DNA from: Pseudorhodobacter wandonensis
Lineage (GTDB): Bacteria; Pseudomonadota; Alphaproteobacteria; Rhodobacterales; Rhodobacteraceae
Direction: 5' to 3'
DNA length: 64,000 nucleotides
Assembly: GCF_001202035.1 (NCBI RefSeq)
Contig: NZ_LGHT01000026.1
Location: forward strand, 1 to 64,000
The notes beneath the pieces were generated by a model, which saw nothing but the letters and a program-made list of their open reading frames with translations, did no database searches and was not told where the DNA came from. Shown here in pieces: positions 1 through 64,000 of the stretch. Position 1 is the first letter of the stretch, and the number at the start of each line of letters is the position of its first letter. The position numbers and the translations under genes are program-made.

Positions 1-594
1 GACAACTCCATCGTTGTGAGTTCATGGACGCGGCCGAGAATGTGGTGCTGATCGGAGGTCCGGGAACAGGGAAATCGCATGTTGCAACCGCCCTTGGCAT
101 TCAGGCCATCGAGCATCACCGTAAGCGCGTCCGCTTCTTCTCGACGGTTGAACTGGTCAACGCACTGGAGCAGGAAAAGGCCCAAGGCAAGGCCGGGAAG
201 ATCGCTGAGGCGCTGGTCAAAACCGACTTGGTGATCCTGGATGAGCTGGGATATCTGCCGTTCAGCGCCTCCGGCGGCGCGTTGCTCTTCCATCTTCTGA
301 GCAAGCTGTATGAACGCACCAGCGTCATCATCACCACCAACCTGAGCTTCAGTGAATGGGCCAGCGTCTTTGGCGATGCCAAAATGACCACAGCACTGCT
401 CGATCGTCTCACACATCGCTGCCACATCCTCGAGACCGGCAATGACAGCTACCGCTTCAAGGCCAGCTCCGAAACAGCGAAGAAAAAGCGAAAGGAGGCA
501 ACAGCATTGACGCCATCATAACCAGCAGATCATAACGGCTGGGTGGGTCAGATCTCGATGAAAATGCCGGGTCAGTTCTCAATGACAATCAACA
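1..594 (+). mobile_element. Right end of an IS21-family insertion sequence (left part outside window)
   Basis: The block holds the 3' part of an IstB-like helper ATPase gene and then a non-coding tail that carries two tandem 24-bp copies (545-568 and 569-592) beginning GGGTCAG and containing TCTC-ATGA. Repeated short terminal motifs of this kind are characteristic of IS21-family ends. The element probably ends at the ACA at 592-594, because the codons immediately after it read as conserved DUF3131 sequence. The istA transposase and the left end must lie upstream of the window. The target-site duplication cannot be checked without the other side. Family assignment is firm; the exact boundary is inferred. 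Confidence 0.85.
3..521 (+). CDS. istB: IS21-family transposition helper ATPase IstB (5' partial)
   Basis: AAA+ ATPase that assists the IstA transposase by target selection and strand-transfer stimulation. The Walker A motif GGPGTGKS is at about 12 residues after the Met at 24, Walker B is seen as LVILDELGY, and the sensor-type segment [11 protein letters not shown] follows, all typical of IstB. The frame stays open upstream of the ATG at 24 to the window edge, so that ATG is internal and the N-terminal part of the roughly 250-residue family is missing. The C-terminus is a short basic tail. No istA is visible. The reading frame looks intact in the visible part, so the element may still be active. 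Confidence 0.9.
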
Positions 595-1517
595 CGCTGG
601 GCACAATCCGGCTGTTTGACGATATTTTGCCAAACAAAGCCTATAACGTGCAAACCGCCGAGTTGGTCGATTACGGCAACAAACCCTCGGAACGTGGGTT
701 GGGCTGGTCGGCACTGGATATTGCGCGGATGGTTGGCGCCTTGGGGCAAGTTAAACACCGTTACCCCGATCTAGCCGGACAAGTTGCTGCCGTTATGGAT
801 AAATGGCACCTAGGCGAGATGGTCGAAGATGGCCAACTGATCGGCGGCAACCTCGCCGATGGCAAACTGCGCCGCGATCAAGAGGGGCGGTTGGGCTATG
901 AACAATACGCGGCCAAGGCAATGATGCTGTTCGGCTATGATATGTACCGCGCCTATCACACCGAAGAAATGATGATGGTTCAAGAGGTGCAAGGCCTGCC
1001 AATTCCCGTTGATACCCGCCTGCACCGCAACATCACACCGGCTTTTACCGTCAGCGAACCCTATATTTTTGATGGGCTAGAGTTTGGTTTTGACGCGCGA
1101 TCGATCCGCTTTGCGACCGCGATTTACAAAGCACAAGAGGCCCGCTTTCGCGAAACCGGCATCCTTACCGCGGTCAGCGAGTCACACCTCGATGAAGCCC
1201 CCTATTTTGTGTATGCATCAATCTGGGGCGGCGGTGCGCCTTGGGCTGTGATGACCTTCAAGGGCGAACGGCTTGACAGCAAGCGCACGACCACAACGAA
1301 AACCGCCTTTGCATGGGATGCCTTGTTTGGCACCGATTACACCCGCGAACTGGTCACCGCACTTGCCCCATTGGGCGACCCGGATCGCGGCTGGCCCGAA
1401 GGCATATATGAAGCTGACGGCACCACGAATTCGTCAGTAACAACCAATACCAACGCGGTAGTTCTTGCGTCGCTTGCGTTCAAAGCGCATGGCCCGCTTA
1501 TTCGGGCAGAGCCTTGA
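543..1517 (+). pseudogene. DUF3131 protein, C-terminal fragment cut by the IS21 insertion
   Basis: From about position 595 the frame encodes the C-terminal roughly 300 residues of a DUF3131 protein: the segments LPNKAYNVQTAELVDYGN, GWSALDIARM, EGRLGYEQYAAKAMMLFGYD and a DPDRGWPEGIYE-like end are recognisable family blocks. The first 16 codons (from GTG at 543) are read from the IS terminal repeats, so the annotated start is artificial. The N-terminal portion of DUF3131 is not in the window and presumably lies beyond the IS. DUF3131 has no established biochemical role and is often found near exopolysaccharide genes. The stop overlaps the next gene's TTG start (TTGA), so both were one operon. 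Confidence 0.8.
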
Positions 1518-2323
1518 GCACGGCTGCGGTAAGGGGCTGGGCCTTTCTTACGGTTTGCGCAGGCCTTGCGCAGGCCGGCTTTGCCGCCGCCGAACCTTGC
1601 GTTTCCGACACATTCGACCGCCCCTTACCCAGGGCGACGAATGTGGTTACACGACGTGTGGATATCCCTTCGCCACAGTTCCCTGGCCTTTGGCAAGAAG
1701 GTATTGTTGGCGGTTACTTCTATACCCTATTCGCGAATGGCGAAGGCGTTTTACAAGCAACCCCGGACGAACCGGCTTGGGCCATCAACATTATCTGCAA
1801 CGAGACCGCCAAGACTTGCGAACGAATGCCAGAGGGCCTTCCTGCACCAGCCGATGCGCTCGCGATTATTGACCTGCTTGAGCGATGCTTCATCGCCCCT
1901 GAAACTGCGCAAGACATCGTGCAGCCAACCGTTGTTACCAGCCCTGAACCAATAGTTGAGCCTGTATCAGAACCTGCCCCTGTATCAGAAGCCACCCCCG
2001 TGGCTGAACCTGCCCCCGTATCAGAACCCACCACTGCAGCAGAACCCACCCCTACGGCTGAAGCTACGTCTGCGCCCACAACCGAGCCGCCCGCTCCGCC
2101 AGTGCCTTGCGGCCTAAATGCAATTCCTGAAGGTGCAGAGGGTATTACAGTGCAACGCCTTCTCTTGCTTGGCGGCGCAGATCCGGGCCCGATTGACGGC
2201 TTTCCCGGAAAACGGACCAGAACTGCAATCGTGGAACTGCTAGGCGAAAAGGCAGCCGACATGCCAATCCCTGCAACAATTATCGCGCTCGACCAGCTGC
2301 TGTGCGGGGAAAAACCCAATTAA
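1514..2323 (+). CDS. Exported protein with Pro/Glu-rich linker and peptidoglycan-binding-like C-terminus
   Basis: Not a gene I recognise by name. Residues 1 to about 26 form a signal peptide (hydrophobic core, AGFAAA then EPC). A Cys-containing N-terminal domain (about 27-130) follows, then a low-complexity linker of imperfect EPxPVSE/AEPTPTAE repeats (about 135-200), then a small C-terminal domain (about 205-269) with a pattern like peptidoglycan-binding domain 1 (LLLLGGADPGPIDGFPGKRTRTAI). Start is the TTG at 1514, which overlaps the upstream TGA (TTGA), implying coupled translation with the DUF3131 gene. Because that gene is broken by the IS, expression of this one may now depend on the element or be lost. 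Confidence 0.7.
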   Translation: MSTAAVRGWAFLTVCAGLAQAGFAAAEPCVSDTFDRPLPRATNVVTRRVDIPSPQFPGLWQEGIVGGYFYTLFANGEGVLQATPDEPAWAINIICNETAKTCERMPEGLPAPADALAIIDLLERCFIAPETAQDIVQPTVVTSPEPIVEPVSEPAPVSEATPVAEPAPVSEPTTAAEPTPTAEATSAPTTEPPAPPVPCGLNAIPEGAEGITVQRLLLLGGADPGPIDGFPGKRTRTAIVELLGEKAADMPIPATIIALDQLLCGEKPN

Positions 2324-2438
2324 AAGAAACTGGCGTTCTCCCCCAACTCTTATTCTACAAAATCGGGACAACGAGTTTGCGTTTTGCGGCCGCCGGCTGG
2401 CGCGGGCGGCAGATCAGCGATCTTTTGGTTCGCCGCGC

Positions 2439-3584
2439 CTAATCGCCTTGCCAAACTTGGCGAAGCATCAAGTCATCTGAAAGATGCAGAATGTCTGCGC
2501 GCGCGCCTTTGGCAAAGGTGCCAACATGGCCTTGCCGGGCGATCAGTTGTGCCGGATAAGCAGTGGCCATGGCCAGCACCTCGGGCAAGGTTTGTCCGGG
2601 CAGGCTTAATACATTGCGGATCGCCGTGGTCAGGTCGAGATGCGCCCCCGCCAAAGTGCCATCTTCCAATGTCAATTTATTGCCGCTCCGCGTTATCCAG
2701 CGGCCATTCAAGGCAAAGCCGTCAATCGCCGATCCTGCAGTCGCCATCGCATCCGAGACAAGGAAAATGCGCCCCGGGCCTTGTTTGGCACGCAGCGCAA
2801 GCGCCATGCTTTGTGGATGCACATGGATCGTGTCGGCGATCAGTCCGGCAGACAGCCCTCCTGTCGCCAGCGCGGCACCAACAAGACCGGGTTCCCGGTT
2901 GCCCAATGGGCTCATCGCGTTGAAAAGATGCGTGACACATCGCGCGCCAGCTTTTGCCGCCTCTTGGCACAGATCAAAACCGGCATCGCTATGCCCCAAC
3001 GAGATCAACACACCGGCAGTCGCCAAGGTTTTGATTTGCGCGGGCGTGACGGTTTCTGGCGCCACTGTGATTTTTAACAAAGGCAGGCGTTTGGCCGCAT
3101 CCAAAAGCACTGCCATATCTTCGTCAGACATCGCGCGGATCAAATCGGGGTCATGCGCGCCTTTGCGCGCAAGCGACAGATGAGGCCCTTCCAGATGCAA
3201 ACCCAAGATGCCGCGCGTGCCGTTCGCCAGTGCGCGCTCTACCGCATTGATAGCGGCAGCCGTGTGTTTGGCACTATCGGTGATCAAAGTCGGCAAAATA
3301 GAGGTTGCGCCAATCTGGCTATGCGCCTTCGCAATAATGTTCAGCGCCTCGGGACTGGGGTCATCATTGAACATGACACCGCCGCCGCCATTCACCTGCA
3401 AATCCACATAGCCCGGCATCAAAATGCCGCCTGTCAGCACCTGTTGGCACGGCGTTTGCGGCAGGTTCGCCCGCGGCAACACCGCCACAACGCGCCCCGC
3501 CTCTGTCAATAGCCCATGGTCATCCAGCAAGCTTTTGCCATCAAACACTTTCGCGCCGACAAAACTCGTCAGTTGGCTGCTCAT
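2439..3584 (-). CDS. nagA: N-acetylglucosamine-6-phosphate deacetylase
   Basis: Hydrolyses GlcNAc-6-P to GlcN-6-P plus acetate in the cytoplasm. The 381-residue length fits the family. Metal- and substrate-binding features visible are PGYVDLQVNGGGG (about 57-69), the metal Glu in HLEGPH (about 130-135), GHSDAGF (about 198), THLFNAM (about 219) and the catalytic Asp in LVSDAMATAG (about 278). It is last in the leftward operon and overlaps the upstream deaminase gene by 4 nt (ATGA), so the two are translated together. Its product feeds directly to that deaminase. It ends facing the DUF3131-linked gene, with a 115-nt intergenic region in which I see no clear terminator. Confidence 0.93.
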   Translation of the reverse strand: MSSQLTSFVGAKVFDGKSLLDDHGLLTEAGRVVAVLPRANLPQTPCQQVLTGGILMPGYVDLQVNGGGGVMFNDDPSPEALNIIAKAHSQIGATSILPTLITDSAKHTAAAINAVERALANGTRGILGLHLEGPHLSLARKGAHDPDLIRAMSDEDMAVLLDAAKRLPLLKITVAPETVTPAQIKTLATAGVLISLGHSDAGFDLCQEAAKAGARCVTHLFNAMSPLGNREPGLVGAALATGGLSAGLIADTIHVHPQSMALALRAKQGPGRIFLVSDAMATAGSAIDGFALNGRWITRSGNKLTLEDGTLAGAHLDLTTAIRNVLSLPGQTLPEVLAMATAYPAQLIARQGHVGTFAKGARADILHLSDDLMLRQVWQGD

Positions 3585-4612
3585 ATCGTTTCCGTCACTT
3601 TGCGAAGATGGCGCGGCGCGTCAGGGTCATTGCCTTGCGCCAAGGCAAAGCGCTCTACCATCGCATAAAAGGAAACCATAAGGCAAAGCGGGTCGGTCAG
3701 CGGATGGCCGGTGCGAATACTGGAAATCTGGGTGGCGGTATGGGCCTTATCCGAAGTGACAAAAACCACAGCACCTTTTGCAGCAATTTCATCCGCGATG
3801 CTGACAACCGCGCTTTCTGCGGCATCACCAGAGGCAAAGCAAAGCACCGGGAAACCCTCACCTACGATCGAAACGGGGCCATGCAACACCTCTGCGGATG
3901 AGTAGCTTTCAGCATGTATCTGGCATGTTTCCTTAAATTTCAGCGCGGCCTCGTTGGAAATTGCCCATCCGGGGCCGCGTCCAAGGGTGAAAAGCGATTT
4001 ATGCGCACCAATCGCGGCCCGCACCTCCGGCCAGTCCAACGCCGCCGCTTTGGCAAGGTGTTCGGGCAGCGCGACAAGTGCGGCTTGCAGTTTCGCATCT
4101 TCCGACCATTCCGCCAGCAGCATCAGCCCCGCCACAACCGAATTCACAAAGGTTTTGGTGGCGGCGACACTCAATTCCGGGCCTGCGTGAATGTCGATTG
4201 TCTCTTGGCAAACGCGGGCCAAATCCGAAGAGGGATTATTGGTCAACGCAATCGAAAACGCACCATCGCGGCGGGCTGCGCGGGCCATTTCAACGATATC
4301 CGGGCTTTTGCCCGATTGTGACACGGCAAGGCTGACACTGTTTTTCAACTTCAACGGTGCTTTATAGATCGACGCCACAGACGGCCCGACCGAACAAACC
4401 GGAACCCCAAGCAGAATCTCGCTGGCGTATTTGAAATAGCTACAGGCATGGTCAGACGACCCCCGCGCGATACTTATGGCAAAAGCAGGGTCTTTGGTGC
4501 GCAATTCGTCAGCTATTCTCCGGATTTCAATGGCACCATCGGCCAAAAGCCGCGCGGCTGCCTGTGGAATTTCAAGAATCTCTTGGCGCATTTTGCTGGT
4601 ATTGTCGGACAT
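3581..4612 (-). CDS. Sugar-isomerase (SIS) type glucosamine-6-phosphate deaminase, NagB-II-like
   Basis: Two SIS domains (about 35-165 and 190-325) with SIARGSSDHACSYFKY, VSQSGKSPDIVEM, TLGRGPGWAISNEAALKFKE and AEVLHGPVSI, matching the isomerase half of glucosamine synthase without the glutaminase domain. In proteobacterial nag operons this form (NagB-II) replaces the classical NagB and converts GlcN-6-P to fructose-6-P and ammonia. The 343-residue length fits. An AGGAAA sequence precedes the ATG. Its position between a GntR regulator and nagA supports a catabolic role over biosynthesis. An AgaS-like ketose/aldose isomerase role on galactosamine is the main alternative. Confidence 0.82.
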   Translation of the reverse strand: MSDNTSKMRQEILEIPQAAARLLADGAIEIRRIADELRTKDPAFAISIARGSSDHACSYFKYASEILLGVPVCSVGPSVASIYKAPLKLKNSVSLAVSQSGKSPDIVEMARAARRDGAFSIALTNNPSSDLARVCQETIDIHAGPELSVAATKTFVNSVVAGLMLLAEWSEDAKLQAALVALPEHLAKAAALDWPEVRAAIGAHKSLFTLGRGPGWAISNEAALKFKETCQIHAESYSSAEVLHGPVSIVGEGFPVLCFASGDAAESAVVSIADEIAAKGAVVFVTSDKAHTATQISSIRTGHPLTDPLCLMVSFYAMVERFALAQGNDPDAPRHLRKVTETI

Positions 4613-4620
4613 GGGGTTTC

Positions 4621-5379
4621 CTAACTGGAGGCAAGTCGAAGTTCGGCGACAAAGTCATATGCATCGCCGCGATAAATGGATCGGGTGAATTCAACGGCGC
4701 GCCCGCTGGTCAGATACGAGGTGCGTTCAATCCTCAACCCTGCCGCGCCAGGCTCGACGCCCAGAAGTCCGGCATCTTTCTCGTTCAAATTCACCGCCGA
4801 AATTTTCTGCAATGCCCGCACCGGGCGGTTGCCGCTGGCCTCCATCACCTCATACAGCGAGGTTTCAACAGCCAACGGATTGGGCAAAATATCGGTTGGC
4901 AAGGACGCGCGCTCAATCGCCATCGGGCGGCCTTCTGCCAGACGCAGCCGCGCAATCCGCGCAACAGAATCGCTCATCGAAAGGGCCAAAGCGACGCCCT
5001 CTTCGGGCGACGGCATGAAGATGCCACGATGCAGCCAGCGGGCGGTGGTCGTCAGGCCCCGCCGCTCCATATCTTCGGTAAAAGAGGTCAGCCGCGACAG
5101 GGATTGCTCTACGCGCGGCTTGGCTGCGGCCACGAAACTGCCCGCCCCTTGGCGCTGGACGATCACGCCCTTATCAACCAATTCCTGCATCGCCTTGCGC
5201 ACAGTGACACGCGACAACCCTGCCAGCGCAGCGATTTCGCGTTCCGGTGGAAGCGGGCTGTCTGGCGTTAACACCCCGGTGGCGATACCTTCCTCGATAC
5301 GTTTGCGCAACTGGACATACAACAAGCCAGAGCTATCCTGCATCCAATGCTCGGGGTTCAAAAAGGCGGTGATTGACAT
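4621..5379 (-). CDS. GntR-family (HutC/UTRA) transcriptional regulator of the amino-sugar island
   Basis: 252 residues: winged helix (about 18-85; YVQLRKRIEEGI, PPEREIAALAGLSRVTVRKAMQELV) followed by a UTRA effector domain (about 105-245; RIARLRLAEGRPMAIERASLP, EFTRSIYRGDAYDFVAEL). UTRA regulators such as NagR/YvoA and DasR sense amino-sugar phosphates, so GlcNAc-6-P or GlcN-6-P is the expected ligand. The frame is open further upstream, but the ATG at 5379 is preferred: AGGACG sits 5 nt before it and the kinase stop codon ends 2 nt before it. It likely controls both divergent operons, probably through the paired 17-bp sites at 6280-6384. Confidence 0.87.
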   Translation of the reverse strand: MSITAFLNPEHWMQDSSGLLYVQLRKRIEEGIATGVLTPDSPLPPEREIAALAGLSRVTVRKAMQELVDKGVIVQRQGAGSFVAAAKPRVEQSLSRLTSFTEDMERRGLTTTARWLHRGIFMPSPEEGVALALSMSDSVARIARLRLAEGRPMAIERASLPTDILPNPLAVETSLYEVMEASGNRPVRALQKISAVNLNEKDAGLLGVEPGAAGLRIERTSYLTSGRAVEFTRSIYRGDAYDFVAELRLASS

Positions 5380-5381
5380 GT

Positions 5382-6275
5382 TTACGTCCTTGTTGCGGCA
5401 GAAGTCGTGGCGACAATTGACGACGCCAAAGTCAAAGCTCCATCCAAAGCGCTGGTTTTGGCAGGGCGCACGCTGTCCTGCACTGATTGCGGAAGATACG
5501 GCAAATAGTAAGGGCCAAGGCTGCCCATCAGGCAAAGCGCCTCATCCTGCCGCCAGTCCAGTGCTTTCAAACCCGCCAAAATGTAATCCGCGCCCGCTTG
5601 CATCAAGGTCACTGCGGCTGCATCCCCCGCCTTGGCCGCGGAAACCACCATCGGCGCATACTGCCCGTAACGGCCCGGCGACGCGCCTGCTGCAAAAAGG
5701 GAAATAGCGCCCGCCTCTCGGTTGAAGGCGGAGTAAACTTCTTCTGTCAACGCACTGTGCGGCGCCAACCCGTCAAGACTATGCAGCACGCGCGCCAAAA
5801 GCGCCCGCCCCAACCACGCCCCCGAGGCCTCATCCCCCAATGCCAAACCATGACCGCCCAGAAACCGCCTTTGGCCTGCCCTTTGACTGGCCAGGAAAGA
5901 GCCCGTCCCTACGCTAACCAATGCGCCATCCTCGGCGACCAAAGCCCCGACAAGCGTTGTCATTTGATCATCTGAAACAGCGACGCGGGTCAATGGCAGC
6001 GCCGCTATTACCTTGGCGCAGATTTCCGGTGTCGTCGCACCCGCCAACCCCAGATGCGCAGGAATATCCATTAAATCCGGCAAGGTCAGGCAGGCCTGCG
6101 CCGCCACATCCCGCAAAGCCTCGGAAATAGCGGCGACGGCGCCCTGAAGGTCGCTAGTGACGTTGGCACTACCGCTGCGCGCCTCATACCGCTTTCCGCG
6201 CCACAAAAGCGCGGCACGACAAGAGGTTCCGCCGCCATCAATGCCAATAAGGGTGTCTGCTGCCATGTGATCCAT
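5382..6275 (-). CDS. BadF/BadG/BcrA-family amino-sugar kinase (GlcNAc and possibly MurNAc kinase)
   Basis: ASKHA-fold ATPase: phosphate-1 loop IGIDGGGTSCRAAL near the N-terminus, LGLAGATTPE, the phosphate-2 segment LVSVGTGSFLAS, and GDEASGAWLGRALL, typical of the BadF-type N-acetylglucosamine kinases. The start ATG at 6275 (MDHMAAD) is chosen because AGG lies 7 nt upstream; a second ATG at 6266 is possible. It is the first gene of the leftward operon. Since the divergent operon starts with murQ, and BadF-type kinases that phosphorylate both MurNAc and GlcNAc are known (Clostridium MurK), dual specificity is plausible here. That specificity is inference. Confidence 0.82.
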   Translation of the reverse strand: MDHMAADTLIGIDGGGTSCRAALLWRGKRYEARSGSANVTSDLQGAVAAISEALRDVAAQACLTLPDLMDIPAHLGLAGATTPEICAKVIAALPLTRVAVSDDQMTTLVGALVAEDGALVSVGTGSFLASQRAGQRRFLGGHGLALGDEASGAWLGRALLARVLHSLDGLAPHSALTEEVYSAFNREAGAISLFAAGASPGRYGQYAPMVVSAAKAGDAAAVTLMQAGADYILAGLKALDWRQDEALCLMGSLGPYYLPYLPQSVQDSVRPAKTSALDGALTLASSIVATTSAATRT

Positions 6276-6279
6276 AACA

Positions 6280-6296
6280 ATACCTATAGAACACCT
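6280..6296 (-). promoter_or_regulatory. Candidate operator, copy 1 (upstream of kinase operon)
   Basis: Read on the minus strand this is AGGTGTTCTATAGGTAT. It matches 13 of 17 positions with the plus-strand copy at 6368-6384, including both AGGT elements set 11 nt apart. It lies immediately before the kinase ribosome-binding site. Likely the target of the GntR regulator; the assignment is inferred from symmetry and position. Confidence 0.55.
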
Positions 6297-6367
6297 TTGA
6301 CGCAAATAAAAGACCTTTTTGACCCAGCGGCCATGAAAACCGCTGATTTCAGAAAACTCTGGACAAG

Positions 6368-6384
6368 AGGTATTTAAAAGGTAT
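6368..6384 (+). promoter_or_regulatory. Candidate operator, copy 2 (upstream of murQ operon)
   Basis: AGGTATTTAAAAGGTAT on the plus strand, a direct repeat of AGGTAT-like half-elements spaced 11 nt, 28 nt before the murQ start. Its partner lies in opposite orientation before the divergent kinase gene, so each operon has one copy facing it. Confidence 0.55.
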
Positions 6385-6411
6385 CTTATCTGGAGTGAGG
6401 AGACGAATCAA

Positions 6412-7296
6412 ATGCAACCACCAAATACCGAGCAGTCGGGCAGCGCCGCCAAAGGGCTGGACTTGCTGCCAGATGCCGAGATTGTGCGCGTTCTGGCCAA
6501 TGGCCAGCAAGCGGCCCTTGCCTGCCTGGAAGCGTCGGGCCCGGATATCGCACGGGCGGGCGCTTTGATGGCACAGGTCATCACTGATGGTGGACGCTTG
6601 ATATACGCCGCTGCCGGGTCTTCGGCCCTGATGGCCTTAGCTGATGCAGCTGAATTGGGTGGAACTTTTGGCATTCCTGCCACGCAGATACGCATACTTA
6701 TGGCAGGTGGGGTGCCCGTAGATGCCCAAATGCCGGGTGATACCGAAGATGACGCCGAGGCCGCGACCGTGGCCGCAAATGGAATTGGTCGGGGTGATTT
6801 GCTGATAGCTCTGACAGCCTCGGGCAGCACCCCCTACCCAGTCGAGTTGGCGCGCCACGCTGCCCAAAACGGGGCCCAAGTGATAGCGATCGCCAACAAC
6901 CCCGGCGCCAAGATTTTTGCCCATGCCAACATTGCGATTTGCCTGAAAACCCCACCCGAGGTGATCGCAGGCTCTACGCGCCTTGGTGCTGGCACAGCGC
7001 AAAAAGCGGCGCTGAATTTGATGTCAACCTTGATGGGCGTGCGGCTAGGTCATGTGCATGATGGGCTGATGGTCAATGTGAACGCCGACAATGAAAAACT
7101 AAAGGCGCGGGCGATGGGCATTGTCTGCCAGATCACCGGCTGCACCCCGGAACGCGCAACAAGGTCGATTGCGGCGGCAGGTGGCGCTGTAAAGCCCGCA
7201 ATTTTGCTGGCCGCAGGCATGCCAAACCTAGAGGCAGCCACAGCGCTATTGGCCACAACACACGGAAACCTGCGGGCCGCTTTGGCGCAGATTTAA
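6412..7296 (+). CDS. murQ: N-acetylmuramic acid 6-phosphate etherase
   Basis: Cleaves the D-lactyl ether of MurNAc-6-P to give GlcNAc-6-P, which feeds NagA. SIS-fold protein of 294 residues, close to the usual length of about 300. Family blocks seen: YAAAGSSALMALADAAELGGTFG (about 64-86), MPGDTEDDAEA, IALTASGSTPYPVELA (about 130-145), EVIAGSTRLGAGTAQK and NLMSTLMGVRLGHVHDGLMV. The C-terminal GCTPERATRSIAAAGGAVKPAI block is also typical. It opens the rightward operon. AGTGAGGAG precedes the ATG. Its presence shows that the island handles peptidoglycan-derived MurNAc and not only GlcNAc. Confidence 0.92.
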   Translation: MQPPNTEQSGSAAKGLDLLPDAEIVRVLANGQQAALACLEASGPDIARAGALMAQVITDGGRLIYAAAGSSALMALADAAELGGTFGIPATQIRILMAGGVPVDAQMPGDTEDDAEAATVAANGIGRGDLLIALTASGSTPYPVELARHAAQNGAQVIAIANNPGAKIFAHANIAICLKTPPEVIAGSTRLGAGTAQKAALNLMSTLMGVRLGHVHDGLMVNVNADNEKLKARAMGIVCQITGCTPERATRSIAAAGGAVKPAILLAAGMPNLEAATALLATTHGNLRAALAQI

Positions 7297-7363
7297 GGCC
7301 CTGCAGCGCGGGCTTGACGGCCCGAAACACCACGAAAAGACAACCAAACCAAGGGAGAGAGAC

Positions 7364-8614
7364 ATGAAACAGACAACACTCGGAATGGCGCTTTTGGCGT
7401 CAACGGTACTGGCCGGCATGGCCACAGCCGAAACCACCATCAGCATCGAAAGCTGGCGCAATGACGACCTCGTGCTTTGGCAAGACAAAATCATTCCGGC
7501 TTTTGAGGCTGCCAACCCCGGCATCAAAGTAAAATTCACCCCGTCAGCCCCTGCCGAATATAACGCAGTTCTGAATTCCAAGCTGGATGCAGGTTCGGCC
7601 GGCGATCTGATCACCTGCCGCCCCTTTGACGCGTCCTTGGCGCTCTATGAAGGCGGGAAACTGGCTGACCTTTCGGACCTGCCGGCGATGGGTTCCTTCT
7701 CGGCTGTTGCGAAATCGGCATGGCAGACCGATGACGCCAAGGCGACATTTTGCGTGCCGATGGCCTCGGTGATCCACGGCTTTATCTATAATAAAGACGC
7801 CTTTGCCGCCCTGAATCTTACCGTTCCAGAAACTGAAGACGAATTTTTCGCAGTGCTTGATGCGATCAAGGCAGACGGCACTTACATCCCGATGGCGATG
7901 GGCACCAATGACCAGTGGGAAGCCGCGACCATGGGTTACAACAACATCGGCCCGAACTACTGGAAGGGCGAAGAAGGCCGTCTGGCACTGATTGCTGGCA
8001 CGCAAAAACTGACCGACGAAGACTGGATCGCCCCATATCGTACTTTGGCAAAATGGGGCCAGTATCTGGGTGACGGCTTTGAGGCACAAACCTATCCCGA
8101 CAGCCAAAACCTGTTCACCTTGGGCCGGGCTGCAATCTACCCTGCAGGCAGCTGGGAAATCTCTGGCTTCAACAGCTTGGTCGATTTTGAGATGGGCGCT
8201 TTCAAGCCACCAGTCAAAGCCAAAGGCGACAAGTGCTTCATTTCGGATCACACCGACATTGCAATCGGCCTGAATGCTGCCAGCCCGAATGCCGAGGCTG
8301 CACGTACCTTCCTGAACTGGGTTGGCACGTCAGAATTTGCCTCGCTTTACGCCAACGCTTTGCCTGGCTTCTTCTCTTTGTCGAACCATGACGTGAAAAT
8401 GGAAGACCCGCTGGCCCAAGAGTTCGTCAGCTGGCGCGGTGAATGCGAATCCACAATTCGTTCCACCTATCAAATCCTGTCACGCGGCACTCCGAACCTA
8501 GAGAATGAAACCTGGGGCGCGTCTGTCGCCGCGATCAAAGGCACCGAGACACCGGAAGCTGCAGGCGCGCGTTTGCAGGCAGGTCTGGCGTCTTGGTACG
8601 CACCGCAGCAGTAA
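7364..8614 (+). CDS. Sugar ABC transporter, periplasmic substrate-binding protein
   Basis: 416 residues with a signal peptide (1 to about 22, cleavage after MATA). The mature part has the family-1 extracellular solute-binding fold: SIESWRNDDLVLWQDKIIPAFE near the N-terminus, then FIYNKDAF, WEAATMGYN and YPAGSWEISGF. Such proteins bind mono- or oligosaccharides for CUT1 importers. The locus context predicts GlcNAc, MurNAc or muropeptide sugars as ligand. GGGAGAG lies just before the start. A perfect 12-bp hairpin follows the stop, likely protecting this part of the message so the binding protein is made in excess over the permeases. Confidence 0.9.
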   Translation: MKQTTLGMALLASTVLAGMATAETTISIESWRNDDLVLWQDKIIPAFEAANPGIKVKFTPSAPAEYNAVLNSKLDAGSAGDLITCRPFDASLALYEGGKLADLSDLPAMGSFSAVAKSAWQTDDAKATFCVPMASVIHGFIYNKDAFAALNLTVPETEDEFFAVLDAIKADGTYIPMAMGTNDQWEAATMGYNNIGPNYWKGEEGRLALIAGTQKLTDEDWIAPYRTLAKWGQYLGDGFEAQTYPDSQNLFTLGRAAIYPAGSWEISGFNSLVDFEMGAFKPPVKAKGDKCFISDHTDIAIGLNAASPNAEAARTFLNWVGTSEFASLYANALPGFFSLSNHDVKMEDPLAQEFVSWRGECESTIRSTYQILSRGTPNLENETWGASVAAIKGTETPEAAGARLQAGLASWYAPQQ

Positions 8615-8622
8615 CTGCCAAA

Positions 8623-8651
8623 GGGTCCGGGCAAGGTATTTGCCCGGACCC
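8623..8651 (+). terminator. Intra-operon hairpin after the binding-protein gene
   Basis: Perfect inverted repeat GGGTCCGGGCAA / TTGCCCGGACCC around a 5-nt loop (GGTAT), with no T tract after it. Position between binding protein and first permease fits an mRNA-stabilising or partial-termination hairpin. Confidence 0.7.
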
Positions 8652-8683
8652 AATTGCCGTCAGCCAGCCTGTGGGAGGCAAAG

Positions 8684-9610
8684 ATGATTTCTTCGAAAAA
8701 GGGCCCCAAATTTCGGTGGCATATCCTTGTTTTTCTTGCGCCTGCGGTGTTGGTCTATACTGCCATCATGATTATGCCGCTGTTCAATACCTTGCGGCTT
8801 GCGCTGTATTCCGAAGTTGACAATGCAACGGTGTTTGTCGGGCTCGCCAACTTTCGCACATTGTTTGGTGAAGCGCATTGGGCAGATGCCTTTTGGAATG
8901 CACTCGGCAACAACTTCTGGTTCTTCTTTGTGCACATGATCGTGCAAAATCCCATCGGGATTTTGTTGGCGGCGATTCTGAGCCATCCGCGCCTGCGCTT
9001 TGCCAGCCTCTACCGCTCCGCCATTTTTGTGCCGACGATCCTTTCATTCGTCATCGTTGGCTTTGCGTGGAAACTGATCTTGTCACCGATCTGGGGCATC
9101 GCCCCGTCAATGTTGGACATGGTCGGGTTAAAAAGCCTGATGGCGCCCTGGCTTGGCAAAGAAGAATACGCACTGACCACCTTGGCGCTGATCTCGGTCT
9201 GGCAGTTTGTCGGCATTCCGATGATGCTGATCTATGCCGCCTTGCTGTCGATCCCCGAAGAGGTTCTGGAAGCGGGCGAAATCGACGGCATCACCGGCGC
9301 GGCTGCCTTCTGGAAAATCAAGCTTCCGCTTATTCTGCCCTCGATCGGCATCATTTCCATCCTGACTTTTGTTGGCAACTTCAACGCCTTCGACCTGATC
9401 TATGCTGCCCAAGGCGCATTGGCAGGGCCTAATTTCTCGACCGATATTCTGGGCACCTTCATGTATCGCACCTTCTTTGGCTTCCAGTTGCAACTGGGCG
9501 ACCCCCATATGGGCTCGGCCATTGCGACCGGCATGTTTGCGATCATCCTGTTGGGGGTTTGTATTTACCTTTTCGCCATCCAGTCGCGGATGCGGCGCTA
9601 TCAGTTCTAA
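8684..9610 (+). CDS. Sugar ABC transporter permease 1 (CUT1, MalF-like)
   Basis: 308-residue inner-membrane protein with about six membrane segments, the first at about 11-33 (ILVFLAPAVLVYTAIMIM). The EAA loop that docks on the ATPase is EAGEIDGITGAAAFWKIKLP (about 206-225). Residues downstream complete the binding-protein-dependent transport fold. The ATG at 8684 follows GGGAGG by 7 nt and is preferred to the TTG at 8654. It forms a heterodimer channel with the next gene. The next ribosome-binding site starts at its stop codon. Confidence 0.92.
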   Translation: MISSKKGPKFRWHILVFLAPAVLVYTAIMIMPLFNTLRLALYSEVDNATVFVGLANFRTLFGEAHWADAFWNALGNNFWFFFVHMIVQNPIGILLAAILSHPRLRFASLYRSAIFVPTILSFVIVGFAWKLILSPIWGIAPSMLDMVGLKSLMAPWLGKEEYALTTLALISVWQFVGIPMMLIYAALLSIPEEVLEAGEIDGITGAAAFWKIKLPLILPSIGIISILTFVGNFNAFDLIYAAQGALAGPNFSTDILGTFMYRTFFGFQLQLGDPHMGSAIATGMFAIILLGVCIYLFAIQSRMRRYQF

Positions 9611-9620
9611 GGAGAATACC

Positions 9621-10460
9621 ATGAACAAGGCCCGCTCAAACCTTCTGAATTCCTTTGCGGCCCATGCGGTTTTGATTACCTATACCCTGATTGCGCTGTT
9701 TCCGGTTTTCGTGATCCTGATCAATAGCTTCAAAACCCGCAAAGCCATTTTCCGCGAGCCCCTATCGCTGCCCAATGCTGATAGTTTTTCGCTGATCGGC
9801 TATGAGACAGTGTTGAAACAAGGCGACTTCTTTCTCTACTTCCAGAACTCGTTGATCGTCACGGTCGTTTCCCTGTTTCTGGTCCTGCTTTTTGGTGCAA
9901 TGGCCGCTTTCGCGCTGTCGGAATACCGTTTCAAAGGCAACACGCTGATGGGCCTGTATCTGGCACTCGGGATTATGATCCCGATCCGCATTGGTACGGT
10001 CGCGATTTTGGATCTGATGGTGCAAACCGGCTTGGTAAACACGCTCTGGGCGTTGATCTTGGTCTATACAGCGCAGGGCCTTCCCTTGGCAGTGTTCATT
10101 TTGTCCGAATTCATGCGGCAGGTCTCGGATGATTTGAAAAACGCGGGCCGGATTGATGGCTTGTCGGAATACACCATCTTCTTTCGGCTTGTTCTGCCCT
10201 TGGTGCGGCCCGCGATGGCAACCGTTGCAGTTTTCAACATGATCCCGATCTGGAATGACCTGTGGTTCCCGTTGATCCTTGCACCAGCAGAAGAAACCAA
10301 AACACTGACCCTGGGCAGCCAAGTATTCATCGGCCAGTTTGTCACCGATTGGAATGCCGTTCTGTCGGCCCTGTCCTTGGCTATTCTGCCGGTCATGGCG
10401 CTTTATGTGATCTTCTCTCGCCAGCTTATCCGCGGCATCACATCGGGGGCAGTAAAATGA
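9621..10460 (+). CDS. Sugar ABC transporter permease 2 (CUT1, MalG-like)
   Basis: 279 residues, about six transmembrane segments; first segment at about 14-32 (HAVLITYTLIALFPVFVIL). The EAA loop reads NAGRIDGLSEYTIFFRLVLP (about 174-193). The start ATG at 9621 has AAGGAG 7 nt upstream and lies 10 nt after the stop of permease 1. The 3' end overlaps the oxidoreductase start by 4 nt (ATGA). Partner of permease 1 in the importer; substrate predicted from context as amino sugar. Confidence 0.92.
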   Translation: MNKARSNLLNSFAAHAVLITYTLIALFPVFVILINSFKTRKAIFREPLSLPNADSFSLIGYETVLKQGDFFLYFQNSLIVTVVSLFLVLLFGAMAAFALSEYRFKGNTLMGLYLALGIMIPIRIGTVAILDLMVQTGLVNTLWALILVYTAQGLPLAVFILSEFMRQVSDDLKNAGRIDGLSEYTIFFRLVLPLVRPAMATVAVFNMIPIWNDLWFPLILAPAEETKTLTLGSQVFIGQFVTDWNAVLSALSLAILPVMALYVIFSRQLIRGITSGAVK

Positions 10461-11494
10461 TCCGCACACTGATTACCGGTCTGGGCAATATGGGGATGAG
10501 CCATGCGCTGGCCCTACATGCCCACCCCATGGCCGAGGTGGTTGGTTTGGTGAACCGCACCGGCAAGGCCCCGTCTGGTGAATTGCAAAGCTACCCCTGC
10601 TTTGACGATTTCACTCAGGCCTTGGACCAGACCAAGCCCGATCTGGTGGTCATCGCAACCTATACCGATACCCATGCCGATTTCGCCGTGGCCGCAATGC
10701 AAGCAGGCGCGCATGTATTCGTTGAAAAGCCGCTGGCGATGTCCGCGGCCGAGGCCGAGCGGGTGGTTGCATCTGCCAAGCAAACGGGGCGAAAATTGGT
10801 GGTCGGCTATATCCTGCGCCATCACCCCAGTTGGCAACGGCTGATTGCCGAGGCGCGTGCGTTGGGGGGGCCATATGTATTTCGCCTGAACCTGAACCAG
10901 CAAAGTCAGGGCGCGGAATGGGAAACCCACAAAGCGCTTATGCAAACCACCTCGCCTATCGTTGATTGCGGCGTGCATTATGTCGATGTCATGTGCCAGA
11001 TCACTGATGCCAAACCTCTGCGCGTCCACGCGATGGGGCTGCGCCTTAGCGATGAAATCGCGCCGGATATGTACAATTACGGGCAGTTTCAGGTGGTATT
11101 TTCCGATGGCTCCGTTGGTTGGTATGAGGCAGGTTGGGGCCCGATGATATCTGAAACCGCCTATTTCGTAAAAGATATCATATCCCCCAATGGTGCCGTT
11201 TCCATCGTAGCAAATGAATCGTGGAACAGCGCCGATATTGACCGACACACCAAAGTAGGCCAGCTGCGCCTGCACCCGGTCGCAGGGCCGGACCAGCTAA
11301 TACAGCTTGAAGATGAGCCGGGCCACCAAGCGCTTTGCAATGCCGAACAAGATTTCGTGCTGCGGGCGATCACCCAAGATATCGACCTAAGCCGCCATAT
11401 GGATGATGCGGTTCAATCCCTGAAAATCTGTCTCGCCGCCGATGCCAGCATCCGCAGCGGCCAAGCTGTCTCGCTTGAAGGAGCCCTATTATGA
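10457..11494 (+). CDS. Gfo/Idh/MocA-family NAD(P)-dependent oxidoreductase
   Basis: 345 residues. N-terminal Rossmann fold with LITGLGNMGMSHALAL (about 5-20), VVIATYTDTHADFAVAAMQAG and the family lysine in VFVEKPLAMSAAEAE (about 93-107). The C-terminal domain contains PIVDCGVHYVDVMCQ (about 168-182). It is coupled by ATGA overlaps to both the permease upstream and the ATPase downstream, so it is integral to the importer operon. Members oxidise sugar hydroxyls, and a few NAD-using glycosidases (GH109 type) share the fold. Which reaction it performs on amino sugars is unknown. Confidence 0.85.
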   Translation: MIRTLITGLGNMGMSHALALHAHPMAEVVGLVNRTGKAPSGELQSYPCFDDFTQALDQTKPDLVVIATYTDTHADFAVAAMQAGAHVFVEKPLAMSAAEAERVVASAKQTGRKLVVGYILRHHPSWQRLIAEARALGGPYVFRLNLNQQSQGAEWETHKALMQTTSPIVDCGVHYVDVMCQITDAKPLRVHAMGLRLSDEIAPDMYNYGQFQVVFSDGSVGWYEAGWGPMISETAYFVKDIISPNGAVSIVANESWNSADIDRHTKVGQLRLHPVAGPDQLIQLEDEPGHQALCNAEQDFVLRAITQDIDLSRHMDDAVQSLKICLAADASIRSGQAVSLEGALL

Positions 11495-12486
11495 CCGCAC
11501 TATCCCTGAAAAATATCTGTAAATCCTTTGGCGCTGTAAGCGTGTTGAAAAACATCGATCTTACCGTAGAGGAAGGCGAGTTCGTGGTGTTCGTTGGCCC
11601 TTCGGGTTGCGGTAAATCCACTTTGCTGCGGGTCATTGCCGGTCTGGAGGATGCCACTTCGGGCAGCATTGAAATCGCCGGCTCGCTGGTGAACGATATC
11701 CCACCTGCACGGCGCGGCATTGCCATGGTCTTCCAATCCTACGCGCTTTATCCGCATTTGACCGTGCACGACAACATGGCGTTGGCCCTGAAACAGGAAA
11801 AGCAACCCAAGACCGAAATAGCAGAGCGTGTCGACGAAGCCAGCCGCATTCTTTCGCTCGGGGATTATCTGCAACGCCGTCCGTCCGAGCTTTCGGGCGG
11901 GCAGCGGCAACGCGTGGCCATCGGCCGCGCCATCGTCCGCGAGCCAAAGCTCTTTCTGTTTGATGAACCGTTATCGAACCTCGACGCCGCCCTGCGGATG
12001 AACACAAGGATCGAAATCGCCAAACTGCACCGCACCTTGAAGGCCAGCATGATCTATGTGACGCATGATCAGACAGAGGCCATGACATTGGCCAGCAAAA
12101 TCGTGGTGCTGCGGGATGGGCGTGTTGAGCAAGTCGGCGCCCCGATGGAGCTGTACAACAATCCCGCAAACCGCTTTGTCGCAGGGTTCCTTGGCTCGCC
12201 CGCGATGAATTTTTTTCCGGCTGAAATGGTCGGCGGCCGAAAAGGCACTGTTGCAGGCGTGCGCCCCGAGCATCTGCGGATCAGCCAGACCGGACGTTTG
12301 GCCGGAACCGTAGTCCATGTCGAAAAGCTGGGCGGCGATACCAACGTACTGGTTGATATTGGCACCGAAGACAATCTGACCCTGCGACTTTTCGGCCAGT
12401 ATGACATCGAAGCCGAAGCAAAAATCGCATTGGATTTCGACGACAACCATGCATTCGCCTTTGACCAGAACGGCAAGCGGATCTAA
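11491..12486 (+). CDS. Sugar ABC transporter ATP-binding protein (UgpC/MalK type)
   Basis: 331-residue ATPase energising the importer. Walker A GPSGCGKST (about 36-44), Q-loop VFQSYALYPHLTV, signature LSGGQRQRVAIGRA (about 134-147), Walker B FLFDEPLSNLD and the H-loop MIYVTHDQTEA. A C-terminal regulatory TOBE region (about 240-331; GVRPEHLRIS) is typical of MalK/UgpC and often allows the ATPase to be shared. The start overlaps the oxidoreductase stop (ATGA). It ends the rightward operon; no strong terminator is visible after it. Confidence 0.92.
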   Translation: MTALSLKNICKSFGAVSVLKNIDLTVEEGEFVVFVGPSGCGKSTLLRVIAGLEDATSGSIEIAGSLVNDIPPARRGIAMVFQSYALYPHLTVHDNMALALKQEKQPKTEIAERVDEASRILSLGDYLQRRPSELSGGQRQRVAIGRAIVREPKLFLFDEPLSNLDAALRMNTRIEIAKLHRTLKASMIYVTHDQTEAMTLASKIVVLRDGRVEQVGAPMELYNNPANRFVAGFLGSPAMNFFPAEMVGGRKGTVAGVRPEHLRISQTGRLAGTVVHVEKLGGDTNVLVDIGTEDNLTLRLFGQYDIEAEAKIALDFDDNHAFAFDQNGKRI

Positions 12487-12860
12487 GGCGCCCTGCCAAT
12501 TGTGCTGCCCGACGCAGGGACTGCCGCCCGCCTGAAATGGCTTGCATGCAATCAGTGCATGTCTGGCGTCGCCACTCATGGGGCAGAATTGAGGGTTTGA
12601 ACAACTGAGGATTTCTATACCCTAACATTGAAGTTGATAGACTTCTCCATCGCGATCAAATCACTATCGACCCAGCCCAGGCCGGAACGAGCTTAAAGTC
12701 CTTTCCCAATGACATCAACGAACCGAGAGGCCGCCAGGATACGCCCGCCCGCGGCCTCGCGGACCACCTTCGTGCAGCATCGCAATCGACAGATGGCTGG
12801 TCACCAAAGGTAACAAAGGGCAGGATCATCCGATAGGTAATCCAGCAAAGTCTGTAAGTT
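12487..12860. other. Non-coding gap with a possible unrecognised gene remnant
   Basis: No intact gene is seen between the ABC ATPase and tRNA-Leu. On the minus strand around 12660-12790 two short open stretches in neighbouring frames look protein-like (one reads VVREAAGGRILAASRFVDV before a stop), which could be the frameshifted C-terminus of a dead gene. I do not recognise the family, and chance coding bias is possible. Confidence 0.3.
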
Positions 12861-12945
12861 GGTGCCCGCGGCCGGACTCGAACCGGCACGGCCATACGGC
12901 CGGGAGATTTTAAGTCTCATGTGTCTACCATTCCACCACGCGGGC
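12861..12945 (-). tRNA. tRNA-Leu, anticodon UAA
   Basis: Minus-strand reading gives a cloverleaf of 85 nt including an encoded CCA: acceptor GCCCGCG pairing with CGCGGGC, A73, anticodon loop CTTAAAA (anticodon TAA, complement of about 12911-12914), a long variable arm typical of class II tRNAs, and the T arm with GGTTCGAGTCC. The gene stands alone. No integrase or att-like duplication was seen beside it. Confidence 0.95.
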
Positions 12946-13236
12946 AGCGTGTCTTCGAACTCTCCGTTGGGTCTCATTTCAGCCCACAAACGTCTCTAGC
13001 GCCTCAACGCTCTGTAAACAATACACCTCTTGAAAACACACCGCGATTTCAAATCCGCTTGGTCAACCAGACCCGCTTTGGCGCCCTGATAGGCTTGGCG
13101 CAGCCCCGTCATCAAGCGGTTTTCTTGGCCCGCCCCACTTTTTGGCAGCAAATTCTGCTTCGCCGCGCTGCGGCGATTGACTTGCGCAACGCGGTCGGCC
13201 AAAAACGACGTCATCACATTGCAGGGGGGAACTTGC
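12946..13236. other. Intergenic region between tRNA-Leu and the CoA-transferase genes
   Basis: About 290 nt divergent spacer that must hold the promoters of the leftward tRNA gene and the rightward scoAB operon. I see no ORF with coding character and no convincing hairpin in it. Confidence 0.5.
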
Positions 13237-13935
13237 GTGAAGAAGATCTACAAAGATGCATCGGCGGCGCTGGATGGCGTGCTGTTTGACGGCATGATGA
13301 TTGCGGCAGGCGGCTTTGGCCTGTGTGGAATTCCGGAACTGCTGATCGCGGCCATTCGTGATGCAGGCACCAAAGGGCTGACGGTTGCCTCCAATAATGC
13401 GGGCGTTGATGGCTTTGGCCTTGGTGTCTTGTTGGAAACCCGGCAGGTGAAAAAGATGATCTCATCCTATGTCGGTGAAAACGCTGAATTCATGCGCCAG
13501 TATCTGTCGGGCGAGTTGGAGCTGGAATTCAACCCCCAAGGCACCTTGGCCGAGCGGATGCGGGCCGGCGGCGCGGGCATCCCCGGCTTTTACACCAAAA
13601 CCGGCGTTGGAACGGTGATTGCCGAGGGCAAAGACGTCAAGGTCTTTGACGGTCAGGAATACATCATGGAACGCGGCATCGTCGCCGACCTGTCGATCGT
13701 CAAGGCGTGGAAGGCCGACCCGTCGGGCAACCTCGTTTTCCGCAAAACCGCCCGTAACTTCAACCCGCCCGCCGCCACCTGCGGCAAAATCTGCGTGGCC
13801 GAGGTCGAAGAAATCGTGCCGCTGGGCTCGCTCGATCCCGATACAATCCACCTGCCCGGCATCTATGTGCACCGCCTCATTCAGGGCGAGCATGAAAAAC
13901 GTATCGAACAGCGCACCGTCAGAAAGGCGTCTTGA
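13237..13935 (+). CDS. scoA: 3-oxoacid CoA-transferase subunit A
   Basis: Subunit A of succinyl-CoA:3-ketoacid CoA-transferase, which activates acetoacetate for ketone-body or PHB use. Family I CoA-transferase blocks are visible: [19 protein letters not shown] (about 19-37), [39 protein letters not shown] and [15 protein letters not shown]. 232 residues. The GTG at 13237 is chosen because GGGGGGA lies 6 nt upstream, and it matches the family N-terminus (VKKIYKDA); an in-frame upstream start at 13177 has no good site. Subunit B starts 2 nt after the stop codon. Confidence 0.92.
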
Positions 13936-13937
13936 TC

Positions 13938-14567
13938 ATGGCTTGGGACCGGAACCAAATGGCCGCACGCGCGGCACAAGAGCTGCAAGACGGCTGGTAT
14001 GTAAACCTCGGCATCGGCATTCCGACGCTGGTATCCAACTATATCCCTGATGGGATCGAGGTCACGCTGCAATCAGAAAACGGCATGCTCGGCATGGGCC
14101 CCTTCCCGATTGAAGGCACCGAAGACGCCGACCTGATCAACGCAGGCAAGCAAACCATCACCGAACTGCCGCAAACCGCCTATTTCGATTCTGCGCAATC
14201 TTTCGCGATGATCCGAGGCGGCAAAATCGCGATGGCAATCTTGGGCGCAATGGAGGTCGCCGAAAATGGCGATCTGGCAAACTGGATGATTCCCGGCAAG
14301 CTGGTCAAGGGCATGGGCGGCGCGATGGACTTGGTCGCAGGCGTGGGCCGCGTTGTTGTGGTAATGGATCACACCAGCAAACACGGCGATTCCAAAGTGC
14401 TGAAATCCTGCACCCTGCCGCTAACAGGCAAAGCCGTGGTTGACCGCATCATCACCAATCTCGGCGTGCTCGATGTGGTTGAAGGCGGCCTGAAAATCGT
14501 CGAATGCGCCGAAGGCGTTTCCGAAGCCGAGTTGCGCGCCGCGACCGAAGCAACGATTGTCGGCTGA
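13938..14567 (+). CDS. scoB: 3-oxoacid CoA-transferase subunit B
   Basis: 209 residues. The catalytic glutamate lies in [14 protein letters not shown] (about 46-59), which forms the glutamyl-CoA thioester. [19 protein letters not shown] (about 20-38) and [20 protein letters not shown] are further family blocks. The ATG at 13938 (MAWDRN) has AGGCG 8 nt before it; a TTG two codons earlier overlaps the scoA stop. The heteromer with ScoA transfers CoA from succinyl-CoA to acetoacetate. An inverted-repeat terminator follows at 14587. Confidence 0.93.
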
Positions 14568-14586
14568 AAACCTAAGAATACAATAA

Positions 14587-14620
14587 AGGCGCGGCAGGGC
14601 CCTCCCCGCCGCGCCTCTTT
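14587..14620 (+). terminator. Rho-independent terminator after scoB
   Basis: Stem AGGCGCGGC / GCCGCGCCT with a 12-nt loop, followed by CTTT. Lies between convergent scoB and the transglycosylase gene. Confidence 0.75.
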
Positions 14621-14623
14621 CTG

Positions 14624-14683
14624 TTCGGCTCAAATATCCCGGGGGGTCCGGGGGGCTGGCCCCCCGGCGCTGGCCATTTCGCG
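14624..14683. repeat. Dispersed intergenic repeat, short form (copy 1)
   Basis: TTCGGCTCAAATATCCC followed by a G/C-rich hairpin GTCCGGGGGG-CTG-GCCCCCCGGC. Similar to the unit at 58324 and sharing its first part with the longer units at 32944 and 42894. Sits between convergent genes. Confidence 0.65.
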
Positions 14684-14696
14684 CCCAGCAAAACCA

Positions 14697-15581
14697 CTAC
14701 CCACCCGCCGAAATCACCTTGAACACACAAGGGTCGCTCACCAACTCCGGCGGGGTCAAACACAACCCCTGCGCCACCTGCCATGCGGCCAGCACCTTTG
14801 GCACATAATCCCGCGTCTCGGAATAGGGCGGCACGCCATCATTGGCCCGCACCGCGCCCTCCCCCGCGTTATAGGCGGCAAGCACCATCAGCGGGTCACG
14901 GTCGAACTGCCCCATCAGCCAGTCCAGATAGGCCACCCCCCCCTTGATGTTCTGCACCGGATCCGCGGCATCGGTCACTCCAAAACGCTCGGCAGTGGCG
15001 GGGATAAGCTGCATCAAACCCTGCGCCCCGGCCGAGCTGACCGCCTCTGGCTTGCCTGCGCTTTCAATACCAATCACCGCCAGAACAAAGGCCGGCGACA
15101 CATTGGTCCCAATCGTCGCTTTCAAAATCTCGGTTCCGTATTTCGCGGCCACCTCTTGCATATCCTGCAAACGCGGCGCACGCACCGAGGCCCCTGCGGG
15201 CCCCTGCGTCAGACTTGCCATGGCCAAGGCATAGCGGCCATCCTTCGCCCCCTGCGCATAGGGCACCTTATCCCAAAACCAGCCATAGGCCGCTGGTGCG
15301 GCGGCGGTGATGGGGGCATTTGCAGCAACATCGGTTTGCTCTGGCGTGTTCTGCACAACCGGTTTAGGGGCCGTGGCCAGACGCTTGGCCTGTTCGGCAG
15401 GGTCAATCTGTACCGTAATACGCGGACCGACCTGCTGTTTTGGCACAACCACGCGGCGCGCCGAAAAATCGCCCTGAAATGGCGGCGTTTGCGCAAACGC
15501 AGGCCCGCACCACTCCGGTGCGCCCAAACATGCACCAATCGCGGCAACCGCAACTGCGCCTGAAAGTGCCATTCTAGGCAT
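14697..15581 (-). CDS. Lytic transglycosylase (SLT domain), exported
   Basis: 294 residues with a signal peptide (1 to about 30, AFAQ cleavage). The N-terminal half is a variable Pro/Ala-rich region. The C-terminal SLT domain (about 130-270) carries the catalytic Glu in VIGIESAGKPEA (about 168-179) and the signature SSAGAQGLMQLIPATAERFGV (split over 181-201), then LDWLMGQF and LAAYNAGEGAV. It cleaves the glycan backbone of peptidoglycan in the periplasm with 1,6-anhydro product formation. The divergent pilus locus starts about 370 nt upstream, so it may help pass the pilus through the wall, but no operon link exists. Confidence 0.9.
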   Translation of the reverse strand: MPRMALSGAVAVAAIGACLGAPEWCGPAFAQTPPFQGDFSARRVVVPKQQVGPRITVQIDPAEQAKRLATAPKPVVQNTPEQTDVAANAPITAAAPAAYGWFWDKVPYAQGAKDGRYALAMASLTQGPAGASVRAPRLQDMQEVAAKYGTEILKATIGTNVSPAFVLAVIGIESAGKPEAVSSAGAQGLMQLIPATAERFGVTDAADPVQNIKGGVAYLDWLMGQFDRDPLMVLAAYNAGEGAVRANDGVPPYSETRDYVPKVLAAWQVAQGLCLTPPELVSDPCVFKVISAGG

Positions 15582-15952
15582 TTTAAATACTGCTCTTTGT
15601 TCTTCTTTCCAAAATCATTGCAGGTCTCGGCCTGTCTGGCCACTGTTTTAGCGTTGAATTGTGGCCAAATTGCCCAAGTTGGCTGGAATGCAACAGCCCA
15701 TATGCGCCAACATCAGGGAATCTCCACCCCAAACAGGCAAGAAACACAGCATTTTTCCACGCGCTGGTTGATTTTAAGCGGAAATATGCAAATTACCTAA
15801 AAATGTCCAATTCGCTCCCATCGCTGGCAACATTTGCGGAGTCTAAATTGGTCATACCGCGATGGAAATCGGGAAAGAACTGCGTCCGGGCCCAGACAAC
15901 CCCAAACGGTGCTGAAATCTAAATGAAAACTTCCCCAGAAAGGGAATACACC
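15582..15952. other. Intergenic region upstream of the pilin cluster
   Basis: Divergent spacer between the transglycosylase and the decayed pilin copy. Its last roughly 110 nt (from about 15841) are recognisably similar to the leader of the intact pilin (from about 16466), including CATACCG near the start, AACGGTG-TGAAA and GAAAGGG before the ATG. This shows that promoter and leader were duplicated together with the pilin gene. Confidence 0.6.
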
Positions 15953-16152
15953 ATGAAACTCAAGAACCTCTTCAAAAAAATTTCACCGACGAAGCTGGCG
16001 CCGCAACTGTAGACTGAGGTGTATTGACCACAGCCATCGCCGGCTTGGGCATGGTTGTCATGTCGATTGTTGGCAACGGCATCTAAACGCTGGGCAACAC
16101 TGTTGTGACCGACCTCTCCACTACCGCTTAGGGTTGCGTTTCGCTCCACTAA
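15953..16152 (+). pseudogene. Decayed Flp pilin copy
   Basis: Aligns codon by codon with the intact pilin at 16581. The ATGAAACT start and the GAAAGGG ribosome-binding site are kept, but one nucleotide is missing near 15985, which gives a stop after 19 codons. In the restored frame the conserved Trp codon is TGA (16015-16017), the later Glu codon is TAA (16084-16086), and a TAG appears near the C-terminus. The middle still reads TTAIAGLGMVVMSIVG after translation, close to TAAIVGLGMVVMSTVG of the intact gene. It is a tandem duplicate in decay, 628 nt upstream of its functional relative. Confidence 0.9.
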
Positions 16153-16580
16153 TCCCGGCTACAGGTTGCGCTTCACAATATCACAAAGTTGAAAAGTCCG
16201 TACTCCAAAGAATACGGCCTTTCCTACTTAACAGGTTCGGCTCTGCCCAAAACACCCGCGCGACCAACTGTTACCCCGCCGCAATCCACTGCCCGTTTCG
16301 CCATCCCGCCGCGCCCAAAGCCCAAACCGGATAGCACCCGATCAAGACACCGCGAGACAGCAAACATACGCCGGTTACTGTTTCAAATACGAAATCACAC
16401 TGTTTCCAATGTGTTAATCCAATCGCGAATTTTCCACATCCTTGCCTCATTCATGCCACTTTTAAGGGTGCTTATTGGGGCATACCGGAATGGTTATTGG
16501 GGCGGAACAGAGGCCAACCCGAACTAACCCAGAACGGTGATGAAACCTGTATGTAAATCTTCCTTGAAAGGGTACTGACC
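16153..16580. other. Spacer between decayed and intact pilin genes
   Basis: About 430 nt. The last roughly 110 nt are the duplicated pilin leader and presumably hold the strong pilin promoter. The rest shows no convincing ORF, hairpin or repeat. Confidence 0.5.
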
Positions 16581-16784
16581 ATGAAACTTAAGAACATCAT
16601 CAACAAATTCCTTAACGAAGAATCCGGCGCAGTAACTGTTGACTGGGTTGTTTTGACCGCAGCTATCGTTGGCTTGGGCATGGTTGTTATGTCGACCGTC
16701 GGCGGTGGCATCGAAACGCTCGGCGGCAAAGTTGTGACCAACCTGGCCGGCACCACTCCGGGCTATGTTTCGGCCACCAAGTAA
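16581..16784 (+). CDS. flp: Flp-type major pilin
   Basis: 67-residue Flp/Fap pilin. A short leader ends in EESG, cleaved by the prepilin peptidase before AVTVDWVVLTAAIVGLGMVV, the hydrophobic assembly helix. The canonical Flp motif has Glu-Tyr at mature positions 5-6; here Asp-Trp occupies them. GAAAGGG is 9 nt before the ATG. It has its own strong terminator downstream, so it is transcribed alone and probably at high level, as expected of the main subunit of the adhesive Tad pilus. Confidence 0.92.
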   Translation: MKLKNIINKFLNEESGAVTVDWVVLTAAIVGLGMVVMSTVGGGIETLGGKVVTNLAGTTPGYVSATK

Positions 16785-16825
16785 TCTTGGCTAAAGGCCA
16801 TGCCTTACTATAGCGCAAAATTAAT

Positions 16826-16857
16826 AAGGTCGCACCCAAAGGCGTGCGGCCTTTTTG
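16826..16857 (+). terminator. Rho-independent terminator after the major pilin
   Basis: Stem AAGGTCGCAC / GTGCGGCCTT (with a G-T pair) followed by TTT, 42 nt after the pilin stop. Confidence 0.8.
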
Positions 16858-17034
16858 CGAGTATAGGCCATTGGCCAGGCGGGTTGGCTTTTGTAAAATC
16901 TTTTCGACCTCCCAGTTATTGGCCCGACAATGCGCGGTTGAAACCCGATTTTGGCCACAATCTGCACGTAACACTTAACCTGAAACGAACGCCCGTGCCC
17001 AAACTGCTATGCGAACGAACAAAGGATTCCCAAA

Positions 17035-17226
17035 GTGTTACAGAAACTTCGCCTATTTCTAACCTCTGAATCTGGCGCTGTAACTGTTGATTGGGTCGTT
17101 TTAACAGCCGTGATCATTGGGTTGGGGATGTCGGTTCTTATCCCAATCGGTTTTACAGCCGATGAAGGTGCGCAAAAGGTTGGTGTGACGCTCCGAGAGA
17201 TTAATTCCGGCTACGGGAAAAACTGA
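17035..17226 (+). CDS. Second Flp-type pilin
   Basis: 63 residues, starting at GTG with AAAGGA 8 nt upstream. The leader ends in SESG and the mature chain begins AVTVDWVVLTAVIIGLGMSV, nearly the same as the first pilin over the cleavage site and helix. The C-terminal part (LIPIGFTADEGAQKVGVTL...) is different. It lies at the head of the cpaB-cpaC operon and not in its own unit, so it may be a minor or alternative pilin. A small hairpin separates it from cpaB. Confidence 0.87.
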   Translation: MLQKLRLFLTSESGAVTVDWVVLTAVIIGLGMSVLIPIGFTADEGAQKVGVTLREINSGYGKN

Positions 17227-17229
17227 TCA

Positions 17230-17247
17230 AAGGGTCAAAAGACCCTT
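17230..17247 (+). terminator. Small perfect hairpin between second pilin and cpaB
   Basis: AAGGGTC-AAAA-GACCCTT, 4 nt after the pilin stop, followed by CTATTTG. Probably a leaky terminator or mRNA-stabilising element setting the ratio of pilin to assembly proteins. Confidence 0.6.
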
Positions 17248-17265
17248 CTATTTGAGGTGATTGTA

Positions 17266-18114
17266 ATGCGTATGGTATTTGGACTTGTCTTGATCGTCGG
17301 GGTGGCGCTCGCCGGTGCGGCTGTTTGGATGGTTCAGGGCTATGTCAAACAGGCCCAGCTGAACGTGGCCCGCGAACAGGCGATGCGGCTAAAGCTTGGC
17401 GAGTTGGTTGACGTTTATGTTGTCAACAAACCCATGGCCTATGGCACGCCGATTACGAAAGAAGATGTCGAACTGGCAACCTTCCCCGTGAAATCGCTCG
17501 CGCCGGGTGCCTATGTCGATGAGGCGGCCCTGTTTCCGGGCGACTATGCCCAGCCGCGCTATGTGACGGTGCAAATGGAAAAGATGGAACCGATTCTGGG
17601 CTTCAAAGTAACAGAACCCGGTGCCGATATCGGCCTGACCTCGCGCCTGACCAAGGGCAAACGCGCCTTTGCCATCAAGGTAGACGTGGCCTCTGGTGTT
17701 TCCGGCTTTGTACAGCCCGGCGACAAGGTTGATGTTTATTGGACCGGTTCCACCCAAAGCAACACAGGCGATTTCACCCAGCTGATCGAAACTGCCGTCA
17801 ATGTGGTCGCGATTGACCAGGCCGCAAACAGTGACCGCGGCACAACCGCAACCATCGCCCGCACCGTCACCGTAGAGGCAACACCGCAACAAGTCGCACG
17901 TCTGGCTCAGGCTCAGGCGACAGGGCGACTCGCGTTGTCGCTGGTCGGAACCGGCGATGAAACAGTTGTCGATGCGGTTGAGGTAGACAGCGCCGCCCTG
18001 CTGGGTATTCAGGCCCCCGTGGCCCCTGCTGTTGTCGAACAGGCCCGCCAATGCAGCGTCAAAACCCGCCGCGGCGCCGAAGTGGTGGATATTCCGATCC
18101 CTTGCACCAACTAA
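17266..18114 (+). CDS. cpaB: Flp pilus assembly protein CpaB (RcpC)
   Basis: 282 residues. Short N-terminal membrane helix (about 4-24), then an SAF-like domain (about 45-110; VVNKPMAYGTPITKEDVELATFP is the typical opening, split here by family variation) and the RcpC domain (about 115-230; AFAIKVDVASGVSGFVQPGDKVDVYWTG). Periplasmic partner of the CpaC secretin. The ATG at 17266 is taken over the GTG at 17257 because GAGGTG is 6 nt upstream. A Cys pair near the C-terminus (CSVKTRRG...PIPC) could form a disulfide. Confidence 0.9.
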   Translation: MRMVFGLVLIVGVALAGAAVWMVQGYVKQAQLNVAREQAMRLKLGELVDVYVVNKPMAYGTPITKEDVELATFPVKSLAPGAYVDEAALFPGDYAQPRYVTVQMEKMEPILGFKVTEPGADIGLTSRLTKGKRAFAIKVDVASGVSGFVQPGDKVDVYWTGSTQSNTGDFTQLIETAVNVVAIDQAANSDRGTTATIARTVTVEATPQQVARLAQAQATGRLALSLVGTGDETVVDAVEVDSAALLGIQAPVAPAVVEQARQCSVKTRRGAEVVDIPIPCTN

Positions 18115-18320
18115 GCGCAAGGCCCCGCACACATAACCTAGCGTCGGGCAACTGGAAAAACACGACAAGTTGCGACAATATCCGTTTTTGTTGCAACTTG
18201 CCCACATCAAGAACGGCCTTCAAGGTTTTGATTCTTGCAATAAAAGCGAAAACCCTGCAAAGTATCGGCTAATATGGGCGAAAGAGACCCATTTCTGAGG
18301 CGCCATCGAAAGGCAGTGAT

Positions 18321-19709
18321 ATGAGAATGCGGACCCTCCTCGGGGCGACGGCGCTTGGCCTGGCCCTGATACAGCCTGTCGCCAGCAAGGTTGAGGCGCA
18401 GAGCCTGCGTGTCATGACTGGCGCACCTGCAAATGCGCTTCAAGTACCGATGAACCGCGCCGTGGTTGTTGAAAGTGATGTGCCCTTTGCCGAGCTGTCG
18501 ATTGCCAACCCCGGCATTGCCGATATTTCCACCCTGTCGGACAAGTCGATCTATGTGCTGGGCAAAGCTCCGGGCCGCACAACGATGACCTTGCTCGGCG
18601 CTGATGGCCGCCTGATTTCGAACGTCGAGGTACACGTCACCCCTGACATCGCCGAATTCAAAGAACGCCTGCGCCAGATTTTGCCGGGCGAACAAATCGA
18701 AGTACGCACCGCCAATGATGGTATCGTACTGTCCGGCACTGTCTCCAGCACCGCCAAGCTGGACCGTGCGCTAGATCTGGCAAACCGCTATGCCCCTGAA
18801 CGCATTTCAAATTTGATGAGCGTGGGCGGCACCCAGCAGGTTATGCTCAAGGTGCGCTTTGCCGAAATGCAGCGCTCGGTTTCCAAAAGCCTGTCGGCCT
18901 CATTGGGCATCAACTCAAGCAATGTCGGCGCTGCTACAGGCAACATCACAGGGATCAACAACTACTTATCTGGAAACACTATTTCCACCACGGCCAATGG
19001 CGCGATGGGGATCGGCTTTTCGGCCGGATCAGTACAATTCGCAGTGCTGCTCGAAGCCCTCGAATCCAAAGGCGTTGTGCGCACGCTGGCCGAGCCAAAC
19101 CTGACCGCCCTGTCAGGGCAAGAGGCCAAGTTTCTGGCGGGCGGCGAATACCCAATTCCCGTTGCAGGCGGCAACGACACTGTGACCATCGAATATAAAC
19201 CCTTTGGCGTTGAAATGAACTTTACGCCGGTGGTGGTTGATGGCGATCTTATCAACCTGACAATCAATGCCAGCGTGTCGTCGATCGACAGTACTGTCTC
19301 ATTGCAATCAGGCGGTTTCACCATCAACGCGTTCAAACGCCGCGAAACCTCGACCACGGTGGAAATGCGCGATGGCGAAAGCTTTGCGATTGCCGGCCTG
19401 TTGCAAGATGATTTCCGCAACCTCAACGGTCAGGTGCCGTGGCTCGGCGATATTCCGGTGTTGGGCGCCTTGTTCCGCAGTGCCGAATATGCCCGCGCTC
19501 AATCTGAACTGGTGATTATCGTTACCCCGCATCTGGTCACACCAACCCGCGGCGAGGCTTTGGCCCTGCCCACCGATCGCGTGAAGCTGCCGACCGAGCG
19601 TGAGCAATTCCTGTTTGGCAAAATCACCGGCAAAAACGCGCCCAAAGGGGCCGCCGGTGAAGTTGCGCGCCAGGATTTCAGCGGCTCTTACGGCTATGTG
19701 ATGGAGTAG
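18321..19709 (+). CDS. cpaC: Flp pilus outer-membrane secretin CpaC (RcpA)
   Basis: 462 residues with a signal peptide (1 to about 28). An N-terminal pilus-targeting domain (about 35-100; VVVESDVPFAELSIANPGIADI) precedes a BON-like segment and the secretin core (about 230-420; EALESKGVVRTLAEPNLTALSGQEAKFLAGGEYPIP in family order, and ELVIIVTPHLVTP near the end). Forms the outer-membrane ring through which the pilus leaves. GAAAGGCAG precedes the ATG. A 206-nt gap separates it from cpaB and may hold a promoter. The OmpA gene starts 4 nt downstream. Confidence 0.93.
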   Translation: MRMRTLLGATALGLALIQPVASKVEAQSLRVMTGAPANALQVPMNRAVVVESDVPFAELSIANPGIADISTLSDKSIYVLGKAPGRTTMTLLGADGRLISNVEVHVTPDIAEFKERLRQILPGEQIEVRTANDGIVLSGTVSSTAKLDRALDLANRYAPERISNLMSVGGTQQVMLKVRFAEMQRSVSKSLSASLGINSSNVGAATGNITGINNYLSGNTISTTANGAMGIGFSAGSVQFAVLLEALESKGVVRTLAEPNLTALSGQEAKFLAGGEYPIPVAGGNDTVTIEYKPFGVEMNFTPVVVDGDLINLTINASVSSIDSTVSLQSGGFTINAFKRRETSTTVEMRDGESFAIAGLLQDDFRNLNGQVPWLGDIPVLGALFRSAEYARAQSELVIIVTPHLVTPTRGEALALPTDRVKLPTEREQFLFGKITGKNAPKGAAGEVARQDFSGSYGYVME

Positions 19710-19713
19710 GCAA

Positions 19714-20352
19714 ATGCGGATTTCGACTTTATTGTTAGGTGTTTCCTTGCTTGCCGTTGCAGGTTGCGGGTCAGAATTTAATCGCGAAACCGGCGCCGAC
19801 AACACAGAGCAGTTCGGCAATGCAACGATGAATAACGTGCTGATCCAATCGGGTCAGAAAGATTATGCCATACAATTGGCCGGCCGCTTTGCCAATGAAG
19901 TGCCGTCAACCATCACCTTTGCCTTCAACTCCTCGCAACTGGATGGCAGCGCCATCGCCACCTTGCGCCAGCAGGCCGATTGGATAAAAACCTTCCCCGA
20001 GGTGCGCTTCCGCGTCTATGGGCACACCGATTTGGTAGGGTCGAATGCCGCCAACCAGGCCTTGGGCCTGCGCCGCGCCAAGGCCGTTGTGGCCTATTTT
20101 GCCAGCCAGGGTATCAGCCGCAGCCGGCTTGAGGCGATGGCCTCATACGGCGAAACCCGCCCTGTGGTGCAAACGCCCGGCCCCGAAGAACGCAACCGCC
20201 GCACCGTGACCGAAGTGTCGGGTTTCGTACAAAACCACCCGAGCGTGCTGAACGGCAAATATGCCGCCGTAATTCACCGTGAATACATAGAGTTAGCCCA
20301 GCGCGCGCACCCGTCGAACCGGGTTATCAAAACCCAGACCAGCGGGAATTAA
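19714..20352 (+). CDS. OmpA-family lipoprotein of the Tad locus
   Basis: 212 residues. Lipobox LAVAGC (Cys at about 18) marks an outer-membrane lipoprotein. The OmpA C-terminal domain (about 60-170) has the peptidoglycan-binding pattern ITFAFNSSQLDGSA, VYGHTDLVGSNAANQALGLRRAKAV (in sequence, key residues D, N and RR). It sits where many Tad loci encode the CpaD lipoprotein, so it probably takes the role of anchoring the secretin to the cell wall. That replacement is inference. A strong terminator follows. Confidence 0.88.
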   Translation: MRISTLLLGVSLLAVAGCGSEFNRETGADNTEQFGNATMNNVLIQSGQKDYAIQLAGRFANEVPSTITFAFNSSQLDGSAIATLRQQADWIKTFPEVRFRVYGHTDLVGSNAANQALGLRRAKAVVAYFASQGISRSRLEAMASYGETRPVVQTPGPEERNRRTVTEVSGFVQNHPSVLNGKYAAVIHREYIELAQRAHPSNRVIKTQTSGN

Positions 20353-20368
20353 CCCCTGAATAAGGCAC

Positions 20369-20398
20369 AAAAAAGGGCCGGTTGTCCGGCCTTTTTTA
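20369..20398 (+). terminator. Rho-independent terminator after the OmpA lipoprotein gene
   Basis: A-rich arm, CCGG-TTGT-CCGG core and CCTTTTTT; closes the flp2-cpaB-cpaC-OmpA unit, so cpaE begins a new unit. Confidence 0.88.
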
Positions 20399-20632
20399 TT
20401 TCCACCGACGCTACATTAAGCATTTTGACCAAGCTTTGTATGCAAGACAGCAAAAGACCCAAGAATAGTGGCTATTCAGCCCCAATCTCGCCAACATTCT
20501 CCACCATCTTCAAACCTATCGGGAACAGTTGCGCGGCTTAGGTTTGCGCAGGGGTTTTGATTTCTTGCCGGATGCTTGGGTAAAAATGCCTCGGCGGCAC
20601 AGGGACTCCCCGCTATTGAAGGGCATGAATTG

Positions 20633-21919
20633 ATGACGAGTGTTGCGAATCTCCACCCAGAACCTGCGCCAATTCTGGCCTGCACGATTTCTCGTGACGT
20701 CCAGAATTTTGATCTGCTGATCGACGATATGGAAATTGAGCTGGGCGAGAATTGGGGTGACCTGTCGTTCGAAGACGCACTGGTCTTTCTGGATCAGCCC
20801 GAATCCTCTACGCTGGAATTTGTCGCAATCGCTGTGGACAGCGAAGATACCGTGGATTTGACGCCAATCACGGATCTGATCAAGCAGGCCAAGCTAAAGC
20901 AAATCAAAGTCGTGCTGATCGCCCATGATGTCAGCCCGGTCGCCCTGCATCAGCTTTTGCGGCTTGGCGCGGATGACTTTGTTCCCTACCCCTTGCCCGA
21001 AGGCGCCCTGCATGACGCCATTGACCGGATGCGCGCGCCGCCTGCCCTGATGGCGCCGGTCCCAGCCCTTGCAATCAGCGCGGCGGTTTCGCTTGACCAC
21101 GGTCAGCAACGCTCGACAGCTCTCAAGGACAACCCCAACCATGAAGGCGTGGTTCTGCCGGTGCACGGCATGTCGGGCGGCGTTGGCGCGTCTACCTTTG
21201 CCTGCAATCTGGCGTGGGAACTTGCAACCATCTCTAAAACCGACGCCCCGCGCGTCTGCCTGTTGGATTTTGATTTCCAGTTCGGTGCGATCTCCACCAA
21301 TCTGGACCTGCCGCGCCGCGATGCCGTGTTTGAAATTTTGCATGATACGGCAAGCGCCGACAGCGAATCCTTCCTGAAATCCATGCTGACCTTCAACGAC
21401 AAGCTGCATGTGTTCACCGCACCGCCGGATATGCTGCCGCTGGACATCGTGAACGGCGAAGACATCGAGCGTTTGATCGACATGGCGCAGCAGAATTTCG
21501 ACTTTGTTATCATCGATATGCCGACAACCATCGTCAGCTGGACAGAAACCGTCCTCAACCGCGCGCATGTGTATTTTGCGCTGATGCAGCTTGACCTGCG
21601 TTCGGCACAAAACGTTCTGCGTCTGGTGCGGGCATTGAAAGCCGAGGGCCTACCCGCCGACAAGCTGCGTTTTGTGCTGAACCGCGCACCGAAATTTACC
21701 GATCTATCGGCCAAAAGTCGGGTAAAGCGGATGGCCGAAAGTCTGGACATCTCTATCGAGGTGCAGTTGCCCGATGGCGGCCCGCAAGTAACACAAGCCA
21801 ATGACCACGGCCTGCCTTTGGCAGAATCGAATGCAAAAAACCCGATCCGCAAAGAATTGCAAAAACTCGCCAAGTCTTTGCATGAACTAAATAATGCTGA
21901 TGCCGCTGCGTCAAAGTAA
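20633..21919 (+). CDS. cpaE: Pilus assembly ATPase-like protein CpaE (TadZ)
   Basis: 428 residues. An N-terminal response-regulator-like receiver fold (about 10-140) lacks a clear phosphorylatable site. The C-terminal MinD/ParA-type domain has a deviant Walker A, GMSGGVGASTFACNLAWEL (about 180-198), then VCLLDFDFQFGAISTNLDL and the FDFVIIDMPTT segment. TadZ marks the cell pole and recruits the Tad machine. The ATG at 20633 follows GAAGGG; an upstream TTG at 20576 is less likely. First gene of a long operon cpaE-cpaF-tadB-tadC and onward. Confidence 0.9.
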   Translation: MTSVANLHPEPAPILACTISRDVQNFDLLIDDMEIELGENWGDLSFEDALVFLDQPESSTLEFVAIAVDSEDTVDLTPITDLIKQAKLKQIKVVLIAHDVSPVALHQLLRLGADDFVPYPLPEGALHDAIDRMRAPPALMAPVPALAISAAVSLDHGQQRSTALKDNPNHEGVVLPVHGMSGGVGASTFACNLAWELATISKTDAPRVCLLDFDFQFGAISTNLDLPRRDAVFEILHDTASADSESFLKSMLTFNDKLHVFTAPPDMLPLDIVNGEDIERLIDMAQQNFDFVIIDMPTTIVSWTETVLNRAHVYFALMQLDLRSAQNVLRLVRALKAEGLPADKLRFVLNRAPKFTDLSAKSRVKRMAESLDISIEVQLPDGGPQVTQANDHGLPLAESNAKNPIRKELQKLAKSLHELNNADAAASK

Positions 21920-21954
21920 GTCCGTATTCGACTATGTTTAAAAGGTAATTTCCT

Positions 21955-23415
21955 ATGTTCTCGCGCTATAAGAAAACAAACGCTGGCACGCCAAAACCTG
22001 CTGCTTCAGCAGCCGTTGGGCCCAATGCCGTTGCGCCCCAGCGTATGGCACAACCGGAAAAAAAGCCGATTGTGCAAATGCGCCCTGCCATCGCCACAGC
22101 CGAGCGTAGCACAGCCGAAACGGTGATGGCCGACAAGGAACAAAAGCGCAAAAACAGGTTGATGGAGCTGAAAGTCGAGCTGCATAAAAAACTGCTGGAA
22201 AACCTGAACCTGGCTGCGTTGGAAACCGCCTCCGAAGCCAATCTGAAAGCCGAAATCGCTGCCATCGTTTCGGAAACCCTGGATGAAATGTCGGTCGCCC
22301 TGAACAAGGATGACCGCGTTGCCCTGAACCAGGAACTTTATGATGAGGTGATGGGCCTAGGCCCGCTGGAAACCCTGCTAAAGGATGAGTCGGTCAACGA
22401 TATTCTGGTGAACGGCCCCAAGCGCATCTTTATCGAACGCAATGGCAAGCTGACCCTGACCGACATCACCTTCAAGGATGAGCGTCACCTGCTGCGGATT
22501 ATCGACAAGATCGTTTCGGCCGTGGGCCGCCGCGTCGACGAATCGAACCCCTATTGCGATGCGCGTCTGGCCGATGGCAGCCGCTTCAACTGCATGGTGC
22601 CGCCGGTTGCCGTAGATGGCAGCCTCGTATCGATCCGTAAATTCAAAAAAGACAAGCTGAGCATCCCTGATCTGGTGAATTTCGGTGCCTTTACCGAAGA
22701 AATGGCCGCCTATCTGCAAGCCGCCGTTTCCACCCGTCTGAACATCATTGTATCGGGCGGTACCGGTTCGGGTAAAACCACCACGCTAAACGCGCTTTCG
22801 TCCTTTATCGACAACACCGAACGGGTTTTGACGATCGAAGATACCGCCGAACTTCAGCTGCAGCAAATCCACGTGGGCCGGATGGAAAGCCGCCCGCCCA
22901 ACGTCGAGGGCAAAGGCGCCGTCACCCAGCGCGACTGTTTGCGCAACGCGCTGCGGATGCGTCCTGACCGGATCATCGTGGGCGAAACCCGCGGCGAAGA
23001 GGTTATCGACATGTTGCAGGCCATGAACACCGGCCACGACGGGTCTATGACCACGATCCACGCCAACTCGGCGCGCGATGCCGTATCGCGTCTTGAAAAC
23101 ATGATCGCGATGGCCGGTATTGAAATGCCGCTGAAAGCCGTGCGCAGTCAGGTCGCCTCGGCTGTGAACCTTGTTGTGCAGGCCAGCCGTTTGCAAGACG
23201 GCTCGCGCCGGATGACCTCGATCACCGAGATCACCGGGATGGAAGGCGAGGTCATCTCGATGCAGGAAATTTTCCGTTATGAGCGGCTTGGCCTTGCCCC
23301 CGATGGCAAGATTATCGGGCGTTTCAACGCAACAGGCGTGCGGTCGCACTTTTCCGAGCGCTTCCGCCAATGGGGCTATGACTTGCCTGCCTCGATCTAT
23401 GAACCAATCGCCTAA
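21955..23415 (+). CDS. cpaF: Flp pilus secretion ATPase CpaF (pilus TadA)
   Basis: Hexameric type II/IV secretion ATPase that drives pilus extension. 486 residues. A variable N-terminus precedes the core: [16 protein letters not shown], Walker [17 protein letters not shown] (about 262-277), Asp box [10 protein letters not shown], Walker B region [19 protein letters not shown] and His box [13 protein letters not shown]. Family length is usual. It acts on the cytoplasmic face with TadB and TadC. This is not the tRNA deaminase tadA at 57812. Confidence 0.96.
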
Positions 23416-23424
23416 GGATATTCC

Positions 23425-24393
23425 ATGCAACTCTCGGCAGCGCCCCTAATTTATATACTGATCTTCGTCGCGGTGCTTGTACTGGTCGAAGGGATCTACC
23501 TGACGGTTTTCGGCAAATCGATCAGCCTGAACAACCGCGTCAGCCGCCGCCTTGCCTTGCTTGAAAAATCGGGCAGCCGCGAACAAGTGCTGGAACAGCT
23601 GCGCAAGGAAATGAGCCAGCACCTCAAGGCCCGCGGCATTCCGCTCTATTCCATTCTGGCGACCAAGGCGCAAAAGGCCAATATCGCCTTTACGCCGCAA
23701 CAGCTGGTTATGATTATGGCCGCCCTCACCGCGTTTTCCTTTGTCGGCCTGACACTTGGCACCAACGCCGAACCCGCCGTGCGGGTCTTGATTGCCATCG
23801 CGATGGGGGTTGGCGGCGTTTATGTCTGGGTATCGAACAAGGCCAAAAAACGCATGGACCTGATGGAAGAGCAGCTGCCTGACGCTGTCGAACTGATGGT
23901 ACGGTCTTTGCGTGTCGGGCACCCCTTCTCATCCGCGATTGCCATCGTCGCCAAAGAAGTGGCCGACCCTTTGGGAACCGAATTTGGCGTAATCGCGGAT
24001 GAGGCCGCCTATGGCCGCGACGTGTCCGAGGCTTTGAAAGAATTTGCCGAACGGATGGACAGCCAGGATTTGCGCTTTTTGGCCGTTGCCGTGACCATTC
24101 AGCAAACATCGGGCGGCAACCTGGCCGAGATCTTGCACGGGCTTGCGCAGGTTATTCGCGCGCGGTTCAAACTGTTCCGCCGCGTCCGCGCCATCACCGC
24201 CGAGGCGAAATGGTCGGGCATGTTCCTGTCGGCCTTTCCGATTGGCGCGGTCATCATGATCCAGATGATCAAGCCGGACTATTATGACGATGTCAAAAAC
24301 ACACCAGAGTTCATTCCTGCCGCCTTGGTTGTCGGTGTGCTGCTCGTAATCAACGTGATCTTTATGAAGGTCATGGTAAATATCAAGGTTTAA
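23425..24393 (+). CDS. tadB: Flp pilus inner-membrane platform protein TadB
   Basis: 322 residues with membrane segments at about 5-25, 90-110, 115-130, 270-290 and 298-318, and a type II secretion F domain (about 145-285) containing ELMVRSLRVGHPFSSAIAIV and QQTSGGNLAEILHGLAQVIR. Works as a heteromeric platform with TadC. An AAGGATATTCC sequence precedes the ATG, 9 nt after cpaF. Confidence 0.93.
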   Translation: MQLSAAPLIYILIFVAVLVLVEGIYLTVFGKSISLNNRVSRRLALLEKSGSREQVLEQLRKEMSQHLKARGIPLYSILATKAQKANIAFTPQQLVMIMAALTAFSFVGLTLGTNAEPAVRVLIAIAMGVGGVYVWVSNKAKKRMDLMEEQLPDAVELMVRSLRVGHPFSSAIAIVAKEVADPLGTEFGVIADEAAYGRDVSEALKEFAERMDSQDLRFLAVAVTIQQTSGGNLAEILHGLAQVIRARFKLFRRVRAITAEAKWSGMFLSAFPIGAVIMIQMIKPDYYDDVKNTPEFIPAALVVGVLLVINVIFMKVMVNIKV

Positions 24394-24404
24394 GGGAAAG
24401 CAAA

Positions 24405-25379
24405 ATGATCGCTCATATCAATCAGTTGCTTGTCAATGCGCTTGGTCCGATGGGGCCGCTCATGGTGATTGGCGGGCTCGGGGTCTTTCTTGTCTTGCTG
24501 ACCTTGCCAACCATTCTGAAAAAGGGGCCCGAGCCTTTTGACAAGCTTAAAAACCAGCGTGTCGCAAACAACACCCCCGCGCTTATCGGGCTGCGCAACG
24601 ACAAAAAAGGTGGCGCCGTTGACAAGCTGCAAAAATTCTCAACCTTTCTCGAGCCACAAAATGCCGAGGAAATGACGGCCTCGCGCCTAAAGATGCAGCG
24701 CGCAGGGTATCGCGCGAAAAACGCGGTGCAGCTGTTTCACTTTTCCCAATTGATTTTGGGCATCGGCTTGCTGATTGTCGGCGTGATTTACACGCTCTAT
24801 GTTCAGACGCAGCACGATGTGACCACGCAAATGATGGTTATCTGCACCATTGGGCCGGGTGCTGCGGGCTATTACTTGCCCCAGTACTGGGTGCAACGCC
24901 GGATACAAGAGCGTCAGGATCAGATCATCTCGGGCTTTCCCGATGCGCTGGATATGATGCTCGTCTGCGTCGAGGCCGGACAATCGCTGGATCAATCGCT
25001 TATGCGCGTCGCCAAGGAAAGCCGCGCGGGCTATCCGGCGCTGGCCGACGAATTTGACACCGTTGCCCATGAAGTAAAGGCCGGGAAAGAGCGTATTGCC
25101 GTGTTGAAAGACATGTCAGAACGCGTGGGGATTGCCGATGTGTCGTCTTTTGTCACCACTCTGGTGCAATCGGCCACCTTCGGGACCTCGATTTCCGAGG
25201 CTTTGCGTGTCTATTCTGCCGAAATGCGCGACAAACGCGTGCTGCGGGCCGAAGAAAAGGCAAATACCTTGCCGACCAAGCTAACCCTAGGCACGATGCT
25301 GTTTACCGTTCCGCCTTTGATGATCATCCTCATTGGCCCGTCGGTACATGGAATTTCGAAAACGCTTAACGGGGGCTAA
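24405..25379 (+). CDS. tadC: Flp pilus inner-membrane platform protein TadC
   Basis: 324 residues, membrane helices at about 15-38, 108-130, 140-155 and 298-318, and a second GspF domain (about 175-300; FPDALDMMLVCVEAGQSLDQSLMRV, TLVQSATFGTSISEALRVYS). Starts 12 nt after tadB with GGGAAAG upstream. Paralogue of TadB in the same platform. The tail motif near GPSVHGIS is typical of rhodobacteral copies. Confidence 0.92.
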   Translation: MIAHINQLLVNALGPMGPLMVIGGLGVFLVLLTLPTILKKGPEPFDKLKNQRVANNTPALIGLRNDKKGGAVDKLQKFSTFLEPQNAEEMTASRLKMQRAGYRAKNAVQLFHFSQLILGIGLLIVGVIYTLYVQTQHDVTTQMMVICTIGPGAAGYYLPQYWVQRRIQERQDQIISGFPDALDMMLVCVEAGQSLDQSLMRVAKESRAGYPALADEFDTVAHEVKAGKERIAVLKDMSERVGIADVSSFVTTLVQSATFGTSISEALRVYSAEMRDKRVLRAEEKANTLPTKLTLGTMLFTVPPLMIILIGPSVHGISKTLNGG

Positions 25380-25387
25380 CAACGCAG

Positions 25388-25957
25388 ATGATAAAACGAT
25401 CACCGGTTTTGATCGTGACTTTGGCTTTGATGGCCGCCTGTCAATCGACGGGCGGCCTTTCGGCTGCCGATAAAGCGCGCAACGCACCCTTCGCCGCCGA
25501 TGGCAGCGAAAAAGGCGTCGACGGTTTGCTGGTCGGTCATCGCCTGATGGAGGCGGGCGAGTTCGAGCTGGCATTGCGCGCCTATTTGCGGGCCGCCGGT
25601 GAACAAGGCATGACACCCGATGTCCTCTCGGCGCTTGGGTCAGCCAATCTGCGGCTTGGCCGGTTGGGACAGGCCGAAACCCTGCTGCGTCAGGCGGTCA
25701 AGGCCGATCCCACCTCGGTTCCGGCATTGAACAACCTTGGCGTGGTGCTGATGGAACGCGACAAACTGGGCGAGGCCCGCGGCGTTTTCCAGAAAGCCTT
25801 TGCTTTGGATAGTGGCAGTTCAGACTCAATCCGCGAAAATCTGCGCTTGGCTATCGCGCGAACCGATGCAGCCGTGTATGATGACGAGGCACAAAGCCAT
25901 GACTTCTCCTTGGTGCGCCGCGACGAAGGGCAATATGTATTGCTGTCGCAGCTCTAG
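25388..25957 (+). CDS. Tetratricopeptide-repeat lipoprotein, TadD-like
   Basis: 189 residues. Short signal with lipobox-like LMAACQS (Cys at about 18). TPR units cover about 50-155 (GEFELALRAYLRAAGEQG, GRLGQAETLLRQAVKADP, GEARGVFQKAFALDSGSS). TadD proteins are lipoproteins needed for secretin assembly in Tad systems. Gene lies 9 nt after tadC and is followed closely by a second TPR gene, so the TadD function may be shared by the pair. Confidence 0.83.
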   Translation: MIKRSPVLIVTLALMAACQSTGGLSAADKARNAPFAADGSEKGVDGLLVGHRLMEAGEFELALRAYLRAAGEQGMTPDVLSALGSANLRLGRLGQAETLLRQAVKADPTSVPALNNLGVVLMERDKLGEARGVFQKAFALDSGSSDSIRENLRLAIARTDAAVYDDEAQSHDFSLVRRDEGQYVLLSQL

Positions 25958-25993
25958 GGTGGGGCATTCCGAGCAGTAAAAAAAGGACGCAAA

Positions 25994-26848
25994 ATGCGCC
26001 GCCCAGTCTTACTTGTCCTGTGCCTCGGCGCAGTTGCCCTTATGGGCTGCCAAAAATCGTCAGATCAGGAAGTAAACCAGGCTTTGAAGTCGGTGAATGT
26101 GATCGACGAATCCAATTTGAACGACATCATGTTGACGGTTGGCGACCCGAATGAGGCGGTCAATTATTTCCGCAAAACCTCGGCCGAAAATCCCGACCGC
26201 ATCGATGTGAAACGCGGGCTTGCCTTGTCGCTTATCCGCGCCCAAAAAGCGCAAGAGGCAGCCAGCGTTTGGGCCGATGTCGTCGCCCACCCCGAAAGCA
26301 CAAATGATGACCGCGTGGCCTATGCCGATGCCCTGATCCGTTCCAACGAATGGGCGCGCGCCGAGGCGGAACTGAACAAGGTTCCCCCAACCCACGAAAC
26401 ATTTGAACGTTACAAGCTCGAGGCCATGGTGGCCGACAGCAAAAAGAACTGGAAAAAGGCCGACAGCTTTTATGAAATCGCAGCAGGTCTGACCACGTCA
26501 CCCGCCGGGGTTTATAACAACTGGGGCTATTCCAAACTGTCGCGCGGCGATTATCCCGGCGCGGAAAAGCTGTTCTATGACGCGCTGACCTATGACCCGC
26601 AATTGTTTACCGCCAAGAACAACATCGTTCTGGCCCGCGGCGCACAGCGCAACTACGACCTGCCGGTTATCAAGATGACCCAGATCGAACGGGCGCAACT
26701 GCTGCACACCATGGCGCTGACCGCGATCAAACAAGGCGACGTGCAGATCGGCAAAGGCCTGCTGCAAGAGGCGATCAACACGCATCCGCAGTATTTTGAG
26801 GCCGCCGAACGGTCATTGGCCGCACTTGATGCCAAGGTGACAAACTGA
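25994..26848 (+). CDS. tadD: Tetratricopeptide-repeat lipoprotein, TadD
   Basis: 284 residues. Signal and lipobox (ALMGCQKS, Cys at about 19). TPR repeats at about 50-240, clearest as PDRIDVKRGLALSLIRAQK and NNWGYSKLSRGDYPGAEKLF. The size and the position after tadC fit TadD, the pilotin-like lipoprotein. AAAAGGACG precedes the ATG. The TGA overlaps the next ATG by one base (TGATG). Confidence 0.83.
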   Translation: MRRPVLLVLCLGAVALMGCQKSSDQEVNQALKSVNVIDESNLNDIMLTVGDPNEAVNYFRKTSAENPDRIDVKRGLALSLIRAQKAQEAASVWADVVAHPESTNDDRVAYADALIRSNEWARAEAELNKVPPTHETFERYKLEAMVADSKKNWKKADSFYEIAAGLTTSPAGVYNNWGYSKLSRGDYPGAEKLFYDALTYDPQLFTAKNNIVLARGAQRNYDLPVIKMTQIERAQLLHTMALTAIKQGDVQIGKGLLQEAINTHPQYFEAAERSLAALDAKVTN

Positions 26849-27333
26849 TGGCAGAACATGCGCTCTTGTGGTTCTTACCCTTCACCCTGCCCATCGCGAT
26901 CTGGGTCGCATGGTCGGACATGAAATTCATGAAGATCCCGAACAAAGCCGTGCTGGCGCTGTTGCTGGTCTATTTGCTGGTCGGGCTGTTCGTATTCCCG
27001 CTGAAACTATACGGCTGGGGTTGGGCGCTGGCCGCCATTTTGCTGCTGATCGGCTTTATTACGACGACGGCGGGGCTTACGGGCGCGGGTGATGCCAAAT
27101 TTGCCGCCGCCATGGCCCCGTTTTTTGCCACGGCCGATATGCGTTTGGTCCTTGCCCTGTTTGCGGCCTGCCTTCTGGGCGCGTTTGCCAGCCATCGGGT
27201 ACTGAAATTCGTGCCCCCCTACCGTGCCGCATCTGCCGATTGGGAAAGCTGGACGCACAAAGACTTTCCGATGGGCCTCGCCCTTGCAGGTACGTTGCTG
27301 TTTTACCCGTTGCTGGCCGTTTCACTCGGCTAA
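26848..27333 (+). CDS. cpaA: Prepilin peptidase CpaA (TadV)
   Basis: 161-residue membrane protease of the A24 family that cleaves the Flp leaders after Gly. Both catalytic Asp sites are visible: SDMKFMKIPN (about 24-33) and TGAGDAKFAAAM (about 75-86). About five membrane segments. It lacks the N-terminal methylase domain of long PilD enzymes, as usual for TadV. Start overlaps the tadD stop (TGATG). Last classical Tad gene of this operon. Confidence 0.92.
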   Translation: MAEHALLWFLPFTLPIAIWVAWSDMKFMKIPNKAVLALLLVYLLVGLFVFPLKLYGWGWALAAILLLIGFITTTAGLTGAGDAKFAAAMAPFFATADMRLVLALFAACLLGAFASHRVLKFVPPYRAASADWESWTHKDFPMGLALAGTLLFYPLLAVSLG

Positions 27334-27402
27334 TGCGGCTTCACGCTTTTGAAACGCCCTTAGGCCAATAGTAGACATATTCCCAAACCACAGGTGCGTC
27401 AG

Positions 27403-28719
27403 ATGAACCCACAGCCTCAATTGCCAAATGTACTTGCCCCCCCTGCTTGCAGAACTCTGGCCGATGTGGGTATTTCCATGGTGATGATGCGGGACATCTT
27501 GCTCAAAACCATGTTTCGCACCAACCTTGATCTGGTTTCGGCGCTCGCCCGCGCGATTTGCCTGCCTGTCCCCCTGACGCAGGAACTGATCGACATCGCC
27601 CGCACCCAACGCCTGCTTGAGGCAACGGGCACCATGCACGCCACCTCTGGCCGCGAAATGGGGTATCAGCTGACCGATGCCGGCAAGGCACGCGCGCTGG
27701 ATGCGCTGTCACAGTCGGAATATTACGGTGCGATTCCAATCCCTTTGGATGATTACCGCATTCAGGTCGAACGCCAATCCGTGCGCAATATCCGCCTGTC
27801 GCGTGACCAGCTTTTGGGGGCGATGGGAAATCTGATTTTGCCGCCAGACCTGCTCGACAACCTTGGGCCGGCAATCACCTCGGGCCGGTCGATCCTGATG
27901 TATGGCCCGCCGGGCAACGGTAAGTCCTCTATCTCAAACGGTATTCGTGATGCGATGGGTGATAAGATCTACGTCCCCCGCGCGCTGGAATATGCAGGTC
28001 AGGTCATCACCGTCTATGACCCGATCGTCCATTCGGCAGCAGAAGAGGCTGTCGACGACCCTACATCGCTGCGCCGCACCTCGAACCGCTTTGACAATCG
28101 CTATGTCTGTTGCGAGCGCCCAACCGTTATCACAGGGGGCGAGCTGTCGCTCGATATGCTGGATTTGACCTATAATCCGACTGCCCGCACCTATCAGGCA
28201 CCGTTGCAGCTGAAATCCACCGGCGGCATCTTCATCGTTGACGACCTTGGCCGCCAAGCCGAACCGCCGCAAAAGCTGGTCAACCGCTGGATCGTGCCAT
28301 TGGAAGAGGCGCGCGATATTCTGTCGCTGCAATCGGGCGAAAAGTTCACCGTACCTTTTGATACGCTGGTCATTTTCTCGACCAACTTCCACCCGAATGA
28401 AATCTTTGACGGCGCGGCCCTGCGGCGTATCTTCTTTAAAATCAAGATCGACGGGCCAAACCAGGAAAACTTCCTTAAAATTTTCGCTATGGTTGCGCGG
28501 GCGAAAAAAATGCCACTGGATGAACGCGCCTTGGTGCATCTGATGAAGGTGAAATTCCCGACCATCCAGAACGTCTATGCCAATTACATGCCCAAATTCC
28601 TGATCGAACAGATCATCGCAATTTGTGATTTTGAAAACATCCCCTATCAGATGACTCCGGCCCTGATTGACCGCGCTTGGGGCAACATGTTCGTACGCGA
28701 AGAAAAGATCGCACATTGA
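27403..28719 (+). CDS. AAA-type ATPase with N-terminal winged-helix-like region, linked to the Tad locus
   Basis: 438 residues. The N-terminal roughly 110 residues look helical and winged-helix-like. The ATPase part has Walker A LMYGPPGNGKSSISNGI (about 165-181), a Walker B GGIFIVDDLGR (about 271-281) and sensor-1 LVIFSTNFHPNE (about 322-333). Unlike MoxR, no partner von Willebrand protein is adjacent, although TadG elsewhere in the window has one. The ATG at 27403 has AGGTG 6 nt upstream; a GTG three codons earlier is possible. It is coupled to the next gene by TGATG. Function is unknown, but its place after cpaA suggests a role in pilus assembly or its control. Confidence 0.75.
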   Translation: MNPQPQLPNVLAPPACRTLADVGISMVMMRDILLKTMFRTNLDLVSALARAICLPVPLTQELIDIARTQRLLEATGTMHATSGREMGYQLTDAGKARALDALSQSEYYGAIPIPLDDYRIQVERQSVRNIRLSRDQLLGAMGNLILPPDLLDNLGPAITSGRSILMYGPPGNGKSSISNGIRDAMGDKIYVPRALEYAGQVITVYDPIVHSAAEEAVDDPTSLRRTSNRFDNRYVCCERPTVITGGELSLDMLDLTYNPTARTYQAPLQLKSTGGIFIVDDLGRQAEPPQKLVNRWIVPLEEARDILSLQSGEKFTVPFDTLVIFSTNFHPNEIFDGAALRRIFFKIKIDGPNQENFLKIFAMVARAKKMPLDERALVHLMKVKFPTIQNVYANYMPKFLIEQIIAICDFENIPYQMTPALIDRAWGNMFVREEKIAH

Positions 28720-29543
28720 TGCAAGGGATTGGCGTCGCAGGTTGCGGGCGTATGGGCGGGCCAATGCTTGCCGCTTTGCGCCGCGCGGGGTTTGATGCGC
28801 AGGGGTTTGATGTCCGCCCTGCGGCCGATTTTCCGGGCCTGCCTGTCACCAATGACGCCGCAACCTTTGCCAAGCCGCTGAAAACCCTGATCACGGTCGT
28901 GCGGGATGCCGATCAAACCGATGATGTCTTGTTTGGGGCCACCGGCTTTGCGCAGGCGCCATTGCTGGAAACCATCGTTATCTCCTCCACCCTGTCCCCG
29001 CGCTATGTGCGGGGCTTGCGCGCCCGTATCCCAGCCCAAATCGCCTTGGTTGATGCCCCGATGTCCGGCGCCGCAATCGCCGCCCAAGAGGCGCGGCTGT
29101 CGTTTATGCTCGGCGGGGCCGAGGATGATCTGAACCGGCTTCAGCCGCTGTTTGCCGCAATGGGCCAGCATTTCCACCGCATGGGCGGCTTTGGCGACGG
29201 CATGGCCGCCAAGGTGCTGAACAACCTGCTTGCGGCAACCAATACCGCCATGACGCGCATGGTGCTGGATTGGGCCGATGCCCAAGGCATTGATGAAAAA
29301 CGGCTTCTCGCCCTCATCCAAACCTCGTCGGGCCAAAACTGGCTTGCTTCGGGCTTTGACACGATTGAATTCGCGCGCGATGGCCATGACCCCGAAAACA
29401 CCATCGGCATTTTGGTCAAGGATGTCGCCGCCGCATTGGATGCCGCCCCCAAAGACGCAGACCTGACCCTGCCGCAAACCGTGCAGAACGCGCTCAAAAC
29501 CCTGCGCCCGCGCAAGGCCTATAGCGTTTCGACTTTAACTTGA
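28719..29543 (+). CDS. 3-hydroxyisobutyrate dehydrogenase-family NAD(P)-dependent oxidoreductase
   Basis: 274 residues. N-terminal Rossmann fold IGVAGCGRMGGPMLAALRRAG (motif GxGxMG at about 6-12), substrate-binding VDAPMSGAAIAAQEARLS (about 118-135; family pattern DAPVSGG), and the catalytic lysine in MAAKVLNNLL (about 166-175). The family reduces or oxidises beta-hydroxyacids. The start is within the upstream stop (TGATG), so it is co-translated with the ATPase, which is unexpected for a metabolic enzyme. The substrate is unknown. Its 3' end enters a large palindrome. Confidence 0.85.
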   Translation: MQGIGVAGCGRMGGPMLAALRRAGFDAQGFDVRPAADFPGLPVTNDAATFAKPLKTLITVVRDADQTDDVLFGATGFAQAPLLETIVISSTLSPRYVRGLRARIPAQIALVDAPMSGAAIAAQEARLSFMLGGAEDDLNRLQPLFAAMGQHFHRMGGFGDGMAAKVLNNLLAATNTAMTRMVLDWADAQGIDEKRLLALIQTSSGQNWLASGFDTIEFARDGHDPENTIGILVKDVAAALDAAPKDADLTLPQTVQNALKTLRPRKAYSVSTLT

Positions 29544-29621
29544 CCCAGATCACATCGCATAACGCGTTGAAATCTTTGATTTCAGGCAGCGTTATGTGAT
29601 TCAGGTTTAAGTCGAAACGCT
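29523..29621. terminator. About 100-bp imperfect palindrome between convergent genes
   Basis: Outer arms AGCGTTTCGACTT (from 29523) and AAGTCGAAACGCT (ending 29621) are perfect complements. Inner parts also pair with bulges, for example ATCACAT with ATGTGAT, AACGC with GCGTT, and GAAATC with GATTTC at the tip. It covers the last codons and stop of the upstream gene and ends exactly at the stop of the convergent gene. Likely a bidirectional terminator; its length is unusual. Confidence 0.7.
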
Positions 29622-30167
29622 TTAGAACAGGCGCACCCCGTTTTCCGTCACCATCGCGTCCAGCCTTTGATCTGTCGGCTCTATCGGGACGGCTGCCATT
29701 TCCTGCCCTGCAAAGGCAAATCCGACGGCCAGAACAGACCCCCGCGCGCGCAAACCCTCTAGCGTCCGGTCATAAAACCCGCCGCCATAGCCCAGCCGAT
29801 AGCCGCGGGCATCAAACCCCACCAGCGGCACAATCAGCACCTCCGGCTCGACCCAGGCCCCTTCGGCCGGAATCATCGCGCCGAATTCGCCCGCCACCAG
29901 TGCACATCCTGGCGACCATTCGCGAAACCGCAACGCCTGCCCCGCCCCCATGATCACCGGCACACAGACCACACCCTGATGCGCGGCCATCGCGGGCAGC
30001 GGGTCAATCTCGGTCCGCATCGGCATATAACCGGCCAAAACGCGGCCGCGCTGATCGGCCAGAAAATCCGCCAAAATCTCGGCCGCTTGGCCCTGCCCCG
30101 CGTCAAACGCCCGTTTGCGCGCCGCAAATGCCTGCGCCCGTGCAGCTTTCTTTACAGCAATATCCAC
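29622..30167 (-). CDS. 5-formyltetrahydrofolate cyclo-ligase
   Basis: 181 residues. Converts 5-formyl-THF to 5,10-methenyl-THF with ATP. Family blocks: AGYMPMRTEIDPLPAM (about 61-76), CVPVIMGAGQALRFREW, and the hallmark LIVPLVGFDARGYRLGYGGGFYDRTL (about 131-156, split). It starts at GTG inside the 3' end of mgtE (16-nt overlap), with GGAG 8 nt upstream, so the two are translated from one message. Confidence 0.92.
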   Translation of the reverse strand: MDIAVKKAARAQAFAARKRAFDAGQGQAAEILADFLADQRGRVLAGYMPMRTEIDPLPAMAAHQGVVCVPVIMGAGQALRFREWSPGCALVAGEFGAMIPAEGAWVEPEVLIVPLVGFDARGYRLGYGGGFYDRTLEGLRARGSVLAVGFAFAGQEMAAVPIEPTDQRLDAMVTENGVRLF

Positions 30168-31522
30168 GATGCCAGCTCCAAGAACGCAAAGAAACCAACG
30201 ACATCTGTCACCGTTGTCACAAACGGCCCCGAAGCAAGCGCCGGGTCAATGCCTAACCGCTGCAAGGTCATCGGAATCAGAATGCCCCCCGCTGCCGCCG
30301 CGATCAGCGTCAAAATCATCGCCACCCCGATCACCAGCGCCAGCATCGGCAACCCGAACCAAAACCCCGCAATCAGCGCCATCAGCAACCCGAACACACA
30401 GCCGTTAATCGCGCCCACTGCCGCCTCACGCCGAATAACCCGAAAGGCGTTCTGCGCCGTCAAATCGCGCGTGGCCAGTGCGCGCACCGCCACCGTCATC
30501 GTCTGCGTCCCCGCATTGCCGCCCATCGAGGCGACAATCGGCATCAGCACCGCCAAGGCCACCAGTTGGTTAATCGAATCCGTAAATTCCGAGATCACCA
30601 TTGACGCCAAAATCGCAGTAAACAGGTTCACCAACAGCCAAACCGCCCGGCCCTTTGCGGCCTCGAAAATCGTATCCGACAGGCTGGCTTCATCGCCAAC
30701 ACCAGCCATACGCAGCATGTCTTCCTCATGCTCTTCGTCCAGCACGTTCATCGCGTCATCGATGGTAATGACGCCAACCAACCGGTCGTTTTCATCGACC
30801 ACAGGGCAGGAAATCAGGTGATACTGGTTAAAGATATAGGCCACATCGGCCTCGGGCTCGGTCGCCTCGATCGTGCGAAAGCTGTCTTCCTCAATCTCTT
30901 TCAACGGCACTTCGCGGCGCGACGAAAGCACCCGCCCCAGCGTCACATAGCCCTTGGGCTTCATCGCGGGGTCAACCAGAATCACATGGTAGAACTGGTC
31001 CGGCAATCCTTCATTTGATCGCATGTAATCAATGGCTTGCCCAACATTCCAATGCTCGGGCGCCACAACCACCTCGCGCTGCATCAAACGGCCGGCCGAA
31101 TAATCGGGATAGGAAAGCGCCTGTTCAACCGCCACCCTGTCCGCCGCCTCAAGCGCGCCCAGAATGCGGTCGTGGTCTTCTTCCTCAAGGTCTTCCAGAA
31201 TGTCGACAACGTCGTCGGTATCCAGCTCGCGCACAGCCTCAGCCAGAACATCCGGCGACAGCTGGTCGATCACCTCTTCGCGGATGTTTTCATCCAGTTC
31301 CGACAGAATCTCGCCGTCAATCCCATCTGGCCACAACGCAATCAGATCGCGACGGTCGCTCGGGCTGATCTGCTCCAAAAGGTCGGCAATATCCGCCGCG
31401 TGCAGCGGGTCCAGCAACTCATCCAGCCGCGTTGCATCCTGCGCCTCGACCGCATCCTGAATGGCCTCGACCCGGCGGGCATCCAGCACATCTTCGTCCA
31501 ATTCTTCGATGTCGTCGGACAT
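30152..31522 (-). CDS. mgtE: Magnesium transporter MgtE
   Basis: 456 residues. Cytosolic MgtE N domain (about 25-130; ADIADLLEQISPSDRRDLIAL), paired CBS domains (about 140-260; SCPVVDENDRLVGVITIDDAMNVL), then a C-terminal membrane domain with five helices (about 290-455) carrying PIVASMGGNAGTQTMTVAVRAL, the Mg2+ pathway signature. Its gating by intracellular Mg2+ is known for the family. No Mg riboswitch was recognised in the 129-nt region upstream. Ends inside the cyclo-ligase start. Confidence 0.95.
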   Translation of the reverse strand: MSDDIEELDEDVLDARRVEAIQDAVEAQDATRLDELLDPLHAADIADLLEQISPSDRRDLIALWPDGIDGEILSELDENIREEVIDQLSPDVLAEAVRELDTDDVVDILEDLEEEDHDRILGALEAADRVAVEQALSYPDYSAGRLMQREVVVAPEHWNVGQAIDYMRSNEGLPDQFYHVILVDPAMKPKGYVTLGRVLSSRREVPLKEIEEDSFRTIEATEPEADVAYIFNQYHLISCPVVDENDRLVGVITIDDAMNVLDEEHEEDMLRMAGVGDEASLSDTIFEAAKGRAVWLLVNLFTAILASMVISEFTDSINQLVALAVLMPIVASMGGNAGTQTMTVAVRALATRDLTAQNAFRVIRREAAVGAINGCVFGLLMALIAGFWFGLPMLALVIGVAMILTLIAAAAGGILIPMTLQRLGIDPALASGPFVTTVTDVVGFFAFLELASWILL

Positions 31523-31651
31523 AAATCCCCCTTAGGCCTGATTACCGCGACCCTACGATAAAGTGCTTCAAAGAAACAGGGGTGACAGGCAAATTTACTA
31601 CGCCCGCAAAACGGCTTACTATGACGCAAAACACAGTTACAGGCGCGTAAA

Positions 31652-32932
31652 ATGACGGAAATCCTCCTCGGCCAAACCCTCTCCTTTCACGGCGACCCCT
31701 TTGTTCTGGGGCCGGAATCCGTGCGGGTTGAACGCCAAGGCGCCGTCGTGCTGTTGGGGGGCGAGATCATCGACACCGGCACAGCCGATGCAATGCGCAA
31801 GGCCTACCCGCAAGCCGCCATTACAGATCACGGCAACTGCTTGATTTCACCGGGTTTTATTGACCCGCATGTCCATTACCCGCAAACCGCTATTATCGCC
31901 AGCTGGGGCAAACGGCTGATCGACTGGCTCAACACCTACACCTTCCCCGAGGAAATGCGCTTTGCCGACCCCGCCTATGCGGCCGAGGTCGCCGCGCGGT
32001 ATTTCGACCTTACTCTGGCCAATGGCACCACCACCGTTTGCTCTTATGCCACCATCCACCCCGCCAGCGTCGATGCGTTTTTCGACGCCGCCAAAACCCG
32101 CGGTCTACGGGCCTATGCAGGCAAAACCTGTATGGACCGCAATGCACCCAATGGCCTGCAAGACACTGCAAAATCCGCCTATGATGACAGCAAGAACCTG
32201 CTGGAAAAATGGCACGGGGTTGATCGGCTGTCCTACGTCATCACCCCCCGCTTTTCGCCCACCTCGACGCCTGACCAACTCTCAGCCCTCGGCGCACTCT
32301 GGCACGAGAACCAATCCTGCCTGATGCAAACCCATTTGTCTGAACAAACCGACGAAATCGCTTGGGTCAAAACCCTGTTCCCCACCGCCTGCGACTACCT
32401 TGATACTTACGAACAGCACGGCCTTTTGGGCATGGGCGGCCTTTACGGCCACGCAATCCACCTTGAACCGCGCGAGGTTGACCGCCTGACCGAGGTCGGC
32501 GCCAGCCTGATCCACTGCCCCACCTCAAACACGTTCATCGGCTCTGGCCTGTTTGATATGGAATCGATGGTCGCGCGCGGGTTGCGCGTCGGCCTCGCCA
32601 CCGATACCGGCGGCGGCTCGTCCTTCTCGATGCTGCGCACAATGGCTGCGGCTTATGAGGTGGCACAACTGCGCGGCACCTCGCTGCACCCCGCCCAACT
32701 TTGGTGGCTGGCCACCCAGGGCTCGGCCCGCGCCCTGCATGCCGAAAAGAAAATCGGAAATATCGCCAAAGGGCTCGAGGCCGATCTGGTCGTCATCGAC
32801 CTCGCCTCTACCGCCGCCATCGAACAGGCCACCCGCCGCGCCGAAACCATCTGGCAATCGGTTTTCCCCACCATCATGATGGGCGATGACCGCGCAGTCA
32901 AAGCCGTCTACATCGCAGGCAAACTACGCTAA
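31652..32932 (+). CDS. guaD: Guanine deaminase
   Basis: 426 residues. Zn amidohydrolase turning guanine into xanthine. Metal and active-site blocks: FIDPHVHYPQTAII (HxH at about 75-77), MQTHLSEQTDEI (about 227-238), YGHAIHLEPREVD, and the metal Asp in GLATDTGGGSSFSM (about 315-328). The NGTTTVCSYATIHP segment is typical of GuaD. Monocistronic and divergent from mgtE. A dispersed repeat that may serve as terminator begins 12 nt after the stop. With the neighbouring amidohydrolase it suggests purine salvage. Confidence 0.93.
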   Translation: MTEILLGQTLSFHGDPFVLGPESVRVERQGAVVLLGGEIIDTGTADAMRKAYPQAAITDHGNCLISPGFIDPHVHYPQTAIIASWGKRLIDWLNTYTFPEEMRFADPAYAAEVAARYFDLTLANGTTTVCSYATIHPASVDAFFDAAKTRGLRAYAGKTCMDRNAPNGLQDTAKSAYDDSKNLLEKWHGVDRLSYVITPRFSPTSTPDQLSALGALWHENQSCLMQTHLSEQTDEIAWVKTLFPTACDYLDTYEQHGLLGMGGLYGHAIHLEPREVDRLTEVGASLIHCPTSNTFIGSGLFDMESMVARGLRVGLATDTGGGSSFSMLRTMAAAYEVAQLRGTSLHPAQLWWLATQGSARALHAEKKIGNIAKGLEADLVVIDLASTAAIEQATRRAETIWQSVFPTIMMGDDRAVKAVYIAGKLR

Positions 32933-32943
32933 CCCGCTTTCTT

Positions 32944-33028
32944 TTCGGCAAAAATATCCCGGGGGATCGTTGCATTGCAGGGCAATGCAACCTCGCCTTC
33001 AGGCGCAGGGGGGCAGCGCCCCCGCCCC
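32944..33028 (+). repeat. Dispersed intergenic repeat, long form (copy 2)
   Basis: TTCGGCAAAAATATCCCGGG, then GTTGCATTGC-AGG-GCAATGCAA (perfect 9-bp palindrome arms), then GCCTTCAGGC and GGGGGGC-AGC-GCCCCC stems. Shares all modules in the same order with the reverse-oriented copy at 42894-42985. Placed between convergent guaD and the RraB-like gene. Confidence 0.75.
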
Positions 33029-33030
33029 AG

Positions 33031-33351
33031 TTACTCCACCAATTCCCAACCATCCGGCTCAAAGCCGAACTTCAACGCCACCTCGGTCGCGCGCTTTTCT
33101 TCGGCCCAAATCGCGGCGGCCGAAATCTCCATCTCGCCCGTCCGCGCTTCCAGCGTCTCGCCGTCCTCATCCTGCCGCGTTACAAATCCCAGCGCTTTCA
33201 ACGCCTTCTCGGCCGCTGCAAAGGGTGCATCCACCTCATCGGCCAAGAACAAAAAGTTCACCACGGCGCGTTTGGGCAGGCTTTCAATCTTGCCAATCTC
33301 GACAAAGGTTTCAAACGTCTCGGCTTGCTGGGCTTTGTAATCATGGCTCAT
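33031..33351 (-). CDS. RraB-like ribonuclease E inhibitor domain protein
   Basis: 106 residues forming one RraB-type domain: KRAVVNFLFLADEVDAPFAAAEKALKALGF (in order over about 27-56) and a C-terminal GFEPDGWELVE. RraB-type proteins bind and modulate RNase E in gammaproteobacteria; in alphaproteobacteria the role is not established. Small acidic protein, no signal. Ends against the dispersed repeat. Confidence 0.75.
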   Translation of the reverse strand: MSHDYKAQQAETFETFVEIGKIESLPKRAVVNFLFLADEVDAPFAAAEKALKALGFVTRQDEDGETLEARTGEMEISAAAIWAEEKRATEVALKFGFEPDGWELVE

Positions 33352-33411
33352 GGCGGCATCCTTTGTTCAGCTTTCCCCTTTCCTGCCCAAAGCCGGCCCC
33401 CATCGCAAGCC

Positions 33412-34746
33412 CTATTCCATCAAGCGCCGTGCCAGCTGGTTTTGCCGTGCCACCACCCTGCCCAGATCAATCGTCACCATCGCGCCGCCCCGCACCACCT
33501 CGCGCCCTTCCACAATCAAATCCCGCACCCGCATCGGCCCCGCCAGCAAAAATGCCACGGGGTCCCAAGACCCTGCCGCCTCAATCCCCGACACATCCCA
33601 AATCGCAATATCGGCGCGCTTGCCCACCGCAATCGAACCACAATCCTTGCGCCCCAGCACCCGCGCCCCGCCCAGTGTGGCTATCTCCAACGCCTCACGC
33701 GCGCTCATCGCATCGGCGCCCCGCGTCACCCGCTGCAACAGCATCGCCTGCCGCGCCTCGGCCACCAGATTACCCGCATCATTGCTGGCCGAGCCATCAA
33801 CCCCCAGCCCCACCTTTACACCAGCGTCGCGCATCGCCCGCACCGGTGCAATCCCCGACCCAAGCCTGCAATTGGAACAGGGGCAATGCGCCACGCCCGT
33901 GCCAGTTCGTGCAAACAAATCAATCTCTTGCCCGTCCAGCTTCACACAATGCGCATGCCAGACATCATCGCCCACCCAGCCCAGATCCTCGGCATATTGC
34001 CCCGGTCGGCAGCCTAATTTTTCCAGGGAATAGGCAATATCCTCATCATTCTCGGCCAAATGCGTGTGCAGCATCACGCCTTTATCGCGCGCCAACAACG
34101 CCGCATCACGCATCAGATCGCGGCTGACCGAAAACGGCGAACATGGCGCAATGCCCACCCGCACCATCGCGCCCTCAGCCCTGTCATGGAACCGGTCCAC
34201 CACCCGAATGCAATCTTCCAAAATCGCGGCCTCACGTTCCACCAGCGCGTCAGGGGGCAGCCCGCCATCGCTCTCGCCAATGCTCATCGCGCCACGTGTG
34301 GGGTGAAAGCGCAAGCCAACCTCACCCGCCGCCGCAATCGTATCATCCAGCCGCGCGCCATTGGGATACATATACAAATGGTCCGAGGTCATACTGCACC
34401 CCGTCAGCGCCAGTTCCGCCAAACCCACCTGCGCCGAGGTAAAAATCTCTTCCGGCCCGAACCGCGCCCAAATCGGATAAAGCGTTTTCAGCCAGCCAAA
34501 CAGCAGCGCATCCTGCCCCCCCGGCACCGCCCGCGTCAGGGTTTGGTACAAATGATGATGGGTGTTCACCAAACCCGGCGTCACCACACAGCCCCGCGCA
34601 TCAATCACCCGGCCAACTGTTGCCAACCCAACTCCCACGGCAGCGATAACCCCGTCGCGCAGCAAAACATCAGCGCCCGCCAGCTCGCGCCGCGCATTAT
34701 CCATCGTCACCAAAACTTCGGCGTTTTTGACTAAAATTTCGTTCAT
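33412..34746 (-). CDS. 8-oxoguanine deaminase-type amidohydrolase
   Basis: 444 residues of the amidohydrolase superfamily. Blocks: TPGLVNTHHHLYQTLTRAVP (about 56-75), MTSDHLYMYPNGA, VGIAPCSPFSVS, LHTHLAENDEDI (about 228-239), WHAHCVKLDG, and the metal Asp in GLGVDGSASNDAGN (about 313-326). The NTHHHLYQ form with this architecture is the pattern of 8-oxoguanine deaminases and the related hydroxyatrazine hydrolase group. Located close to guaD on the opposite strand, so it fits purine catabolism. Substrate is inferred. Confidence 0.82.
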   Translation of the reverse strand: MNEILVKNAEVLVTMDNARRELAGADVLLRDGVIAAVGVGLATVGRVIDARGCVVTPGLVNTHHHLYQTLTRAVPGGQDALLFGWLKTLYPIWARFGPEEIFTSAQVGLAELALTGCSMTSDHLYMYPNGARLDDTIAAAGEVGLRFHPTRGAMSIGESDGGLPPDALVEREAAILEDCIRVVDRFHDRAEGAMVRVGIAPCSPFSVSRDLMRDAALLARDKGVMLHTHLAENDEDIAYSLEKLGCRPGQYAEDLGWVGDDVWHAHCVKLDGQEIDLFARTGTGVAHCPCSNCRLGSGIAPVRAMRDAGVKVGLGVDGSASNDAGNLVAEARQAMLLQRVTRGADAMSAREALEIATLGGARVLGRKDCGSIAVGKRADIAIWDVSGIEAAGSWDPVAFLLAGPMRVRDLIVEGREVVRGGAMVTIDLGRVVARQNQLARRLME

Positions 34747-34853
34747 TTTACAGGCCCATTTTCACCCCCCTTCGGTGAAACAGGCCCAAATTGCGCGACA
34801 GAAGGGGGAAAAAGGACTCGCGCAGGCAGGTCGAATTTACCTTAAATCATCCA

Positions 34854-35936
34854 TCAGTCAAACCGCCAAATGCTCTGCACATCGCCGCCCACCGCCCTTT
34901 GCGATACCAGCCGCAAGCGCGGCGCATCGGCCAAAGCGGCCAGCCGCATCGGCCCTACAGCGGGCAGCCCTTCGGCCCCGATCACTGCCCCCGCTGTAAA
35001 GGTCACCAGATCATCCACCAGCCCCGCGCCAATCAGCGCCCCCGCCAGCCCTGCGCCGCCTTCGCAAAACACCCGCGTCACGCCCTTGGCCGCCAACGCC
35101 GCAAGCCCCGCGCGCAGGTCCAGATGCCCCAGATGCATCGGCACCGCCAGCAGCTCTGCCCCCGTCGCCGCCCAATCATGGCCATCAGCCCCCGCAGCAT
35201 GCAGCATCCACACCGGCACCGCCCGCGCCGTCTGCCCCAGCCGCCCTTTGGGGCAACTGCGCAGCCCGCTGTCCACCACCACCCGCACCGGCTGATGCAC
35301 TGGCCCCATGTCGCGCACCGTCAAATCGGGGTCATCGGCCAGAACTGTGCCAGAACCCACCATCACCGCATCATGCGTCATCCGCATCAAATGCACGGCC
35401 CTGCGCGCCGAAGCCCCTGTAATCCAACGGCTTTCACCTCTGCCAGTGGCGATCTTGCCGTCCAAGGTTGTCGCCAGCTTCAACGTCACCAAAGGCAAGC
35501 CTTGCGTCACGCGCTTGAAAAAACCGCGGTTCAAAACCCGCGCTTCCTCGGCGCACAGCCCCTCATTCACCGTTATACCCGCCGCCCGCAGCATGGCATG
35601 GCCCTTGCCCGCAACACGCGGATCGGGGTCGGTCAAAGCGCTGAAAACATGGGCGACACCCGCCGCGATCAGCCCTTCGGCACAGGGCGGGGTTTTGCCG
35701 TGATGGGCGCAAGGTTCCAGCGTCACATAGGCCGTGGCCCCGCGCGCAAGCGCGCCCGCTTGGTCCAGCGCCATCCGCTCGGCATGTGGGCGCCCGCCAG
35801 TTTGCGTCCAACCGCGCCCGACAATCCGGCCATCCCGCACCAAAACGCAACCCACCGCCGGGTTGGGCCAAACACGGCCAAGACCACGCATTGCAAGCTG
35901 CAACGCGTGGCGCATATGGGCGTGATGGTCGGTCAT
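34854..35936 (-). CDS. ribD: Bifunctional riboflavin biosynthesis deaminase/reductase RibD
   Basis: 360 residues. N-terminal cytidine-deaminase-type domain (about 1-145) with zinc site [11 protein letters not shown] (about 47-57) and [14 protein letters not shown] (about 72-85). C-terminal reductase domain (about 148-355; [40 protein letters not shown]). Catalyses steps two and three of riboflavin synthesis. Its start overlaps the nrdR stop by 4 nt (ATGA), the common nrdR-ribD order of alphaproteobacteria. No FMN riboswitch seen. Confidence 0.95.
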
Positions 35937-36400
35937 TCCTCGGATGTTGCGCCCGGCCGCAGCTCGGACACGAACTTATCAAAGTCATCCGCCGCTTGGA
36001 AGTTCTTGTAAACACTGGCAAAACGTACATATGCCACCGTGTCGATCCGCGCGAGGCTTTCCATCACGATCTCGCCGATCACCTTTGATGAAATATCCGT
36101 CTCGCCCAGACTTTCCAGCCGCCGCACAATGCCAGAAATCATCTGGTCAATCCGCTCGGGGTCGATGGGGCGCTTTTGCATCGCCATCCGCATCGAGCGT
36201 TCCAGCTTGGTGCGGTCAAAATCTTCGCGTTTTCCGTTGGATTTAATCACCACAAGGTCACGCAACTGCACACGTTCATAGGTGGTAAACCGCCCACCAC
36301 AGGCCGGACAAAACCGCCTGCGCCGGATGGATACATGGTCCTCAGCCGGGCGGCTGTCTTTGACCTGGGTGTCGATATTCCCGCAAAATGGGCAGCGCAT
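35933..36400 (-). CDS. nrdR: Transcriptional repressor NrdR
   Basis: 155 residues. N-terminal zinc ribbon with Cys pairs MRCPFC (3, 6) and [10 protein letters not shown] (31, 34), then an ATP-cone (about 46-136; [20 protein letters not shown]). Represses ribonucleotide reductase genes when dATP/ATP is bound. GGGGGA is upstream of the ATG. Coupled to ribD by a 4-nt overlap. The 244-nt divergent spacer to the dienelactone hydrolase holds no ORF of note. Confidence 0.96.
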
Positions 36401-36644
36401 AGGCTTGTCCCCCTCGTTTCTTGTTTTTCCTGCCTCAGATGCGGGGGTTTACCCCCCTGCTTATGCATAGGACTATAGGCAGACGCACAGGTCTTGGGTA
36501 GCGGATATTGGCCTATCCCACATTTGGTGCCAAGGTGTGGCGCGTTAGACTCAACTTTTGGCGCAGTTCACGGGCATGTCAGCTTGTCTCACGCAAATTC
36601 ATGCTACCTTCTTACCCTTACAAATCGCAAAAAGAGGAGCAACC

Positions 36645-37532
36645 ATGACACGCTTGACCGCCAAGGATTTCGCCCCCGAACTGTTGGAACTCTATGATTT
36701 CTACGCCCATGGGAAAATCACCAAACGCGAGTTTTTGGACCGCGCCGGCCGCTTTACCGTGGGCGGCCTTACCGCCGCCGTCGTGCTGGGAATGATGAGC
36801 CCCGATTACGCATTGGCCGAGCAGATTTCCTTTAATGATCCTGAAATTACGGGCGAGTATGTGATGTACCCCTCGCCGAATGGCCATGGTCAGGTGCGGG
36901 GCTATCTGGTTCGCCCAGCGGCCGCTGCCGGGCCCCTTCCCTCGGTCGTCGTCGTGCATGAAAACCGTGGGCTGAACCCGTATATCGAAGATGTCGCCCG
37001 CCGCTTGGCCAAGGCCGGTTTCATGGCGCTGGCCCCCGATGGCCTTACCTCGGTCGGCGGTTATCCCGGCAATGATGAAAAAGGCCGCGAGCTGCAACAA
37101 ACCGTTGATGGCACCAAGCTGATGAACGACTTTTTTGCCGCCGTCGAATGGCTGATGGCGCATGAGGCTTCGACAGGCAAGGTCGGCATCACCGGCTTTT
37201 GCTATGGTGGCGGTGTCGCCAATGCCGCCGCTGTGGCCTATCCCGAACTGGGCGGCGCCGTGCCGTTCTATGGCCGCCAACCTGCCGATGCCGATGTGCC
37301 CAAAATCAAGGCGCCGCTGCTGATCCACTACGGCGAACTGGATGAACGCGTCAACGCAGGCTGGCCCGCCTATGAGGCCGCACTCAAGGCCGCTGGCACC
37401 ACCTATGAGGCCTATATCTATGAAGGCGCCAACCACGGCTTCCACAATGACAGCACGCCGCGCTATGACGAAGCGATGGCAAATCTGGCGTGGGACCGCA
37501 CAATCGCGTTCTTTGAAAAGAACCTGGCCTAA
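36645..37532 (+). CDS. Dienelactone hydrolase-family protein with N-terminal signal-like region
   Basis: 295 residues of the alpha/beta-hydrolase fold. N-terminal [20 protein letters not shown] (about 24-43) resembles a Tat-type or anchor segment, as in YghX-like members. The hydrolase core shows [20 protein letters not shown] (about 103-122), nucleophile elbow [10 protein letters not shown] (Cys at about 185), [14 protein letters not shown] (Asp) and GANHGFHND (His). The ATG at 36645 follows AGAGGAG by 6 nt and is preferred to 36558. The physiological substrate is unknown. It converges on and overlaps the YjbQ gene by 4 nt. Confidence 0.87.
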
Positions 37533-37945
37533 CGCAGCATCGCGACCACCTCACGCCGGTGCGGCTGGTCGCGATGTTCGAAAAGGTAAATCCCTTGCCA
37601 TGTTCCAAGCGTCATCCGCCCAGAAATGACAGGAATCTGCAAGCTGACAGGCAGCAGCGCCGCCTTGATATGCCCCGGCATATCATCCGGCCCTTCATAG
37701 GTATGGGTTAAATACCGCATCAGCGGGTCGGTGGTCGGCGGCACCAAGCGGTGAAAATAGGCCTGCAAATCTGTCTGCACTTCGGGGTCGGCGTTTTCCT
37801 GTATCAGCAAGCTGGCCGAGGTATGGCGGATGAACAGCGTCAACACGCCCTCCGCCCCCGTATAGGTCTTTACCCAAGCAGCCACCTGCGGTGTAAACTC
37901 ATACAGGCCGGGGCCGTTTGTGGTGATGGAAAAACGGGTATTCAT
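37529..37945 (-). CDS. YjbQ (UPF0047) family protein
   Basis: 138 residues. The family signature [20 protein letters not shown] (about 43-62) and the conserved His cluster near [11 protein letters not shown] (about 87-97) are clear. The C-terminus [18 protein letters not shown] is also standard. Members have weak thiamine-phosphate synthase activity in vitro; the true role is unsettled. The ATG at 37945 (MNTRFS) has GAAAGAG upstream and fits the family N-terminus; the frame is open further 5'. Confidence 0.88.
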
Positions 37946-38034
37946 CGGCACTCTTTCGCGTCCGCGACCAAATTGCATCTTGCAGCTTTCGCCCAAGGCC
38001 CTATTTGAAACGCATAACACAGGTAAAGGCCTAA

Positions 38035-38610
38035 ATGTTCGCCCCCTCTGACCTAATCTCTCAATTCGGCTTGCTGGCCGTGTTCGGTACAGCCGCAGTC
38101 GAGGGCGACGCGGCGGTCGTCACCGCTGGGGTCTTGGCACAACGCGGCCTCCTGCCGCTTTGGCCGGTAATTTTCGCCGGCATGGCCGGAGGCTGGTTTT
38201 CCGACTTGCTGATCTATCACCTTGCGCGCCGTTATCGCCACCATCCCCGCACCATTCGCGGGGTCGAGGCAGCGCGTAAGTGGCGGTTTTTCAACATGTT
38301 CGTCGCCTACCCGATGCTGCTTGCGCTCGCCATCCGCTTTATGCCCGGTGTGCGCACTGCAGGCCCCGTGGCCCTTGCGACCGCCACCCCGATCACGCCG
38401 CTGCGCTATACCATCCTGACAGGTATTGCCGCATTCATATGGTCGTTCATTCTGGTGCATGTGGGCCGACAAACCGGCCATGTCATCGCCCGCCTGTTCA
38501 AAGGTTTTGACCTGCCGGAATGGGTCGAGATCGGAATTCCGGTGGCGATTGTGCTGGTCCTAACGGTGTTCGCCGTGCGCAAATGGCGCAAACGGGTGCC
38601 GGGGGCGTAA
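38035..38610 (+). CDS. DedA-family (SNARE-associated) inner-membrane protein
   Basis: 191 residues with about five hydrophobic segments (about 5-30, 40-62, 90-108, 122-142, 160-180). The E-G-D segment AAVEGDAAVVTAGVLA (about 21-36), GGWFSDLLIYHLARRY (about 52-67) and the RFMPGVRTAGPVALA motif (about 101-115) match DedA proteins, which act in lipid translocation and envelope homeostasis. Monocistronic, converging on rpoD with a shared terminator. Confidence 0.87.
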   Translation: MFAPSDLISQFGLLAVFGTAAVEGDAAVVTAGVLAQRGLLPLWPVIFAGMAGGWFSDLLIYHLARRYRHHPRTIRGVEAARKWRFFNMFVAYPMLLALAIRFMPGVRTAGPVALATATPITPLRYTILTGIAAFIWSFILVHVGRQTGHVIARLFKGFDLPEWVEIGIPVAIVLVLTVFAVRKWRKRVPGA

Positions 38611-38644
38611 CTGGCACCACGTGTGCAGCAAATACTCAGCCCAT

Positions 38645-38674
38645 AAAAAAGCGCCCCGAAGGGCGCTTTCTTTT
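38645..38674. terminator. Bidirectional terminator between dedA-like gene and rpoD
   Basis: AAAAAAGCGCCC-CGAA-GGGCGCTTTCTTTT: 9-bp stem with tetraloop, A tract on one side and T tract on the other. Confidence 0.92.
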
Positions 38675-40661
38675 ATTGATCCAGGAACGACCGCAGTTTC
38701 CGGCTGCGGCTTGGGTGCTTCAACTTCCGCAGCGCTTTCGCCTCGATCTGGCGGATACGTTCGCGGGTAACGCTGAACTGCTGCCCCACCTCTTCCAACG
38801 TGTGGTCGGTGTTCATACCGATGCCAAAGCGCATCCGCAAAACACGTTCCTCACGCGGTGTCAGCGATGCCAGCACGCGGGTCGTGGTTTCTTTCAGGTT
38901 CTCCTGAATCGCACTGTCCAGCGGCAACACGGCGTTCTTGTCTTCGATGAAATCGCCAAGCTGGCTGTCTTCTTCGTCGCCAATCGGGGTTTCCAAGGAA
39001 ATCGGCTCTTTGGCGATTTTCATCACCTTGCGCACTTTTTCCAACGGCATTTGCAGCTTTTCTGCCAATTCCTCGGGCGTCGGCTCGCGGCCGATTTCAT
39101 GCAGCATCTGGCGACCGGTACGAACCAGCTTGTTGATCGTTTCGATCATATGCACTGGAATACGGATCGTGCGGGCCTGATCGGCGATCGAGCGCGTAAT
39201 TGCCTGACGGATCCACCATGTTGCATAGGTGCTGAACTTGTAACCGCGACGGTATTCGAACTTATCCACGGCCTTCATCAGGCCGATGTTACCTTCTTGA
39301 ATAAGATCAAGAAATTGCAGGCCGCGGTTGGTGTATTTTTTGGCAATCGAGATAACCAGACGAAGGTTCGCTTCGACCATTTCCTTCTTGGCCTGACGCG
39401 CCTCTTTTTCGCCCTTTTGCACCTGGTTCACAATGCGGCGGAATTCGGAAATATCAACCCCGACGTAAGAGCCAACCTGCGCCATCTCTTCGCGCAGTTC
39501 TTCTACCTTATCGCGGCTTTTCTCCATCAGGGCCTGCCAGCCGCGCCCGTCTTTGGCGGCCATACGGTCCACCCAGGTCGGGTCCAGCTCATAGCCCTGA
39601 TATTCTTCGATAAACTCACGGCGGTTGATGCGGGCCTGATCGGCCAGCTTTACCATACCCGAGTTGATCGCCATAATCCGGCGGTTGATGCCGTAAAGCT
39701 GGTCAATCAGCGCTTCGATACGGTTGTTGTGCAGGTGCAATTCATTGACCAACAAGACAATTTCCGAACGCAGCTTTTGATACGCGTCTTCTTCATTGGT
39801 GCTGAAACGGTCTTTCTTGTTCATCGTCGCCGACATCCGCAGCTCTTGCATTTCAGCAAGCTCGGCATAGTCATGCGCAATCACTTCCAGCGTTTCCAGC
39901 ACGCGCGGCTTCAGCGCGGCTTCCATCGCGGCCAGTGACATGTTCGAGGCTTCATCATCCTCGTCATCATCATCACTGCGCGACAACGGGTTGCCGTCGG
40001 CGTCCAGCTCGGGGCCGGTATCGGCCTCGCGCTTGGGTGCGCTTTCGCTGCCTTCGCCAAGACCGCCTACCAGACCGTCTTCGCCTTCGCCGTCCATGCC
40101 ACGGTCGAATGTCGATTCAAGGTCGATCACATCGCGCAGCAAAATATCTTCGGACAAAAGTTCGTCGCGCCAGATGGTGATCGCCTGAAAGGTCAGCGGG
40201 CTTTCACAAAGGCCCGCAATCATCGTGTTGCGGCCGGCCTCGATGCGCTTGGCAATCGCGATCTCGCCTTCACGCGACAGCAGCTCAACCGAGCCCATTT
40301 CGCGCAGGTACATCCGCACAGGGTCGTCTGTGCGGTCCAACGTCTCGGCCGCGGCCCCTGCCAACGCCATCTCGCGCGGGCCACCACTGGCTGCCACCAG
40401 CTCACCACCGGTAGAGCTGTCTTCCATCTCGTCTTCTTCGGTGACCTGAATGCCCATTTCGGACAGCATGGACATCACGTCTTCGATCTGGTCCGAAGAA
40501 ACCTGCTCGGGCGGCAGTACCGCGTTCAGCTGGTCATAGGTGATATAGCCACGCTCGCGCGCATCCGCGATCATCTTTTTGATAGCAGCTTGGCTTAAAT
40601 CCAACGAGCCATCGGTCTCGGAGTCGTTTTGCTTGCTGTCGTCGGTATCTTTGGCTGCCAT
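38673..40661 (-). CDS. rpoD: Primary sigma factor RpoD (sigma-70)
   Basis: 662 residues. Region 1.1 (about 15-90), region 1.2 ([20 protein letters not shown], about 115-134), an acidic non-conserved region (about 175-235, with [10 protein letters not shown]), then regions 2 ([42 protein letters not shown] split), 3 ([11 protein letters not shown], about 510) and 4 ([38 protein letters not shown]). Directs RNA polymerase to housekeeping promoters. About 200 nt downstream of dnaG, the usual alphaproteobacterial order. AAGGAGC precedes the ATG. Confidence 0.98.
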
Positions 40662-40863
40662 GGATGCTCCTTAGGCCGGATGGTCGGTGTGCAAAACCGA
40701 ATCACTCGGTCGAATGTACGAATCATTAGCGCGAATCAGGGGATTAGAAAGGCTTTCGCCCTTATTTTCCCATGATTAGCTCGTTTATCAGCTTTCTTGG
40801 GGAAGTTAAAAGGCCTGTGCTGCGGATTTGTCATCTTGGTGGCCCTAACGCCCAGCTTACCCC

Positions 40864-42834
40864 CTATGTCTTGGAACGACCATTGCGGCCAAAATCGATT
40901 CGGTCCCACAGGCTGCGCGCTTCTTCCAGTTCCTCGCGGTCCATTTCCACCCCGTTTTCGGCAACAAACCCTTCGCCTTTCACGGCTTCTGGCCCTTTGG
41001 CGGCCAGAAAACGGGCCTCGTTGGCCTGCGCCAGCCGCCATGTCAGGCCTTCATCGACCAGGCCGTCCAAATCCTCAATCGCCTCATTCACTTCACGACG
41101 CCCACCACGAACCGAGCGCAGTTTGCGCAACATATCCCCGACGCAGATCTTGGCAAACTCGGGGTCTTCGGTTTTCAGAATGGGTGGCGCTGTGATGACA
41201 TGGTTTTGGTGAAGCAAGCTTTCAACCACCGCGCGGTGACTGTTGCGCAGTTTTTCCATCGCCTCGTCGCCTGCGCCCAGATGCAGCAAGGCGACGCGCA
41301 GCCGGTCTTCGTCGGGGTCCGAAAACTCCATCCGGTCCAGCACCGGTTCAAACTCGGCAATCAGGCCGGGGTGGGTCAGCATCGCCGCAAGGATGATCTG
41401 CTCCAGCAGCCGCTCGTCGCTATTGCCCAGCACTAGGGCCGAAGATTTGGTCGTGGCGATCGGCGGCAGCTTGGGCTTCCACGCGCCTTTGCCCCCCGGC
41501 GCCCACTCTTTGCGGGGCGTCCATTCCTTTTTCGGCCCAAAGCCGCGCGACTGGCCAAACAGCTCCATCCGCAGACGTTTGATTTCCTCGCCATAATGGC
41601 CGCGGATTGACGCATCCTTGATCCGCATCAACGCCGTGCGCAGGGTTTTATCCAGCGCGGCCTTGCGTTCCGGGCTGTCAAATACCCGCCCTTCGGTTTC
41701 ACGCTGCCACAGCAGGTTGACCATAGGCTGGGCGGCGTCCAACACCTTTTGCATCGCGCCTGCGCCTTGCGCCTTTAGCAAATCATCTGGGTCGAGGCCC
41801 GCAGGCAGCACCGCAAAGCGCAACCCCTGCCCCGCCTCTAGCAACGGCAACGCCAAGTCAATTACCCGCAGCGCCGCCCGCAAACCCGCCGCATCGCCAT
41901 CCAACGCGATCACCGGCTCAGGGCTAACACGCCACATCAGGCGCAGCTGATCCTCGGTCACCGCAGTTCCCAAAGGCGCCACCGTGGCCTTGAACCCCGC
42001 CTCAGACAGCGCGATCACATCCATATAGCCCTCGGCCACGATCAAAGGCGCGCCTTTGCCTGCCGCCTCACGTGCGGGGGCAAGGTTGAACAGGTTGCGG
42101 CCTTTGTCGAACAGCTCGGTTTCCGGCCCGTTCAGATATTTCGCCCGCGCATTCGGGTCGAGGGACCGGCCGCCAAGGCTGATCGCGCGGCCCCGTGCAT
42201 CGCGGATAGGAAAGATGATGCGCGCGCGAAACCGGTCATAGGGCGCGTCATTATGGTCGGACACCGCACAAACACCGCTGGCGAGGATAAGATCCGGCGC
42301 GAACCCTTTGGCTTTCATCGCGGCAAACACCGCTTGCCGCCCCTCGGGCGACCAACCGATATCCCAGCGGTCCTGCGCGTCTGCCTTTAACCCCCGCCGT
42401 TCCAGATAGTCGCGCGCGACCTGGCCCGCGCTGGTTTTCAACTGAAGGCGGCAAAACTTGACCGCCTCTTCCATCACCTCGGCCAGTTGGCTGCGCCGAT
42501 CGGCCTTTTGGGCGGCTTGCGGGTCGCGGGCGGGCATTGGCATCCCTGCCTCGCGCGCCAACAACTCGACCGCCTCCATGAAGCCGAGGTTTTCGGATTC
42601 CATGATAAAGCCCAGCGCATCGCCTTTGGCGTGGCAGCCAAAACAATAATAAAACCCTTTGCGATCATCGACATGAAAGCTGGCGGATTTTTCCTGGTGA
42701 AACGGGCAAGGCGCCCACATGTCGCCTTTGCCCTGATTTGATTTGCGCATATCCCAAACCACCTTGCGCCCAACCACTTGGGACAAGGAGACGCGATTGC
42801 GCAATTCATCAAGGAAACCGGCTGGTAGACTCAT
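40864..42834 (-). CDS. dnaG: DNA primase DnaG
   Basis: 656 residues. N-terminal CHC2 zinc finger (PCPFHQEKSASFHV with YYCFGCHAKGDALGF, about 42-78), the primase core with FDKGRNLFNL, the Toprim domain (about 255-345; LIVAEGYMDVIALSEAG, ALDGDAAGLRAALR) and a C-terminal DnaB-binding region (about 480-640). Makes replication primers. Upstream of rpoD in the macromolecular-synthesis cluster; rpsU is not adjacent. Confidence 0.97.
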   Translation of the reverse strand: MSLPAGFLDELRNRVSLSQVVGRKVVWDMRKSNQGKGDMWAPCPFHQEKSASFHVDDRKGFYYCFGCHAKGDALGFIMESENLGFMEAVELLAREAGMPMPARDPQAAQKADRRSQLAEVMEEAVKFCRLQLKTSAGQVARDYLERRGLKADAQDRWDIGWSPEGRQAVFAAMKAKGFAPDLILASGVCAVSDHNDAPYDRFRARIIFPIRDARGRAISLGGRSLDPNARAKYLNGPETELFDKGRNLFNLAPAREAAGKGAPLIVAEGYMDVIALSEAGFKATVAPLGTAVTEDQLRLMWRVSPEPVIALDGDAAGLRAALRVIDLALPLLEAGQGLRFAVLPAGLDPDDLLKAQGAGAMQKVLDAAQPMVNLLWQRETEGRVFDSPERKAALDKTLRTALMRIKDASIRGHYGEEIKRLRMELFGQSRGFGPKKEWTPRKEWAPGGKGAWKPKLPPIATTKSSALVLGNSDERLLEQIILAAMLTHPGLIAEFEPVLDRMEFSDPDEDRLRVALLHLGAGDEAMEKLRNSHRAVVESLLHQNHVITAPPILKTEDPEFAKICVGDMLRKLRSVRGGRREVNEAIEDLDGLVDEGLTWRLAQANEARFLAAKGPEAVKGEGFVAENGVEMDREELEEARSLWDRIDFGRNGRSKT

Positions 42835-42893
42835 GTTCTATATATCGGCCTGATGGGCGCGATAGGCAAGCGGTGCGAATGCACGAAACGGCG

Positions 42894-42985
42894 GCGGGGG
42901 GGGCTGTCTGCCCCCCCTCTTGGCCTTGCGGCCAGATTGCATTGCCCTGCAATGCAACAATCCCCCCGAGGATATTTGTGCCGAA
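42894..42985 (-). repeat. Dispersed intergenic repeat, long form (copy 3, reverse)
   Basis: Minus-strand reading gives TTCGGCACAAATATCCTCGG, GTTGCATTGC-AGG-GCAATGCAA, GGCCGCAAGGCC and GGGGGGGC-AGACA-GCCCCCCC, the same module order as copy 2. Occupies the gap between dnaG and the M20 gene, which are both on the minus strand. Confidence 0.75.
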
Positions 42986-43006
42986 CAGAAAGACGCAAGC
43001 CTTTGG

Positions 43007-44155
43007 TTAGCCCAAGATATCACGCACCAGCCAGGCAAAGAGTCTGGTGCCGATAGGAATAAGGTCATCCGGGAAATCGTAATCGGGGTTATGCAAGGCA
43101 GGATGCGCCAAACCTGCGCCCAGAAACACCATTGCGCCTTTGGTGCCCGTTTGCGCGCCAAAGCGGCCAAAATCCTCTGAGGCGCGTTCGGGCAAGGGGC
43201 CCGCTGAATGCGCAATGCCCAGCGCATCCAAAGCATCGGCCATTCGGCGCGTGGCCTCGGGGTTGTTGACGCTGGCCGCGAAATCATCGTGATAGCTGAT
43301 GGACAAACGCAACCCATGCGCCTGCGCCTGCGATTGTGCCAATGCCTCGGCCTCTGCCCGCAATGCGGCCATTGGTGCGTCCAGCAGGGTGCGCAAGGTT
43401 ACCCAGATCTCGGCCCGCGCGGGCGAGACACCAAAGCTCGGCTCGCCCATCACCGCATGTGTTACGGTGGCCAGCCGGTAATCGGGGCCCAATGCGCCGC
43501 CCGGCCCCAAGGCAGCCAAACCGGGGATAAGCTGCGCCAGCGCCAGCCCCGGCGACACGCCGCGTTCCGGCTGTGCAGCATGGCTGGTCTTGCCTTCAAG
43601 GATGATTTTCAGACCGACCGAGGCACAATTCACCGCCCCTTCGGCCAGCCAGCATTCACCCAGTTTGCAACCCGGCCAATTGTGCAGCGAGAAAGCCCAA
43701 TCAGGGCGCAAGGCTTCATAGCGCGGGTCTGCAATCACTGCCGCAGCGCCTGACCCGTCTTCCTCGGCCGGCTGGAACATCAAGATCACGCGGCCTGTTG
43801 CGGGCCGTTTGCGCGCCAAAACCCGCCCAAGCCCCAAAAGCACCGTCATATGCCCATCATGGCCACAAAGATGGCCCTTGCCATCAATCGCCGACCGATG
43901 CGGCGCGTCTGAAAGCTCATGTATCGGCAGCGCGTCCAATTCGCAGCGAAACAGCACCGAGGGGCCTGCCACACCGCTGTCAAACACCGCCGCGACGCCG
44001 TGGCCGCCAAGGCCCGTAACCACCTTATCCGGCGCACGCCCAAGCGCATGCACAACCCGCGCCGCCGTTTCCACCTCTTGCCCCGATAGCTCGGGGTGGC
44101 GGTGCAGGTCGTGGCGCAAGGCGATCAGTTCGGCAATATCCGCATTGGTCAACAT
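43007..44155 (-). CDS. M20-family amidohydrolase (hippurate hydrolase-like)
   Basis: 382 residues, peptidase family M20D. Metal-site blocks: RHDLHRHPELSGQE (about 14-27), LCGHDGHMTVLLGL (about 96-109), FQPAEEDGSGA (about 127-137) and SEDFGRFGA (about 335-343). The dimerisation-domain segment KTSHAAQPERGVSPG is present. Such enzymes cleave N-acyl or N-carbamoyl amino acids. It starts inside the last codons of soxG (7-nt overlap), so it belongs to the sarcosine operon and may release sarcosine or glycine from an N-acyl conjugate (inference). Confidence 0.85.
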   Translation of the reverse strand: MLTNADIAELIALRHDLHRHPELSGQEVETAARVVHALGRAPDKVVTGLGGHGVAAVFDSGVAGPSVLFRCELDALPIHELSDAPHRSAIDGKGHLCGHDGHMTVLLGLGRVLARKRPATGRVILMFQPAEEDGSGAAAVIADPRYEALRPDWAFSLHNWPGCKLGECWLAEGAVNCASVGLKIILEGKTSHAAQPERGVSPGLALAQLIPGLAALGPGGALGPDYRLATVTHAVMGEPSFGVSPARAEIWVTLRTLLDAPMAALRAEAEALAQSQAQAHGLRLSISYHDDFAASVNNPEATRRMADALDALGIAHSAGPLPERASEDFGRFGAQTGTKGAMVFLGAGLAHPALHNPDYDFPDDLIPIGTRLFAWLVRDILG

Positions 44156-44652
44156 GCCAGTCGCGCCCCCCGCATTTTAATCACCGTTGCCAGTTCGTGC
44201 CAGGCCGTCTGCGCCATCGAGCGGAACACCAGCAGCTCAAACCCGCCTGCCACGGCAATCACTATCACCGCCATATGGCCCAACTGGGTACGCGCGCAGT
44301 CCCCAACCGCCAATCTGCGCAGATCAACCGGCACCAGCCGCGCCAGCACATCGACCGCACCCGCGCCCAACAGCGACAATCCGGCCCAGCCATCGCTTTG
44401 GTCGGTTACAGCCGCAACCTCTGCCCAATCACCAACCGGACCGCCGATCAGAAATGCCTGCCCCCGCCCTGTCCAGACCAGACGCGCGGCCCCATCGGCC
44501 ACCACTGTATTCGGCGCCGGAAAGCCGGGCACCGCCATGTCAAACGGCGCGATCGATGTCACCTGCCCCAAATCCACCTCGGCCAGCGTTACCCCTGCCG
44601 AAACCAAAGGCGCCTGCCCCCAAAGCGGGCTTTTCGCGATAAGGTTAACCAC
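44149..44652 (-). CDS. soxG: Sarcosine oxidase gamma subunit
   Basis: 167 residues, weakly conserved family. Aligned features: KSPLWGQAP near the N-terminus, LVWTGRGQAFLIGG (about 70-83), VTDQSDGWAGLSLLGAGAVDVLARL (about 92-116) and the C-terminal FELLVFRSMAQTAWHEL. It packs on the alpha subunit near the folate domain. GTG at 44652 is chosen (GAGGGGGGG 7 nt upstream, overlapping the soxA stop by 8 nt); ATG at 44676 is the alternative. Overlaps the M20 gene at its 3' end. Confidence 0.85.
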   Translation of the reverse strand: MVNLIAKSPLWGQAPLVSAGVTLAEVDLGQVTSIAPFDMAVPGFPAPNTVVADGAARLVWTGRGQAFLIGGPVGDWAEVAAVTDQSDGWAGLSLLGAGAVDVLARLVPVDLRRLAVGDCARTQLGHMAVIVIAVAGGFELLVFRSMAQTAWHELATVIKMRGARLAC

Positions 44653-47554
44653 GCAAAAGCCCCCCCTCTTTGTCATAAAACACAGGGTCGCTTACCTCAC
44701 ACAGCAGGTCAATCCCGCGCAAGTGATCGACCAGCCGCACCATTTCGCCGTGCCGCGCCCGCCCGTCTTGCAAAAACGCCAACCCCAGATAGCCCCCCAG
44801 CGTGGGCGAGTAGCACACACTTGTCACGTAACCCTGATCGTTCTCGCGCTTCACCTCGGCGCCCGGCGCAAACAAATGCGCCCCCGCCGAAATCATTGCG
44901 TCATTCACCGGCCGCAAGCCCACCAATTGTTCGCGCCCCTCCAGCAGCCCCGGCCGCAACGCTGCCCCTTTGCCGATGCAGTCTTTCTTGGCCGAAATCA
45001 TCTTGGCCATGCCAATATCAAACGCCGTTATCCGCCCGTGAATCTCGGAATGGGTGATAAACCCTTTCTCAATCCGCAAAACGTTCAGCGCCTCCATGCC
45101 ATAGGGCCCACCACCCAGCGTCTCGGCCCGTGCCAACAGGTCGCGAAACAGCGCCTCGCCATAGCGCGCGGGCACGGCAATTTCATACCCCTGCTCGCCC
45201 GAAAACGAGATCCGGAACAGCCGCGCGGTCACATCGCCAAGCTGCACCAAAGCACAGCCCATAAACGGTAAATCCGCCTGCGTCAGCGTATCTATCAACG
45301 TCTTGGCCATTGGCCCTGCCACGGCAAATTGCGCCCATTGTTCGGTCACGGAAATGAACCGCACCTCCCAGCCCGCGCAATAGGCCTGCGCCACAAACTC
45401 CAGATGCCGCATCACAAGGCCCGCCGCCGCCGTGGTCGTGGTCATCACATAGTGGTTCTCGGCCAGCCGCGCCGTGGTGCCATCATCCAGCACATGCCCG
45501 TCAGCCCGCAACATCAACCCATAGCGCACGCGCCCGATAGGCAATGTTGAAAATACATTCGTATAGACCAAATCCAAAAACCGCGCGGCATCACGGCCCT
45601 GAATATCAATTTTACCCAAAGTAGACACATCACAAACGCCAACCGCGCTGCGCACCATTGCCACTTCGCGGTCACAGGCCTGCCGCCATGTCACCTCACC
45701 CGGGCGCGGGAAATAGCTGGGCCGGTACCACAGCCCTGCCTCGATCATCGGCGCGCCGCGTTCCACGCTGGCCGAATGCGAGGTCATGAACCGTTGCGGC
45801 GCAAACCCCTCCGCCCGCCCGCCAGCCCCGATTGCAGCAATAGAAACCGGACTGAACGGCGGGCGATAGGTCGTCACCCCCGTCTGCGCAATCCCCCGTC
45901 CCGTGGCATCGGCCAATACGGCCAAGGCCCCGATGTTCGAATTTTTGCCCTGATCCGGCGCCATGCCCTGCGTGGTATAGCGCTTCATATGCTCGACACT
46001 GGCAAAGCCTTCCTGCGCCGCCTGCCGCACATCCTTGGTCGTCACATCATTGGCAAAATCCAGCCAGGCACGGCGGCTGCCCTTCACCTCCCAAACAGGC
46101 ATGATGTCATAGCCTGCCTCATCGGCCTGCGGCACGGCGATCGGTGCCACTTTATGCCCCAAGACCGCCAGCGCGGCGGCGGCCACCTCGGCCCCATGGG
46201 CAAGGCAATGGCCCAAGGAAAACACCCCTGCCGCCGCCCCCGCCACATGCAACCCCGGCACAGCCCCCGCCTGCGGCACAAACGCCGCCAAGGCCCCATC
46301 CCATTGCGGCCGCCCGTTCATGTGGCAGGTCAAATGCACCAACGGGTTCCAACCCCCTGAAACCCCAAGACAATCCGTCGCAAGCTGAACCTCGCCACCA
46401 TGATAGCGAAAGGTAATACCCGTCAGCCCATGCCGCCCTGTGGTGCCGATCACCTCGGCCCCCGTGTAAACCGGGCAATCCTCTGCGACCGAGGCATCAG
46501 GCCGCGCGTCAATAATCGCCACAACTGTCACGCCAGCCGCCATCAGGTCGCGCGCGGTTTGGCGGGCGTCATCGTTATTGGCAAAAATCGTGACCCGCTT
46601 GCCCGCCGCCACGCCATATTGGTTCAAATAGGTCCGCAGGCTCGATGCCGTCATAATCCCGGGCCGGTCATTCCCCTCAAATGCGATCATGCGCTCCTGC
46701 GCGCCTGCCGCCAAAACCGCCTGCCCCGCCACAATCCGCCAAAAGCATTCGCGCGGCAAATCCGGCCGCGCCGCCAGATGCAGCCCCACCCGCTCCAACG
46801 CACCAAAGGTCCCGCCGTCATAGGCCCCTGTCACAGTGGTCCGCCGCATCAGCCGCACATTCGGCGCCGCCTCCAACTCGGCCAAAACCTCTGCCACCCA
46901 GTCCTGTGCAGGCTTGCCGTCAATCTCGGCACTATCCGCCAGCAACCGCCCGCCCATCTGCGCTGCCTCATCGGCCAAAATCACATCGGCCCCCGCCCGC
47001 GCCGCCTGCAAAGCCGCCATAAGGCCCGCAGGCCCCGCGCCAATAACCAGCAGGTCACAAAAGGCAAAAGCCTTTTCATACTCCGCCTCGTCATGGCGCC
47101 CAGACAAACTGCCCAGCCCCGCCGCGCGCCGGATCAGCGGCTCATAAATCCGCTCCCAAAACTTGCGCGGCCACATGAACGTCTTGTAGTAAAACCCCGC
47201 CGTCAAAAACCGCGACGCAAGGTCGTTCACGGCCAACACATCATACTTCAGGCTCGGCCAGCGGTTCTGGCTCTTGGCCTCCAACCCCTCATAAATCTCT
47301 TGCACCGTGGCCCGCACATTCGGCGTCTGCTGGCGACCGTCGATCACCTCTACCAGCGCGTTCGGTTCCTCCGATCCCGCCGTCATCACCCCGCGCGGGC
47401 GGTGATATTTGAAACTGCGCCCAACCAGCCGCACCCCATTCGCCAACAAAGCCGAGGCCAGCGTGTCGCCTTCAAACCCGCGATACTCGACCCCGTCAAA
47501 CCGAAAGCGGACCGGCGCCAAACGGTCAACACGCCCTTTGCCCTCGATCCTCAT
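44645..47554 (-). CDS. soxA: Sarcosine oxidase alpha subunit
   Basis: 969 residues. N-terminal 2Fe-2S-like region (about 15-100; FRFDGVEYRGFEGDTLASALLANG) without iron-binding Cys, an NAD-binding domain (about 165-250; LLVIGAGPAGLMAALQAARAGAD), and C-terminal folate-binding aminomethyltransferase-like domains (about 580-960; DVSTLGKIDIQGRDAARFLD, ISFSGEQGYEIAVPA, EALNVLRIEKGFITH). Channels the formaldehyde equivalent from sarcosine to tetrahydrofolate. Overlaps soxD by 4 nt and soxG by 8 nt. Confidence 0.97.
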   Translation of the reverse strand: MRIEGKGRVDRLAPVRFRFDGVEYRGFEGDTLASALLANGVRLVGRSFKYHRPRGVMTAGSEEPNALVEVIDGRQQTPNVRATVQEIYEGLEAKSQNRWPSLKYDVLAVNDLASRFLTAGFYYKTFMWPRKFWERIYEPLIRRAAGLGSLSGRHDEAEYEKAFAFCDLLVIGAGPAGLMAALQAARAGADVILADEAAQMGGRLLADSAEIDGKPAQDWVAEVLAELEAAPNVRLMRRTTVTGAYDGGTFGALERVGLHLAARPDLPRECFWRIVAGQAVLAAGAQERMIAFEGNDRPGIMTASSLRTYLNQYGVAAGKRVTIFANNDDARQTARDLMAAGVTVVAIIDARPDASVAEDCPVYTGAEVIGTTGRHGLTGITFRYHGGEVQLATDCLGVSGGWNPLVHLTCHMNGRPQWDGALAAFVPQAGAVPGLHVAGAAAGVFSLGHCLAHGAEVAAAALAVLGHKVAPIAVPQADEAGYDIMPVWEVKGSRRAWLDFANDVTTKDVRQAAQEGFASVEHMKRYTTQGMAPDQGKNSNIGALAVLADATGRGIAQTGVTTYRPPFSPVSIAAIGAGGRAEGFAPQRFMTSHSASVERGAPMIEAGLWYRPSYFPRPGEVTWRQACDREVAMVRSAVGVCDVSTLGKIDIQGRDAARFLDLVYTNVFSTLPIGRVRYGLMLRADGHVLDDGTTARLAENHYVMTTTTAAAGLVMRHLEFVAQAYCAGWEVRFISVTEQWAQFAVAGPMAKTLIDTLTQADLPFMGCALVQLGDVTARLFRISFSGEQGYEIAVPARYGEALFRDLLARAETLGGGPYGMEALNVLRIEKGFITHSEIHGRITAFDIGMAKMISAKKDCIGKGAALRPGLLEGREQLVGLRPVNDAMISAGAHLFAPGAEVKRENDQGYVTSVCYSPTLGGYLGLAFLQDGRARHGEMVRLVDHLRGIDLLCEVSDPVFYDKEGGLLRG

Positions 47555-47850
47555 AGCGCACCCTCTTCAGGCTTCATCTTGGCCAAAATACCTACGCCAC
47601 CACCGGCCACCTGCACCACGTCAGAAATCTTGTGCGTGACCGTGTTTCGCGTCACCAGCAACCACGCAGCGCAGCCCATTTCATGGTACCAAAGGTCCCG
47701 CACCTCACCCGCCAAATTGTCGCGCAAATGCAAATGTGCGTCGATCGCATCGAAATCCCCAAGTGCCGGCTGCGTCAGATAATCCTCTGACCCATAATAA
47801 TAAAACTCTCTCCGGTCGCGCGGGCCACAAAGCGGGCAGGTAATACGCAT
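47551..47850 (-). CDS. soxD: Sarcosine oxidase delta subunit
   Basis: 99 residues. Zinc-binding start MRITCPLCGPRDRREFYYYG with Cys 5 and 8; the second half of the site is the DxxxH/C region around RDLWYHEMGCAAWL (about 51-64). Small structural subunit of heterotetrameric sarcosine oxidase. Nine nt after soxB; its stop overlaps the soxA start. Confidence 0.95.
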   Translation of the reverse strand: MRITCPLCGPRDRREFYYYGSEDYLTQPALGDFDAIDAHLHLRDNLAGEVRDLWYHEMGCAAWLLVTRNTVTHKISDVVQVAGGGVGILAKMKPEEGAL

Positions 47851-47859
47851 GATGTTCCC

Positions 47860-49110
47860 TTAGTGCAAATTGTGCTGCGATCCGGTGCCTTCTTCATCCA
47901 AAAGGTGCCCGGTCTTGAAACGGTCCAAACGGAAACGGCGGGCAACGGCATGGCTCTCACCCGTCGCCATCAAATGTGCCATGCACCAGCCGCTTGCAGG
48001 CACCGCTTTAAAGCCCCCATAGTTCCAACCCGCATCGATAAACAGCCCGTCAACCGGCGTCTTATCGATGATGGGGCTGCCATCCGGCGTCATATCCATA
48101 ATCCCGCCCCAAGATCGCAATACCTTGGCCCGCCCGATCATCGGCATCAGGGTCATCCCCGCCTCCATCACATGCTCGACCATCGGCAGGTTCCCACGGC
48201 TGGCGTATGAGGCGTAAAAATCAATATCGCCGCCAAAGACCAACCCGCCCTTATCCGACTGGCTGATATAAAAATGCCCCATGCCAAAGCTGACAACATG
48301 GTCAATGCACGGCTTCAACCCCTCGGTCACAAAGGCTTGCAACACATGGCTTTCAATCGGCAGGCGCATCCCCGCCATAGCCGCCACCTGCCCCGAGCGC
48401 CCCGCCACCACCATGCCAACCTTGCGGGCGCGGATGCTGCCGCGCGTGGTCTGCACGCCAACAACGCGGCCGCCCTCTATATCAATCCCCGTCACCTCGC
48501 AGTTTTGAATCAAATCCACCCCGCGCTGGTCGGCACCACGCGCATAGCCCCAGGCCACCGCATCATGCCGCGCCGTGCCACCCCGCGGATGCAGCAACCC
48601 GCCGTAAATCGGAAAACGCGTCTGCTCGAAATCCAGATACGGCAGATGCTGCCGCACCCCTTCGCGGTCCAGCAAAATCGCATCATCGCCTTGGTTAATC
48701 ATCGCATTGCCGCGCCGCACAAAGGCATCGCGCTGCCCGTCGCTATGGAACAGGTTAATCAACCCGCGCTGGCTGTGCATCACGTTATAGTTCAGCTCGG
48801 CCTCCAGCCCCTCCCACAGCTTTAGCGAATGACTGTAAAACTCGGAATTGCCCGGCAAAAAATAGTTCGCCCGCACAATCGTCGTGTTGCGCCCCACATT
48901 CCCCGACCCGATATAACCCTTTTCCAAAACCGCAATATTGGTCAGCCCGTGGTTCTTGGCCAGATAATACGCGGTTGAAAGCCCATGCCCGCCGCCGCCG
49001 ATAATGATCGCGTCATATTCGCCCTTGGGGGCAGGGTCGCGCCAAACCGGGCCCCAGCCCTTATTACCGAAAAGCCCTTGGGTTATGACCTTAAGCCCAG
49101 AATACCGCAT
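47860..49110 (-). CDS. soxB: Sarcosine oxidase beta subunit
   Basis: 416 residues. FAD-binding dinucleotide fold YDAIIIGGGGHGLSTAYYLA (about 31-50) and the flavin-site blocks EKGYIGSGNVGRNTTIVRANY and MDMTPDGSPIIDKTP (about 338-352). Holds the substrate site that oxidises sarcosine to glycine, with FAD and covalent FMN at the subunit interface. The ATG at 49110 (MRYSGL) fits the family start; an open frame upstream overlaps the divergent msrB promoter and is not used. First gene of soxBDAG plus M20. Confidence 0.96.
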   Translation of the reverse strand: MRYSGLKVITQGLFGNKGWGPVWRDPAPKGEYDAIIIGGGGHGLSTAYYLAKNHGLTNIAVLEKGYIGSGNVGRNTTIVRANYFLPGNSEFYSHSLKLWEGLEAELNYNVMHSQRGLINLFHSDGQRDAFVRRGNAMINQGDDAILLDREGVRQHLPYLDFEQTRFPIYGGLLHPRGGTARHDAVAWGYARGADQRGVDLIQNCEVTGIDIEGGRVVGVQTTRGSIRARKVGMVVAGRSGQVAAMAGMRLPIESHVLQAFVTEGLKPCIDHVVSFGMGHFYISQSDKGGLVFGGDIDFYASYASRGNLPMVEHVMEAGMTLMPMIGRAKVLRSWGGIMDMTPDGSPIIDKTPVDGLFIDAGWNYGGFKAVPASGWCMAHLMATGESHAVARRFRLDRFKTGHLLDEEGTGSQHNLH

Positions 49111-49277
49111 CTGCTTGCCCCTTCGTGTCCCACCCAGAGAACCCGCCTTTCGCCACAAAGACAAGCACATCCGCGACAGTAGATGTCGCAGCCATCCATC
49201 ACGCCGCCCTATCAGCATTGTGATGAAACTCTTGGCCCCATTCTGCCGTATATTCAGCAGGAATAAAGGAGAACCCC

Positions 49278-49763
49278 ATGCTGACACGCCGTATCTTCAT
49301 CACAACAACACTTGCCGCCGCAGGCGCAACCGCCCTACCCGCCTTGGCCGCCGAGTTTGAAATAACCCTTTCGGATGCCGAATGGAAAAAGCGGCTGTCA
49401 CCCGCACGTTTCGCCGTTCTGCGGCAAGAGGCAACTGAAAAACCGTTTTCCAACAGCCTGAAAGGCGAATCCTCGCCCCTGCTGAAAGAGGCGCGCAGCG
49501 GCACCTATACCTGTGCGGGTTGTGACTTGCCGGTGTACAGTTCGGAAACGAAATACGACAGCGGCACCGGTTGGCCCAGCTTTTATGATGCCATCAAGGG
49601 CAATGTTGGCACCAAAGAAGACAACACATTGTTTTCCAAACGTACCGAGGTGCATTGCCGCCGCTGTGGCGGGCATTTGGGCCATGTGTTCAACGACGGG
49701 CCAAAACCCACGGGCAAGCGCCACTGCCTCAACGGGTTGGCGTTGAACTTTACCGCCGCTTGA
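49278..49763 (+). CDS. msrB: Exported peptide-methionine (R)-S-oxide reductase MsrB
   Basis: 161 residues. The N-terminus MLTRRIFITTTLAAAGATALPALAA is given here only as a signal (RR followed by a hydrophobic stretch and an AxA site at about 23-25), probably Tat or Sec. The MsrB domain (about 28-158) has zinc Cys pairs in CAGC (about 77-80) and CRRC (about 126-129), SGTGWPSFY, and the catalytic Cys in KRHCLNGLAL. Repairs methionine-R-sulfoxide, here likely in the periplasm. GGAG is 8 nt before the ATG. Confidence 0.9.
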   Translation: MLTRRIFITTTLAAAGATALPALAAEFEITLSDAEWKKRLSPARFAVLRQEATEKPFSNSLKGESSPLLKEARSGTYTCAGCDLPVYSSETKYDSGTGWPSFYDAIKGNVGTKEDNTLFSKRTEVHCRRCGGHLGHVFNDGPKPTGKRHCLNGLALNFTAA

Positions 49764-49784
49764 AGCAATCGAACCAAAACCACG

Positions 49785-49815
49785 CAAAAGGGGCCGCGAC
49801 TACCGGCCCCTTTTG
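49785..49815. terminator. Bidirectional terminator between msrB and gdh
   Basis: CAAAAGGGGCCG / CGGCCCCTTTTG, a perfect 12-bp stem with a 7-nt loop between convergent genes. Confidence 0.9.
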
Positions 49816-49829
49816 TCATTATCAAACCT

Positions 49830-51260
49830 TTACAGACCTTTTGATTGATAGGTCGCCGCCACACGGCTGATCGACACAATATAGGCCGCAACGCGCAGAT
49901 CTTCGACATCCCCGCGCCCGTGCCACACCTCACGCATCGCCTGATAGGCCGTGCGCATCGTGTCATCCAACCCCGAGCGCACCAGCTCCAACTCGCCCGC
50001 GCCCCTCAGGTATTTCTCCTTGAAATTGGGCGACATCGTCCAGCCAAGCCCTTTGTCCGCCGACAGTTTTTCCAGCTCGTTCACCAGCAGGATATGCCGC
50101 GCTTCCTCGGCCCGGCGCTGCATCCGGCCAAAGCGGATATGCGACAGGTTCTTGACCCATTCGAAATACGAAACCGTCACACCGCCTGCGTTGGCATACA
50201 TATCGGGAATAATCACCACGCCTTTCTTGCGCAAAATCTCATCCGCGCCAAAGGTGATCGGGCCATTGGCCGCCTCGATGATCAGGTTCGCCTTGATCCG
50301 GTCGGCGTTGTTCAGGTTGATAACCCCTTCCAATGCCGCCGGAATCAGAATGTCGCATTCCTTTTCCAGCACCACGGCGCCTTCGGCCACATATGCCCCC
50401 TGCGGATAGCCTTTGATTGACCCGTGTTTGGTGATCCACTGGCGCAGATCTTCGATATTGATGCCGTCATCATTCACAATCGCGCCGTCCCATTCGATTA
50501 CGGCGGTTACAATCGCGCCGTCCTCTTCGGTCAGGAACTTGGCGGCATGATAACCCACATTGCCAAGCCCCTGCACGATCACCTTTTTACCATCCAAACC
50601 GCCCGAAAGGCCGGCCATCTTCTTGTCTTCCTCATAGCGGAAAAACTCGTGCAGCGCGTATTGCACCCCGCGGCCTGTCGCCTCAACCCGGCCCTGAATA
50701 CCGCCCGCATGGGGCGGTTTGCCGGTCACACAGGCCTTGGCGTTAATATCGGCCGTGTTCATCCGCGCGTATTGATCGGCAATCCATGCCATCTCACGCT
50801 CGCCTGTGCCCATATCGGGGGCCGGTACGTTTTGCGCAGGGTTGATCAGATCGCGTTTAATCAGCTCATAGGCAAACCGGCGCGTGATCGATTCCAGCTC
50901 ATGCGGCTCCCACGCGCGGGGGTCGATGCACAGCCCGCCCTTTGACCCGCCAAACGGCGTCTCAACAAGTGCGCATTTATAGGTCATCAACGCCGCCAGC
51001 GCCTCGACCTCGTTCTGGTTCACCGACAGCGCATAACGTATGCCGCCCTTGACCGGTTCCATATGCTCGGAATGCACGGAACGGTAACCCGTGAACGTCT
51101 CAATTTTGCCACGAAGTCGCACACCAAACCGTACCGTATAGGTAGAGTTGCACACCTTGATCTTTTGCTCCAGACCGGGGCTCAGATCCATCAGCGAAGT
51201 CGCCCGATTGAACATAAGATCAACAGAGTCGCGAAAGCTCGGCTCACCAGTAATGTGCAT
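49830..51260 (-). CDS. Glutamate dehydrogenase
   Basis: 476 residues. Catalyses interconversion of glutamate and 2-oxoglutarate plus ammonia. Blocks: GGIRYALSVNQNEVEALAALMTYKCALVETPFGGSKGG spans the catalytic region (about 81-118; catalytic Lys in LMTYKCAL), PAPDMGTGEREMAWIADQY (about 153-171), and the NAD(P) fold VIVQGLGNVGYHAAKFL (about 235-251). The form resembles the GDH found in rhodobacteria and eukaryotic GluD, not the short E. coli GdhA. The ATG at 51260 has GGGAGA 7 nt before it. Confidence 0.94.
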   Translation of the reverse strand: MHITGEPSFRDSVDLMFNRATSLMDLSPGLEQKIKVCNSTYTVRFGVRLRGKIETFTGYRSVHSEHMEPVKGGIRYALSVNQNEVEALAALMTYKCALVETPFGGSKGGLCIDPRAWEPHELESITRRFAYELIKRDLINPAQNVPAPDMGTGEREMAWIADQYARMNTADINAKACVTGKPPHAGGIQGRVEATGRGVQYALHEFFRYEEDKKMAGLSGGLDGKKVIVQGLGNVGYHAAKFLTEEDGAIVTAVIEWDGAIVNDDGINIEDLRQWITKHGSIKGYPQGAYVAEGAVVLEKECDILIPAALEGVINLNNADRIKANLIIEAANGPITFGADEILRKKGVVIIPDMYANAGGVTVSYFEWVKNLSHIRFGRMQRRAEEARHILLVNELEKLSADKGLGWTMSPNFKEKYLRGAGELELVRSGLDDTMRTAYQAMREVWHGRGDVEDLRVAAYIVSISRVAATYQSKGL

Positions 51261-51735
51261 ATAAATCTCCCTCTTACCCCCAAGCATTGGGTGGTTTGCT
51301 TTTGCTACGCTAGCCTGCTGCGCCTAAAATTTCACCAGAATAAAAACTTTTTCTGCAGAAAAGGAAATTCGACGCAAGCCCGCCCCTAGGCCAATTCCGA
51401 ACGCAACAAAATCGCCTATCCGCAGGCTTTTCTGCCAGTTTCCCCGATTCGGTTGCCTTGATTTTGGCCCATTCTGTTCACCATCCGCACAGATTTCGAC
51501 CGCAGACGCATTGCGACAATCAGCATTTGTCGCGGCCTTGCGAACAATCCCCCTAAACGCGGTTCAGCGTTTCCATCGCTGTCAAATGTTCCACTTTTCG
51601 CGCCAAAAAAGCCACATTTTTGCCAGATATGGCTGGTCAATTGGGGGATGGGAAAAAGGTGTGTAATGCCCGGACAATCTCCTTGTGGCGCGTTTTGCCA
51701 AGGCAGACTGGGTAATTGGTATAAAGGGTACAACA
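51261..51735. other. Divergent spacer between gdh and the tadG operon
   Basis: About 475 nt without a credible gene. It must carry promoters for both flanking operons. Open frames found here lack coding character. No strong hairpin seen. Confidence 0.5.
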
Positions 51736-53340
51736 ATGACAACCGAGTTCAAGCGGCAGGCGAAAAACAATCGTCCGTCGCGCGGCAAAGACTGCCTGGC
51801 GTCTACGCGCAGGCCGTCCGTCCTTTGCTTTGCCAAAGGCGAAGACGGGTCTCTGCTGGTGCTCGGCTTGATGATGTTTCTGATTATGGCGATGATGGGC
51901 GGTCTGGCGATCGACCTTATGCGCTATGAACAGCGCCGCACCCAGTTGCAGCAAACGCTTGATCGTTCGGTTCTGGCGGCTGCCGCAATGAACCAGAAAC
52001 TGACCGGCGAATCTGTTGTGACCGATTATTTCGCCAAGGCCGGCATGGCCGACAAACTCGATTCCGTGCTTGTAGACAAAGGCGACAACTACCGCATCGT
52101 AACTGCCACAGCCAGTTCCAAGATGGATACCTATTTCATGCACATGATGGGTGTTGACGAGCTTGAGGCAGATACCGCCGCCGTTGCGGAACAACGCGTG
52201 TCCAACATCGAAGTATCAATGGTGCTCGACATCTCCGGTTCGATGGGCGGTTCGCGTATCAACAAGCTGCGCCCGGCCGCAAAAGAATTCGTAACCACTG
52301 TTCTTGCTGCCGCCGAAGCGGGGCATGTGTCCATTTCTATCGTGCCCTATAACGCGCAGGTCGATATTGGCAAATCGATGATGGACTCGTTTAACGTCAA
52401 CGATAACCACGCCTACTCGGCTTGTGTCGAACTGCCTGATTCAGCCTTCACCACAAATGACCTGTCTACCACAACTGCGTATGTTCAAAACGCCCACTTC
52501 GACCCGTATAATTACACCTCGGGTTCAAGCAACATGCTGTACAACTGCCCTCCGCAAAGCGGCAACATCGTAACGCCGCCGACAGATAGTGAAAGCGATC
52601 TGCATGCTGCGATCACAAATTTGGTTGTTGGCGGCAACACGTCCATTGATGTTGGGGTTAAATGGGGTGCCTATCTGCTGAACCACAACGCCAATTCGGT
52701 TATAAAGAACCTTGTAACCGCCGGCAAAGTTCCCAGCAAATTCAACAACCGCCCGCTGGATCCGGTTACAGAAGACGTGTTAAAAGTGCTGGTTGTAATG
52801 ACCGATGGCGAGAACACCACCGAGTATAAAATTAACGACCCCTACAACTCGGGCAATTCCAACATTTTCGTACATAAAACCAATGACCGAGTGTCGGTTT
52901 ACTTTGACCGCCCGAACACCACTTCGGACTGGTGGTGGCCGCGCACAAATTCATGGAACACTGACCGCGATGGTGGCGGCAAAGATAACAAATACAATAA
53001 CCTAACCTGGCCAGAGGTTTGGAAAGAGTATTCGGTTACCTACGTTGCCTACCACTTCTATGCGTTGGCATTGAATGAAAACTATAACAACTGGCGCAAC
53101 ACGTTCATGACGTCGGTGTACAGCAACAAAGACACGCGCCTGCAGCAAATCTGTACCGCCGCCAAGTCCCAGAACATCGTGATTTACGGCATCGGGTTTG
53201 AGGCACCTTCCAATGGCCGGACGCAGGTGCGCAACTGCGCGTCCTCTTCGGCCCATTACTTTGATGCAAGCGGCTTGGAAATTTCCAGTGCCTTTCGTGC
53301 CATCGCCAACAACATTAGCCAGTTGAGGTTGACGCAATGA
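51736..53340 (+). CDS. tadG: TadG-like pilus protein with von Willebrand factor A domain
   Basis: 534 residues. N-terminal cytoplasmic stretch, then the TadE/TadG membrane helix with a pilin-like GEDGSLLVLGLMMFLIMAMMGG region (about 52-75). A vWA domain follows (about 150-520) with an intact MIDAS start VLDISGSMGGSR (DxSxS at about 163-167) and the later VVMTDGEN (about 354-361). An insertion at about 370-440 is rich in Asn, Trp and Asp. The ATG at 51736 has AAAGGG 7 nt upstream. Anchored in the inner membrane and exposed to the periplasm, where it is needed for pilus function. Starts a second Tad operon. Confidence 0.9.
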   Translation: MTTEFKRQAKNNRPSRGKDCLASTRRPSVLCFAKGEDGSLLVLGLMMFLIMAMMGGLAIDLMRYEQRRTQLQQTLDRSVLAAAAMNQKLTGESVVTDYFAKAGMADKLDSVLVDKGDNYRIVTATASSKMDTYFMHMMGVDELEADTAAVAEQRVSNIEVSMVLDISGSMGGSRINKLRPAAKEFVTTVLAAAEAGHVSISIVPYNAQVDIGKSMMDSFNVNDNHAYSACVELPDSAFTTNDLSTTTAYVQNAHFDPYNYTSGSSNMLYNCPPQSGNIVTPPTDSESDLHAAITNLVVGGNTSIDVGVKWGAYLLNHNANSVIKNLVTAGKVPSKFNNRPLDPVTEDVLKVLVVMTDGENTTEYKINDPYNSGNSNIFVHKTNDRVSVYFDRPNTTSDWWWPRTNSWNTDRDGGGKDNKYNNLTWPEVWKEYSVTYVAYHFYALALNENYNNWRNTFMTSVYSNKDTRLQQICTAAKSQNIVIYGIGFEAPSNGRTQVRNCASSSAHYFDASGLEISSAFRAIANNISQLRLTQ

Positions 53341-53939
53341 CCCAACTCAACTTGAAAAGGGTTGGTCTTTTGCCAGCACGGGGTCCAAGGCTGATAAGGC
53401 TAAAGCTGCTGGCGCGGTTCAAAACCCATATTTTCCGGGTGCTGAAACGCGAAGAGGGCACCGCCGCAATTGAATTCGTGATCTGCATTCCGGTGATTAT
53501 GACGATCTTTATTGCCTCGATTGAATCCGGCGTGTTGATGACGCGTTATATCATGCTGGAACGGTCTGTTGACATGGTGATGCGCAACTTGCGGCTGGGC
53601 GAATACCCCGACCCGACTCCGGCGTTTCTAAAAGCCCGGATTTGCGAGCGCGCCGTCGTTTTGCAGCATTGCGAAGATAACATCACCATTGCACTTGAAC
53701 CGATCTCGACAACCACATGGGCGTTTCCACCACGCAACGCAGGCTGCGTTGATCGCGAAAACAAACTTAGCCCATCGGTTACCTACAACCCAGGGGCGGC
53801 GCATGAAATCATGATGGTGCGTGTCTGCGTGACCCAGGATGCCATGTTCCCGACCACCGGCATCGGCCTTAATCTGCCCAAAGACCCGTCAGGTGGATAT
53901 GGCCTGATCGCCACCTCGGCCTTTGTGAACGAACCATGA
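53337..53939 (+). CDS. tadE: TadE-family pseudopilin
   Basis: 200 residues. A basic cytoplasmic N-terminus (about 1-38), then EEGTAAIEFVICIPVIMTIF (about 39-58): prepilin-peptidase site after Gly, Glu at mature position 5, hydrophobic helix. The periplasmic part has four or more Cys (CERAVVLQHC, CVD, VCV) likely in disulfides. TadE and TadF are processed minor pseudopilins. Overlaps tadG by 4 nt (ATGA). Confidence 0.88.
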   Translation: MTQLNLKRVGLLPARGPRLIRLKLLARFKTHIFRVLKREEGTAAIEFVICIPVIMTIFIASIESGVLMTRYIMLERSVDMVMRNLRLGEYPDPTPAFLKARICERAVVLQHCEDNITIALEPISTTTWAFPPRNAGCVDRENKLSPSVTYNPGAAHEIMMVRVCVTQDAMFPTTGIGLNLPKDPSGGYGLIATSAFVNEP

Positions 53940-54514
53940 GGAATTCGGCAATGTCATTCCTGTCCCGGGCCTTTCGACGTTTCTTGCACAACGAAGACGG
54001 CGCGTTTCTTGTCGACGCGCTTTTGCTGCTTCCCGCTTTCGTCTGGGCCTATACAGGTTTGTTTGTCTATTGGGACGCCTATCGCGCCATTAACACTGTC
54101 CAAAAAGCAAGCTACACGATTTCCGATTTGCTGTCGCGCAACCAAGATGTGGCAGGCATCAATGACGCCTATCTCGCCGGTATGCGCACAACCCTGAACA
54201 CCATGATCGATGCCGATCAATCCAGCAAAATCCGCGTCACATCCTATAAATGGAGCGAGCCGAACAACCGTTATGAGGTGATCTTCTCGCGTTCACCAAA
54301 CAATGAAATGACCGCACTGACGAACGCCAACCTCGCAGCCATCACCGACCGCCTGCCTCTGATGTCTGATGGTGACAGCGCCGTTTTGCTAGAGGTCGAG
54401 GTCAGCTACACCCCCCCCGCCGCTTTCGGGCTTGACCCGACAACACTTGAACAGTTCATCGTGACGCGGCCACGCTTTGTGGCAAAGCTCTGCCACGTCA
54501 GTTTTGCCTGCTGA
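53936..54514 (+). CDS. TadE/TadF-like pseudopilin
   Basis: 192 residues. Membrane region NEDGAFLVDALLLLPAFVWAYTGLFVYW (about 19-46, split by the Gly-Ala processing site after EDG). The helix keeps an acidic Asp where TadE has Glu. The rest (about 47-190) is periplasmic and unrecognised beyond the family. Overlaps tadE by 4 nt. Likely the TadF counterpart. Its last codons and stop form the left arm of a 16-bp hairpin. Confidence 0.82.
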   Translation: MRNSAMSFLSRAFRRFLHNEDGAFLVDALLLLPAFVWAYTGLFVYWDAYRAINTVQKASYTISDLLSRNQDVAGINDAYLAGMRTTLNTMIDADQSSKIRVTSYKWSEPNNRYEVIFSRSPNNEMTALTNANLAAITDRLPLMSDGDSAVLLEVEVSYTPPAAFGLDPTTLEQFIVTRPRFVAKLCHVSFAC

Positions 54515-54567
54515 TCTGCTCGACAGCAGGCAAAACTGAAACGCCTGCCGAACCGGCAGGCGTTTCA
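54498..54567. terminator. Two consecutive strong hairpins closing the tadG-tadE operon
   Basis: Hairpin 1: TCAGTTTTGCCTGCTG / CAGCAGGCAAAACTGA (16-bp perfect stem, 10-nt loop, 54498-54539). Hairpin 2: TGAAACGCCTGCCG / CGGCAGGCGTTTCA (14-bp perfect stem, 3-nt loop, 54537-54567). They share TGA at 54537-54539. Located between convergent genes, so probably bidirectional. Confidence 0.88.
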
Positions 54568-54569
54568 GT

Positions 54570-55073
54570 CTATTCCCCTTGTTGCCCGCGCATGGCGATC
54601 AACGCCGAAACCACCTCGGCCATATAGCGCGCCGGTTGCGATGGCGTCACACCTCCGATACCCACACGCTTGCCAATCCGCCACCACAGGCCCGGCACCC
54701 AGGCAAACCCCATGCCTTGATACAACACCAGCGAAAACCCGTGTGACGGCTTCAGCGCAAAGGCCCCGCGCGAAACCTCGCGGACATTCGAAATCTCGGC
54801 CAGCAACCGCCCGCCATCCTCACGCAATCCGCTTGTGGTCAAAACCAAACCGGTGGCCGTGGCGCGCCAGGTCAGAAACGTGCCTAAAAACACCGCACCG
54901 CCCAGCGCCATCAACATCAGCCGCAACAACATCTGCTCGCGCGGAAAACCCAGTGCAAGGCTGACAAACACACAGCCCAGCGCAACCTGCACCACAACGC
55001 CCATCACCCGGCGGGGCTGCGACGGATCCAGCCGCGCCAATACCTGCTCGGCCTCACCCACTTGCTCTGTCAT
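54570..55073 (-). CDS. Small membrane protein of unknown function
   Basis: 167 residues; not recognised. Two hydrophobic stretches (about 22-42, RVMGVVVQVALGCVFVSLAL, and 50-70, MLMALGGAVFLGTFL) suggest a hairpin membrane anchor. The C-terminal part (about 75-160) resembles a PH-like or b-strand-rich cytosolic domain with GLVLTTSGLREDGGRLLAEISNV. GGAGGA 7 nt before the ATG at 55073 supports this start against longer open frames. Divergent from pirin. Confidence 0.65.
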   Translation of the reverse strand: MTEQVGEAEQVLARLDPSQPRRVMGVVVQVALGCVFVSLALGFPREQMLLRLMLMALGGAVFLGTFLTWRATATGLVLTTSGLREDGGRLLAEISNVREVSRGAFALKPSHGFSLVLYQGMGFAWVPGLWWRIGKRVGIGGVTPSQPARYMAEVVSALIAMRGQQGE

Positions 55074-55248
55074 CCGCTCGTCCTCCGCATTTTTCATACC
55101 CGCTATAGCAGGTTGCACGGCCATAACCAGCCACCCCACGGCAAAAGAGTGCCAAAGCGCACATCCCACCTGCACCACTGCGCAATTGCCGAAACGCCGC
55201 CCGCGCCCTACCTTCCATCCAACACAGCGCCAAAAAAAGGAGGCCAGA

Positions 55249-56160
55249 ATGTCCATTCGCCCCGTCATATCCGAAACCCTCGCCCAAGCAACGATGGAAG
55301 GCGCAGGCGTCCACCTGCATCGCGCCTTTGGCTTTCATAACCCTGATCAGATGGATCCCTTCCTGTTGTTCGACGATTTTCGCAATGAACACCCGAACGC
55401 CTATATGCGCGGCTTTCCGTGGCACCCGCATCGCGGCATTGAAACCATCACCTATGTGCTGGCAGGCACGGTCGATCACGCCGACAGCCTCGGCAACAGC
55501 GGCAGCTTGGGCGCAGGCGACGTGCAATGGATGACCGCAGGCTCGGGCATCCTGCATCAGGAAATGCCGCATGGTAACACCTCCGGGCAAATGCACGGCT
55601 TTCAGCTCTGGGCCAATCTGCCGGCCCATCTGAAAATGACCCAGCCGCGCTATCAGGATGTCAGCAGCACCGACATCCCTGAAATCATCGACGATGACGG
55701 CACCACCGTGCGCGTGATTGTGGGCAGTTTCTGGGGCAAAACCGGCCCCGTCGATGGCATCGCCGCCGATCCGCAATATCTGGATATCTCCGTGCCAGCG
55801 GGTCTCAAAAAATCCTTCAAGATCGACACCCGCAACTCTGCCTTCGCCTATATCTTTGATGGCAAAGGCAATTTCCGTGACGCCAGCCGCCCGCGCGGCG
55901 TGCTCTTGGAAAAAGAGGTCCGCGGCCAAGAGGTCAATATCCGCGATATGTCGGGCAATCGCACGCTGGTCCAGTTCGGCTCGGGCGATGAGGTGACTGT
56001 GCAGGCAGGCGACCAGGGCGTCCGCTTTCTGCTGATCTCGGGTGCGCCGATCCGCGAACCGGTGGCGTGGCACGGCCCGATCGTGATGAACACCAAAGAC
56101 GAAATTCGTCAGGCCCTTGCCGATCTGCGCAACGACACCTTTATCAAACCCGCGCATTAA
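55249..56160 (+). CDS. Pirin-family protein
   Basis: 303 residues, bicupin. Metal-binding His/Glu of the N-terminal cupin are visible in GFPWHPHRGIETITYVLAG (about 55-73; HPHRGxET) and GSGILHQEMP (about 98-107). The C-terminal pirin domain (about 175-285) includes AYIFDGKGNF and FLLISGAPIREPVAWHGPIVMN. Pirins bind iron; some act as quercetin dioxygenases or cofactors, and the bacterial role is usually unknown. AAAGGAGG is 6 nt upstream of the ATG. Confidence 0.92.
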   Translation: MSIRPVISETLAQATMEGAGVHLHRAFGFHNPDQMDPFLLFDDFRNEHPNAYMRGFPWHPHRGIETITYVLAGTVDHADSLGNSGSLGAGDVQWMTAGSGILHQEMPHGNTSGQMHGFQLWANLPAHLKMTQPRYQDVSSTDIPEIIDDDGTTVRVIVGSFWGKTGPVDGIAADPQYLDISVPAGLKKSFKIDTRNSAFAYIFDGKGNFRDASRPRGVLLEKEVRGQEVNIRDMSGNRTLVQFGSGDEVTVQAGDQGVRFLLISGAPIREPVAWHGPIVMNTKDEIRQALADLRNDTFIKPAH

Positions 56161-56231
56161 CACCTAAACGCGGCTTGCTCTCTTGACCGGCAGGCCGCAA
56201 ACTCTCCCGACCTAACGCCAAGGAGACCATC

Positions 56232-56924
56232 ATGCAACTCACATGGCTCGGCCACTCCAGCTTTCGTCTGGAAATCGAAGACGCCACCCTGCTGATCGAC
56301 CCCTGGCTGAGCGGCAACCCGATGCTTGCCGACACCCAACACGATGCCGCCACCACAGGCGCCACCCATATCCTGCTGACACATGGCCACGGCGACCACG
56401 CAGCCAACGCACTCGGCATCGCCAAAAAGCAAAGTATCCCAATTGCTTGCATCCACGAGCTGTCCGAAATCCTCAGCGCTGAGGGCGCGCAAACCATCGG
56501 CTTTGGCAAAGGCGGCACCATTGATCTGGGCGGGGCCAAGGTGACCATGGTCAACGCCTCGCATTCCTCAACCATCGATTTCAAAGGCGGTGCCCCCGCC
56601 GCCGCAGGCGCCGAGGCAGGCTTCATGATCGCTGGCGAAGGCCACACAATCTATGTGTCAGGCGATACCGACATCATGGCCGATATGGATTGGATGGGCG
56701 ATTACCACAAACCCGATATCGGCATTCTCTGCGCAGGCGGGCATTACACGATGGATATGAAACGCGCAGCCTATGCCGCCAAGCGCTATTTCAATTTCAA
56801 AACCGTCATCCCCTGCCACTACCGCACCTTCCCGATTCTGGAACAGTCGGCACAGGCGCTGATCGACGGCCTGCCGGGCGTGCACGTGATTGAACCACAA
56901 GTGATGCAGCCGATCACACTGTAG
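56232..56924 (+). CDS. UPF0173 metal-dependent hydrolase (metallo-beta-lactamase fold)
   Basis: 230 residues. Starts with MQLTWLGHSSFRLEIEDATL, has the metal motif THGHGDHAANAL (about 55-66), VNASHSS (about 107-113), YVSGDTDIMADM (about 141-152) and a terminal CHYRTFP. Length and blocks match the UPF0173/YtkL group, whose substrate is not established. GGAGACC precedes the ATG. Followed by a perfect hairpin. Confidence 0.92.
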   Translation: MQLTWLGHSSFRLEIEDATLLIDPWLSGNPMLADTQHDAATTGATHILLTHGHGDHAANALGIAKKQSIPIACIHELSEILSAEGAQTIGFGKGGTIDLGGAKVTMVNASHSSTIDFKGGAPAAAGAEAGFMIAGEGHTIYVSGDTDIMADMDWMGDYHKPDIGILCAGGHYTMDMKRAAYAAKRYFNFKTVIPCHYRTFPILEQSAQALIDGLPGVHVIEPQVMQPITL

Positions 56925-56944
56925 AAACACTGACCACGTGACCA

Positions 56945-56977
56945 CGCAGCCGAGAGGCTAAACACCTCTCGGCTGCG
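56945..56977 (+). terminator. Hairpin downstream of the UPF0173 gene
   Basis: CGCAGCCGAGAGG / CCTCTCGGCTGCG, perfect 13-bp stem with 7-nt loop, no T tract. Probably a terminator or 3'-end protector. Confidence 0.75.
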
Positions 56978-57163
56978 ACCGCTCTTGACAAGTTCCAGTG
57001 GCCTCCGCACCAAATACCGCATGAAACATCGCATTAACCAACAAGCGACCGCCTGCGCCGCCCCCTAAAGCGCGGCAGGATTTCTATGCCGCACCCCTCC
57101 GGGCGGCAACAAATTCGGCCTTGCTGGTCCGCCCCCCCCCTAGCACCCGAGTAAGGCCGAAAC

Positions 57164-57607
57164 ATGATAACAACCCGTCCCGCCGCGCCCTCCGATATTC
57201 CTGCATTGCTCGTTGGCATCACCCAACTTGCCACCCATCACGGCGACACAGCCACCGCCACAGCCGAAACGCTGGCCCGCGACCTCTTTGGCCCCCTGCC
57301 TTGGATGCACGCACTTATGGCTGAAACCGGCCAAAGCGTAACGGGCTACGCCATCCTGCTGCCACTTGCGCAACTGCAATTTGGTAAGCGGGGCATGGAT
57401 TTGCACCACCTGTTCACATGGCCAGAGCACCGCAAAACCGGTACCGGCCGCGCGCTGTTGTTGGCGGCCCAAGCCTATGCCCGCGACCTCGGCTGCACCT
57501 ATATGACAGTCGGCACCCACCCCGATAATACAGACGCACAAGCCTATTACCTGCGGCACGGCTTTACCCCGCGCGCGCCAAGCCCCCGATTTGCGCTCAT
57601 GCTATAG
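57164..57607 (+). CDS. GNAT-family N-acetyltransferase
   Basis: 147 residues. N-terminal ITTRPAAPSDIPALLVGI opening, the central strand MDLHHLFTWPEHRKTGTGRALL (about 79-100) containing the acetyl-CoA pyrophosphate loop R-K-T-G-T-G-R, and a C-terminal YMTVGTHPDNTDAQAYYLRHGF (about 118-139). Transfers acetyl to an unknown amine or protein. Monocistronic. The 204-nt downstream gap to the convergent deaminase gene is AT-richer near 57720 and holds no gene. Confidence 0.87.
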   Translation: MITTRPAAPSDIPALLVGITQLATHHGDTATATAETLARDLFGPLPWMHALMAETGQSVTGYAILLPLAQLQFGKRGMDLHHLFTWPEHRKTGTGRALLLAAQAYARDLGCTYMTVGTHPDNTDAQAYYLRHGFTPRAPSPRFALML

Positions 57608-57811
57608 GCCGTGCTGCGGCCCCTACAGATCTGGGCATGTCGCACATTTTCACAAGCGACACTGCCAACAAACGCAACCTTAGCCCGATTGCCACACAGC
57701 CCAAACGCGGCGCATGACACCTCTTAACAATTGGTAAACAAAAATATGAAAACAATTTAAATTCAAAAAGTTACCAAGACGTCCGCGCGCGGTCATCTGC
57801 CTAAATCGCCC

Positions 57812-58267
57812 TCACACATCCCGCCGCGCGGCAAAAAATGCCCGCAACATCGCGCCCGACTCCTCTGCCGAAATCCCTTCATAAACCTCTGGCACATGAT
57901 GGCACTGGGGGTGCGAAAACACCCGCGCCCCCACTTCAACGCCCCCTGATTTCGGGTCAGACGCCCCATAATATAGCCGCCTGATCCGCGCCCCCGAAAT
58001 CGCGGCGGCACACATCGGGCATGGCTCCAACGTCACATAAAGATCATGCCCGCCCAACCTCTCGGCACCCAAAAACCGGCACGCCTCACGGATCACCAAA
58101 ACCTCGGCATGGGCGGTCGGATCACATAATTCCCGCACCCTGTTTCCGGCCCGCGCAACCACACCTTGCGGCCCAACCAGAACGGCGCCGACCGGCACCT
58201 CGCCGCGCAGCCCCGCCGCCCGCGCCTCCTCCAGCGCGATCTCCATATATGAGGTGAATCCAACCAT
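57812..58267 (-). CDS. tadA: tRNA-specific adenosine deaminase
   Basis: 151 residues. Deaminates A34 to inosine in tRNA-Arg(ACG). Zinc site: HAEVLVIREA (His and catalytic Glu at about 52-54) and TLEPCPMCAAAISGARI (Cys pair at about 82 and 85). C-terminal FFAARR is typical. The ATG at 58267 has AAGG 7 nt upstream; ATG 58246 is an alternative. Not related to the pilus ATPase sometimes given the same symbol. Confidence 0.94.
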   Translation of the reverse strand: MVGFTSYMEIALEEARAAGLRGEVPVGAVLVGPQGVVARAGNRVRELCDPTAHAEVLVIREACRFLGAERLGGHDLYVTLEPCPMCAAAISGARIRRLYYGASDPKSGGVEVGARVFSHPQCHHVPEVYEGISAEESGAMLRAFFAARRDV

Positions 58268-58323
58268 CGCCCAGCCTTGCCTCACCCCTCAATTAATTTC
58301 AATCCCTCCCTTGCCCCTTCATC

Positions 58324-58376
58324 TTGGACCAAATACCTTTGGGGGTCCGGGGGCTAACAGCCCCCGGCGCTTTGCC
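58324..58376. repeat. Dispersed intergenic repeat, short form (copy 4)
   Basis: TTGGACCAAATACCTTTGGG, then GTCCGGGGGC-TAACA-GCCCCCGGC. Same layout as the unit at 14624. Lies in the divergent gap between tadA and rluB. Confidence 0.65.
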
Positions 58377-58411
58377 ACGTCGCGATGACGTCGCCATATA
58401 AGGCCGATCCA

Positions 58412-59461
58412 ATGACTACACCCACCACCCCAGCAGGCGACCGCATCGCCAAAGTTCTATCCCGCGTCGGCGTAGCCTCGCGCCGCGAAGCAGAGCGGAT
58501 GATCGAACTCGGCCAAGTCGCCGTGAACGGCAAAATCATCGACAGCCCCGCGCTCAACGTCACGCCCAGCGACCGCATCACGGTTGATGGCCAACCCATC
58601 GGCCAGCCCGAACCCGCGCGGCTCTGGCTCTATTACAAACCCGACGGCCTCGTCACATCAAACAGCGATGAAAAGGGCCGCGACACGATATTCGATCACC
58701 TTCCCGAAGATCTGCCCCGCGTCATGTCCGTCGGCCGCCTCGATCTCAACTCCGAAGGGCTGCTTTTGCTGACCAATGACGGCGGGCTGAAACGCAAGCT
58801 GGAACTGCCCTCAACCGGTTGGCTGCGCAAATACCGCGTCCGCGTGAATGGCAACCCCACCGATGTCGATCTCGAACCGCTGCGCCGTGGCATCACTGTC
58901 GAGGGCGAAAAATTCCAGCCGATGATCGTTGTCCTCGACCGTATCCAAGGCGCCAATGCCTGGCTGACCGTGGGCCTGCGCGAAGGTAAAAACCGCGAAA
59001 TCCGCCGCGCCATGATGGCGATCAACTTGACCGTGAACCGTTTGATCCGCGTCAGCTATGGCCCGTTCCGTCTGGGCGAGCTGACCCCCGGCGAAGTGAC
59101 CGAGGTCAAAGGCCGCGTGCTGCGCGACCAGCTTGGCCAGCGCGAATTGCCCGAAGATGCCGTCGCCCCTGTGCCACGTGCGCCCCGCGCCAAAGGTCCG
59201 CGCATTTCCAAACCCGGCCCGAAACCCGCCGCAAAACCCATGGCGGCCCCCAGCACAAATCGCGGCCCCAAAACCGGTGACACGGCCAAAACCACGGCCC
59301 CAGCCAAAGCACGGTTTACCAAGCCCCGCACACCAGTCGCAGAGGCGCAAACCATCGAAAAGCCCATACGCGCCAAACCGGTAGCCAAACGCACCGCCCC
59401 GTCCCGCAATGCCGCCCAGCCTGCCACCAAAAGCGGCAAACCAGCGAATCGTCGCCCATGA
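58412..59461 (+). CDS. rluB: 23S rRNA pseudouridine synthase, RluB-type
   Basis: 349 residues. S4 RNA-binding domain (about 11-60; IAKVLSRVGVASRREAERMI), then the RsuA-family catalytic domain (about 68-230) with catalytic Asp in VGRLDLNSEGLLLLTNDG (about 110-127) and GLREGKNREIRRAM (about 190-203). Residues about 240-349 are a basic Lys/Pro/Ala-rich tail, as in many RluB. The ATG at 58412 with AAGG 8 nt before it is preferred to 58385. Probably modifies U2605 of 23S rRNA (E. coli numbering). Confidence 0.92.
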   Translation: MTTPTTPAGDRIAKVLSRVGVASRREAERMIELGQVAVNGKIIDSPALNVTPSDRITVDGQPIGQPEPARLWLYYKPDGLVTSNSDEKGRDTIFDHLPEDLPRVMSVGRLDLNSEGLLLLTNDGGLKRKLELPSTGWLRKYRVRVNGNPTDVDLEPLRRGITVEGEKFQPMIVVLDRIQGANAWLTVGLREGKNREIRRAMMAINLTVNRLIRVSYGPFRLGELTPGEVTEVKGRVLRDQLGQRELPEDAVAPVPRAPRAKGPRISKPGPKPAAKPMAAPSTNRGPKTGDTAKTTAPAKARFTKPRTPVAEAQTIEKPIRAKPVAKRTAPSRNAAQPATKSGKPANRRP

Positions 59462-59470
59462 AACGTGTTA

Positions 59471-59498
59471 GCGGGGAATAAACTCTGCAATTCCCCGC
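59471..59498 (+). terminator. Hairpin downstream of rluB
   Basis: GCGGGGAAT / ATTCCCCGC, 9-bp perfect stem with 10-nt loop, 10 nt after the rluB stop; no T tract. Confidence 0.55.
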
Positions 59499-59615
59499 AT
59501 ATGCGGCTGGTATGAACGACTGGCTATCCATATAGTTAAGGCGTGAAACGGGTCGATCGCATAGCGGCTTGCCAACTGGCGGGCCGCAGCGATAACCTGC
59601 AACAAGGGGTTGTAC

Positions 59616-59699
59616 ATGTCTTCAAACGGGTTGAAAACGCTATCCTTTTTGCTGCTTGTCGCGCTGACGTTTTACGTAGCCAGCTTGGGGTCGATCTGA
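59616..59699 (+). CDS. 27-residue single-helix membrane microprotein
   Basis: Too short for usual gene calling. The ATG at 59616 has AAGGGG 7 nt upstream. The product has a short polar N-terminus (MSSNGLKT) and one hydrophobic helix (LSFLLLVALTFYVASLG, about 9-25). Its TGA overlaps the ATG of the XpaC-like gene by one base (TGATG), the usual sign of translational coupling. This reading also explains the start of the downstream gene better than the long in-frame GTG start at 59543. No known family recognised. Existence is inferred from signals only. Confidence 0.6.
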   Translation: MSSNGLKTLSFLLLVALTFYVASLGSI

Positions 59700-60574
59700 T
59701 GGCACAACGTTTTGGCGGCAAATTCAGCCCTACTGGTGGCCCCTCGGGCCCCACCCCCGACAATAAGGGTTTTCAAACCAAACGCCCGACCAAGGCGGGG
59801 TTTCGCTCTAACTTGCTGTTTTTCCTTCCTGTCCCGTTCTTGTGGAAAGCGTTTTTCGAGGATCCGATCACCCTGATAATGGGTCTTGTCACCACTGCCT
59901 TGATGCTGCTCGGGGCGTGGCTTACCCGCGAAGGCCTGTTCGCCCAAGAGGCGTATGAGGCCCGCAGTATCGCCCGCCGCCCCGCTTTGCCGCGCAAAAT
60001 CATCGGCGCTGTGCTGATCGGCCTCGGCTTGGGCTGCGGCGCGCTTATGTCGGGCCAAAGCAGCCTTATTGCCATTGCTTTGGCAACGCTTGGCGCCTTT
60101 TTGCACCTTGGCACGTTCGGCTTTGACCCGCTGGCCAACAAAGGCGTCGAAGGGCTGGATGATTTTCAAACCGACCGTGTGGCCAAAGCCGTTGATACCG
60201 GCGAGGCCCATCTGAAAGCGATGAAAGACGCGATCTTGCGCGCCCGTGACCGCCAGCTTGAAGGGCGCGTCGATCACTTTGCCGATACCGCGCGCGCCCT
60301 GTTTCGCACCGTTGAAAACGACCCGCGCGATCTGACTGCGGCCCGAAAATATCTGGGCATCTACCTGCAAGGCGCGCGTGAGGCGACCATCAAGTTTGTC
60401 GATCTCTATGCCCAGAACCGCGATGCCAAGATGCGTGCCGATTATGACGCTTTGCTAACCGATCTGGAAACCAATTTCGCCAGCCGCACGACGGCACTTT
60501 TGTCTGACAATCACACTGATCTGAACGTCGAAATAGAGGTCTTGCGGGAACGTCTGGCCTTTGAAAACCGTTAA
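59699..60574 (+). CDS. XpaC-like protein (5-bromo-4-chloroindolyl phosphate hydrolysis family)
   Basis: 291 residues. N-terminal polar region (about 1-32), two or three membrane helices (about 36-68, LLFFLPVPFLWKAF and ITLIMGLVTTALMLLGAWL, and about 100-135), then the cytosolic XpaC helical domain (about 150-285; LDDFQTDRVAKAVDTGEAHLKAM, ARKYLGIYLQGAREATIKFVDLY). The family name comes from a colour assay in Bacillus; the true function is unknown. It is often a neighbour of TelA. Start coupled to the microprotein. Confidence 0.8.
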   Translation: MAQRFGGKFSPTGGPSGPTPDNKGFQTKRPTKAGFRSNLLFFLPVPFLWKAFFEDPITLIMGLVTTALMLLGAWLTREGLFAQEAYEARSIARRPALPRKIIGAVLIGLGLGCGALMSGQSSLIAIALATLGAFLHLGTFGFDPLANKGVEGLDDFQTDRVAKAVDTGEAHLKAMKDAILRARDRQLEGRVDHFADTARALFRTVENDPRDLTAARKYLGIYLQGAREATIKFVDLYAQNRDAKMRADYDALLTDLETNFASRTTALLSDNHTDLNVEIEVLRERLAFENR

Positions 60575-60607
60575 TCGCACCCTGTGCGCAATAGAGTGAG
60601 AGTATCC

Positions 60608-61792
60608 ATGGCCGAAACCATCCAACAAAAAGCCACCGCCGCCTTGGCAGAGGTCGAAGCCGTTACCGCAGTTGTGCTGCCCGAACCGGGCCGCGATTTG
60701 GTGACGCTCGACGCAGCCGCCCCGGCCCATGCCGCCGAAATCCAAAAGCGGATGGCGGAAATCGATATGACCAACACCCAGTCGATCATCTCATTCGGTT
60801 CCAGCGCGCAAACCGAATTGCAGGTGATTTCGCAGGCGATGCTGGCCGATGTTAAAAACAAGGATGTCGGCCCCGCGGGTGACAGCCTGCGCAACATGGT
60901 CAGCACCATTCGCGGCTTTTCGGTTTCCGAACTTGACGTGCGCCGCAAACGCACTTGGTGGGAAAGATTGCTGGGCCGCGCCGCCCCCTTTGCCAATTTC
61001 GTGGCGAAATTCGAAAACGTCCAAGGCCAGATTGACAACATCACCGAAACCTTGCTGGGCCATGAGCATACCCTGCTAAAAGACATCAAATCGCTGGATG
61101 TGCTTTATGATAAAACCCTGACTTTCTATGATGAACTGGCACTTTACATTGCGGCAGGCGAGGCCAAGATCAAAGATCTTGATGCCAATGACATCCCTGC
61201 AAAAGAGGCCGAGGTTTCTGCCGTTGCCGAAGAAAAACAGGTGATGAAAGCGCAGGAATTGCGCGATCTGCGCGCCGCACGTGATGACCTTGAACGCCGC
61301 GTGCATGACTTGAAACTGACCCGTCAGGTGACGATGCAATCCTTGCCTTCAATCCGTTTGGTGCAGGAAAACGACAAATCCTTGGTGACCAAGATCAACT
61401 CGACCTTGGTGAACACCGTGCCATTGTGGGAAACGCAGCTGGCGCAGGCTGTGACCATTCAACGCTCGCGCGAAGCTGCCGAGAGCATTCGCGCGGCCAA
61501 TGATCTGACCAATGAACTGCTGACCTCAAACGCCGAAAACTTGCAACAAACCAACCGTATCGTGCGCACCGAAATGGAACGCGGCGTGTTTGATATCGAA
61601 GCGGTGAAAAAGGCCAACGCAACGCTGATCGCCACGATCAACGAAAGCCTTGCCATTGCCGATGCGGGCAAAGCCAAACGCGCCGCCGCCGAGGCGGATC
61701 TGGTCAAGATGGAGCATGATCTGCGCGATACCCTTGCCTCGGCCAAGGCCCGCAAGGATGGTTTGGGCGATACGATCGGTGTCAAAGCGTAA
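60608..61792 (+). CDS. TelA/KlaA-family toxic anion resistance protein
   Basis: 394 residues, almost wholly alpha-helical with coiled-coil stretches. Core blocks: KRTWWERLLGRAAPFANFVAKFE (about 117-139), NIDNITETLLGHEHTLLKDIKSLDVLYDKTL region (about 143-175), and VPLWETQLAQAVTIQRSREAAE (about 274-295). Members were found in tellurite-resistance plasmids, but chromosomal copies probably act in envelope stress. ATG at 60608 follows GAGTGAGAG. Second protein gene of the cassette, 33 nt after XpaC. Confidence 0.88.
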   Translation: MAETIQQKATAALAEVEAVTAVVLPEPGRDLVTLDAAAPAHAAEIQKRMAEIDMTNTQSIISFGSSAQTELQVISQAMLADVKNKDVGPAGDSLRNMVSTIRGFSVSELDVRRKRTWWERLLGRAAPFANFVAKFENVQGQIDNITETLLGHEHTLLKDIKSLDVLYDKTLTFYDELALYIAAGEAKIKDLDANDIPAKEAEVSAVAEEKQVMKAQELRDLRAARDDLERRVHDLKLTRQVTMQSLPSIRLVQENDKSLVTKINSTLVNTVPLWETQLAQAVTIQRSREAAESIRAANDLTNELLTSNAENLQQTNRIVRTEMERGVFDIEAVKKANATLIATINESLAIADAGKAKRAAAEADLVKMEHDLRDTLASAKARKDGLGDTIGVKA

Positions 61793-61814
61793 GTCGACAA
61801 CAGAAAGCACAGCT

Positions 61815-62798
61815 ATGCCCTCCGTGGTGGCACACGCGCCAAACACTCAGCACCGGACTGCCCATAAACTACTGATTGCTGCCTCGGCCGTGCTTTTGGC
61901 GGGCTGCGTTTTAAACACCCCACCCGTCACCGGGCGGGCCGCCTTGCCGCCGCCCCCACGCGGGGCCGATGGTCAAGCAGCGGCCAAACCCTCGGCCGCA
62001 AGCGAAAACCTGCGCAAATACTACGCGGGTGTGCAGGCCGAGCTGTTGTCGCAAGGTTTGATGCGCACCGATACGGGGGCCAAAGACGCGCCCTTTAATG
62101 CCCGCATGTTGGCAAATAACTTCGTGCGCATCGCGTTCTTTGATGAATTTGACAGCTCTTCCGGAACGCTGGTGGCGCGTGCGACCGAAAAACGCCTGCG
62201 CCGCTGGGACAAACCGGTGCGCGTGGGCCTCGCCTTTGGCGATTCAGTGCCGCAGGATTTGCGCTCGATTGAAAGGGCGCGGGTGGCATCTTTTCTGGCG
62301 CGGTTAACACGGCTGACCGGCCATTCGATTCAACTGGCCGATAGCGGCATCAACTTTCACCTGCAGATTCTGAACGTTGACGAGCTTCGGGCGATTGGCC
62401 CCACCGTTCGCAGCACAGACCCGAGTATTGGCAGGCCAGAGCTGGAGTCGATCATCAACATGCCAGAATCGACCTATTGCCAGGTCACCTATTCGATTGA
62501 TGATTCCACCAACCTGATTGAGCGCGCCTTTGCCGTAATCCGCGCCGAACACCCTGATTTACTGCATTTATCTTGCCTGCACGAAGAAATTACCCAAGGC
62601 CTTGGCCTGCCCAATGACAGCCCGCAGGCCCGGCCCTCGATTTACAATGACGATCAGGAATTTGCCCTACTCACCCCGATGGATGAGCTGATGCTGCGCA
62701 TGCTTTATGACAAACGCCTGTCACCCGGCATGTCGATCACGCAGGCCCGCCCCATCATTGACCAACTCGCCCAAGAGCTTATCGGCGGCGACAGCTAG
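61815..62798 (+). CDS. DUF2927 lipoprotein
   Basis: 327 residues. Signal with lipobox LLAGC (Cys at about 31), a Pro-rich spacer to about 60, then the DUF2927 domain (about 90-320). It contains the segment CLHEEITQGLGLPNDS (about 254-269), which resembles the HExx-type zinc signature of metzincin proteases with an altered spacing, and ALLTPMDELMLRMLYDKRL near the end. No activity is established for the family. The ribosome-binding site before 61815 is weak (GAAAGCAC). Located between telA and the SPFH gene. Confidence 0.8.
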   Translation: MPSVVAHAPNTQHRTAHKLLIAASAVLLAGCVLNTPPVTGRAALPPPPRGADGQAAAKPSAASENLRKYYAGVQAELLSQGLMRTDTGAKDAPFNARMLANNFVRIAFFDEFDSSSGTLVARATEKRLRRWDKPVRVGLAFGDSVPQDLRSIERARVASFLARLTRLTGHSIQLADSGINFHLQILNVDELRAIGPTVRSTDPSIGRPELESIINMPESTYCQVTYSIDDSTNLIERAFAVIRAEHPDLLHLSCLHEEITQGLGLPNDSPQARPSIYNDDQEFALLTPMDELMLRMLYDKRLSPGMSITQARPIIDQLAQELIGGDS

Positions 62799-62809
62799 GA
62801 GTCCAGAAA

Positions 62810-63934
62810 ATGGTATTCGACTTTCTCAAAGGCCAGTTCATCGACGTCATCGCTTGGACAGATGACACCCGCGATACCATGGTCTGGCGGTTTGAACGCC
62901 AAGGCAATGAAATCAAATACGGTGCCAAGCTGACAGTGCGCGAAGGCCAAGCCGCTGTTTTTGTTCACGAAGGCCAGATGGCCGATGTCTTTGGCCCCGG
63001 CTTGTACATGTTGGAAACCAACAACATGCCGATCATGACAGCGCTGCAACATTGGGACCACGGCTTTCAAAGCCCGTTCAAATCCGAGATCTATTTCATC
63101 AATACGACCCGCTTTAACGATCTGAAATGGGGCACCAAAAACCCGATCATGACGCGCGACCCCGAATTTGGCCCCGTGCGCATCCGCGCCTTTGGCACCT
63201 ATTCGATGCGCGTCACCGACCCTGCAAAATTCATGCAGGAAATCGTTGGCACCGATGGCGAATTCACGGCAGATGAAATCAGCTTTCAAATCCGCAACGT
63301 GATTTTGCAGGAAATGAGCCGCGCTTTGGCGGCCTCAAAAATTCCGGTGCTGGATATGGCGGCCAATACCGCCGATCTGGGCAAGCTGGTCGCCACAGCG
63401 ATCAACCCGCAAATTGCCGAATACGGGCTGTCACTGCCTGAGCTCTATATTGAAAACATCTCGTTGCCCCAAGAGGTTGAAAAAGCACTGGATAAACGCA
63501 CCTCGATGGGTATCGTCGGTGACTTGAACCGCTATACCCAGTTCAGCGCCGCCGAGGCACTGGCGCAACCCGGATCGGCCATGGGGGCCGCGATGGGGGC
63601 TGGTATGGGCGCCGGCATGGGGATGGGCTTGGCCCAGCAAATGGCGCCGCAGAATATGGGGCCATGGGGCGCCATGCCTGCCGCCGCAGCCGCACAAACC
63701 CCTCCGCCACCGCCACCACCAGCGCCGGAAAGACTGTGGCACACCGCCCAGAATGGCACCACAGCAGGCCCGTTTTCGCGCAGCCACCTTGGCCGCATGA
63801 TCACCGAAGGCAGCTTTGCCCGTGACACGATGGTCTGGACGGCAGGTCAGGACGGCTGGAAACCAGCGGGCGAGATTGCCGAACTGGCCCAGCTTTTCAC
63901 CGTGGCGCCGCCGCCACCCCCACCCGGGGCGTAA
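62810..63934 (+). CDS. SPFH-domain protein with C-terminal GYF domain (YdjI-like)
   Basis: 374 residues. SPFH/band-7-like domain at about 25-240 (KLTVREGQAAVFVHEGQMADVF, FGPVRIRAFGTYSMRVTDPAKFM, YGLSLPELYIENISLP). A flexible linker rich in Gly, Met and Ala (about 258-285) and a Pro run follow, then a GYF_2-type domain (about 304-365; WHTAQNGTTAGPFSRSHLGRMI, MVWTAGQDGWKPAGEI). SPFH proteins organise membrane microdomains; the Bacillus relative YdjI recruits PspA to membranes. Starts 11 nt after the DUF2927 gene with TAGGAG upstream. Confidence 0.87.
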   Translation: MVFDFLKGQFIDVIAWTDDTRDTMVWRFERQGNEIKYGAKLTVREGQAAVFVHEGQMADVFGPGLYMLETNNMPIMTALQHWDHGFQSPFKSEIYFINTTRFNDLKWGTKNPIMTRDPEFGPVRIRAFGTYSMRVTDPAKFMQEIVGTDGEFTADEISFQIRNVILQEMSRALAASKIPVLDMAANTADLGKLVATAINPQIAEYGLSLPELYIENISLPQEVEKALDKRTSMGIVGDLNRYTQFSAAEALAQPGSAMGAAMGAGMGAGMGMGLAQQMAPQNMGPWGAMPAAAAAQTPPPPPPPAPERLWHTAQNGTTAGPFSRSHLGRMITEGSFARDTMVWTAGQDGWKPAGEIAELAQLFTVAPPPPPPGA

Positions 63935-63937
63935 ACC

Positions 63938-64000
63938 GTGAGCGCCGACCAAGAACACCGCTGGCCCTGCGACAGTTGCGGGGCCGACCTGCGCTTTGCG
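63938..64000 (+). CDS. Zinc-ribbon protein, N-terminal fragment at window end
   Basis: GTG start 4 nt after the SPFH stop. The 21 visible codons give MSADQEHRWPCDSCGADLRF and one more residue, with a CxxC knuckle at about 11-14 typical of a zinc ribbon. The remainder lies outside the window. A TFIIB-type zinc-ribbon protein is expected by analogy with Bacillus YdjG next to YdjI. Confidence 0.65.
   Translation, partial: MSADQEHRWPCDSCGADLRFA

Follow-up and report, generated by a model that had tools for sequence, protein, structure and literature searches.

The window analyzed here, a 64,000-nucleotide stretch of the Pseudorhodobacter wandonensis contig NZ_LGHT01000026.1, carries near its end a run of six genes that encode, in order, a 27-aa membrane microprotein, XpaC, TelA, a DUF2927 lipoprotein, an SPFH-GYF protein and a double-zinc-ribbon membrane protein (Table 1). 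All of the genes named in a first-pass annotation of this DNA, which had described them as packed in one direction, were present on the same strand. By sequence reading, the gaps along the operon are -1, 33, 22, 11, and 3 nt, and the stop codon of the microORF shares one base with the XpaC start (TGATG). Only 63 bases of the zinc-ribbon gene fall within the window, and extending the locus downstream, as the annotation had advised, gave the complete gene (L002:4939-6045 in the fetched locus). The downstream neighbor, about 350 bp past this gene, reads by eye as purC, and the upstream neighbor is an S4/pseudouridine-synthase gene (58385-59461). The six-gene cassette is a conserved operon, not an oddity of one strain.

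Table 1. Features of the operon and its upstream interval, in window positions unless stated otherwise.
Feature	Position	Strand	Basis
Inverted repeat GCGGGGAAT...ATTCCCCGC	59471..59498		Sequence inspection of the interval between the pseudouridine synthase gene and the microORF
microORF, 27-aa single-pass membrane microprotein MSSNGLKTLSFLLLVALTFYVASLGSI	59616..59699	+	Predicted; conserved before XpaC
XpaC	59699..60574	+	PF10112, 92.1 bits (cut-off 29.8)
TelA	60608..61792	+	PF05816, 352.3 bits
DUF2927 lipoprotein	61815..62798	+	PF11150, 200.9 bits; lipobox Cys31
SPFH-GYF	62810..63934	+	PF13421 (Band_7_1), 347.1 bits; PF14237 (GYF_2), 68.4 bits (cut-off 25.8)
Zinc-ribbon/C-terminal TM gene, 368 aa	63938..64000, continuing to contig position 65044 (stop)	+	GTG start; YdjG-like

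Conserved synteny outside the strain, on which the first-pass annotation had made its proposal depend, was found in two sets of loci. The five larger genes are in the window's order at 83 of 104 Rhodobacteraceae TelA loci, with 9 more loci cut by contig ends, and at 67 of 80 loci in the second set. Because loci of other genera repeat this order (83/104), it is more than a chance arrangement. The two sets overlap in part (e.g., L078/L133 and L088/L147, pairs whose contigs are equally long), so that the pooled counts given below for proline runs, hydropathy and promoter patterns are not fully independent. TelA was present in 105 of 120 family genomes, with some of the 15 that lack it being incomplete, and SPFH was present in 106 of 120, one of these weakly; the same pseudouridine-synthase gene lies upstream on the same strand at 81/104 loci. 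The cassette has stayed together in a large bacterial family with marine and freshwater members.

The spacing of the genes varies among these loci. Of the 83 complete loci, only 36 have every gap below 150 nt, so the cassette is not always a single transcript. The distance from SPFH to the zinc-ribbon gene is at least 200 nt at 35 of 87 loci that have both in order, as is that from DUF2927 to SPFH at 17 of 93, and in some genomes the operon splits at module borders, with XpaC-TelA(-DUF2927) located apart from (DUF2927-)SPFH-ZnR. Frames found within these two intervals at some loci were treated as insertions; they are varied, one cluster appearing cytochrome b561-like by eye in a cluster table that includes antisense frames. 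Neither XpaC nor microprotein matches were found in two Paracoccus records (L128 and L130), and no XpaC was found at loci L077 and L093, so these genes are dispensable there. The DUF2927 gene was kept in 9 of the 15 TelA-less genomes, in a cassette-like form in the five inspected, which suggests that DUF2927 may have a function of its own.

At 101 of 103 loci, XpaC is preceded by a hydrophobic microORF whose end meets the XpaC start. The same check on five other genes, made at 79 to 105 loci each, gave such a microORF at 0 to 6 loci per gene. When a profile was built from half of the loci, it found the microprotein before XpaC at 49 of 50 held-out loci, and had no match elsewhere at E ≤ 0.01. 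Thus, the 27-aa microprotein, a predicted product, is conserved family-wide. Upstream of the microORF, a promoter-like element ([CT]T[AG]GCA-N15-20-TA...T) was present at 56 of 179 loci compared with 1 of 895 random windows; since it was derived from and counted on the same loci, it is no more than a lead, and the region upstream of the microORF in the window does not match it cleanly. The inverted repeat in this interval, which is not followed by a T run, is a possible terminator or operator. RpoE-, RpoH-, sigma70- and CtrA-type patterns were also compared with shuffles in 172 regions upstream of the microORF. The RpoE-type pattern was found in none (shuffles 2.1), and the RpoH-, sigma70- and CtrA-type patterns, found in 4, 1, and 1 regions (shuffles 0.6, 1.2, and 0.0), leave control of these types unsupported. 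Within the operon, promoter and terminator scans were near chance (3 vs 2.6 and 11 vs 9.1, respectively), and an Rfam search found no family.

The first-pass annotation had likened parts of the cassette to xpaC-yaaN of Bacillus, and the PF10112 gene is indeed followed directly by the PF05816 gene. XpaC has a Pro/Ser-rich N-terminus, predicted transmembrane segments and a C-terminal PF10112 domain, and by simple hydropathy 176 of 178 homologues have at least one predicted transmembrane segment. TelA is predicted to be cytoplasmic and all-helical, with a transmembrane segment in 0 of 184 homologues by the same method. Its structure model, built on an alignment of 51 of the 77 full-length TelA frames in the 80-locus set, is weak (pLDDT 70.6). 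Among 282 PDB matches at E ≤ 10, none reached E ≤ 0.001, and the best 50 were for the most part proteins of various unrelated types with long helices, so we claim nothing on fold relatives of TelA. The idea that TelA is a stand-in for ESCRT-III/PspA was set aside as unsupported, given the weak model and the lack of a PDB match at E ≤ 0.001.

The SPFH-GYF protein consists of an SPFH (Band_7_1) domain, a linker rich in Met/Ala/Gly and Pro, a GYF_2 domain and a C-terminal poly-Pro tail (VAPPPPPPGA). It had been suggested that the GYF domain binds Pro-rich parts of its partners, and this was not supported, as runs of at least three prolines are rare in XpaC (14/178) and TelA (3/184) and are found in 23/160 zinc-ribbon proteins. 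They occur in 48/178 DUF2927 proteins, but these are predicted to be exported lipoproteins. By contrast, 163 of 173 SPFH proteins have such runs, in many cases forming a tail that directly follows the GYF domain. Because the GYF domain precedes its own poly-Pro tail and XpaC and TelA rarely have Pro runs, self-association would be likelier than partner binding. The zinc-ribbon protein of the window has no Pfam model over cut-off; its label comes from CxxC pairs and from an Enterococcus homologue, whose first ribbon is just over the cut-off (29.9 bits against 29). Both proteins align with members of an Enterococcus SPFH-ZnR-TPM trio, the SPFH at E 7e-15 and the zinc-ribbon protein at 25% identity over nearly its full length (E 6e-36), which bears out the resemblance to ydjGHI noted earlier. 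By alignment with the Enterococcus protein, the zinc-ribbon protein is YdjG-like, with two zinc ribbons, a long domain and a C-terminal TM segment, and it adjoins SPFH.

We confidently predict a metzincin fold, with an altered metal site, for the DUF2927 lipoprotein. The model (pLDDT 92.6), built on an alignment of 69 of the 77 full-length frames in the 80-locus set, has the fold of matrix metalloproteinases (Z 11.6 over 150 residues), and all of the 50 VIA matches listed are MMPs or karilysin (Z 10.7-11.6). A Foldseek search of the PDB gave a best E of 5.3e-3, with none below 0.001, and a BFVD search gave a best E of 5.4e-5. In the window protein, the altered site reads E257-E258-x-x-Q261-x-x-G264-x-x-N267-D268, so that HExxHxxG...H becomes EExxQxxG...D. 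The pattern EExxQxxGxxND is kept in 186 of 188 DUF2927 frames, which include repeat copies of the window's gene (L001, L002, and L004) and a few non-Rhodobacteraceae frames; as the motif search demanded ExxQxxGxxN, the first Glu and the Asp are the only positions free to vary in this count (both 186/186). At the place of the Met-turn, aligned cassette-type rows have PSI[FY]ND or PSVFND and L014 has PSVLNS, none with Met. The HExxHxxGxxH/D zinc motif with a Met-turn was thus not found in the window's DUF2927 protein. Two distant DUF2927 proteins retain the canonical HExxHxxG...H motif. The annotation's lipoprotein with a protease-like motif therefore gains a predicted protease fold and loses the expected metal-site residues. 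Since the zinc His set is changed to Glu/Gln/Asp, the protein may either bind rather than cut, or use another metal. We also considered DalA as a DUF2927 lipoprotein, and found no sign of this in the portion of the DalA paper available (PMC10470522).

PspA, said earlier to be missing from the cassette, had no match (PF04012) anywhere in the genome of the window. In the family, 22 of 120 genomes have PspA above the cut-off, and its presence was not correlated with the operon (3/15 TelA-less against 19/105 TelA-bearing genomes). The two highest PspA scores come from genomes that lack the operon, too small a number to build on.

Taken together, these features suggest that the operon encodes a PspA-independent membrane-surveillance and repair scaffold of the YdjG-YdjI kind, for which we consider the chances to be about even; we infer its envelope-stress role and all interactions and localizations. 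The zinc-ribbon/TM protein and XpaC would be the inner-membrane anchors of the complex, to which SPFH-GYF, having no transmembrane segment of its own, would be recruited and there oligomerize. Binding of a GYF domain to the poly-Pro tail of a neighboring SPFH subunit might then spread the assembly or cap it. TelA, as a long helical cytoplasmic protein, would dock on XpaC and the scaffold, and the microprotein may sit in the membrane beside XpaC and tune it. The DUF2927 lipoprotein would be the periplasmic arm, binding a ligand without cutting it or using another metal. A more specific version, to which we give little credence, is that a self-assembling SPFH-GYF scaffold is coupled via XpaC and the microprotein to a periplasmic, oxygen-ligand metzincin-fold lipoprotein that either has a new metal specificity (e.g., TerC-supplied Mn or Ca) or senses envelope peptides without cutting them, and that this device replaces PspA in Rhodobacteraceae.

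The operon might instead serve the maturation or quality control of exported metalloproteins, with DUF2927 as client or effector, acting as a Mn or Ca hydrolase via Glu/Gln/Asp, TerC-type exporters supplying the metal, and the cytoplasmic scaffold serving secretion. We regard this as unlikely. A TerC-like gene is found at 18/104 and 17/80 loci (PF03741 was confirmed for L215 and L014), and in two genomes without TelA or SPFH it adjoins DUF2927 (L212) or lies one small frame off (L215). The residues substituted at the ligand positions of DUF2927, conserved in 186/188 frames, are oxygen donors, and B. subtilis TerC proteins are described, in the sections of PMC10550928 available, as metalating Mn exoenzymes and co-purifying with secretion proteins, FtsH and flotillins. 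However, TerC is absent from most loci, the window's (L002) among them, and metal binding by DUF2927 is putative; its substitutions may equally mean a dead enzyme.

That the operon is very common in the family (TelA in 105/120 and SPFH in 106/120 genomes, one weak), has the same upstream gene at 81/104 loci, and shows the RpoE-type pattern in 0/172 regions would also fit a constitutive housekeeping organizer of the membrane, acting in cell shape, division or secretion and not in stress, but TelA is absent from 15/120 genomes, some of them incomplete, and the Gram-positive counterparts lie in stress regulons (PMC3498285, in part), making this quite unlikely. A tellurite or toxic-anion resistance module seems very unlikely. 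The anion-stress idea derives from the Pfam name of TelA and from a Listeria telA mutant that, according to an earlier paper quoted in excerpts of PMC12791056, is 2-fold more tellurite-sensitive; the same report gives a larger, 4-fold effect for nisin, and the operon neighbors point to membrane scaffolding. In those excerpts, xpaC and telA of Listeria appear alongside psp genes in a list of genes changed by a bacteriocin, telA modestly (0.61). On a plasmid of Vibrio coralliilyticus, TIR-domain and TRAFs-binding genes are found close to a related SPFH-ZnR pair, but PADLOC, run on four of the operon proteins, gave no match beyond chance level (Csm2, E 0.98), and the mostly fixed location of the operon and its being very common in the family make an anti-phage defense module extremely unlikely.

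In the open-licence literature, we found no paper with XpaC, TelA and SPFH together, no description of the operon, no expression, interaction or phenotype data for it, and no paper with DUF2927; the terms sought were not present in the CenKR paper (PMC9275681). The metzincin prediction would give DUF2927 a structural identity, and the operon brings with it a microprotein found family-wide and what is likely a device for self-assembly through the GYF tail. If the envelope-stress reading is true, the operon is a candidate membrane guard for a major marine family that is usually without PspA.

The metallopeptidases whose fold is shared by the DUF2927 prediction, MMPs and karilysin, have 10-14% identity to it in the aligned parts, and unlike in these enzymes, the His ligands of HExxHxxGxxH and the Met of the Met-turn are replaced in DUF2927. 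The nearest solved relative of the window's GYF domain (PDB 7z3c, E 1.8e-4) is part of a gliding-motility protein, "Adventurous gliding motility protein X," whereas in the window the domain belongs to an SPFH protein that carries a Pro tail itself. The sigmaW regulon of B. subtilis, in the part of PMC3498285 available, lists pspA-ydjGHI, xpaC-yaaN and yceCDEFGH, the first two being separate operons. In pspA-ydjGHI, as in the window, an SPFH protein (YdjI) lies beside a protein with two zinc ribbons and a TM segment (YdjG), although the SPFH tail in the window is a GYF domain instead of a zinc ribbon. The SPFH-ZnR-TPM architecture has been published for ydjGHI (PMC11237479, in part), and YdjI depends on YdjG and YdjH for its membrane localization (PMC8581546, in part). 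No TPM protein (YdjH) is encoded in the window's operon, and one TPM gene lies elsewhere in the genome (C25). The yceCDEFGH operon includes a TerC protein (MeeF/YceF), and TerC joins the XpaC-TelA locus at the 18/104 and 17/80 loci, unlike at the window's locus, which is without it. YceH is a TelA paralogue, and YceCDE are TerD-like. In xpaC-yaaN and in Listeria lmo1966-lmo1967, XpaC is likewise directly followed by TelA, but in the window this pair is joined with SPFH-ZnR, DUF2927 and the microprotein, so that gene pairs split between separate Bacillus operons of one stress regulon are brought together, and the role of XpaC and TelA becomes testable in a single operon.

The genes named by the first-pass annotation, which had proposed an envelope-defence cassette, were present where it had placed them, all on the + strand. 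Intergenic gaps within the operon are -1, 33, 22, 11 and 3 nt, and the next gene, about 350 bp beyond the double-zinc-ribbon gene (ZnR), was read as purC. No PspA was found in the P. wandonensis genome, and its one TPM-domain gene lies on a different contig from the operon. A perfect 9-bp inverted repeat (GCGGGGAAT/ATTCCCCGC, 59471-59498) lies upstream of the microprotein ORF, after the pseudouridine synthase gene, and similar G-run/C-run stretches occur at the matching place in some relatives (L078, L088, L109).

Genes of the operon near the window end
Feature	Positions	Strand	Remarks
Microprotein ORF	59616-59699	+	27 codons
XpaC	59699-60574	+	
TelA	60608-61792	+	
DUF2927 lipoprotein	61815-62798	+	
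SPFH-GYF protein	62810-63934	+	
ZnR	GTG start 63938, runs past the window along the same contig	+	368 aa; CxxC pairs for two zinc ribbons; C-terminal hydrophobic segment

The operon is real, conserved, and mostly assembled from known parts. Among 120 Rhodobacteraceae genomes, sampled one per genus, TelA was found in 105, Band_7_1 SPFH in 106 (one weak, at 27.9 bits), and DUF2927 in 114. When 104 further full-length TelA loci of the family were fetched, the order XpaC-TelA-DUF2927-SPFH-ZnR was seen in 83, a count also given by a simpler second search; of the remaining 21, nine were truncated by a contig end and twelve differed, including two without a DUF2927 match and two without an XpaC match. 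Among 80 loci chosen by DUF2927 search, 67 (43+14+4+3+2+1) had the five genes in order, and several of the other 13 were short contigs. Named relatives assign the window to Rhodobacteraceae/Paracoccaceae: its nearest DUF2927 relative is in a Pseudorhodobacter MAG, and its SPFH protein and the Pseudorhodobacter turbinis counterpart share 82.5% identity. Gaps of at least 200 nt separated SPFH from ZnR in 35 of 87 loci and DUF2927 from SPFH in 17 of 93, and 36 of the 83 complete loci had every gap below 150 nt. Among the twelve differing loci, the SPFH-ZnR pair is sited away from XpaC-TelA in the genomes of L029, L040 and L065 (pair at L125, L126 and L127), as is a DUF2927-SPFH-ZnR trio in that of L021 (trio at L124), so the operon splits at natural module borders.

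Across the class, 12 of 142 sampled genomes had TelA above the cut-off, and four of the 11 extra-family TelA loci read (L114, L115, L116, L122) were XpaC-TelA-SPFH-ZnR without DUF2927. A sample of 299 from the phylum had TelA above the cut-off in 45 and Band_7_1 in 60, 35 of these exceeding 200 bits. SPFH-ZnR pairs without adjoining XpaC-TelA were found in other Proteobacteria (L229, L231, and weakly L230) and on Vibrio, Comamonas and Tsukamurella plasmids, and Enterococcus has an SPFH-ZnR-TPM arrangement. The domain appended to SPFH is GYF in the window, L114, L116, Vibrio and Tsukamurella, HTH in Comamonas, and zinc ribbon-like, below the cut-off, in Enterococcus. These gene orders would most simply be read as three modules, one being SPFH-ZnR, another XpaC-TelA, and the third DUF2927 with the microprotein as a family-specific addition. 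On the Vibrio coralliilyticus plasmid (L129), TIR-domain and TRAFs-binding genes lie upstream of the SPFH-GYF/zinc-ribbon pair, on the opposite strand.

In 101 of 103 loci, a hydrophobic ORF no longer than 70 aa ended at the start of XpaC; the same count at other gene starts gave 0/105 for TelA, 0/99 for DUF2927, 2/96 for SPFH, 6/88 for ZnR and 2/79 for the upstream pseudouridine synthase. A profile trained on 52 loci picked it up ahead of XpaC in 49 of the 50 held-out loci (E≤0.01 in 44), with no match at E≤0.01 elsewhere among the 18651 reading frames scanned; the nine extra-family loci included gave a single match, weak and misplaced (E 2.8). Across a larger set that partly overlaps the first, the microprotein was present in 172 of 179 XpaC loci. 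The third codon position was the most variable in both large length classes (0.53 vs 0.70/0.80 for first/second, n=86; 0.55 vs 0.69/0.79, n=39), with a less clear contrast in the 28-aa class (0.53 vs 0.54/0.59, n=21). A ribosome-site-like motif preceded the ORF in 74/172 cases vs 18/172 random places, and the overlap with the XpaC start was -1 or -4 in 105 loci. Because of this placement, held-out profile, codon pattern, motif and overlap, the microprotein is very likely a real, translated gene coupled to XpaC. In two Paracoccus records (L128, L130) neither microprotein nor XpaC was matched. Most of the 25 XpaC homologues listed share a conserved start, MAQ[RK][FY]GGK[FYH]SP (window 59699-59740), possibly a docking motif.

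The DUF2927 model, predicted from an alignment of 70 orthologues (pLDDT 92.6, pTM 0.91), gave as its best Foldseek rows against the PDB matrix metalloproteinases (MMPs) and other metzincins (best E 5.3e-3, probability 0.99, none below 0.001); one unrelated structure, 4f3n, stood among the 50 matches listed (probability 0.06). VIA-align placed MMP-9, MMP-7 and karilysin at Z 11.4-11.6, with 147-151 residues aligned at rmsd 2.7-3.0, and viral-model matches concurred, the top ones being a phage Zn-dependent protease (5.4e-5) and an M10 domain (9.3e-4). At the helix that bears HExxHxxG in metzincins, the window protein reads CLHEEITQGLGLPND. With the pattern fixed as ExxQxxGxxN, 186 of 188 DUF2927 frames matched, always with Glu preceding and Asp following, in a set that holds repeat fetches of the window's own gene (L001, L002, L004) and a few extra-family frames; E257, E258, Q261, G264, N267 and D268 are invariant across the 70-row alignment. 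The motif register is supported because two distant DUF2927 proteins, L225 (5812-6369; HEMGHVMGLRFH, then SVM) and L226 (5258-5770; HELMHALGFPGH), and an intermediate cassette member, L014 (EELMHLMGMLNH), align with the cassette type at this site. The predicted MMP-like fold and the canonical motif in distant members argue that cassette DUF2927 and His-type metzincins share ancestry. In the cassette type three His are replaced (H-to-E, H-to-Q and H-to-D), the Met-turn lacks Met, and the catalytic Glu place is retained; oxygen ligands of this kind would fit Mn or Ca better than Zn. By the motif test the cassette protein was not classed as a metzincin peptidase. L225 and L226 themselves carry canonical HExxHxxGxxxH and are possibly active metallopeptidases. 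By a simple pattern, 156 of 178 DUF2927 proteins have a lipobox, followed after Cys by a variable residue (Asp in 33).

A TerC-like gene was found at 18 of the 104 family TelA loci and 17 of the 80 DUF2927-chosen loci, Pfam confirming two genes. Thirteen of the 104 combine TerC with a gap above 900 nt between pseudouridine synthase and XpaC, and 13 more have such a gap without TerC, many showing a second XpaC-like frame; in L016, L033, L035, L039, L049 and L091, without TerC, a diverged tandem frame lies upstream of the microORF, at ~2.6-3.8 kb of the oriented locus. DUF2927 was matched in nine of 15 TelA-less family genomes, and in three of the five such loci read it lies near what, by eye, is apparently the same pseudouridine synthase gene. 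In L212 (610-2660) and L215 (6086-8601), from genomes without TelA or SPFH, TerC lies between that gene and DUF2927, adjoining DUF2927 in L212 and one small frame (128 aa) away from it in L215; L216 lacks TerC. Since TerC occurs both at operon loci and beside DUF2927 in TelA-less genomes, a rival reading in which DUF2927 would be metalated with the help of TerC is worth keeping.

All but one of 173 SPFH homologues are without a transmembrane segment. These proteins contain 297 Pro runs of at least four; 152 follow the GYF domain and lie no more than 15 residues from the C-terminus, and the rest are more internal, as in the window's linker. Runs of at least three occur in 163/173 SPFH and in 48/178 DUF2927 proteins, which are predicted to be exported. 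The earlier suggestion that GYF binds Pro-rich parts of its partners was not borne out, as XpaC (14/178), TelA (3/184) and ZnR (23/160) seldom carry such runs, although the XpaC N-terminus is moderately Pro/Ser-rich. The simplest reading is that GYF would bind SPFH's own Pro tail, head to tail.

A search of open-licence papers found no description of the operon. The predicted metzincin fold with an altered site, the conserved microprotein and, as a hypothesis, GYF-tail self-assembly extend the first-pass annotation. The family sample's two top-scoring PspA (G163:C93:1133-1804 and G230:C2:91151-91819, as genome:contig:positions) are both in genomes without the TelA-SPFH operon, two cases only. 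In B. subtilis, a sigmaW regulon list includes pspA-ydjGHI, xpaC-yaaN and yceCDEFGH (PMC3498285), and recruitment of PspA to the membrane requires YdjI, which in turn requires YdjG and YdjH (PMC8581546). A survey describes YdjG as a pair of zinc ribbons plus an NTF2-like domain and a TM segment; TelA and XpaC are not mentioned in its main text (PMC11237479). A Listeria list of bacteriocin-changed genes places xpaC and telA alongside psp genes (PMC12791056). Because a single operon joins parts of these stress-linked systems, there is an even chance, by association, that they share a membrane-surveillance role.
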